From a virus, in IMG/VR virus record IMGVR_UViG_3300036832_000468, positions 1 to 25,486 of that record: DNA of 25,486 bases; one strand, 5' to 3'. Below are positions 1 through 25,486 of this stretch, piece after piece. The position numbers and the translations under genes were made by a program. The notes below the pieces were generated by a model. The model saw only the letters and a list, made by a program, of their open reading frames with translations. It was not told where the DNA came from and made no database searches. Numbering within the stretch: position 1 is the first letter of the stretch; each line of letters starts with the position of its first letter.

Positions 1-586
1 CGGCCGTGAAGGCGCTGTTGGTGATCTCGAAATTGTTGGCCAAACAGCGGATGTACTTGTTCCCGCCGCTGGCCAGGAGCCCGATGCCCGCGCCGTTGGC
101 GTTGGCCGTGGCGCTGACGTTCAGGGACGAGAGGACGGCCGTCGAGGAGTCGGTGATCGCCACACCGCCCGCAGCCGTGATCACCATCCGCTCGGTGTTG
201 TTGGTCCCGAAGCTGAGCGGCGCGTTGGCCCGGTTCCACAGGAAGCCGCCGAAGCCGCCGCCCTGGACAAGGTCGAGCGAGGTGGTCCCGGCCACGGCGC
301 CGTTGCCTGCGACCTCGATCTGGGCGAACGATCCGCTATCGGCGCGCACGCTGGCGATGGTGTTGGTCCCCGCCCGGTGCAGGTCGAACCACGCCGCCGA
401 GAACGGGCCAACGCCGACATCGAGCGGGCCGCTGACCGTGAGCGTCCCGGTCAGGCTGACATTGACGGCGCCCAGGTCCAGATCGCGGCCTTGTTTCAGG
501 TTCTCCAGATCGGCCTGCAGCAGCGCCCCGCGCATCCGCGCCTGATCGTCCGCGCTGTAGGTGGCCGGGGCGCCGGGGAGGTTCAT
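1..586 (-). CDS. Tail-fibre-like structural protein, partial (3' end beyond window)
   Basis: The reading frame opens at the ATG at 584-586, which overlaps the stop of the upstream gp10-like gene as ATGA, and stays open to the window edge (195 codons). After a short helical N-terminus (about residues 10-38, LQADLENLKQG) the protein is low in charge and rich in G, A, T, S and N. Segments such as TGTLTVSGPLDVG and ERMVITAAGGVAIT are typical of trimeric phage fibre shafts and of pre-chaperone regions of tail spikes. It is the most promoter-distal visible gene of the late operon, where P22-like phages keep tail and host-recognition genes. The family is inferred from composition and motif style only; the C-terminal receptor-binding or chaperone part is not visible. 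Confidence 0.75.
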   Translation of the reverse strand, partial: MNLPGAPATYSADDQARMRGALLQADLENLKQGRDLDLGAVNVSLTGTLTVSGPLDVGVGPFSAAWFDLHRAGTNTIASVRADSGSFAQIEVAGNGAVAGTTSLDLVQGGGFGGFLWNRANAPLSFGTNNTERMVITAAGGVAITDSSTAVLSSLNVSATANANGAGIGLLASGGNKYIRCLANNFEITNSAFTA

Positions 587-2106
587 GGCGGCGGCGGGGC
601 CGAGTCGGCGAGGTCGCCCTGGATCAGGTCGAGGCGCACATTGCCCAGCCGCCAGTCGCCGAGGCCACTGAACCGGGCGCGGACCTCGGTGGCCTGGAAC
701 AGCAGGTCGGTGGGACTGATCAGCGGCGTCGCTGCGACCGTGGTCTCGGGTCCGTTGGGCCACATGCGCAGGTAGAAGGTGGCGCTCAGCTGGCCGTTGG
801 TCAGCTGGTCGGGGACCACCCGCTGGACCTCGGCCATGTAATCGCCATTGCCGAGTTCGAACGGCCCCGTCTCAAGGTAAGGCGTCGCCCCGCCCCAGCT
901 GGTCCCGACCTCATGCTCCCAGAGCAGGCCCCCGGTGTCGACCATCATCGGGTAGGTGAACACCCCCCGGTTCTCGCCGCAGGTGCGGTTCAGCTGACCG
1001 AAGGTCCAGATATTGCGCTGCTGGCGCTGGCTCTCGCGGTACGACCAGCACACGTAACTGTCGACCTCGACGGAGGCCGAGGACGGATACAACCACCAGA
1101 CCTCCCCCTGGTCGGCGAGGTGCATGGCGCTGATCTTGCTGGCTTGGTTGACGTTGAGGTCGTTGATCAGGTCGAGCACGTCGCAGTCGAGCGGCTGCAC
1201 CGCCTGACCGTCGAACATCCAGAACGCGCCGTTCTTACCCATCCACACGGCCATGGAGTCGTGGGCGGCCTTGGCCCCGATGCTGATGATGCCGCAGCCC
1301 TCGCCGACCTTCTGGAAGCCGTAGACCAGCGGCGAGCCGATGTAGTTGGCCATCCACAGGCCGGTGTCGGTGAACAGCAGCGTGCCGCCGCGCACCACGA
1401 TCCCGCCGCGCAGCGATCCGGCCGAGGACAATTCGAAGTCGCCCGCTTGGTTGGCGGTGGTCGGCGTCCAGTCGGTGATGTCCTGCTGGTCGCACCACGC
1501 GATGCGCCGCCCGTCGCCGCCCGAGCCGAGCAGCATCAGAATCCCCTCCTGGGTGACGACCAGTGAGGTGTTGCCGGTGGGCGCTGGGGCGACCAGCGCG
1601 GCCGGGGTCGAGACGCCGAGGGTCCACTGGTAGAGCTTGCCATCGGTGTCGTTGCAGCCGACCAGATTCTGGCCCCAGGCGTCGAGGGTCCACACGGTGG
1701 CGGGCAGGAACGAGACGGTCGAGGTCGGCGGCACGCCGTAGAAGGTGCGGCCGTAAGTGCCGCCGCCGTAACCGAGGTTCTGGGTGGCGTCGTCGCGGCC
1801 CACGGCCAACCCGGCCGGGGTGATGTCGTGGCTGACCCCGTCCAGGCTCTCGGCATAGAGCTTTGAGGACGTGCCCACGGCGATCCAGTTGTTGCCCGCC
1901 AGATCGCGCCACGTGGTGATGGCGCGGGCCTTGCCGACGAACGCCGCCGCGCCGGAATGGGACTGCCAGCCGCCGACCGGCTTGATCTGGTCCTGCTGGA
2001 AACGCACCAGATTGCCGTCATGCCAGCGGCCTTTGCTCTGGTAGAGCGTGCCGTTGCGGAACAGTCCTGGCGGGGCGGTGATCTGGACGTTGCTGGGAAA
2101 TGGCAT
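583..2106 (-). CDS. Packaged-DNA stabilisation / tail hub protein (P22 gp10-like)
   Basis: This 507-aa protein has no signal peptide or membrane segment. It is rich in Trp, Gly and short beta-strand repeats: TTWRDLAGNNWIAVGTSSKL near residue 65, IAWCDQQDITDW near 205, and MAVWMGKNGAFWMFDG near 290. That is the look of the beta-propeller plug proteins of podovirus tails, of which P22 gp10 (about 470 aa) is the model. Its place after the adaptor and before fibre genes fits a component that closes the portal channel and attaches fibres. The end overlaps the next gene by ATGA. The general structural assignment is firm; the precise equivalence to gp10 is inferred from length, composition and gene order. 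Confidence 0.7.
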   Translation of the reverse strand: MPFPSNVQITAPPGLFRNGTLYQSKGRWHDGNLVRFQQDQIKPVGGWQSHSGAAAFVGKARAITTWRDLAGNNWIAVGTSSKLYAESLDGVSHDITPAGLAVGRDDATQNLGYGGGTYGRTFYGVPPTSTVSFLPATVWTLDAWGQNLVGCNDTDGKLYQWTLGVSTPAALVAPAPTGNTSLVVTQEGILMLLGSGGDGRRIAWCDQQDITDWTPTTANQAGDFELSSAGSLRGGIVVRGGTLLFTDTGLWMANYIGSPLVYGFQKVGEGCGIISIGAKAAHDSMAVWMGKNGAFWMFDGQAVQPLDCDVLDLINDLNVNQASKISAMHLADQGEVWWLYPSSASVEVDSYVCWSYRESQRQQRNIWTFGQLNRTCGENRGVFTYPMMVDTGGLLWEHEVGTSWGGATPYLETGPFELGNGDYMAEVQRVVPDQLTNGQLSATFYLRMWPNGPETTVAATPLISPTDLLFQATEVRARFSGLGDWRLGNVRLDLIQGDLADSAPPPP

Positions 2107-2121
2107 GATTCCGCGGCGCCC

Positions 2122-2583
2122 TTAGGGGAGCGAATAGGTGAGGTTGATGGTGTTGCTGGTGACCGCGTTCGTAAGGCTGTCGGTCACGACGCAATTGGCT
2201 TGGCACTGGGTGGTGTTGCCGTGGGTGGACTGGGTCAGGACATAGGTCGCGGTCGCCGTACCCTGTCCCGCTGTGATGGAGGCGCCGCCGCCGCTGATCC
2301 CGCCGAGGTTCCAGAAATAGGTGTAGGGCCCGATCCCGCCGTTCGGGGCCACGGTGACGACAAAGGCGTGGCCCCCGGAGGAGTCGGACGCGCCCTGGCT
2401 GCTGCCGATGTTGGGCGACATCGGCGTATAGGCCGACTTGCCCGCACACTCCTTGAGCCCAAAGACCCCGGACGGAACACCCGCCAGGGCGCGGACGCGG
2501 CTGTCGTTCAGGTAAAGGTTGACCGAACTGATCCCCAGTTCCGCCGCCACTTGCTTGAGGCTGCAGGGGTTCGGAGTCGTCAT
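2122..2583 (-). CDS. Phage structural protein with Ig/PKD-like C-terminal domain
   Basis: The 153-aa product starts MTTPNPCSLKQVAAELG. This resembles the opening of many phage tail-associated proteins, which read roughly ISLxxVNxELG...AVRxLAGVPSGxxxMxxLxGKS; here residues 27-49 run VRALAGVPSGVFGLKECAGKS. The rest (about 60-153) is a Thr/Ser/Gly-rich beta domain with GGIGPYTYFWN, as in Ig/PKD-type folds. The ATG at 2581-2583 is chosen because it overlaps the upstream stop (TGATG); an in-frame extension to 2784 would run through the neighbouring gene. Ig-like domains on virions usually decorate the surface or bind glycans weakly. The role here is inferred. Confidence 0.7.
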   Translation of the reverse strand: MTTPNPCSLKQVAAELGISSVNLYLNDSRVRALAGVPSGVFGLKECAGKSAYTPMSPNIGSSQGASDSSGGHAFVVTVAPNGGIGPYTYFWNLGGISGGGASITAGQGTATATYVLTQSTHGNTTQCQANCVVTDSLTNAVTSNTINLTYSLP

Positions 2584-3200
2584 CAGACGAGGTTCCGAAC
2601 GCCGTTGGCGTCGATCATGGCGGTCGCCACGCCGCCGACGTTGAACACCCACCCGGCGCCGTTCCAGTAAACCGAATTGGCGCCGGCCCCGATGGGGTTC
2701 TGCATACCCGTGGCCTGGGTCGCGCTGGCGGCGTTGCCCGAACAGGCGGCGGCGGTGGAGGCGCTGGCGGCGTTGCCCGAACACGCCGCCGCCGTGCTGG
2801 CCGAGGCCGCGTTGCCGGTGCAGCTGCCGGAACTGCCGGTGCAGTTGCCGTTGATGTTGCCGATAATCGCGAGGGTGAACTGCCAGGACCCGCTGATGGT
2901 GGCGTTGGTGTTCAGCAGCGGGATCGTGTTGCCCGAGGTCCCGACGTTGTAGGTCGCCGCGTTGCCGAGGCCGAGGTTGGCGCGCGCCGTGGTCGCGTTG
3001 GTCAGGTCGCTGAGGTTGTTGGCGGCCTGGGCGAAGAAGGTCAGCGGCTTGAGCGCGGCGGCGCCGAACGGATTATTGCCGATGGTCGCCCAGAGGGTGT
3101 CCAGGGTGGTGAGGTCGCCGTTGAGGAAGCCGCCCCAGGTGTTGTTATCGGCGCCCACGGTGGGCAGCTGCAGGCCGAGGACGGGGGTCGCTGTGGGCAT
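2583..3200 (-). CDS. Tail fibre / minor tail protein with tandem 13-residue repeats
   Basis: This is a 205-aa protein. Residues 1-35 (VLGLQLPTVGADNNTWGGFLN) and 60-82 (NNLSDLTNATTARANLGLG) match motifs that recur at the N-termini and in the shafts of phage tail fibres. The middle (about 118-160) has a repeat of the type SGNAASASTAAAC, two full copies plus degenerate flanking ones, as seen in fibre segments with regularly spaced Asn/Ala/Ser. The C-terminus (ANSVYWNGAGWVFNVGG) is beta-rich. It is small for a complete receptor-binding fibre, so it may be an adaptor or a short fibre. It lies between the adaptor and the Ig-like protein and is co-transcribed with both. Confidence 0.75.
   Translation of the reverse strand: MPTATPVLGLQLPTVGADNNTWGGFLNGDLTTLDTLWATIGNNPFGAAALKPLTFFAQAANNLSDLTNATTARANLGLGNAATYNVGTSGNTIPLLNTNATISGSWQFTLAIIGNINGNCTGSSGSCTGNAASASTAAACSGNAASASTAAACSGNAASATQATGMQNPIGAGANSVYWNGAGWVFNVGGVATAMIDANGVRNLV
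2722..2799. repeat. Two tandem 39-bp repeats inside the fibre gene
   Basis: Copies at 2722-2760 and 2761-2799 begin identically (gcgctggcggcgttgcccga) and diverge only near their ends; a shorter degenerate third copy continues to about 2820. Thirty-nine bases equal thirteen codons, so copy-number change keeps the frame. This suggests slippage or recombination adjusting fibre length. Confidence 0.85.
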
Positions 3201-3209
3201 GGCGGGCTC

Positions 3210-3869
3210 CTAGACGGTGTCGCCGCTGATCCAGTTGAACGACAGGTTGCTGCGCGGCAGCAGCCCGGCGTCGATGCGTAGGGTGCGGTCGTAGGAGGTG
3301 CGCAGGGCGGCCTGCATCTCGGCCATGGCGCGCACGAACTGGCCCTGCAGGGCCGCAGCGCGCTCATCGTTCTTGAGGAAGGCGTAGCCCGCCGCCAGGG
3401 CCCCGAACAGGTAACAATCTGGGTGGTCGATGATCACCCAGTTGGTCGGGAAGGCCACGCTCAGCGGCGGTATCTGCAGCTGGAAATCCATCAGGCCGGG
3501 ATAGGTGCGGTCGGGGACCGGCCAGAACTCCAGCTGGGCGCCGACTGCGGTGAACTCGCGCGGCTCCATGAGGATGATCGCCGGGACCGCCTTGCGCTTG
3601 TTCATCTGCTCGGGGGTGATCTGGCGCAGGGGCCTCCACGTGCCCGACTGCAGCCGTAACGACCGTAACATGCGGAACTCGGTGGGCAGGTTGACGAACT
3701 CGCCCGTGATGGTGAACGGCTGGCTGACCAGCTGTTTCGAGGTGCGCAGAATCCGGTTCATGTTCGCCTCGGCGATGGTGATGAAATCCGGGATTTGCGC
3801 GGTCAGGTCAGTACGCCGCAGCCATGCGGCGATGGAGGTCTGCAGGCTGGGAAAGTCGGCCAGGGCCAT
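3210..3869 (-). CDS. Head-tail adaptor / tail accessory protein (SU10 adaptor-like, position of P22 gp4)
   Basis: This is a 219-aa, largely helical protein. The N-terminus MALADFPSLQTSIAAWLRRTD leads into IPDFITIAEANMNRILRT, a pattern shared by the phage adaptor family that forms the ring below the portal. A beta segment with FWPVPDRTYPGLMDFQLQ (about 115-135) and a C-terminal helix with ERAAALQGQFVRAMAEMQAAL follow. This layout (helical bundle, beta-rich insert, long helix) and the place right after the coat gene fit a head-completion protein that binds the portal and seats the tail. The start at 3869 has AGAGAGG a short distance upstream. Function comes from family resemblance and order; I place moderate-to-high trust in it. 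Confidence 0.8.
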   Translation of the reverse strand: MALADFPSLQTSIAAWLRRTDLTAQIPDFITIAEANMNRILRTSKQLVSQPFTITGEFVNLPTEFRMLRSLRLQSGTWRPLRQITPEQMNKRKAVPAIILMEPREFTAVGAQLEFWPVPDRTYPGLMDFQLQIPPLSVAFPTNWVIIDHPDCYLFGALAAGYAFLKNDERAAALQGQFVRAMAEMQAALRTSYDRTLRIDAGLLPRSNLSFNWISGDTV

Positions 3870-3884
3870 GGCGCCGCCTCTCTA

Positions 3885-3923
3885 GAAAAAGGAGGGGGCG
3901 GCGACGGTTGGAATCGCCGCCCC
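3885..3923 (-). terminator. Rho-independent-type terminator between coat and adaptor genes
   Basis: A perfect 10-bp stem (GGGGCGGCGA at 3895-3904 with TCGCCGCCCC at 3914-3923, 9-nt loop) is followed on the minus strand by CTCCTTTTTCTAGA. It lies in the 109-bp gap after the coat gene. Since the adaptor and tail genes downstream must still be expressed, partial termination that boosts coat mRNA over tail mRNA is the simplest reading. Confidence 0.7.
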
Positions 3924-3978
3924 GGACGCTCCGCGAGGGGAGCGCCACCGGACGCCCGACATCGGGGCGCCAACGCCG

Positions 3979-5166
3979 TCAGTTGTTGTGGATGCGGCAG
4001 GCCAGCTGCGGGCGCAAGGCCGCCGAGCCGAACAGGATATCGAGACGGCAAGGGAACTTGTCGTTGACGATGTCGTAGGCCCGCACGATCCGCAGCGATA
4101 TCTGATCCATGGTCTCCCGATAGGCGAAGTCGACGCCCTTGGGGATGATCAGGTCGGCGGTGGCGAAGGTGAACGCATCCTCCTGATAGACCAGCGAGGT
4201 GCCGCAGCCGGTGACCGCCGTGGTGGTCTGGAAGGTCATCGCCTGGGCGCCGGACGTGGTGATGGTCACGTTCTGCTGGCCGCCCGAGATATAGATCGGC
4301 GGGGCGATTGAGATGGTCCCGGCGCCGCCCGCGTAAGGGGCGGTGACCACGAAGGTCTGCAGGATGCCGGTCGAGGCCTTCGACTCCGGGTGCACCCGGT
4401 AGATTCCAGGGACGGTGAACTGGTCGCCGATCACCATGGCCCCGGCGCCCGCCGCCACGGTCAGGGTGGTGGCCCCGTTGACGATGGACGTGACGTTGGT
4501 GGTGTAACCGGCCGCCGCGCCCGCCGAGAAGTTGGGCCACAGGGTGTTTTCGAAGAAGTCGTAGCCGGACGTGCGCCCGATCACCCCTTCCTTGTACTGC
4601 TTGCCCAAGGTCACCTGATCGTTGAACAGGCCCTTGACGTCGATCTGCAGGTCGACGGTGTCCTGGGTGTTGAGGTTGGCCGTGCGGCGGTCGAGGGGCG
4701 CGAGGTTGTCCGACAGGATTTTGCGCGCCTGCAGCACCTGCTTGAGGGTGATCGGGTTCGCCTTGTTGAACACCGCGTTCCAGACCTGGAAGGCCAGGAG
4801 ATTGATCACCGTGGCCTCGACGTTGGCCGCGAGCACGGCGATGGCGGGCGAGATGATCCGCTCGCTGAAATCGTCCAGGCTCATGGTCAGGTCGACCGAC
4901 GTGAAATTCATGTCGACGCCCATCTGGTTGGAAATGGTCAGCGGGACGTACTGCTCGACGGTGTCCTGGGTGGTCAGCGTGGGCCCGTTGCGGATCACAT
5001 ACTGGTTGGGCAGACGGACCTTGAGGGTCTGGCCGATCTTGGCGCCGGATTTGGCGAACGAGTCGTCATACTGGCGGTTGATCGTGCTCAGGAAATTGGA
5101 CTTCTGGTGCAGCACCCGCAAAGCCTCGCGGGTGATCTGCTGGACGGTGAGAAGGGTGTTGGCCAT
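3979..5166 (-). CDS. Major capsid protein, P22 coat family
   Basis: This 395-aa protein (P22 coat is 430 aa) builds the icosahedral shell. The N-terminus MANTLLTVQQITREALRVLHQ, the GQTLKVRLPNQYVIRNGP segment (about 46-63), and the MNFTSVDLTMSLDDFSERII stretch (about 86-105) followed by a long helix are typical of P22-type HK97-fold coat proteins. A Gly/Thr-rich beta insert (about 220-330) probably corresponds to the family's I-domain region. The C-terminus (DIVNDKFPCRLDILFG) also matches. The start has AAGGA six bases upstream. It lies between the scaffold and the adaptor, exactly as in P22-like phages. Confidence 0.92.
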   Translation of the reverse strand: MANTLLTVQQITREALRVLHQKSNFLSTINRQYDDSFAKSGAKIGQTLKVRLPNQYVIRNGPTLTTQDTVEQYVPLTISNQMGVDMNFTSVDLTMSLDDFSERIISPAIAVLAANVEATVINLLAFQVWNAVFNKANPITLKQVLQARKILSDNLAPLDRRTANLNTQDTVDLQIDVKGLFNDQVTLGKQYKEGVIGRTSGYDFFENTLWPNFSAGAAAGYTTNVTSIVNGATTLTVAAGAGAMVIGDQFTVPGIYRVHPESKASTGILQTFVVTAPYAGGAGTISIAPPIYISGGQQNVTITTSGAQAMTFQTTTAVTGCGTSLVYQEDAFTFATADLIIPKGVDFAYRETMDQISLRIVRAYDIVNDKFPCRLDILFGSAALRPQLACRIHNN

Positions 5167-5179
5167 GGGAGTTCCTTCC

Positions 5180-5219
5180 CAGCCGCGCCCATGCCTTTGA
5201 GGGGTTGGGGGCGCGGCTG
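5180..5219 (-). promoter_or_regulatory. GC-rich hairpin in the leader of the coat gene
   Basis: CAGCCGCGCCC (5180-5190) pairs perfectly with GGGCGCGGCTG (5209-5219) around an 18-nt loop. On the minus strand it ends directly before the coat ribosome-binding site, with no T-run after it. A role in 5' mRNA stabilisation or processing at the scaffold/coat boundary is more likely than termination. The remaining gap to 5276 shows nothing else. Confidence 0.6.
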
Positions 5220-5276
5220 CCGCTGTGCGGGTTGGGACGCGGCGTCATCGCGACGCTGCTGGTCGTGGGTTGATGG

Positions 5277-6212
5277 CTATCGCCTCGGCGCCGGGCGCTG
5301 GTTGCGCGCGGCGAGTTCGGCATTGCGCCTGCGGGCCCAGGCCTCCGGGGACTCCTTCATGGACTCCCTGGAGCCGGTCGAGACCGTCCGTCGCGACGGG
5401 GCGGTCAGGGACGCGGCGGGCTTCACGGGCACGGTTTCAGGTTCTTCACTCGACGCGGCCCGGCCACGCTGCTCGGCTTCCATGCCGAGCTTGGCGTAGC
5501 GCAGCGCCTTGAGGACGCGCGGGTCCGGTGTGGCGTCGAGTTCGGCCTTGCTGACGCCGAACTTGGCGGCGGCGAAAGCCTCCACTTCCGGGCGCAATTT
5601 GGCCCAGCCAGGGACCTCTTTGGCCAGGGTCGCCTCGCGTGCCTCGATCAGCTTGGCAACGGCTTGCTGCTGGGTGAGGGCCGAGGTCTTGGCCTTTTCG
5701 GTCAGTTCGCCGGTCAGCTTGGTCTGCTGCTCGGCGAGCCGGGTCCGGGCGTTCTCCAGATTGCGCAATTCGACCTGCGCCTGTTGCAGGCGCATGTCGC
5801 CATCGGGCAGCGCCTTGAGCGCGGCCCAGTCGATATTCTGGAACCGCTCATGCGTCGCGTTGATGGTCTCATCCAGGGCCTGGATGTTGGCCTGGATGTT
5901 GCGGATGGTCACGCGGTCTTCAAAAGTCGCCTCAGAGGCGGCCTTCTCGGCCTCATAGGCCCTGCGGTTTTCCGCAAGGTCCATGGTCTTCTTGGTGTAG
6001 TCGGCCTGCCGCAGGACCCCCTTGTCGAGGACGTCCTTGACGCTCTTGGGAACCGTGAATTTGGCCCCCTCAAGCTCGTAATCCTCCAGTTCCTCCCCCT
6101 CGCCGTCCGTATCGCCCTCAGAGGCGGTGTCGGGCTCGGTTTCGGTTGACTGGTCGACCTCGGCGTCAGGCAAGGGTTCGCCAGCGGCCGGGTCGCCGTT
6201 CACGTCAGTCAT
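5277..6212 (-). CDS. Scaffolding protein (P22 scaffold-like)
   Basis: This 311-aa protein (P22 scaffold is 303 aa) has a very acidic N-terminus (residues 15-50, many D/E) and a long charged coiled coil (about 75-185, repeated E/A/Q/R heptads such as NLENARTRLAEQQTKL). The helical segment about 200-245 is followed by a Pro/Ser/Arg-rich basic tail ending NQRPAPRR. In the P22 family a basic C-terminal helix-turn-helix binds coat and directs procapsid assembly, and the scaffold exits without proteolysis. The gene sits between portal and coat. Sequence similarity in scaffolds is low, so the call rests on position, length and charge pattern. Confidence 0.85.
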   Translation of the reverse strand: MTDVNGDPAAGEPLPDAEVDQSTETEPDTASEGDTDGEGEELEDYELEGAKFTVPKSVKDVLDKGVLRQADYTKKTMDLAENRRAYEAEKAASEATFEDRVTIRNIQANIQALDETINATHERFQNIDWAALKALPDGDMRLQQAQVELRNLENARTRLAEQQTKLTGELTEKAKTSALTQQQAVAKLIEAREATLAKEVPGWAKLRPEVEAFAAAKFGVSKAELDATPDPRVLKALRYAKLGMEAEQRGRAASSEEPETVPVKPAASLTAPSRRTVSTGSRESMKESPEAWARRRNAELAARNQRPAPRR

Positions 6213-6300
6213 CTTGGTCCTCTGTGGAAAATGGCGCCTCTCGGCGCGGTGGCGCCGCTCCCCCTTTCCCTTTCGAGACTTGGGGGTTGGCGGCGAACCT

Positions 6301-8463
6301 CTAGCCGACGCCCCCGCCTGGGGTGACCTCGGGGATTTGCACGGTCTGGTCGGTGCGGGCCTTGGCCTCGGCCATCTTCACGGCGCCGGACACCTGCATC
6401 GACTGCTGGGCCAGCTGGGCGTCGAACGCGGCCTTCTGCTGATCCAGCTGGTACTGCAGCATCATTTTCTGCCGCTGGATTTCCATCTGGCCCTGCATTT
6501 TCTGGGTCTCCAGCTGCATCTGCATCTGCAGCTTCTGGACGTCCAGCTGGTGGTCGGCCTGGGCCTGAACCATTTTGGCCTGGCTATCAGCCTGAGCCTT
6601 GGCCGCGTCACCGCCGCCCGGTGGGCCCTGCTGGGCCGCCTGCCGCGCCTGCACCAGACGGTCGGCGATCTCCTCGGCGCCGGGCCAGTCGAGGTTCCTG
6701 ACCAGCAAGTCGCCGATCACCGGCAGGATCGCCGGATCGGCCTGCGCCAGCTGGATCATCTGGCTGGCGGCTTCCTCGCGGCGGGTGGTGAAGCTCGGCC
6801 CGGCCTCCACGGCGAGGTCGTACTTGCCCGTCGTCAGGCTGAACATCTTTTCGATCACCACCGGCTGCATCAACGGATTGCCGTCCGGGCCGGGGACCGG
6901 CTGGCCGTTGGGGCCCATAACCGGCTGCATCTGCGGCTGGCCGTTGGGCAGCTTCTGCTGCTGCTGGAACGGCTGGTTGACCTGCACCTGCCGACCGCCG
7001 CCGTCCGGGCCCAGCACCCGCACCATGCGCGGCACACTGTAGACCTTGGGGATCAGGTCGATCAGGACGCGCCCGGCGTGGCGGATGCCGCGCGAGAGGT
7101 TGTCGAGGAAATGGTAGGTCGAGATGTCGCCCTCGCGCATCCGGGCCAGGATCGCCCGGCCCGAGGCCTCGTTCGACGGTTGGCCGAGGCTGGCCTGGAA
7201 CATGCCGATCACCGACTTGAGGTCTTGCGCGGCGTCGGATGCGGCCTGGATATAGCCGGTCGGCGGAGCCGGGAACTGCTGCCGCTGCGGCGCGGTCGGC
7301 CCGTCGTATTCGATGTAGGCGTGGCTTTCGAGGTTGGCGGTCTCCCACTTGTCGGCGTCGGTGGCGAACGCGCCTTTGGGCCCGATGAACGGGGCCTTGG
7401 GCGCGTAGCCGACCGCCTCGACGGCGGCGGTGCGCATGAAATTGATCGACTGCTGGCTGTCCTTGGCGTCGCGCACCAGCCCGCGCATGTAGCGCTTGCC
7501 CTCCAGATTCACGACCTCGCCATAGACCGGGATGATCGGGATGTACTTGCCCGGCCACGGCGTCACCTGCAGCACCTCGGCCCCGGTCAGCAGGTACTGG
7601 GTGACCTGATGCGATTTGACCTCGCGGGTCTGGCCCAGGGGCTCCAGGCCGATGGCGCGGAACAGGTCGAGGTTCTGGCGCACGGTCTTGAGGTCCATGA
7701 CCGCGCCATTGTTCATCATCACGATCTGCTTGGTGATTTCCTCGCGTTTCCAGTATTCGGCGAGCATCACCGTGTCGTCTTCGACCCATGGCGTGCCCAT
7801 CGCCGCATAGTCCACTTGCCAGTCGACCGGCTCCGCGCCCTTGTACTTGTCCTCGAAATCGTCCTGCCGCATCCGCGCGGTGACGAACGCCAGATTCCAG
7901 TCGGCGCTGTCGGCGCCCACGCTGTGCGGGTCGCCCCAAATGGAAAAGGGGTTGAACACCGGGTCGATGCACAGGTCGAGCAGGAAGCTGTCGTCGCTCG
8001 AATACGTCACATTGACCCGGAAATAGCCCCAGCCGTGGGTGACCGCGCTGTCGAGCGCGGTGTCATAGGCGACGTCCGCATCCGAGGTCGCCTCGATGTT
8101 CTTGATCAGGCCGTTGTAGATGTCGGCGACTTCGTCATCCGCGCCGTCGCCGACCGGGCGCACGGTGATCTGCGGCCGGTTCTGGCGGCCATCGTTGACC
8201 ACCTGCCGGATGTAGGTCGGCAGCACGTTGATGGTCTGGCAGGGCCTGCCGTCCGTCTCGCGCCGCCTGCGGACCTCATCGGGCCACTGGTCGCCGAGGC
8301 GGGCGAAGCGGATGTCGTCTATAGCGTCGAAGCGGTTTTCCGACTCCATGGTGTCGCACTGGGTGAACGCATCCTTGGCCTCGGCCAGCAGGTCGTCCAT
8401 CGACCGGCTGTTCGGCGTCGGCCGGATCGCCGGGAGGTTGCCGATGCTGGAGCCGTCAGCCAT
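6301..8463 (-). CDS. Portal protein, P22 gp1-like
   Basis: The 720-aa product (P22 portal is 725 aa) forms the dodecameric DNA channel. The N-terminal region shows hallmarks of the family: RFARLGDQWPDEVRRRRE (about 52-69), RPCQTINVLPTYIRQVVND (73-91), and RPQITVRPVGD. These are followed by ALDSAVTHGWGYFRVNV and the DPFNPFSIWGDPHS-type stretch (here VFNPFSIWGDPHS). The C-terminal 140 residues are Gln/Met/Lys-rich coiled coil (about 600-700), matching the barrel/C-terminal helical part. The start overlaps the preceding 59-aa ORF by 8 nt, which indicates translational coupling. In the 88-bp gap to the scaffold gene I see only a weak GGCGCC-type hairpin. Confidence 0.92.
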   Translation of the reverse strand: MADGSSIGNLPAIRPTPNSRSMDDLLAEAKDAFTQCDTMESENRFDAIDDIRFARLGDQWPDEVRRRRETDGRPCQTINVLPTYIRQVVNDGRQNRPQITVRPVGDGADDEVADIYNGLIKNIEATSDADVAYDTALDSAVTHGWGYFRVNVTYSSDDSFLLDLCIDPVFNPFSIWGDPHSVGADSADWNLAFVTARMRQDDFEDKYKGAEPVDWQVDYAAMGTPWVEDDTVMLAEYWKREEITKQIVMMNNGAVMDLKTVRQNLDLFRAIGLEPLGQTREVKSHQVTQYLLTGAEVLQVTPWPGKYIPIIPVYGEVVNLEGKRYMRGLVRDAKDSQQSINFMRTAAVEAVGYAPKAPFIGPKGAFATDADKWETANLESHAYIEYDGPTAPQRQQFPAPPTGYIQAASDAAQDLKSVIGMFQASLGQPSNEASGRAILARMREGDISTYHFLDNLSRGIRHAGRVLIDLIPKVYSVPRMVRVLGPDGGGRQVQVNQPFQQQQKLPNGQPQMQPVMGPNGQPVPGPDGNPLMQPVVIEKMFSLTTGKYDLAVEAGPSFTTRREEAASQMIQLAQADPAILPVIGDLLVRNLDWPGAEEIADRLVQARQAAQQGPPGGGDAAKAQADSQAKMVQAQADHQLDVQKLQMQMQLETQKMQGQMEIQRQKMMLQYQLDQQKAAFDAQLAQQSMQVSGAVKMAEAKARTDQTVQIPEVTPGGGVG

Positions 8464-8635
8464 CGCCGTCGTCCAGATCGGGGTCGGTGAGGGTCTTGCG
8501 GGCCCTGGCGGCTGCGGCGGCGAGACGCATCAGCCGGTCGAGGTCGCGCTGGGTGCACGGCCGGAAGGTGTCGTTCATCACGTCATAGAGGTGCAGCGCC
8601 GGGCCCGTGGGCCAAGCGGGATCGGACGGGTCCAT
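8456..8635 (-). CDS. Small conserved-position protein upstream of portal, unknown function
   Basis: A 59-aa frame (MDPSDPAWPTGPALHLYDVM at its start) has GAGG nine bases before the ATG. It ends eight bases inside the portal gene, a spacing typical of coupled phage genes. Residues 24-48 are a basic amphipathic helix (QRDLDRLMRLAAAAARARK) and the tail is acidic (TLTDPDLDDGDG). No membrane segment or known motif is visible. Its position between the membrane protein and the portal suggests a minor late function, but nothing in the sequence identifies one. Confidence 0.65.
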   Translation of the reverse strand: MDPSDPAWPTGPALHLYDVMNDTFRPCTQRDLDRLMRLAAAAARARKTLTDPDLDDGDG

Positions 8636-8645
8636 GGGGACGGCC

Positions 8646-8822
8646 TCAGCGAAGCAGATGCAACGGGGTGACGAACTGCAGCAGCCAGAGGATGGCGATC
8701 AGGGCGAAGATCACCACCACCGCCATCCTGACGGGCGGCGGCAGCGGCAGCTGGCCCAGCACCCACCAGACGATGGCCAGGATCAGGACCGCCACCAACA
8801 GGCTTATCAACAGGCTGATCAT
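8646..8822 (-). CDS. Two-helix inner-membrane protein, holin candidate
   Basis: The 58-aa protein starts at the ATG that overlaps the GH16 stop (ATGA). Almost the whole length is hydrophobic: TM1 about residues 2-24 (ISLLISLLVAVLILAIVWWV), a short PLPPPVR turn, and TM2 about 30-53 (MAVVVIFALIAILWLLQFV). Length, two-helix topology and late-operon location fit a class II-type holin. They equally fit the widespread small two-helix phage membrane proteins of unknown role. No endolysin is recognisable in the window except possibly the adjacent hydrolase, so the holin call is tentative. Confidence 0.7.
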   Translation of the reverse strand: MISLLISLLVAVLILAIVWWVLGQLPLPPPVRMAVVVIFALIAILWLLQFVTPLHLLR

Positions 8823-9934
8823 GACCTGTGTCCTCCGCTGGGGCCGCCGTGCAGCTGGGGCGGGCCGCCGCTCCACGGCAACGGACCCTCGCGCCCTGGC
8901 GGCATGTGGCCGGGCGGGCCGCTCTTGATCGGCGCGGCCGGGACGCCAAGCTCGGCGATCATGCCGGGCAGGATCACGGCCAGGGTGATGCTGACGCCCT
9001 GGCGGGCCCAGACGTAAGTGTCGACGGCGCTCCTGACCAGCTGCAGGTCGTCATAGCCAAAGGCCAGGGAGACCTTGTCGCCGGGCTTGTAGACGGCCCT
9101 GAGGTCAGCGGCGCCCCAGGGGTTGCTGATCACGTAGGTCGTGCCGGGGGGTGTCAGGGGCGGCAGGTCCCCTCCCCCGCCGCCGCTGTCTGGGGCGTAG
9201 GGGTTGGATTCGTAGACATGGACCCAGTCGATTTCCATGGAGGCGGGCCAGGGGGTGGACTCGTCCGGGGCCCCGGCCCAGCCGCCGCCGAGCGCGAGGT
9301 TGAGGATGAAGTACATCGGTTTGTGCATGTCGGCGGGCGTCGGGAAGGTCACGACCGTTTCGCCGTCGAAGGTGAAGCTGATGGTGTTCAGCTGCCAGTC
9401 GACGCCGTAGGTGTGGAAGTCGGCCGCGCCGTCCGGGATCGGGTACGGGCCGCCCTGGGGCACGTTGCCGCCGCCGATGCCCGAGTGGGTGCCGAGGTAT
9501 TCGGTCAGGGGATCGCGGCCGAGCCATTCGACCACGTCGATTTCCGGTGGCCATGATCCGTCCATCGGCAGCAGCCAGAACGCGGGCCACATGCCGTTGC
9601 CGGGCGGCATCTTGATCCGGGCTTCGAAGAAACCGTAGGTGCGATAGAAGCCGTTGTAGCTGTTGATCATCCCCGACAGGTAGTCATAGCCGTCCTGCGG
9701 CGGCGAGATCGGCCATGCGGTCAGCTTGAGGATGCTGTTCTCGCAGGTCCAGGGGACGGCGGTCATCGGGCCGTCGTGGTTGACGTACAGCTGCAGTTCG
9801 CCATTGCTGGGCAGGCTGCAGCCGTTCCAGTTGGGGTCCACATACCAATACCGGGTCAGGTACTTGTTGAAATCCAGGGTGTCGAAATCGTCCTCGTAGA
9901 CCAGCGCCGGGGTGGTTTTCGCCTTGGGGGTCAT
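8819..9934 (-). CDS. Glycoside hydrolase family 16 protein (beta-glucanase/polysaccharide depolymerase)
   Basis: The 371-aa product has a GH16 jelly-roll domain at residues 12-242. LVYEDDFDTLDFNKYLTRYW opens the fold. FFEARIKMPPGNGMWPAFWL (102-121) precedes the catalytic signature EIDVVE at 131-136 (predicted nucleophile E131, assisting D133, acid/base E136). The SMEIDWVHVYE strand closes the domain. A Gly-rich linker (about 250-256) leads to a 105-residue C-terminal part that ends in a Pro/Gly-rich tail. GH16 enzymes cut beta-1,3/1,4-glucans or galactans, so it may clear capsule or exopolysaccharide. There is no signal peptide, which suggests it is virion-borne or released on lysis. The substrate cannot be told from sequence. 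Confidence 0.88.
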   Translation of the reverse strand: MTPKAKTTPALVYEDDFDTLDFNKYLTRYWYVDPNWNGCSLPSNGELQLYVNHDGPMTAVPWTCENSILKLTAWPISPPQDGYDYLSGMINSYNGFYRTYGFFEARIKMPPGNGMWPAFWLLPMDGSWPPEIDVVEWLGRDPLTEYLGTHSGIGGGNVPQGGPYPIPDGAADFHTYGVDWQLNTISFTFDGETVVTFPTPADMHKPMYFILNLALGGGWAGAPDESTPWPASMEIDWVHVYESNPYAPDSGGGGGDLPPLTPPGTTYVISNPWGAADLRAVYKPGDKVSLAFGYDDLQLVRSAVDTYVWARQGVSITLAVILPGMIAELGVPAAPIKSGPPGHMPPGREGPLPWSGGPPQLHGGPSGGHRS

Positions 9935-9938
9935 AGGG

Positions 9939-10154
9939 TTACGCCTGCTTCCTCGGGTTGTTGGCTTCCATCCAGGCCGAGCGCCCGGTCAGCTGCTGGC
10001 GCAGCTGGTCGTGGGCCTGCAGGATTTCTGCGGCGACCCAATCGTCCAGTATTGCGCGGCAGAGAATACTGACCGAGACGCCGGTTTCTTTCGCAACATC
10101 TTCCAGATGCTGGTAAACATCATGGTGCATGTGGCGGATTTGTAGTGTCGCCAT
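9939..10154 (-). CDS. Ribbon-helix-helix DNA-binding protein (Arc/CopG/FitA-like)
   Basis: This is a 71-aa protein. The N-terminal MATLQIRHMHHDVYQHLEDV gives a beta strand followed by helix 1. KETGVSVSILCRAILDDWVA gives helix 2, the pattern of dimeric RHH repressors and of FitA-like antitoxins. The tail (40-71) is helical and polar. No toxin gene (PIN or RelE type) is adjacent: the neighbours are the HNH nuclease and the GH16 enzyme. It may regulate the late operon from within, or be an orphan antitoxin-like protein. The start is supported by AGGGA just upstream. Confidence 0.8.
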   Translation of the reverse strand: MATLQIRHMHHDVYQHLEDVAKETGVSVSILCRAILDDWVAAEILQAHDQLRQQLTGRSAWMEANNPRKQA

Positions 10155-10163
10155 GCTCTATCC

Positions 10164-10502
10164 CTAACGGGCATTGAGGCGGTGCAGATCGCGGTGGCAG
10201 TTGCTGCAGACCGCGCGCAGGTCGAACAGTTTTTCCTGGGCCCGCCACTCGGCTGAGCCCGGCCGACAGCCCTTCGGGTAGCGCATGTGATGGACCTCGG
10301 TGGCGTATTCCTCGCCGCAGCCCTCGCATTTGCCACCCGCGCGCTCCAGCACGGCGGCCCTTTTGAAGGCCCAGTAGAAGCTCTGCAGGTACAAGTCGTA
10401 GGCGGTCACGCCGTGGCGGTCGCCGGGTTGCGGGGTGTCGCCGAACGGCAAGCGCGGTTGCACAGCGCCGCCGAAGGCTTCCAGCGTAGGGGTGGAAGTC
10501 AT
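10164..10502 (-). CDS. HNH endonuclease
   Basis: The 112-aa product has a treble-clef HNH fold. C59-x2-C62 (KCEGCGEE), H71-H72 (EVHHMRYPKG) and C99-x2-C102-H103 (VCSNCHRDLH) supply the zinc ligands and catalytic histidine. Small HNH proteins next to terminase genes are common in tailed phages and in some cases assist the terminase in DNA cleavage and packaging. Here the gene is separated from terL by a 274-bp repeat-bearing gap. A homing or defensive nuclease is an alternative. A GAGG lies five bases before the ATG. Confidence 0.88.
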   Translation of the reverse strand: MTSTPTLEAFGGAVQPRLPFGDTPQPGDRHGVTAYDLYLQSFYWAFKRAAVLERAGGKCEGCGEEYATEVHHMRYPKGCRPGSAEWRAQEKLFDLRAVCSNCHRDLHRLNAR

Positions 10503-10776
10503 GTTCGCCTCGGGTCAAGAATTGACGCTGGCGAACGGTGTTACCTTTCTAGCGTTTTGGCAACGGAACAAAGCAGACGCTGGCGGACGTTGGCGGACGT
10601 TCGGGCGACAACTTGCACCTTCGGGCGAAAAATCGGGGCATATACGGGCGGTGATCCGCGTTTCTCTGCGTATCAGGGCGTTTCATTGCGGCCCACTGAG
10701 GCCCACTGAGGCCCACTGTGGCAAACGTGGGCGAACACTGGCGCGATACTTTTTGCACCCGGTCAACTTGCTGTGA
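10503..10776. repeat. Non-coding region with 10-bp phased repeats between terL and HNH gene
   Basis: No convincing gene lies here. From 10691 to 10750 six consecutive decamers follow the pattern GCNNACNNNG or a close variant: gcccactgag twice, then gcccactgtg, gcaaacgtgg, gcgaacactg and gcgcgatact. A second cluster at 10571-10607 repeats tggcggacgt twice, and related words (gacgctggcg, cgggcga) recur at 10524, 10574, 10602 and 10622. Ten-bp spacing puts the units on one face of the helix. The place between terL and a terminase-type HNH gene makes a terminase recognition (pac/cos-associated) site the leading idea; an origin is an alternative. Confidence 0.65.
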
Positions 10777-12054
10777 CTAGCCGAGCCATGACAGGCGTTC
10801 GCCACGGTCGCGGCGACGCTGGAATGGGATCACCCTCGGTTCCTCGTAGGCGGTCATCAGGTATCTGAGGGCATCGGCCCCGTGGGAGGTCCAGTCGTGC
10901 AGCGGGCCGTAGGAGACCTTGCGCTTGGGGTCGGTCTTCTCGCGGTAGTCGCGCAGGGCCGTCAGCCCGGCCTCGCACTTGTCCTTGTCGATCCAGCAGC
11001 GCGGCAGCATCCGCCTGACCGCCTCGATCCCGTCCATCACCGGGACGCGGGGGGCGATGCGGGTCTGGAACTTGAGGCTCTGCAGCATCTCGGCGCGACT
11101 CTTGCCGGTGCCCAGTTCTCTGGCCATGGCGTCGTGCGGCAGGATCAGCGGGGCGTAGGTGTAGGGCCGCTCCCTCAGCTGGCGGGCGTACCAGTCCAGC
11201 GCGACGCCGTTGTTCTCGATGTAGTCGATCAGCCTGATCTCCCGGCCGACGAACTGGGCCAGCCATATGGCGGTGCTGTCGCCGATTCCGAGGTCGAACG
11301 CCGCGTGCACCTCGGCGCCGGGGTCGTGCGGGGCCTTGCTGATGCGGCCCTGGATTTCGGCCTCGGTCAGGAGGGCGGCGTAGTAGGCGCCCTGGATCGC
11401 CGCTTCGAAGCTGGTTTCTAGCTCCCTGGCGTATTCGTCGGCGCTGAGTTCGGCCTTGAGTTCGGCCAGTTCGTCGGGGTCGATCAGGTTGGTTTCCGAG
11501 GCCCTGAGCCTGAGGGCCAGCCAGGAGCGGTCCTGCTCGGCCTTCATGTAGAGGTCATAGAAGGCGTTGCGGCCCTTGGGCGTGCCGATGAACGTCGCCC
11601 AGCCCTTGCGGTCGGCCAGGGCCGGGCGGATCACTTCGGACCACGCCCTTGGGTCCATGTCGGCGAACTCATCGAGGATCACACCGTCAAGGTAGATCCC
11701 CCGCATCCGGTCGTAGTTGTCGGCCCCGTAGAGGCGCAGGCGGGCTCCGTTGGGCAGGTCGACGCGGAGTTCCGTCTCATGCTGCACGACGCCCGCGATG
11801 GGGGCCGTGTAGCGCTTGAGGTAGGTCCAGGCGATGTCCTTGGCCTGGGCGTAGGTCGGGGCGACGTAGGCGAAACGCGGGTCCTCGGTCTGCGCCTTGA
11901 TGCCCCGGTCGATCATGTGGGCGATGGTGGCGATGGTCTTCCCGGCCCGCCTGTGGGCGACGATGCAGGCCCAGCGCAGCGGGCTCGTATGGTAGGCGAT
12001 GAACGGGACGCGGGGACGATAGCCGAGGTCAATCGGCTTTGGGGCGGCGGCCAC
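10777..12054 (-). CDS. terL: Terminase large subunit (packaging ATPase/nuclease)
   Basis: The 425-aa protein has the complete motor and nuclease signature. Walker A AHRRAGKT lies at 33-40, Walker B VILDEF at 125-130 and the coupling motif ATFIGTPKG at 153-161. The RNase H-like nuclease acids are D255 (AAFDLGIGDS), D309 (LPHDA) and D395 (HGADALRY). It translocates DNA into the prohead through the portal and cuts the concatemer. The start is a GTG at 12052-12054 inside the 3' end of terS (26-nt overlap), without a clear ribosome-binding site, so translation is probably coupled to terS. Length is on the short side of the family but no motif is missing. Confidence 0.95.
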   Translation of the reverse strand: MAAAPKPIDLGYRPRVPFIAYHTSPLRWACIVAHRRAGKTIATIAHMIDRGIKAQTEDPRFAYVAPTYAQAKDIAWTYLKRYTAPIAGVVQHETELRVDLPNGARLRLYGADNYDRMRGIYLDGVILDEFADMDPRAWSEVIRPALADRKGWATFIGTPKGRNAFYDLYMKAEQDRSWLALRLRASETNLIDPDELAELKAELSADEYARELETSFEAAIQGAYYAALLTEAEIQGRISKAPHDPGAEVHAAFDLGIGDSTAIWLAQFVGREIRLIDYIENNGVALDWYARQLRERPYTYAPLILPHDAMARELGTGKSRAEMLQSLKFQTRIAPRVPVMDGIEAVRRMLPRCWIDKDKCEAGLTALRDYREKTDPKRKVSYGPLHDWTSHGADALRYLMTAYEEPRVIPFQRRRDRGERLSWLG

Positions 12055-12649
12055 GGGAACGGGCTTTGCTGTTGTGTGGGGAATGGGTACGGGGTTTGGG
12101 AACCTCCCCTACCAGAGAGAGGCGGGGGCGACGGATTTCGGGTATACCCCCCTGGTCAGGTAGGGATTGGGCGGGGAGAGTATTCGCGAGCGCTGTGTAA
12201 GTATTCGCCGCGCTCTCTACTTGCTCTGTGCTTGCGTCTACTTCCACGCACTCGCCCTCTATCAATGGGATTACATCAGGCACCCCAGTAACGATCAGCA
12301 GAGGCTGACCGGCTGGGCCCGTGTGCTCAGCCTGATACCGTGGGCCATACACCTTAGGGTTGAGCGTTCCCGCCCTCCATTTGAGCGCGTCCATCCTGAC
12401 CCTAGCAACCTGAGGGTCTGCGCAAGTTGTCGTCACCTCCACAGCGTCATCCGCTAGTACATGGGCGCGTAGTTCAATCGCGCGCGCGTATTGCTCCGAG
12501 AATGACGGCTGCTCTTCTAGCCATTTAAACACCGTCGACAGGCTCGGCGTATCCACGTCGCGACAGATACTGCGCAAGCTCTCGCCTTCAATCATGCGCT
12601 CGCATATCTCATCCGCCCAGCGCTCCGAATACATGCTTTGGCCCGTCAT
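12029..12649 (-). CDS. terS: Terminase small subunit
   Basis: This is a 206-aa protein. The N-terminal HTH (about 8-50, ADEICERMIEGESLRSICRD...PSLSTVFKWLEE) followed by FSEQYARAIELRAHVLADDA is the standard arrangement of Sf6/P22-group small terminases that bind pac DNA. An oligomerisation helix follows (VRMDALKWRAGTLNPKVYG). The C-terminal 90 residues are acidic, then Pro/Ser/basic (PHNSKARSRGRRPKAD), a tail likely to contact DNA or TerL. It overlaps the 51-aa gene upstream by ATGA and terL downstream. Confidence 0.9.
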   Translation of the reverse strand: MTGQSMYSERWADEICERMIEGESLRSICRDVDTPSLSTVFKWLEEQPSFSEQYARAIELRAHVLADDAVEVTTTCADPQVARVRMDALKWRAGTLNPKVYGPRYQAEHTGPAGQPLLIVTGVPDVIPLIEGECVEVDASTEQVESAANTYTALANTLPAQSLPDQGGIPEIRRPRLSLVGEVPKPRTHSPHNSKARSRGRRPKAD

Positions 12650-12801
12650 TTTCTACCCGCCGGCGGCTTCGAAGACTTGGAGCTTTCACGCGCTTTGCTT
12701 AGCGCTATTGCGACAGCCTGCTTTTGAGGCCTCCCCGCGGATTTCTCAGCCTTGATATTACTTGATATCGTCTTGGGCGATGACCCTGACTTAAGCGGCA
12801 T
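12646..12801 (-). CDS. 51-aa conserved basic phage protein, first gene of the packaging operon
   Basis: The short frame starts MPLKSGSSPKTISSNIKAEK and continues with GRPQKQAVAIALSKARES. These two blocks are highly characteristic of a widespread small phage protein, commonly seen as a KxGKPQKQAxAIALSxxR motif near terminase or structural genes. The C-terminus is Ser/Lys-rich and the protein is strongly basic, suggesting nucleic-acid contact. Its stop overlaps the terS start (ATGA). GGAG about ten bases upstream supports the ATG at 12801. Function is unknown. A competing 72-aa frame on the same strand (12705-12923) lacks these features. Confidence 0.85.
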   Translation of the reverse strand: MPLKSGSSPKTISSNIKAEKSAGRPQKQAVAIALSKARESSKSSKPPAGRK

Positions 12802-12928
12802 GGCATTGACTCCGCGCACGTATGCGAGGCTGCAAAAATAACAGCGTTATCCCTGAAAAACCGTAGACGGTACGATTGACACCGCTTAAGGTGACAGCGA
12901 ACTACAGGAACGAGAGAGAGCAAAACAG
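12802..12928. promoter_or_regulatory. Divergent promoter/operator region between late and early blocks
   Basis: This region serves both the leftward packaging operon and the rightward early genes. The rightward strand shows TTGACA at 12876-12881 with a weak -10 (AACTAC, 18-nt spacer). Directly upstream lies CCGTA-N5-TACG (12861-12874), the motif shared with two other early promoters, and before that an inverted repeat ATAAC-AGC-GTTAT (12838-12850). CTTAAGCGG at 12790-12798 is mirrored by CCGCTTAAG at about 12882-12890. I could not pick a convincing leftward -35/-10 pair. Confidence 0.6.
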
Positions 12929-13129
12929 ATGAGCTACCACCTGCTGCTGGTCCGCGAAGACGGTCTCTGGACGCCCCAATTCGGCGACCATGACAAGGAA
13001 TGCGTGGAGTTCGAACGCGAGGATTACCGGGACCACGACATCGCCGCGCGGGACCTCAAAATCGTCCGCTTCGCCCGCGTTCCGAGCAACGCGCAAGTCA
13101 CCGCCAAGCTCGCCGAATTCAACGCCTAA
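12929..13129 (+). CDS. Early protein of unknown function (66 aa)
   Basis: This is the first gene of the rightward block, 48 bases after the TTGACA element, with a purine-rich AACGAGAGAGAG leader. The product (MSYHLLLVREDGLWTPQFGD at its start) has strand/strand/helix periodicity and an acidic centre (DKECVEFEREDYRDHD), ending in KLAEFNA. It resembles small early proteins found in alphaproteobacterial phages and plasmids, but I recognise no domain. The strong position behind the first early promoter suggests an immediate-early role. Confidence 0.75.
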   Translation: MSYHLLLVREDGLWTPQFGDHDKECVEFEREDYRDHDIAARDLKIVRFARVPSNAQVTAKLAEFNA

Positions 13130-13152
13130 GCCCAGCCTCTGGAGCCTTCACA

Positions 13153-13575
13153 ATGACCGACGTCGAAACCCTCCCCGCCTTCACCTTCGCCACCTCTGGT
13201 GACGCCTATACGGGCTGTCAGTGTCTGGACGACCTCGCCAAGGACGGCGCCACGCTGGTCTGCGCGGATGGCGTCATCGGTCTGTCTTACGCTTGGCCCG
13301 TGGCGGTCACCGTCAACGCGGGCGCCCTTCACGCGCTGATCGGTGGCGACTCGCCCGAAGACTTCCGCCACGAATTCGGCGCCGAGCGTGGCGCCCCAGT
13401 GTTCGCCTTCGAACAAATCGTCCAGGCGGTGGCGTTCGCCCTCGCGCTGCGCCTCCCGATCCGCCCAGAGTTCGAACCCTACAAGGTGCACGCGCTCCAC
13501 CCTGATCTGCGCCTCCCTGAGGCTGTCGACCCTTGGGCTTCGACCTCGGCCCTAGACTTTGATTTCGACGCCTAA
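13153..13575 (+). CDS. Early protein of unknown function (140 aa)
   Basis: The ATG at 13153 is preferred over an upstream in-frame one because CTGGAGCCTTCACA just before it forms a ribosome-binding site, and because the upstream extension overlaps the previous gene. The protein is acidic, with a mixed alpha/beta core (FAFEQIVQAVAFALALRLPI, about 90-109) and a low-complexity acidic end (SALDFDFDA). The same leader phrase (GGAGCCTTC) precedes the next gene. No domain is recognised. Confidence 0.7.
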   Translation: MTDVETLPAFTFATSGDAYTGCQCLDDLAKDGATLVCADGVIGLSYAWPVAVTVNAGALHALIGGDSPEDFRHEFGAERGAPVFAFEQIVQAVAFALALRLPIRPEFEPYKVHALHPDLRLPEAVDPWASTSALDFDFDA

Positions 13576-13610
13576 GCCGTCCTCAAACCCTGACCTTCGG
13601 AGCCTTCGCC

Positions 13611-13922
13611 ATGCCCGCTCAAATCGCCCGCTACTCTGTGACCTTCGGCCTTCGCGGCTGCTACATGCCGGACTCGGTCTCTGGACCTCTGGAGTTCGCC
13701 ACGCGCCGCGATCTGCTCGCCTTCGTGCGCTCAGAGCTTGAGTTCTACGACCTCCCTAAAACCGCAATCCGGCAGGTCCGGGCCCGGCGCCTCTGGGCCC
13801 ACATCGCCCGGCATGGCTCCAGCTGCGCCCATTTCGCGATCCATCACGGCGCGAACGCGCTGGAGTTCCACGGTCTGACCGAAGCCGAAGCCGAAGCCAT
13901 GGGCGCGGAGGCTGATCAATGA
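13611..13922 (+). CDS. Early protein of unknown function (103 aa)
   Basis: MPAQIARYSVTFGLRGCYMP starts the product. Residues 27-55 (LEFATRRDLLAFVRSELEFY) form a helix, and a later His-rich stretch (AHIARHGSSCAHFAIHHGA) is followed by HGLTEAEAEAMGAE. The beta-strand opening with a following long helix is common among small phage/plasmid accessory proteins of this operon type. The overlap with the next gene is ATGA. I cannot assign a function. Confidence 0.7.
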   Translation: MPAQIARYSVTFGLRGCYMPDSVSGPLEFATRRDLLAFVRSELEFYDLPKTAIRQVRARRLWAHIARHGSSCAHFAIHHGANALEFHGLTEAEAEAMGAEADQ

Positions 13923-14149
13923 CTCGCATCACGCGCCAAGGCGCCCGGTTCCGTTTCACGCCCGAATATCTCGCCCAGCAGGGCGGGCCCATTGCTGGCA
14001 TACCGGCGCCGCAACCCTCTGTCGTGCGCAGCGTCATCGCCCAGCTTGAAGCCGTGCGCCGCGATATGCGGAACGACGGCTGCGCAGCCGATCTGATCGG
14101 CGAAATCACCAGCGCTATCGCCGCGCTGCAAACCCTCCCGGAGGCCTGA
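13919..14149 (+). CDS. Early protein of unknown function (76 aa)
   Basis: It starts within the previous stop codon (ATGA) and ends LPEA-stop, where the last codons GAG GCC TGA form the GGAGG ribosome-binding site of the next gene. The N-terminus is basic (MTRITRQGARFRFTPEYLA) and residues 33-76 are two amphipathic helices (SVVRSVIAQLEAVRRDM; IGEITSAIAALQTL). No known motif is seen. Confidence 0.65.
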   Translation: MTRITRQGARFRFTPEYLAQQGGPIAGIPAPQPSVVRSVIAQLEAVRRDMRNDGCAADLIGEITSAIAALQTLPEA

Positions 14150-14152
14150 GCT

Positions 14153-14434
14153 ATGACCCTTTCCGAAATCAAAACCGCGCTCCGCTCTGGCCAATACGCA
14201 TGGCCGGGCGGCTATCCGCTGTATTTCGTCACCGATGACGGCGCCGCCCTCAGCTTCAAAGCCGTGCGCCAAGAATGGCGCGAGGTCGTCTCTGCGCACC
14301 TGCGCGGCGATCTGCGCGGCGGCTGGCACGTCTACGCCGTCGACGCCAATTGGGAAGACGCCGACCTCTACTGCGAGCACACGGGCGAGCAGATCGAATG
14401 CGCCTATGGCGTCGACGTCGACGGGGAGGCCTGA
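14153..14434 (+). CDS. Small conserved phage/plasmid protein (93 aa), unknown function
   Basis: The opening MTLSEIKTALRSGQ followed by a Trp-Pro-Gly-Gly-Tyr-Pro-Leu-Tyr-Phe-Val beta hairpin (WPGGYPLYFVTDDGAALSF) and a helix (KAVRQEWREVVSAH) resembles a small protein family widespread in phage and plasmid early regions. The C-terminus is acidic with a Cys-Glu-His cluster (LYCEHTGEQIECAYG). The gene ends in the shared GGAGGCCTGA junction. Similarity is recalled by pattern, not by a search, and no activity is known to me. Confidence 0.7.
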   Translation: MTLSEIKTALRSGQYAWPGGYPLYFVTDDGAALSFKAVRQEWREVVSAHLRGDLRGGWHVYAVDANWEDADLYCEHTGEQIECAYGVDVDGEA

Positions 14435-14437
14435 GCC

Positions 14438-14716
14438 ATGCCTTACTGGACCTCCTCAAACGGTCTCATTGCGCTCCAGATCAGCCGCGCGGACGCGGCT
14501 GGCGCCTCGCATCAGGGGCGCTGTGACGACGACGTCGACGCTCTGTCGCGCAAACCCTCAATCGCTCGCCAGCTGGCGAAGGTCGACTCCGACCTGCTCA
14601 AGGCTGACCTACGCGAATACGGCGCATGGGACGACGACGACCTAGCCGACCACGACCAGAATTTGCAGCGCCTGCTGTGGCTCGCCTGCGGCGACATCCG
14701 CGAAGGGAATTTCTAG
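14438..14716 (+). CDS. Early protein of unknown function (92 aa)
   Basis: The start codon sits nine bases after GGAGG, which itself spans the end of the upstream gene. The product begins MPYWTSSNGLIALQISRADA and has a central helical, acidic part (KVDSDLLKADLREYGAWDDD, about 46-65) and a C-terminal helix (HDQNLQRLLWLACGDI). It is acidic overall, a frequent trait of phage early proteins that bind host nucleic-acid enzymes. No motif is recognised. Confidence 0.7.
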   Translation: MPYWTSSNGLIALQISRADAAGASHQGRCDDDVDALSRKPSIARQLAKVDSDLLKADLREYGAWDDDDLADHDQNLQRLLWLACGDIREGNF

Positions 14717-14718
14717 CC

Positions 14719-15009
14719 ATGTTCACCGACCAGACCCTGACCGCGCTCGGCTGCGAGCTTCGCCCGGACCAGCAGCGCGAGGCGCTGCGCACCTACGTTC
14801 ACCGCTTCACGGGGAACCATCGCCCCAGCTGGTCAACGGCGCCCAGACCGGACGGGAGCGCCTATCCCGTGCAATTCGCCGATGACGCCGATTGGCTCCG
14901 CAATACCCGCTTCGCGGTCACCAAAGACGGCGCCCTCTCGCGTCGCAACCGCTACTGCGCAAGCTCGCCGACGTGGCCACACAATCCCGAGCTTCGGCGC
15001 CCAGCCTGA
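14719..15009 (+). CDS. Early protein of unknown function (96 aa), end of first early operon
   Basis: The ATG at 14719 follows the TAG of the previous gene by two bases. An in-frame extension back to 14626 would overlap it fully and has no better ribosome-binding site. The product begins MFTDQTLTALGCELRPDQQR, then has a basic, Trp-containing middle and a Pro/Ser/Arg-rich end. No domain is recognised. The gene ends just before an operator/promoter region (15014-15049), so it probably closes a transcription unit. Confidence 0.6.
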   Translation: MFTDQTLTALGCELRPDQQREALRTYVHRFTGNHRPSWSTAPRPDGSAYPVQFADDADWLRNTRFAVTKDGALSRRNRYCASSPTWPHNPELRRPA

Positions 15010-15013
15010 AAAA

Positions 15014-15049
15014 TGTGACGTCGGATCACAAAAAGCCGTAGACAGTACG
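15014..15049 (+). promoter_or_regulatory. Operator pair upstream of the DUF932 gene
   Basis: A perfect TGTGA-N7-TCACA dyad occupies 15014-15030. Five bases later CCGTA-N5-TACG (15036-15049) repeats, with one change, the 14-mer seen at 12861-12874. Both motifs recur together at 17174-17231. The 112-bp gap (15010-15121) contains no gene. I could not define a confident -10; the dyads probably cover the promoter of the 15122 gene. Confidence 0.65.
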
Positions 15050-15121
15050 CACAACAGCCTTTACAGATTTGAACTCAGGCATGGCCACGGGGCCAGCCGG
15101 ACCAGCAAAGGGACTAACCCC

Positions 15122-16036
15122 ATGAACGCTTTCGCTCCCGCCCAGTCTTTCCGCCAAGTCCGTTTCGGCTCGGGCTCCACCATCCTGAAAGCCCGCGACG
15201 ATCAGCCGATTTCCCTGGACGACATCGCCGCGCGGGCGCCCGCAGTGTTCGCCACCGAACGCCACGAAAGCCGCTCGGAACGCTATGAATTCATTGACAC
15301 GCGTTCTGTCATGCAAGGCCTGATTGACAACGGCTTTGGCGTCTTTGAGGTGCGCCAAGGCGGATCGCGGATCGAAGGCAAGCGCGAGTTCACAAAGCAT
15401 ATGCTGCGCCTTCGCTACCGTGGCGCGGGCGGGACCGGCGCCCTGATCAACAACCGCGATCAGATCGCCCCTGAGGTCGTTTTGACCAACGCGCATGACG
15501 GAACGGCCAGCTGGCAAATGGGCGCCGGTTGCTTCCGGGTGATCTGCACCAATGGCCTGATCGCGGGCGATATGTTCGATTATGTCCGCATTCGCCACAA
15601 CCGCGCGGGCCCGGAACAAGTCATCGAAGGCGCCTATCGTATCCTTGAGCAATTCCCGCGCATGATTGAGAGCGCTCAGGGAATGGCCGATGTCAGCCTC
15701 GACCGTGGCGAGGCGCTGGTGTTCGCCGAAGCCGCCCGACAGCTGCGCTGGGACGACCCGAACGCGGCGCCCGTCGAAGCCGCCCAGCTGCTCCAGCCGC
15801 GCCGCATCGCCGACCGGGCGCCGGACCTCTGGTCGACCTTCAACGTCGCGCAAGAGCACCTGCTCAGGGGCGGCGACCATTACGTGCACCGCTCCGAGAC
15901 CGGGCGCCGCTCGCATCGCCAGACGGGCGAAATCCGCTCGATTGACGACACCTCAAAGCTCAACCGCGCGCTCTGGACCCTCGCCCAAGGCATGGCCGAT
16001 CTGAAAGCCGGGCGCGAACTCAACGTCGCGGCCTAG
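15122..16036 (+). CDS. DUF932 family phage/plasmid protein
   Basis: The 304-aa product matches DUF932 in overall build. An N-terminal beta-rich part (YEFIDTRSVMQGLIDNGFGV) leads to RFRKHMLRLR-type residues (EFTKHMLRLRYRG), then a conserved core with EVVLTNAHDGTASWQMGAG and FRVICTNGLIAGDMF. The C-terminal signature is WSTFNVAQEHLLRGG with a basic TGRRSHRQTGEIRSIDD. These proteins are common on plasmids and phages of Proteobacteria; their biochemical function is not established to my knowledge. The gene has its own operator/promoter region. The ATG at 15122 is chosen because an upstream frame extension runs through the operators. Confidence 0.9.
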   Translation: MNAFAPAQSFRQVRFGSGSTILKARDDQPISLDDIAARAPAVFATERHESRSERYEFIDTRSVMQGLIDNGFGVFEVRQGGSRIEGKREFTKHMLRLRYRGAGGTGALINNRDQIAPEVVLTNAHDGTASWQMGAGCFRVICTNGLIAGDMFDYVRIRHNRAGPEQVIEGAYRILEQFPRMIESAQGMADVSLDRGEALVFAEAARQLRWDDPNAAPVEAAQLLQPRRIADRAPDLWSTFNVAQEHLLRGGDHYVHRSETGRRSHRQTGEIRSIDDTSKLNRALWTLAQGMADLKAGRELNVAA

Positions 16037-16049
16037 GCCGCGAAAGGCG

Positions 16050-16072
16050 GGCGCCGCTCCTGAGGCGGCGCC
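16050..16072 (+). terminator. GC-rich hairpin after the DUF932 gene
   Basis: GGCGCCGC (16050-16057) pairs perfectly with GCGGCGCC (16065-16072) across a 7-nt loop in the 64-bp gap. It is followed by GCTCCCCTC rather than a T-run, so it may be an attenuator or mRNA-stabilising stem rather than a full terminator. Confidence 0.45.
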
Positions 16073-16100
16073 GCTCCCCTCACACAAGGAATCCCCTCCC

Positions 16101-16367
16101 GTGCGACACTCGACCCTTTCCCCTGACACCGTCATCGGCGCCGCGATCTGGGCGCCCTACCTGATCAACGGCGACGAGTCCGGCCTGGACGCGACAGAGC
16201 TTGAGTTGATCGACTCTTGGCTGATCCGCCGCAACCTCGCCCGCTGTGACTTTGTCGACGTCTCCGAGCCGCATTTCAGCTGGGCTTACGGCTGGTATAC
16301 CGGCGACAGCATTCCGGGCGGGGAAATCGCCGAATACACCTATTACCGCGCCCGGCTGGAGGCCTGA
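16101..16367 (+). CDS. Small conserved phage protein (88 aa; DUF6926-like pattern)
   Basis: It begins at GTG (16101) ten bases after AAGGA. The protein has the sequence pattern APYLINGDESGLDATELELI, then a helix (DSWLIRRNLARCDFVDVSE), then FSWAYGWYTGDSIPGGEIAE followed by YTYYRARLEA. This layout (a [Y/W]LINGD-x-SGL motif, a single-helix middle and a Trp/Tyr-rich beta end) is a recurrent small phage/plasmid protein. The DUF number is from memory and unchecked. No enzymatic residues stand out. Its end carries the shared GGAGGCCTGA junction. Confidence 0.75.
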   Translation: MRHSTLSPDTVIGAAIWAPYLINGDESGLDATELELIDSWLIRRNLARCDFVDVSEPHFSWAYGWYTGDSIPGGEIAEYTYYRARLEA

Positions 16368-16371
16368 CCCG

Positions 16372-16842
16372 ATGTCCGCGCACCTCTGTTCACACAACGA
16401 CATCCGGGCGCTGGTGACCTTCGCCTTTGACCAGTGCAACGCGATGGACCTGATCGGCCTGGACCCGAACGAACTCGGCGCCCTGCTCTGGGCCGAGAAC
16501 GCCCGCAGTCTCCGCACCCGCTATCAGGAGCGCGCCGCCGCGTATTTCCCGCTGTCGCCTATCGTCGGCCAGCTATACGACCACCGCCGAGTCCTGCTCG
16601 ACCGTTTCAGCCTCCTGAAACAGCTTGACCATTACGATTACCAGTCATGCGAGAGCAGCGACTATCAGACCCGTCCAGCCGCCAAGGCGGTAGCGATCAT
16701 GCGCCATTGCGTGCTGTCGGACCTCGGCCTGACTCAGGCTCAGGCCGAAGCCGCCCGCGCCTACAAGGACGCCCCTTGGGGCCTGGACGACGACGACGAC
16801 GAAACCGCAACCGCGCCCGGCGCCTGGAGGGTCGCGCAATGA
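16372..16842 (+). CDS. Conserved phage/plasmid protein of unknown function (156 aa)
   Basis: The start at 16372 lies next to the GGAGG of the previous gene's last codons. The N-terminus (MSAHLCSHNDIRALVTFAFD) and the central LLWAENARSLRTRYQER (about 40-56), followed by LKQLDHYDYQSCESSDYQ (about 81-98), identify a family seen on many phages and plasmids. Its hallmark is LAENxxSxxxRY followed by (D/A)YQSCE. The C-terminus has YKDAPWGLDDDDDE, an acidic tail. No function is known to me. It overlaps the DUF3768 gene by ATGA, a pairing that is itself common. Confidence 0.8.
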   Translation: MSAHLCSHNDIRALVTFAFDQCNAMDLIGLDPNELGALLWAENARSLRTRYQERAAAYFPLSPIVGQLYDHRRVLLDRFSLLKQLDHYDYQSCESSDYQTRPAAKAVAIMRHCVLSDLGLTQAQAEAARAYKDAPWGLDDDDDETATAPGAWRVAQ

Positions 16843-17162
16843 TCGAAACCATCGCCCGGCTGAACGATCTGGCGCGCGGCGCCATGGGCGTCACCTGTCG
16901 ACTCGTCCAGACCTCGGGAATCAACGCTCTGGCGCCCGAAGCCCAGAGCGCGATCCGGGAGGCTGTGGAGCGCTTCGACGCCTTCGGCCCGGACAATGAC
17001 CCTTACGGGGAACGGGATTTCGGGGCCTTCGACCACGACGGACAACGGGTCTTTTGGAAGATCGACTATTACGACCGTAATCTGAAGTTCGCCAGCGACT
17101 GCCCAGCCGATCCGCTGAAAACCGTTCGCGTCCTAACCATCATGCTCGCATCGGAATACTGA
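16839..17162 (+). CDS. DUF3768 family protein
   Basis: The 107-aa product has the family signature almost unaltered. MIETIARLNDLAR opens it, GVTCRLVQTSGINALAPEAQ follows at about 17-36, then FDAFGPDNDPYGERDFGAF at 46-64 and VFWKIDYYDRNLKFAS at 71-86. DUF3768 proteins are small and cytosolic, spread on plasmids, phages and conjugative elements of alphaproteobacteria. Biochemistry is unknown. Its stop is directly before the 17174-17231 operator/promoter, so it closes this sub-operon. Confidence 0.92.
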   Translation: MIETIARLNDLARGAMGVTCRLVQTSGINALAPEAQSAIREAVERFDAFGPDNDPYGERDFGAFDHDGQRVFWKIDYYDRNLKFASDCPADPLKTVRVLTIMLASEY

Positions 17163-17173
17163 CCGGCTGGGAC

Positions 17174-17231
17174 CTTGTGAAATATTTTCACAAGGGACCT
17201 TGCCAAGCCTGCTAGACCGTATACCTTACGG
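17174..17231 (+). promoter_or_regulatory. Operator-promoter with two dyads upstream of the 17274 operon
   Basis: A 21-bp palindrome with 9-bp arms (CTTGTGAAA at 17174-17182, TTTCACAAG at 17186-17194, centre TAT) contains a perfect TGTGA-N7-TCACA. It is followed by TTGCCA (17200-17205), a 16-nt spacer and TACCTT (17222-17227), a plausible sigma70 promoter. CCGTA-N5-TACGG (17217-17231) covers that -10. The first dyad lies just upstream of the -35 and the second overlaps the -10, so activation or repression are both possible. Confidence 0.7.
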
Positions 17232-17273
17232 ATTGAGACGGGGCGCGGCCCCAACCCCAAGGAGACCGACCGA

Positions 17274-17453
17274 ATGTTTCGCCTGACCTTCACCACCGGC
17301 AATGAGGCCTTCGAAGATGAGCCCAACCGCGAAGCCGCGCGCATTCTGCGCGAGATCGCCCGCACCCTGGAGCGCGGCGACTCGTACGGCTACGCCTACG
17401 ATCACAACGGGAACCGCGTCGGCGAGTTCTCCCTGACCCAAACGGAGGCCTGA
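17274..17453 (+). CDS. Small conserved phage/plasmid protein (59 aa)
   Basis: The product begins MFRLTFTTGNEAFEDEPNRE and continues AARILREIARTLERGDSYG, then ends DHNGNRVGEFSLTQTEA. This shape (a strand with TGNxAF, a helix ARILRxIAxxLExG, then a GNxVGxF strand) is a very frequent small protein in phages and plasmids of alphaproteobacteria. Function is unknown. It is the first gene behind the 17174-17231 promoter. AAGGAGA lies about ten bases before the ATG, one of the strongest ribosome-binding sites of the block. It ends in GGAGGCCTGA. Confidence 0.85.
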   Translation: MFRLTFTTGNEAFEDEPNREAARILREIARTLERGDSYGYAYDHNGNRVGEFSLTQTEA

Positions 17454-17456
17454 GCG

Positions 17457-17774
17457 ATGTTCGCCTTTGGACGCCACCCCGGCGAAGACATCAAGACCGC
17501 CGCCGCCTGGGGCGCCCGCGCCATCTTCAAGCACGGCGAAATCGACCTGCTGCACGACCGGATGCAGATGGTTGGCGGCGACGACCAGACCCGCCAGGAA
17601 CTGGCCGCCTGGATCAACAAGACCGGCCTGCCCAAGGTCAAGGCCCTGGTCAGCCGCCTGTACGGCGGCGACTCGGACGTGGTGACCTTTGACGACGGCC
17701 GTTTTCACATCGAAGCGTCGCCGCAGGCCAGCCACGGCTATCTCTACATCGGCGCCTGGAAGCTGGAGCCCTGA
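17457..17774 (+). CDS. Early protein of unknown function (105 aa)
   Basis: The ATG at 17457 is four bases after the previous stop. The product has an N-terminal helical part (EDIKTAAAWGARAIFKHGEI, 10-29), a second helical segment with DQTRQELAAWINKTGLPKVK (about 43-62), and a beta-rich end (VVTFDDGRFHIEASPQASHG, then YLYIGAWKLEP). No family is recognised. The last codons GAG CCC TGA again sit where the next gene's ribosome-binding site must be. Confidence 0.7.
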   Translation: MFAFGRHPGEDIKTAAAWGARAIFKHGEIDLLHDRMQMVGGDDQTRQELAAWINKTGLPKVKALVSRLYGGDSDVVTFDDGRFHIEASPQASHGYLYIGAWKLEP

Positions 17775-17777
17775 CTC

Positions 17778-18149
17778 ATGTATCTCGACCTCCGCAACCC
17801 CGGCGCCTTCGCCGAGCACGCCGACAAGGAAGGCCTCGCCACCGCCCAGCGCGTGCGCCTGGAGCAGCGGCTGGCGCGCCGTCTGGTCAAGCGCCTCTTG
17901 GCCGCTGGCCTCGCCCTCTCGATCTACGACGGCGAAGAATGGGCCCTCACCCGCTCCCGCGATCTGGACGCGATCTGGGGCGCCCTGGGCGAGACCGACA
18001 GCGACCTGATCCGGGCCTATGACAGCCAAGGCGAGCACGTCGGATTCGTCACCCTGATCTGGGGCAACGGCGAGGACCTGCTCAGCGACTGGACGGACGG
18101 CGGCGTGGTCGACGGGATCGCCCGTGATCTGGTCGGCCTGGAGGCTTGA
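17778..18149 (+). CDS. Early protein of unknown function (123 aa)
   Basis: The N-terminal half is a basic helical segment (AQRVRLEQRLARRLVKRLLA, about 23-42). The second half is beta-rich and acidic (LSIYDGEEWALTRSRDLDAI; GFVTLIWGNGEDLLSDWTDG; ending ARDLVGLEA). The basic helix could contact nucleic acid, but no defined DNA-binding fold is visible. The gene lies between coupled neighbours and ends in GGAGGCTTGA. Confidence 0.7.
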   Translation: MYLDLRNPGAFAEHADKEGLATAQRVRLEQRLARRLVKRLLAAGLALSIYDGEEWALTRSRDLDAIWGALGETDSDLIRAYDSQGEHVGFVTLIWGNGEDLLSDWTDGGVVDGIARDLVGLEA

Positions 18150-18152
18150 GCC

Positions 18153-18392
18153 ATGAACCACCGACGCCGCGCGAAGCTGAGCCGCCTGATGGTCAAGATC
18201 GACGCGCTCATGCCGCCCCTGGGCCGCCTGCGCGAGGATGTGGACGCGGTCCTTACAGCCGAGTTCGAGGACCGCCAGAGGTCTAGCGATGACGCCGTAG
18301 ACCAGCTGCAGGCCGCTTGCCAAGCCATGATCGAAGCCGAGCGCAAGCTGGCCTCAGCCGTGCTCGCCCTGGACAACATTGAGGAGCCCTGA
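18153..18392 (+). CDS. Early helical protein of unknown function (79 aa)
   Basis: The sequence is predicted almost entirely helical: MNHRRRAKLSRLMVKIDALM, then RLREDVDAVLTAEFEDRQRS and VDQLQAACQAMIEAERKLAS, ending DNIEEP. A basic start followed by acidic heptad-like repeats suggests a small coiled-coil dimer. No domain is recognised. Its last codons GAG GAG CCC TGA supply the ribosome-binding site for the next gene. Confidence 0.68.
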   Translation: MNHRRRAKLSRLMVKIDALMPPLGRLREDVDAVLTAEFEDRQRSSDDAVDQLQAACQAMIEAERKLASAVLALDNIEEP

Positions 18393-18394
18393 CC

Positions 18395-18658
18395 ATGCAC
18401 CCCGCCTACAAAGGCCCGTACACCGTCGCCCTGATGGCCACCGGCCAGGGCTCGGCCCAGCCGTTCCGCCACACGGACGGCGCCATGATCATCCTCGGCA
18501 ATGACGCCGAGGGCGAGAGCGCCCCGGTGCTGCACATCCCCATGCGCACCCGGCCCAAGCGGGGCGAGGCCTGGAAGACCAGCGACCCGGATCAGGAGGC
18601 TTTCGCCCGCGCCCTGGTCAAGGCCCTCAACGCCTACAGCGACGTGGAGGCCGTCTAG
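18395..18658 (+). CDS. Early protein of unknown function (87 aa), directly before parS
   Basis: MHPAYKGPYTVALMATGQGS opens a beta-rich N-terminus, followed by a beta hairpin (AMIILGNDAEGESAPVLHIP) and a C-terminal helix (DQEAFARALVKALNAYSDVE). It resembles small single-domain phage accessory proteins, but I cannot name a family. It is the last gene before the intergenic parS palindrome and may end the 17274 operon. Confidence 0.7.
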   Translation: MHPAYKGPYTVALMATGQGSAQPFRHTDGAMIILGNDAEGESAPVLHIPMRTRPKRGEAWKTSDPDQEAFARALVKALNAYSDVEAV

Positions 18659-18671
18659 GCCGCCCGTTCCA

Positions 18672-18689
18672 ATGTTTCACGTGAAACAT
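18672..18689. other. parS centromere-like site (perfect 18-bp palindrome)
   Basis: The sequence ATGTTTCACGTGAAACAT is a perfect palindrome and contains TGTTTCACGTGAAACA, the consensus bacterial chromosomal parS element bound by ParB/Spo0J, used also in Caulobacter. It sits alone in the 58-bp gap between 18658 and 18717 and is not part of any gene. I saw no second copy in this window. A ParB-type HTH protein is not encoded here, so host ParB is the probable ligand; use as a phage operator is an alternative. Confidence 0.88.
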
Positions 18690-18716
18690 CAGCACAAACG
18701 ATAGGACCCTAACGAC

Positions 18717-19100
18717 ATGCTCAAGCTGAGCCGCAAGGACCTCAACAAGCTCGCCGAACTTGGCGGGGACGCTAACGAACTGTGGGGCGAACTGGACACC
18801 CTGCTCGCCAAATTCGGCGACGAACTCGATGCGCTGCTGGAGAAGCTGCGCGAGGTCCAGACCGAGGCGGCTGGGATAATGGACGACGCCGCCAACGAGG
18901 CCAAGTCCTACTACGAGGAAAAATCCGAGACGTGGCAGGAAGGCGAGCGCGGCGGCCGGTACGCCGAATGGAAGGACCGCCTGCGCGAGATCGCCGACGC
19001 CATCAACGAGGATATCGAGCCGCCTGAGGTCGCAATGCCAGACCGTCCCGACTGGATCGGCGACTTGGAAGACCCCGACTTTTCCGAGTGCGAGTTCTAG
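18717..19100 (+). CDS. Acidic coiled-coil protein of unknown function (127 aa)
   Basis: The first gene after the parS palindrome. After a basic start (MLKLSRKDLNKLAELGGDAN) residues 20-85 form acidic helix with heptad-like spacing (ELDTLLAKFGDELDALLEKL), then GRYAEWKDRLREIADAINED and a strongly acidic tail ending DFSECEF. The total charge is very negative, like DNA-mimic or enzyme-inhibitor proteins of phages, though no specific family is recognised. AGGA about ten bases upstream supports the ATG. The parS site 28 bp upstream could affect its expression. Confidence 0.75.
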   Translation: MLKLSRKDLNKLAELGGDANELWGELDTLLAKFGDELDALLEKLREVQTEAAGIMDDAANEAKSYYEEKSETWQEGERGGRYAEWKDRLREIADAINEDIEPPEVAMPDRPDWIGDLEDPDFSECEF

Positions 19101-19102
19101 CC

Positions 19103-19471
19103 ATGACCTTCAAGAGCCCGACGCAACCGCTGTGCCGCTGGTGCGGCAAGCCGATCCCGAAATGGACCCGCAACCTGTACTTTGGCCAGTCGCCGCGCAG
19201 CGACGCCTTTTCCCGGTCGTTCGCCGAGAAGCCTGCGAACCGCGAAGACGCGCAGCGGCTGGTCAACGAGAAGATCGTTTCCGTGCGCTACTGGGACACG
19301 CCAGACGAACCCCGACACGTCCACATGGCCAGCAGCTGGGACGGCGAGAGCTACACCGACCAGTTTTTTCACAGCGCCGATTGCGCCCGCGCCATGGGCT
19401 ACGCCGCCGCGCACAACGGCTGGACCGCAGAGGCCTATGACACCGCCACCGCCGCCCGGAGGACCAAATGA
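19103..19471 (+). CDS. Putative zinc-binding protein (122 aa)
   Basis: Residues 11-14 form a Cys-x2-Cys knuckle (CRWCGKPI), and a second half-site lies at FFHSADCARAMGYAA with H90 and C94. Such a C-x2-C / H-x3-C pair, followed by an amphipathic helix, is typical of single treble-clef or FCS-type zinc fingers common in phages. The segment between is polar (KIVSVRYWDTPDEPRHVHMA). DNA, RNA or protein binding are all possible. The ATG at 19103 is preferred to an upstream GTG inside the previous gene. It overlaps the microprotein downstream by ATGA. Confidence 0.72.
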   Translation: MTFKSPTQPLCRWCGKPIPKWTRNLYFGQSPRSDAFSRSFAEKPANREDAQRLVNEKIVSVRYWDTPDEPRHVHMASSWDGESYTDQFFHSADCARAMGYAAAHNGWTAEAYDTATAARRTK

Positions 19472-19524
19472 CCCTTTTCATCTGCTTCATCGTCGGGCTA
19501 CTGCTCGGCAAAGGACACGACTAG
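19468..19524 (+). CDS. 18-aa single-helix membrane microprotein candidate
   Basis: The reading frame encodes MTLFICFIVGLLLGKGHD. It has a textbook GGAGG seven bases before the ATG, overlaps the previous stop by ATGA, and its TAG is followed immediately by the ATG of the next gene. Such perfect packing makes translation probable. The hydrophobic core with a small-residue VGLLLG spacing could insert in the membrane. The function is unknown. Confidence 0.55.
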   Translation: MTLFICFIVGLLLGKGHD

Positions 19525-19770
19525 ATGACGCCCGCTGAACTCACCGCCGCCCTTGACGAACTGGGCCACCGCTGGGGCCTGGGCCGCGCCCTGCGGCCAT
19601 CCGAGCTTGGCCGCGTCGTGCGCCTGCCCGGCAAGGACCCCGGCCAGTCCGTCCGCGACTACGAAAGCGGCGAAACCCGCATCCCTGGTCCGTTCTCGGT
19701 CGCCGTCGAACTGCTGCTGGCGGGCGGGTTGCCGCCCGATGGTTTGGCCGTGCTGCGCAAGGCCGCCTGA
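19525..19770 (+). CDS. HTH (XRE-like) protein (81 aa)
   Basis: Residues 25-60 read PSELGRVVRLPGKDPGQSVR followed by DYESGETRIPGPFSVAVELL. The second block is the hallmark of degenerate XRE-type helix-turn-helix proteins of the form (V/L)RxWExGxxxIPGPVAVAxELL. N-terminal MTPAELTAALDELGHRWGLG is the first helix pair. It likely binds DNA as a dimer. It is the last gene before the strong terminator at 19777-19823. A direct role in controlling the early block is possible but not shown. Confidence 0.72.
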   Translation: MTPAELTAALDELGHRWGLGRALRPSELGRVVRLPGKDPGQSVRDYESGETRIPGPFSVAVELLLAGGLPPDGLAVLRKAA

Positions 19771-19776
19771 ACGGCG

Positions 19777-19823
19777 AAACCCGCCAGACTTGGGGCGTCA
19801 TGGGCTGACGATCTGGCGGGTTT
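19777..19823 (+). terminator. Rho-independent terminator of the early block
   Basis: A perfect 12-bp stem, AAACCCGCCAGA (19777-19788) with TCTGGCGGGTTT (19812-19823), encloses a 23-nt loop that itself holds a small CGTCA/TGACG stem. The descending arm ends in TTT followed by CTGACTGG. It starts six bases after the HTH gene stop and separates it from the 19902 promoter. Confidence 0.8.
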
Positions 19824-19901
19824 CTGACTGGCGGGTCCGCGACGGGGCGCAGCGCGTCAGCTGCGGAATCCCCTACCCTTTTTGTGGAGGTCGTCAAGGG
19901 C

Positions 19902-19930
19902 TTGCCATAGTTTAACCATTGACATAGGGT
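19902..19930 (+). promoter_or_regulatory. Promoter for the 60-aa membrane protein, possibly leaderless
   Basis: TTGCCA (19902-19907), a 17-nt spacer, and TAGGGT (19925-19930) form a reasonable sigma70 promoter. The ATG at 19938 begins seven bases after the -10, so the transcript would start at or next to the start codon, giving a leaderless or near-leaderless mRNA. No ribosome-binding site is present, which is consistent with that. The region from 19771 to 19937 holds only this promoter and the terminator. Confidence 0.6.
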
Positions 19931-19937
19931 CACAGTT

Positions 19938-20120
19938 ATGGATCGCCCGACGAGCGCCGCTGAATTTATCAAGTCTTTGGAAGACTTGCGCGACGGTATG
20001 CTCGCGCAACGCCGCCGCTTGACCCGCTGGACCCGGATCACCCTGGTCCTGGCCGGTCTCAACTTCGGCTTTGCATTGCTCAACGGCGGCTTTCTATTGT
20101 TCCGTCTGTTTCGCCATTAA
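19938..20120 (+). CDS. Small membrane protein with C-terminal TM helix (60 aa)
   Basis: The N-terminal half is a charged helix (AAEFIKSLEDLRDGMLAQRR) with a basic RRRLTRWTR patch. Residues about 34-56 form one membrane span (ITLVLAGLNFGFALLNGGFL) ending LLFRLFRH. It has its own promoter and stands alone between a terminator and a convergent-operon junction, a setting often seen for superinfection-exclusion, toxin-like or regulatory membrane peptides of temperate phages. The sequence itself shows only the topology. Confidence 0.65.
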   Translation: MDRPTSAAEFIKSLEDLRDGMLAQRRRLTRWTRITLVLAGLNFGFALLNGGFLLFRLFRH

Positions 20121-20189
20121 GGGCCAGAGCGCGCCGAAACCTCAGGTCGGCGCTAGATAGGCCCATAGCCGGCCCCGGAGGGGGCGCCA

Positions 20190-20242
20190 GCGGCCGGAAG
20201 CGGTTTTTTGGTATGGGAGTGCCAGAAACCATTTCCGGCCGC
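20190..20242. terminator. Large inverted repeat at convergent junction, bidirectional terminator candidate
   Basis: GCGGCCGGAA (20190-20199) pairs with TTCCGGCCGC (20233-20242), and after one G-T pair and one mismatch GGTTT (20202-20206) pairs with AAACC (20226-20230). The loop is 19 nt. T-rich tracts lie inside the structure (TTTTTT at 20204-20209), so the classical T-run position is not met exactly. It lies between the stops of the opposing units at 20120 and 20266. The rest of the 145-bp gap shows only minor GC-rich dyads. Confidence 0.55.
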
Positions 20243-20265
20243 CCACGGCCTTCCTAGCGCCGTTT

Positions 20266-20793
20266 TCAAAACCCGAACTTGTCGGCTATGGCGCCCAGCA
20301 CCCGCGACAGGGCCCGGCAGTTCAGGCTGTAGTCCTGGCCGCCCCGGCTGAGGCTGCGCAGCGCCCGCCCCTCGCCCGCCACCCGCCACAGCGACGTGGC
20401 CTCCCGCGACGTCCTGGCCAGCCCGCCCATGTCGGCCAGCTGCTTGGCCCGCCACGCCCGCCACGGGGCGATGTCCTTGGGCGGCCGGTGCGATCCGATC
20501 CGGTCGAAATCCGAGGTCGGCCAGGAATCGACCGCCTCGTAACACACCCGGAAGAACAACCCCGCCTCGTACTCGGCCGCATCGAGGGCGCCGTGATCGT
20601 ACAGCGCCCTGAGGCCGTCCCGCGACCACACCCGCAGCCGTCCATCGGCCTGCTCGACATCCTCGCCGCGCCGCTCGGCCAGCTGGGCCGTCTGGGCGAG
20701 ACTGGCCTTGAGCGCGTCCCGCTCCACCCGCGCCTTGAGACCCTGCTCGACCCTCAGGAGGCGGTTGCGCTGCTGCTGCTCGATCCGGTTCAT
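20266..20793 (-). CDS. Unknown protein, possibly DUF6456-like, end of replication operon
   Basis: The 175-aa product is helical. A basic N-terminus (MNRIEQQQRNRLLRVEQGLK) leads to ALYDHGALDAAEYEAGLFFR (about 65-84), AWRAKQLADMGGLARTSREA, and a terminal SLNCRALSRVLGAIADKFGF. The pattern 'helical insert ... LxxALxxLAxxYG at the C-terminus' is reminiscent of DUF6456, which occurs in alphaproteobacterial chromosomes and phages, but I hold this weakly. The ATG at 20793 is preferred over a TTG at 20805 because GAGG lies six bases before it. It is the last gene of the leftward operon. Confidence 0.65.
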   Translation of the reverse strand: MNRIEQQQRNRLLRVEQGLKARVERDALKASLAQTAQLAERRGEDVEQADGRLRVWSRDGLRALYDHGALDAAEYEAGLFFRVCYEAVDSWPTSDFDRIGSHRPPKDIAPWRAWRAKQLADMGGLARTSREATSLWRVAGEGRALRSLSRGGQDYSLNCRALSRVLGAIADKFGF

Positions 20794-20801
20794 GACTGGC
20801 C

Positions 20802-21296
20802 TCAATGGAGGGTTGGGGGACGGTGAAGCTCGCTGCTGCGCAGGACGATGTCATCCGCGCCCATCCACGACATCACCGGGTGATCCAGCGTCGGCGGCAG
20901 GATCACCAGCGACAGCGGCGAGCCGTCTGGCGGGATCAGTACGAACGGCGCCCCGATCTCCTGGCCCAGCCCGATCAGCAGGTCCGACACCGCGACCAGT
21001 TCAGCCTTGGCCGTAAGATCCGACGCGAACATGGCCGGGTAGTCGTGCAGCATCACCAGAAACGGGCTTTGCTGGATCAGCGTGGCCCGGAACCGGCGCC
21101 ACAGCAGCGTTGGCCGCAACTGGCCGCCGCGCCAGCGGGTCAGCACCGGCGCCCCGAACTCCGCGAGCGCCATGAACGTGCAGCTGGCGGGCGGGGGCGG
21201 CGCGCGGTTGGCGACCTCGCTGATCAACCGCTCCCTCGACCACTGGGCCGACACGAACATGATGGATCGGCCCAGGGCTGCGACCGCTAGGTTCAT
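20802..21296 (-). CDS. Protein of unknown function (164 aa) in replication operon
   Basis: It overlaps the upstream gene stop by ATGA. The sequence shows an N-terminal MNLAVAALGRSIMFVSAQWS, a Trp/Arg segment (FGAPVLTRWRGGQLRPTLLW) and a hydrophobic C-terminal half (VAVSDLLIGLGQEIGAPFVL; SLVILPPTLDHPVMSWMGAD). The N-terminal stretch looks too polar for a signal peptide. No family is recognised. Its place between a replication-type protein and the last operon gene suggests an accessory role in DNA metabolism, without direct support. Confidence 0.62.
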   Translation of the reverse strand: MNLAVAALGRSIMFVSAQWSRERLISEVANRAPPPPASCTFMALAEFGAPVLTRWRGGQLRPTLLWRRFRATLIQQSPFLVMLHDYPAMFASDLTAKAELVAVSDLLIGLGQEIGAPFVLIPPDGSPLSLVILPPTLDHPVMSWMGADDIVLRSSELHRPPTLH

Positions 21297-21946
21297 GGCT
21301 CCGACTCCTCTGGCGGGTCCTTGGGCGCCTCCTCCATCTGGGCCAGGGCGCGGCGTCGCTGTTCCGGGGTCATCCGATAGACGCCGTCCCGGTCGATGTA
21401 GGCGCCCGACGAGAGCGTCAGGCGGCCAAGCCCCTCAGGGTTGGCCGGGCCGCCTGACGCGGGGGGGCTATAGGGGGGATTCTTTGGTAATGGGAATGGT
21501 ACCCGCGCGCGAGGCTTAACACCCCCCTTAACCCGCCCATTATCCTGGGGGTTAACCTGGCTAGAATTTCCTGTGTCTTTTCCGTTGGTTGCGAGAAGCG
21601 CGGGGTTGCCTCCACGCTTGCCATTTTCTCTGCATTTTTGGCGCAAATTTTCGTCCCGAACGATGCGCCGCGAAAACACGCGGCCCTTACGGTCGCGGCT
21701 GAAAACGCCTCTACGCTCAAGCTCCGCGAACAACGGCTCGACCTCGTCTTGATCCTTGCCGATGAGCCGCGCGAGTTCTGGCGCCGTGATCGGCTCGCCC
21801 TTCACGGCCAAGTAGCCGGGCCGGTCGGCCAGGGCCATGACCGTCAGCATCCGCATCCACAGGCCCTGAGCCGCCAGCGAACACGTCCTCAGGCCTAGGT
21901 CGTTGCCATAGTCGTTCCAGAAAAAGCGGGCGTAGGGGTTGCTCAT
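21293..21946 (-). CDS. Phage replication protein with winged-helix N-terminus (DUF1376-like)
   Basis: This is a 217-aa protein. Residues 1-95 (YARFFWNDYGNDLGLRTCSL; AAQGLWMRMLTVMALADRPG; ITAPELARLIGKDQDEVEPL; RRGVFSRDRKGRVFSRRIVR) match the DUF1376/primosomal type of N-terminal winged helix found in phage replisome organisers, with the W...L..L.....AL pattern and a predicted wing. The remainder is basic and Pro/Asn-rich with NGKRGGNPALLATNGKD, a linker for a partner-binding site. Such proteins recruit host DnaB helicase or its loader to a phage origin. No helicase-loader ATPase is present here. Confidence 0.72.
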   Translation of the reverse strand: MSNPYARFFWNDYGNDLGLRTCSLAAQGLWMRMLTVMALADRPGYLAVKGEPITAPELARLIGKDQDEVEPLFAELERRGVFSRDRKGRVFSRRIVRDENLRQKCRENGKRGGNPALLATNGKDTGNSSQVNPQDNGRVKGGVKPRARVPFPLPKNPPYSPPASGGPANPEGLGRLTLSSGAYIDRDGVYRMTPEQRRRALAQMEEAPKDPPEESEP

Positions 21947-22212
21947 GACGCGGCCCGCTCCCGCGCCCGCTTGACGCCATAGGACACCGTCGAGTGGTCG
22001 CGCCCGGACATGAACCGGCCGATCTGGGAGAGGCTATAACCGGCGTCCCTCATCGCCGCCATGGCCACCTGCCGGGGCCAGGAGTAGACCCGCTCCCGGC
22101 CGCCCCGCCTGAGGTCTGACAAGGTCAGGTCGTGCTCGGCGGCGACCCGCTCGGCGATGGCGGCCATGCTCGACCGCCCCAGCCTGATCCAGTCCCTTTG
22201 CACGCCGGGCAT
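21943..22212 (-). CDS. Stand-alone DnaA domain IV protein
   Basis: The 89-aa product corresponds to the C-terminal DNA-binding domain of DnaA only. An N-terminal helix (SSMAAIAERVAAEHDLTLSD) is followed by the RQVAM motif (47-51) and SLSQIGRFMSGRDHSTVSYG, whose RDHSTV (71-76) is the DnaA-box recognition signature. The AAA+ motor (domain III) and DnaB-binding domain I are absent. It may bind DnaA boxes on phage or host origin, mark a phage origin for the co-encoded winged-helix protein, or block host initiation. It overlaps the next gene by ATGA and follows the GcrA-like gene by one base. Confidence 0.85.
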   Translation of the reverse strand: MPGVQRDWIRLGRSSMAAIAERVAAEHDLTLSDLRRGGRERVYSWPRQVAMAAMRDAGYSLSQIGRFMSGRDHSTVSYGVKRARERAAS

Positions 22213-22213
22213 G

Positions 22214-22780
22214 TCACGCGACCAGCGGCGGGTGCATCACGGCGTAGTGGCCAGGGCAGTAGGCGAACCCTCCAGTCGGGTTGCAACATGACAGAGTGTC
22301 GGCCCCGTCCGGCTTGACCGGATAGGGACATTCCCGAGGGCCGCGCTCGGTCCATGGCTTGGCGTTGGGCGAGGCCACCGGGCCGGGGCCGGGCTTGGGC
22401 GGCCGGGGCCGGGGGACCTGCTGCTGTGGAACCCGGACCACGGGGGCCCTGGGCGCGCCCTGGTTCTGCCAGCCCAGCCGGGCGACCCGGCCGATCACGG
22501 CGTTGCGCGAGCAGCCCAGCTGCTCGCCGATGGCGGTGTAGGTCAGGCCGTCCCGTTTCCACAGCCGCTCCAGCAGGTCATCGCGCTGGGGCGTCCAGGC
22601 GGGGCGATGGCGCGGGCTTTGCCAGCCCATCCGCCAGACCTGCCCCATCACCGCGCTTTCGGTGCGGTCCAGGCGCAGGGCGATGGCGTGGTAGTCAAGC
22701 TGTTCGACGTTCCACAGCTGATTTAGGAGGGCCTTCGCCTCGGCCGTCCATGGCCGAGATTGAACAGTGGTTCGCTGCAT
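22214..22780 (-). CDS. GcrA-family cell-cycle regulator with duplicated HTH
   Basis: The 188-aa protein has two successive GcrA-type HTH units: residues 10-53 (WTAEAKALLNQLWNVEQLDY...MGQVWRMGWQ) and 61-105 (WTPQRDDLLERLWKRDGLTY...AVIGRVARLGWQ). A Pro-rich linker (106-140) precedes the GcrA C-terminal domain (about 149-184): RECPYPV, CCNPTGGFAYC and PGHYAVMHPP with C151, C165/C166, C175 and H178 in family positions. Chromosomal GcrA binds methylated GANTC through one HTH and sigma70 domain 2 through its C-terminus. The duplication is unusual and may allow binding to a pair of sites. Gene order (ParB fold, GcrA, DnaA domain IV) is notable. Confidence 0.9.
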   Translation of the reverse strand: MQRTTVQSRPWTAEAKALLNQLWNVEQLDYHAIALRLDRTESAVMGQVWRMGWQSPRHRPAWTPQRDDLLERLWKRDGLTYTAIGEQLGCSRNAVIGRVARLGWQNQGAPRAPVVRVPQQQVPRPRPPKPGPGPVASPNAKPWTERGPRECPYPVKPDGADTLSCCNPTGGFAYCPGHYAVMHPPLVA

Positions 22781-22797
22781 GGCCCTCCCTCATCGTG

Positions 22798-23703
22798 TCA
22801 GCCTTCGGGTTTGGGGAATTCCACGCCCTGCTTGGCGCGCCAGGGCTTGAAGGTGCGCCGCCCGTCGATCCAGGCGTTGTAGGCGCGGATGAAATTAGCG
22901 GCGGTCTCGGGTCCGCTCAGCCTGACCTGCCGGGCATAGTGCTCGATGTAGAGCGTGCGCAGCTTGGCCACCGGATCGGCGGCGTTCTCGATGCCGATCC
23001 CGGACACCGCGACCTCGTAGAACGCATGGGCCTTGGCCTCGTCGTGCTGCAGGCAAAGGTAGTAGGCGGCCCCGATGGACCCGACCGAGGTCTGGAACAG
23101 GCCGTTGAGCCGCCACGCCTCGCGTAGGGAAGGCTCGCGCACGCCGGGGTGCTTCTCCAGCGTCGCCAGCAGTTCATCGGTCGACGGGCGGGCGTTGATG
23201 CCAGCGGCGTGGTCGATCTGGAACAGCAGCCGCAGGGCGGTTGCGAGGTTGGTGGTGTTCTTCTCGCCCTGCATCATCAGCACGTGCGCGGCCGAGCGGG
23301 CGATGCCCTGGTCGATGGTGTGGCGGGTCTCGCGGTCGACGCCGAACACCAACAGCATCGGCACCGTGCAGCCTGACTTGATCACAGCATACAGGCGATG
23401 TTGGCCGTCGTTGAGTTCACCCGTGGCCGCGATGACGATGGTCTCGCCGTTGATCACCCACTCACCGCGCAGCATAGCGTCCCTATAGGACGAAGAAGAC
23501 CGCGCGGAATTGCCCATGATGACGGCGCGGTTGCCTTCGTTGCGCTCCATCAGACAGGCCGCCATCGACGGCGATACATCAGCCTGCACCATGAAGATTT
23601 CGGTTTGACCTCGCTTGATCCAGGCGTGTACCTTTTCCAGATCACTCATCCGCGTGTTGACGGTCAAGTCGTCCTGGGCGCGGGCGTGAATCGTCATATC
23701 CAT
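22798..23703 (-). CDS. ParB/Srx-fold protein with DGQHR motif
   Basis: The 301-aa product has a ParB/sulfiredoxin-like N-terminal domain. The GELNDGQHRLYA motif (95-106) corresponds to the GERRxxA nucleotide-binding motif of ParB, preceded by an EWVINGETIVIA strand pair and followed by TVPMLLVFGVDRETRHTIDQ. The C-terminal 160 residues are helical (ATALRLLFQIDHAAGINARP; EAKAHAFYEVAVSGIG) with no visible ParB-type HTH. ParB-fold proteins bind CTP or cut DNA. Phage DGQHR proteins of this kind are common but their role is unclear. The ATG at 23703 is chosen over upstream codons because the upstream extension runs through the promoter region. Confidence 0.8.
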   Translation of the reverse strand: MDMTIHARAQDDLTVNTRMSDLEKVHAWIKRGQTEIFMVQADVSPSMAACLMERNEGNRAVIMGNSARSSSSYRDAMLRGEWVINGETIVIAATGELNDGQHRLYAVIKSGCTVPMLLVFGVDRETRHTIDQGIARSAAHVLMMQGEKNTTNLATALRLLFQIDHAAGINARPSTDELLATLEKHPGVREPSLREAWRLNGLFQTSVGSIGAAYYLCLQHDEAKAHAFYEVAVSGIGIENAADPVAKLRTLYIEHYARQVRLSGPETAANFIRAYNAWIDGRRTFKPWRAKQGVEFPKPEG

Positions 23704-23742
23704 GGTCTTATGTCCCTCGTTGATCGCCCCTTGGGCGAACTC

Positions 23743-23776
23743 GGTGACATAAAGCCACAGGGTCACAGGCCTGTGA
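23743..23776 (-). promoter_or_regulatory. Dyads upstream of the leftward replication operon
   Basis: A perfect 14-bp palindrome TCACAGGCCTGTGA lies at 23763-23776. A degenerate copy of the TGTGA-N7-TCACA class (GGTGA-N7-CCACA) lies at 23743-23759. Both are in the 163-bp divergent gap (23704-23866) and so could control the operon that starts at 23703. No clear -35/-10 was found. Confidence 0.5.
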
Positions 23777-23866
23777 AGCTGCACAACCTGCACGCGACTG
23801 TATGGTAGTCGACAGAGGGCGCGGGCAGTCAGTGATCTGACCACCCTGGGGGGCCGGGAGTGGGTT

Positions 23867-24091
23867 ATGACAACGGGGAAGGAGCGACTCGGCCTCGGCC
23901 GAGTCGCCGTATGCCGCGCGTACACATTGGAAAAACGCCGACAGTACACCGGAGACGCGCCGAAGGCCGAGGCCGAGGCGCTGGCGGAACTGGCCGACCA
24001 TTGCCTGCTATGCCGCGAGTGCGACCTGTGGACCGTCGCGCTCATGGCGCCCGCGCCAGCCGGGCGAAGGCGGAGACCTCGGCGTCGGTGA
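23867..24091 (+). CDS. Small Cys-motif protein (74 aa)
   Basis: A GGGAG eight bases before the ATG supports this short frame. The product begins MTTGKERLGLGRVAVCRAYT and has C46-x2-C49-x2-C52 (CLLCREC) in an otherwise helical acidic middle, then a basic Arg-rich end. That end (AGRRRRPRRR) overlaps by 50 nt the 3' end of the opposing HTH gene and could be partly accidental. The Cys triplet is suggestive of metal binding. The gene is convergent with the Cro-like gene and divergent from the replication operon. Confidence 0.5.
   Translation: MTTGKERLGLGRVAVCRAYTLEKRRQYTGDAPKAEAEALAELADHCLLCRECDLWTVALMAPAPAGRRRRPRRR
23884..23907. repeat. Perfect 10-bp inverted repeat with two GANTC sites
   Basis: GCGACTCGGC (23884-23893) and GCCGAGTCGC (23898-23907) flank CTCG. 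Each arm includes one GANTC site (GACTC 23886-23890, GAGTC 23901-23905), the target of CcrM methylase and the context in which GcrA acts. It lies within the first codons of the 23867 frame, near the divergent promoter of the operon that encodes the GcrA-like protein. Confidence 0.6.
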
Positions 24092-24269
24092 ACATGGCGA
24101 GCTTGCCGACCCGCTTATGGTCGCGCAGCCAGATCGCCAGCAGCATGTTGCGGCTCGGCTGACGGTCGCCCAGCCGGACGTGGGCCCAATAGCTGCGGTC
24201 GAACCCATAGCGCATCGCCAGCTGGCCATCGCTGAGGCCGCTGGCCTTGATAAAGGACTGGATATCCAT
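24042..24269 (-). CDS. Cro-like / HTH regulator (75 aa)
   Basis: MDIQSFIKASGLSDGQLAMR opens an HTH (about 3-45) with recognition segment RYGFDRSYWAHVRLGDRQPS, characteristic of small phage regulators in the XRE/Cro group, followed by a helical tail (KLAMFTDAEVSAFARLARAP). The ATG at 24269 is chosen; an upstream in-frame extension to 24335 would cross the divergent operator region. It is divergent to a second HTH gene, the classic layout of a lysis-lysogeny switch. Confidence 0.78.
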   Translation of the reverse strand: MDIQSFIKASGLSDGQLAMRYGFDRSYWAHVRLGDRQPSRNMLLAIWLRDHKRVGKLAMFTDAEVSAFARLARAP

Positions 24270-24281
24270 GGCCGTGCGAAT

Positions 24282-24341
24282 TGTGATCAAGCTGCACAAA
24301 CTGTCTGCACACGGCCCAGGCGTCAAGCGTAGCAACTTGAC
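24282..24341. promoter_or_regulatory. Divergent operator region between the two HTH regulators
   Basis: TTGTGA-N7-GCACAA (dyad core 24282-24298) matches the TGTGA-N7-TCACA class with one change, and a second GCACA half-site (CTGCACA repeated after 13 nt) follows. GTCAAG (24322-24327) and CTTGAC (24336-24341) form a 20-bp inverted repeat with an 8-nt centre, so each strand carries a CTTGAC -35-like element pointing away from the other. This is a plausible pair of back-to-back promoters under repressor control. The 103-bp gap has no gene. Confidence 0.65.
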
Positions 24342-24372
24342 GGATGTGGTGGCATGGCGTCACACTGAACGG

Positions 24373-24672
24373 ATGACCATACCCCCGCATTACATCCGCG
24401 ACTGGCGCCTACATCGCGGCCTCACCCAGGAAGCCCTCGCCAAGGCCACGGGAATCGACCGGACGCTGATCGCCAAAGTCGAGCGCTTCCGCAACCGTTA
24501 CAATCAGGACATTCTGGAAGGCATCGCCAAGGCGTTGCAGTGCACAACGGCCGACCTGCTGTTGCGTCACCCAGACGATCCCGATGGGCTCTGGGCCGAG
24601 TACAACGCCATGACCCTCGCCGAGCGCCGCGAAGCCATCGCCTACGTTAAAGGCCAGCGCCGCGCCAGCTAA
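24373..24672 (+). CDS. XRE-family repressor (CI-like, no autoprotease domain)
   Basis: This is a 99-aa protein. Residues 8-65 form a canonical HTH: IRDWRLHRGLTQEALAKATG, IDRTLIAKVERFRNRYNQDI, then LEGIAKALQCTTADLLLRHP. The C-terminal 30 residues (DDPDGLWAEYNAMTLAERRE, AIAYVKGQRRAS) form a short dimerisation-like tail, without a LexA/S24 protease domain. Repressor cleavage by the host SOS system is therefore not expected, and induction would need another signal. Divergent transcription with the Cro-like gene suggests the immunity switch. Followed by an A-run without a clear hairpin. Confidence 0.85.
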   Translation: MTIPPHYIRDWRLHRGLTQEALAKATGIDRTLIAKVERFRNRYNQDILEGIAKALQCTTADLLLRHPDDPDGLWAEYNAMTLAERREAIAYVKGQRRAS

Positions 24673-24713
24673 AAAAAATTCGCAACTGTTGAACATTTAG
24701 CCTTGCGCCTCCC

Positions 24714-24730
24714 TGTGCAACCATGTCACA
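24714..24730 (+). promoter_or_regulatory. Operator of the TGTGA-N7-TCACA class upstream of the 24767 operon
   Basis: TGTGC-N7-TCACA departs from the perfect dyad by one base. It lies in the 94-bp gap (24673-24766) between the repressor gene and the next operon. A TTGAAC about 30 bases upstream might serve as -35, but no matching -10 is convincing. It suggests that the operon downstream shares a regulator with those at 15122 and 17274. Confidence 0.6.
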
Positions 24731-24766
24731 AACTCCCTACGGTCACTGACGACCAGGGAGCCCAGC

Positions 24767-25039
24767 GTGTCGCACAACCTCGCCCCTCTTTTCCCGTTCA
24801 CCTACACCATCAACGCTGACGACGTCGGCGCGGAACTGGCCAAGTTTGAGGCCAAGCTCGCCGCCCTGCGCGCCGAGCTGCACCAGCGCATGAAGTGGCG
24901 GGCGCGCTACGGCTACAGCTACAGCATCCTGGCGCAACCGCGCCGTTCCATCGCCATGTATGACGGCTGGGTCCGCAACGGCCGCGCCAAGCTGCGCCAG
25001 ATGGCGGCGCGCCCCATCGAATGGAAGGCGGCGGCATGA
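24767..25039 (+). CDS. Early protein of unknown function (90 aa)
   Basis: The start is GTG (24767), after GGGAG six to ten bases upstream. The product begins MSHNLAPLFPFTYTINADDV, then a helical coiled segment (LAKFEAKLAALRAELHQRMK, about 25-44) and a basic Tyr/Arg-rich end. It overlaps the next gene by ATGA. No domain is recognised. Its regulation is probably shared with other operons carrying the TGTGA dyad. Confidence 0.68.
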   Translation: MSHNLAPLFPFTYTINADDVGAELAKFEAKLAALRAELHQRMKWRARYGYSYSILAQPRRSIAMYDGWVRNGRAKLRQMAARPIEWKAAA

Positions 25040-25119
25040 CCCGCCCTTTTCTCGCCTACGGCCTGCTGATGGCCGTGATCCTGACCGTCGCCATAACCAT
25101 GCTGGGGCAACCGACATGA
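25036..25119 (+). CDS. 27-aa single-TM membrane microprotein
   Basis: The frame begins MTRPFLAYGLLMAVILTVAI and ends LGQPT. It overlaps both neighbours by ATGA, a layout unlikely by chance. A single hydrophobic helix (about 5-22) is predicted. It resembles the 18-aa peptide at 19468 only in kind. The ribosome-binding site is weak, so coupled translation from the 24767 gene is probable. Confidence 0.55.
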   Translation: MTRPFLAYGLLMAVILTVAITMLGQPT

Positions 25120-25486
25120 ACGCCATGCTTCCCGTCCCGGTCTCGGGCGCCGAGCTTTACCGCACCTCCACTGATGCCGCGAGCCTGTGCCGCGAGATCG
25201 TCACCCGCACCGCCATGACCATCGGCGAGGGTCCGAACAAGCGGAAATATGTCCGCGTCGAAGCGTGGCAGGCCATCGCCATCGCCCACGGTTGCATCGC
25301 CTCCAGCCGCGACGTGGTGCACGTCGAAGGCGGGGTGTCGGCCATCGGCGAAATCCGCCGCATGTCGGACGGCGCCCTGATCGCTCAGGCCGAGGGCTTT
25401 GTCGGCGAGGATGAGCCGGTTTGGTACGGCGGCGTCGTGCGCGCCTGGAAATGGGGCCAACAACGCGGGGAAAAACTTTGGTACGA
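25116..25486 (+). CDS. Conserved phage/plasmid protein, partial (3' end beyond window)
   Basis: The frame is open to the window edge (123 codons). It begins MNAMLPVPVSGAELYRTSTD. After an N-terminal helical part, KRKYVRVEAWQAIAIAHGC (about 44-62), a beta stretch (RDVVHVEGGVSAIGEIRRMS) and DEPVWYGGVVRAWKWGQQRG follow. This matches a common phage/plasmid protein pattern (xYVxVEGWxxLGxxxG...VExxTxxGxxVGxAExxCxRxExxW) often found near recombination/replication genes, though no function is established to my knowledge. The C-terminus is not visible, so the assignment is limited. Confidence 0.7.
   Translation, partial: MNAMLPVPVSGAELYRTSTDAASLCREIVTRTAMTIGEGPNKRKYVRVEAWQAIAIAHGCIASSRDVVHVEGGVSAIGEIRRMSDGALIAQAEGFVGEDEPVWYGGVVRAWKWGQQRGEKLWY

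Follow-up and report, generated by a model that had tools for sequence, protein, structure and literature searches.

The DNA analysed here, called the window throughout, is a virus contig of 25,486 bases from IMG/VR, which is classed as "linear" and may therefore be a fragment. The minus strand of the window encodes a portal (P22-like), a small terminase (Sf6-like) and a large terminase, along with a protein that has a GH16 domain. The small plus-strand genes of this GC-rich phage form an early-gene block, within which a palindromic site resembling a bacterial centromere is located (Table 1). In the block that contains the site (14963-19770) the genes mostly lie end to end, leaving three gaps longer than 10 bp.

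The site is an 18-bp double-stranded palindrome, ATGTTTCACGTGAAACAT, whose 16-bp core TGTTTCACGTGAAACA (18673-18688) agrees with the chromosomal parS consensus with 0 mismatches. In a review, the same 16-mer is listed as parS for Hyphomonas neptunium, an alphaproteobacterium, together with a compatible consensus for Caulobacter crescentus (PMC7022226). The core is the sole match to the consensus in the window, even if up to 3 mismatches are allowed (expected, 0.04; 4 of 100 shuffles contained one), and base-frequency arithmetic at approximately 66% GC predicts about 1e-6 exact 16-mers per window. An earlier note on this DNA had described a palindrome with an exact parS 16-mer, situated between genes and not expected by chance in 25 kb, and the analysis bears out all three statements: the preceding gene ends ahead of the site, and the following gene begins after it. 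One reading frame of the site translates as VSRET. A stem-loop or terminator was also considered for the palindrome and rejected, as it does not fold more stably than shuffled sequences (z -0.42) and no terminator-like site, i.e., a GC-rich stem with a T tract and a stable fold, is present at this position. DnaA boxes were not found close to parS in the window.

Table 1. Features of the window at and around the parS site; L122 is the closest relative found.
Feature	Position	Strand	Remarks
79-aa phrog_4068-like protein	18153..18392	+	L122 homologue likewise upstream of the L122 parS
87-aa gene, function unassigned	18395..18658	+	Ends just ahead of parS; L122 homologue lies one gene downstream of the L122 parS
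58-bp intergenic gap containing parS	18659..18716	.	Among the three gaps >10 bp in block 14963-19770
Host-type parS, ATGTTTCACGTGAAACAT	18672..18689	.	Exact match; same 18-mer in L122
127-aa acidic coiled-coil-like protein	18717..19100	+	Starts 27 bp past parS; weak phrog_4068 match
81-aa protein	19525..19770	+	Conserved in L122 (62%); less closely in about 40 contigs without parS
89-aa protein, essentially a stand-alone DnaA domain IV	21943..22212	-	PF08299, E 1.3e-16; weaker homologues in several relatives
GcrA-like protein (alphaproteobacterial cell-cycle regulator family)	22214..22780	-	PF07750; homologues in several relatives
phrog_5931 protein with DGQHRL motif	22801..23703	-	Some INPHARED relatives annotated "ParB-like nuclease domain protein"

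Neither a canonical ParB (TIGR00180, PF02195) nor a ParA (PF13614) is matched in the window or in L122, both of which may be incomplete contigs. The earlier claim that no ParB with a helix-turn-helix is encoded nearby thus holds for the whole of the possibly partial window, and the hallmarks of a phage-encoded ParABS system (an own ParB with a ParB N domain and a helix-turn-helix, and an own ParA ATPase) are not found there. Among 50 parS-bearing IMG/VR contigs, none encodes a ParB above the TIGR00180 cut-off, and weak matches occur in five. Since a perfect parS is carried without its reader protein, the phage probably borrows that protein from the host. The phrog_5931 protein was considered as a candidate reader of parS; Pfam assigns no ParB domain to this protein or to two relatives, a PDB relative was not found, and its predicted structure (mean pLDDT 40.5) is of insufficient quality to be informative. 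Contig L064 encodes a distant homologue of this protein at a distance of approximately 1.4 kb from two paired parS sites.

The host of the phage is probably an alphaproteobacterium, as judged from the GcrA-like gene and the depletion of the GANTC motif. GANTC occurs at 0.45 of expectation in the window. The motif is depleted to varying degrees in the relatives, reaching 0.03-0.1 of expectation in several of them (examined: L144, L247, L147 and L151), and its count is zero in some unrelated parS-bearing contigs (among L028, L058, L074, L100 and L107). This depletion suggests avoidance of CcrM-type methylation or of a GANTC restriction enzyme. In the window phage, parS may accompany other pieces of the host cell cycle machinery, namely the GcrA-like regulator and the stand-alone DnaA domain IV, the latter of which could act on DnaA boxes or on the host origin. 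Among species genomes, relatives of the 19525-19770 gene were found in one Rhizobium MAG and in one MAG named only Proteobacteria. The Rhizobium MAG, which is a carrier of a related gene rather than an identified host, harbours exact parS 16-mers at distances of 1.5-3.5 kb from a strong match to parB. An integrase was not found in the window, itself possibly a fragment, and some relatives possess one.

The large terminase of L122 is 87% identical to that of the window at the protein level, and the structural genes are 76-84% identical at the DNA level. L122 carries the identical parS (18/18 bp) in the corresponding early block, in the order 188-aa gene, parS, 80-aa coiled-coil/membrane-like gene and homologue of the window gene 18395-18658. 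Judging from this gene order, parS is kept in the same block though the genes directly beside it are different. Among the exact strings that the two early blocks have in common, the 18-mer is the longest and exceeds every coding match; of the next 26 bases beside it only about half agree, the neighbouring genes share only about 55% protein identity, and the other intergenic DNA has mostly changed. A query combining parS with its downstream GCAC context retrieved L122 again, together with three contigs without a match to the window proteins. In a separate 111-bp gap of the window, a 13-bp GC palindrome-like string, GGGGCGCGGCCCC, is located at 17240-17252, and L122 has the same string before the homologous gene.

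Beyond L122, parS is absent from 49 other contigs with a related TerL and from 41 contigs that encode a homologue of protein 19525-19770, with 2 and 3 mismatches allowed across the two sets of relatives. With one close relative at hand, this suggests that the site belongs to a small lineage, which either gained it recently or whose relatives lost it repeatedly. The conservation that the earlier note had proposed as a check is thus partial, with the site kept in L122 between changed flanks and missing from the more distant relatives searched. Proteins 18717-19100 and 19103-19471 yielded no close relatives in IMG/VR, a single 64-bp match was the only DNA relationship to named phages, and TerL relatives were not found in species genomes. 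The absence of parS from more distant relatives would fit a neutral passenger, i.e., a parS that arrived with host DNA and is functionless, and so would matches in other phages that lie inside coding sequence (such as in L028) and may be coincidental. Yet, all 18 bp are preserved in L122 despite the divergence of the neighbouring proteins and intergenic DNA, and parS is generally enriched in phages compared to control palindromes, which makes neutral hitch-hiking quite improbable. From the comparison with one close relative, the site may be retained under selection.

Exact parS sites are strongly enriched in phages compared to palindromes of the same composition. The 17/18-mer is present in 198 of 50,697 INPHARED records, whereas two control palindromes with the same base composition, one of which retains the TTCACGTGAA core, are each found in 0 records. 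In IMG/VR, the 16-mer occurs in at least 120 stretches, compared to five for the control palindrome retaining the TTCACGTGAA core. These counts do not represent independent events, since the records are redundant and include related phages and RefSeq duplicates. Carriers comprise phages of Microbacterium, Gordonia, Arthrobacter, Bacillus, Lactobacillus, Enterococcus, Butyrivibrio, Roseobacter/Ruegeria and Spiroplasma, as well as microviruses, filamentous "bajarodino" viruses and Lactobacillus Herelleviridae. The ten commonest names among the INPHARED carriers do not include Escherichia, Salmonella or Klebsiella. Enterobacteria are not known to possess a host ParB, and hence the position of these genera outside the ten commonest names is as expected if the site needs host ParB.

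The most striking carriers in this analysis are the filamentous bajarodino viruses 3 and 7 (L260 and L261), which contain six and five exact parS sites, respectively, in approximately 6 kb, some of them between and some inside genes. The Gordonia phages Woes and PatrickStar both harbour parS, and their flanking DNA is unalignable. In these two phages (L251:2581 and 3002; L258:3002) the parS core centres longer palindromes, the arms of which vary by site. Clusters of three to five exact parS sites within about 1 kb are seen in the IMG/VR contigs L017, L044 and L053; these could represent either phage centromere arrays or misassigned chromosomal origin DNA. Some matches fall within coding sequence: in L028 the site forms VSRET codons within a helix-turn-helix gene, a type of protein in which these residues would be plausible anyway, and in Microbacterium phage Kozie it lies near the end of a hypothetical protein. 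As such matches may be coincidental, the raw counts overstate the number of functional sites, and the general claim is best based on the intergenic and multi-copy cases. Of 146 IMG/VR parS sites, 67 lie outside ORFs, a figure not used as proof, given that the greedy ORF caller is unreliable for GC-rich contigs.

The location of parS upstream of a gene, in a window that encodes several helix-turn-helix proteins, would also be compatible with an operator that is read by a transcription factor of the phage or of the host and that resembles parS by convergence. However, the 17/18-mer is shared by phages of Actinobacteria, Firmicutes and Alphaproteobacteria, by filamentous phages and by microviruses, which have no regulator in common. 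Moreover, contigs with homologues of the 19525-19770 gene lack the site, and the window has one copy only. A convergent operator is accordingly very unlikely. Alternatively, host ParB might load at parS, spread over the early block and repress or time its transcription. The site lies ahead of a start codon in both phages (27 bp in the window and about 30 bp in L122), it is preceded by a promoter-like TATACT in L122, and a precedent exists in the ParB-family protein KorB, which acts over long distances on plasmid RK2 (PMC11790492). Still, regulatory silencing appears rather unlikely, because the genes downstream of parS differ between the window and L122, a sigma-70-type promoter was not found near parS in the window, and the intragenic and dispersed sites in other phages are unlike an operator. 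The more specific suggestion of the earlier note, that parS regulates the acidic gene directly downstream (18717-19100), is weakened by the presence of another gene at that place in L122, where a homologue of the acidic protein was not found. Dispersed multi-copy parS sites, some of them intragenic, fit ParB recruitment better than a promoter operator.

The notion of a host-type parS in a phage without its own ParABS is well supported as far as the site itself is concerned, which is exact, kept in L122, enriched in phages and found near parB in a Rhizobium MAG. With a confidence close to even, we infer from these sequence features that the palindrome is a genuine cis-only parS, which would load host ParB and thereby position or partition the phage DNA. 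A small lineage of podovirus-like phages of alphaproteobacteria, which have no ParABS as far as the contigs reach, would have gained the site and retained it, and the chromosomal ParB of the host would recognise it after infection. Upon binding to parS, Caulobacter ParB closes into a CTP clamp that slides on the DNA (PMC7053999), which strongly suggests that a phage with an exact host site should be coated by ParB. Thus, ParB would form a CTP-dependent sliding clamp on the phage genome and extend to neighbouring DNA, and host ParA (possibly also SMC) would handle the coated genome like a chromosome origin region. As an outcome, the phage DNA might adopt a defined position in the cell and, should it persist or replicate extrachromosomally, be distributed to both daughters.

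Positioning or partition by host ParA is favoured by the cis-only behaviour of the site, by the fact that most carriers supply no ParB, and by the dispersed multi-copy sites in filamentous phages, which coexist with their host. Counted against partition are the single parS in the window, distant relatives that manage without parS despite a similar GANTC depletion, and the dependence of the retention argument on a single comparison with one close relative. Furthermore, some parS-bearing phages, e.g., the Herelleviridae, are thought to be strictly lytic, and partition is less obviously useful there.

The occurrence of parS in phages regarded as lytic, such as the Lactobacillus Herelleviridae, is in keeping with a ParB decoy, where many lytic phage copies carrying parS draw ParB away from the centromere and stall host segregation and division to the benefit of the phage. 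A ParB-type site without an encoded ParB would suit this role, and Caulobacter ParB is listed as essential, its depletion causing division defects (PMC7022226); in this bacterium ParB is also connected with where the division site is placed. A decoy is expected to comprise several sites, however, and the window has one. Filamentous phages are not known to kill their host, and the five to six sites in their genomes speak against a purely host-damaging role there. Overall, we consider a decoy unlikely, though it is, like silencing, a live rival, and favour the recruitment of host ParB for positioning or partition.

Chromosomal parS sites and phage-encoded ParABS systems are already known. The window site resembles chromosomal parS of ParABS systems in its identical 16 bp, its double-stranded palindrome and its intergenic location, but it differs in that it resides in a virus rather than near an origin, is single and has no adjoining parAB found. 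The extrachromosomal prophages of the mycobacteriophages RedRock and Miko likewise bear a centromere-like site on a phage genome; in contrast to the window, where the site has the host sequence and canonical ParA and ParB were not found, they carry a phage-borne ParABS, encode both ParA and ParB themselves, and have a parS made up of short direct-repeat arrays read by the phage ParB (PMC7157519). A ParB-family clamp that loads at a palindrome and can act at a distance is also the basis of KorB/OB silencing on plasmid RK2, yet KorB is encoded by the plasmid and recognises another operator, whereas the reader here would be host ParB (PMC11790492).

In a further parallel, some phages use the host Xer recombinases at dif-like sites. 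These phages, too, carry only the cis site and borrow a chromosome-maintenance protein of the host, but they employ other machinery, and their purpose is integration rather than segregation. We found no description of host-type parS in phages without ParAB among openly licensed papers, and an earlier description elsewhere is possible; nor did we find host-type phage parS in a broad 2025 survey of ParB-fold proteins (PMC12704722). We tentatively propose, with somewhat less than even confidence, that ParB-less host-type parS constitutes a widespread, previously undescribed cis module, by which lytic, temperate and filamentous phages may enlist host ParB and ParA (and SMC) for positioning and inheritance.

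If host ParB indeed loads on phage DNA, a phage could achieve positioning and inheritance through the host centromere without partition genes of its own. ParB/parS would then represent an interface between phage and host and allow a direct test of where phage DNA is located in the cell. If true, this would also account for the strong and apparently unreported enrichment of exact parS in phage genomes.
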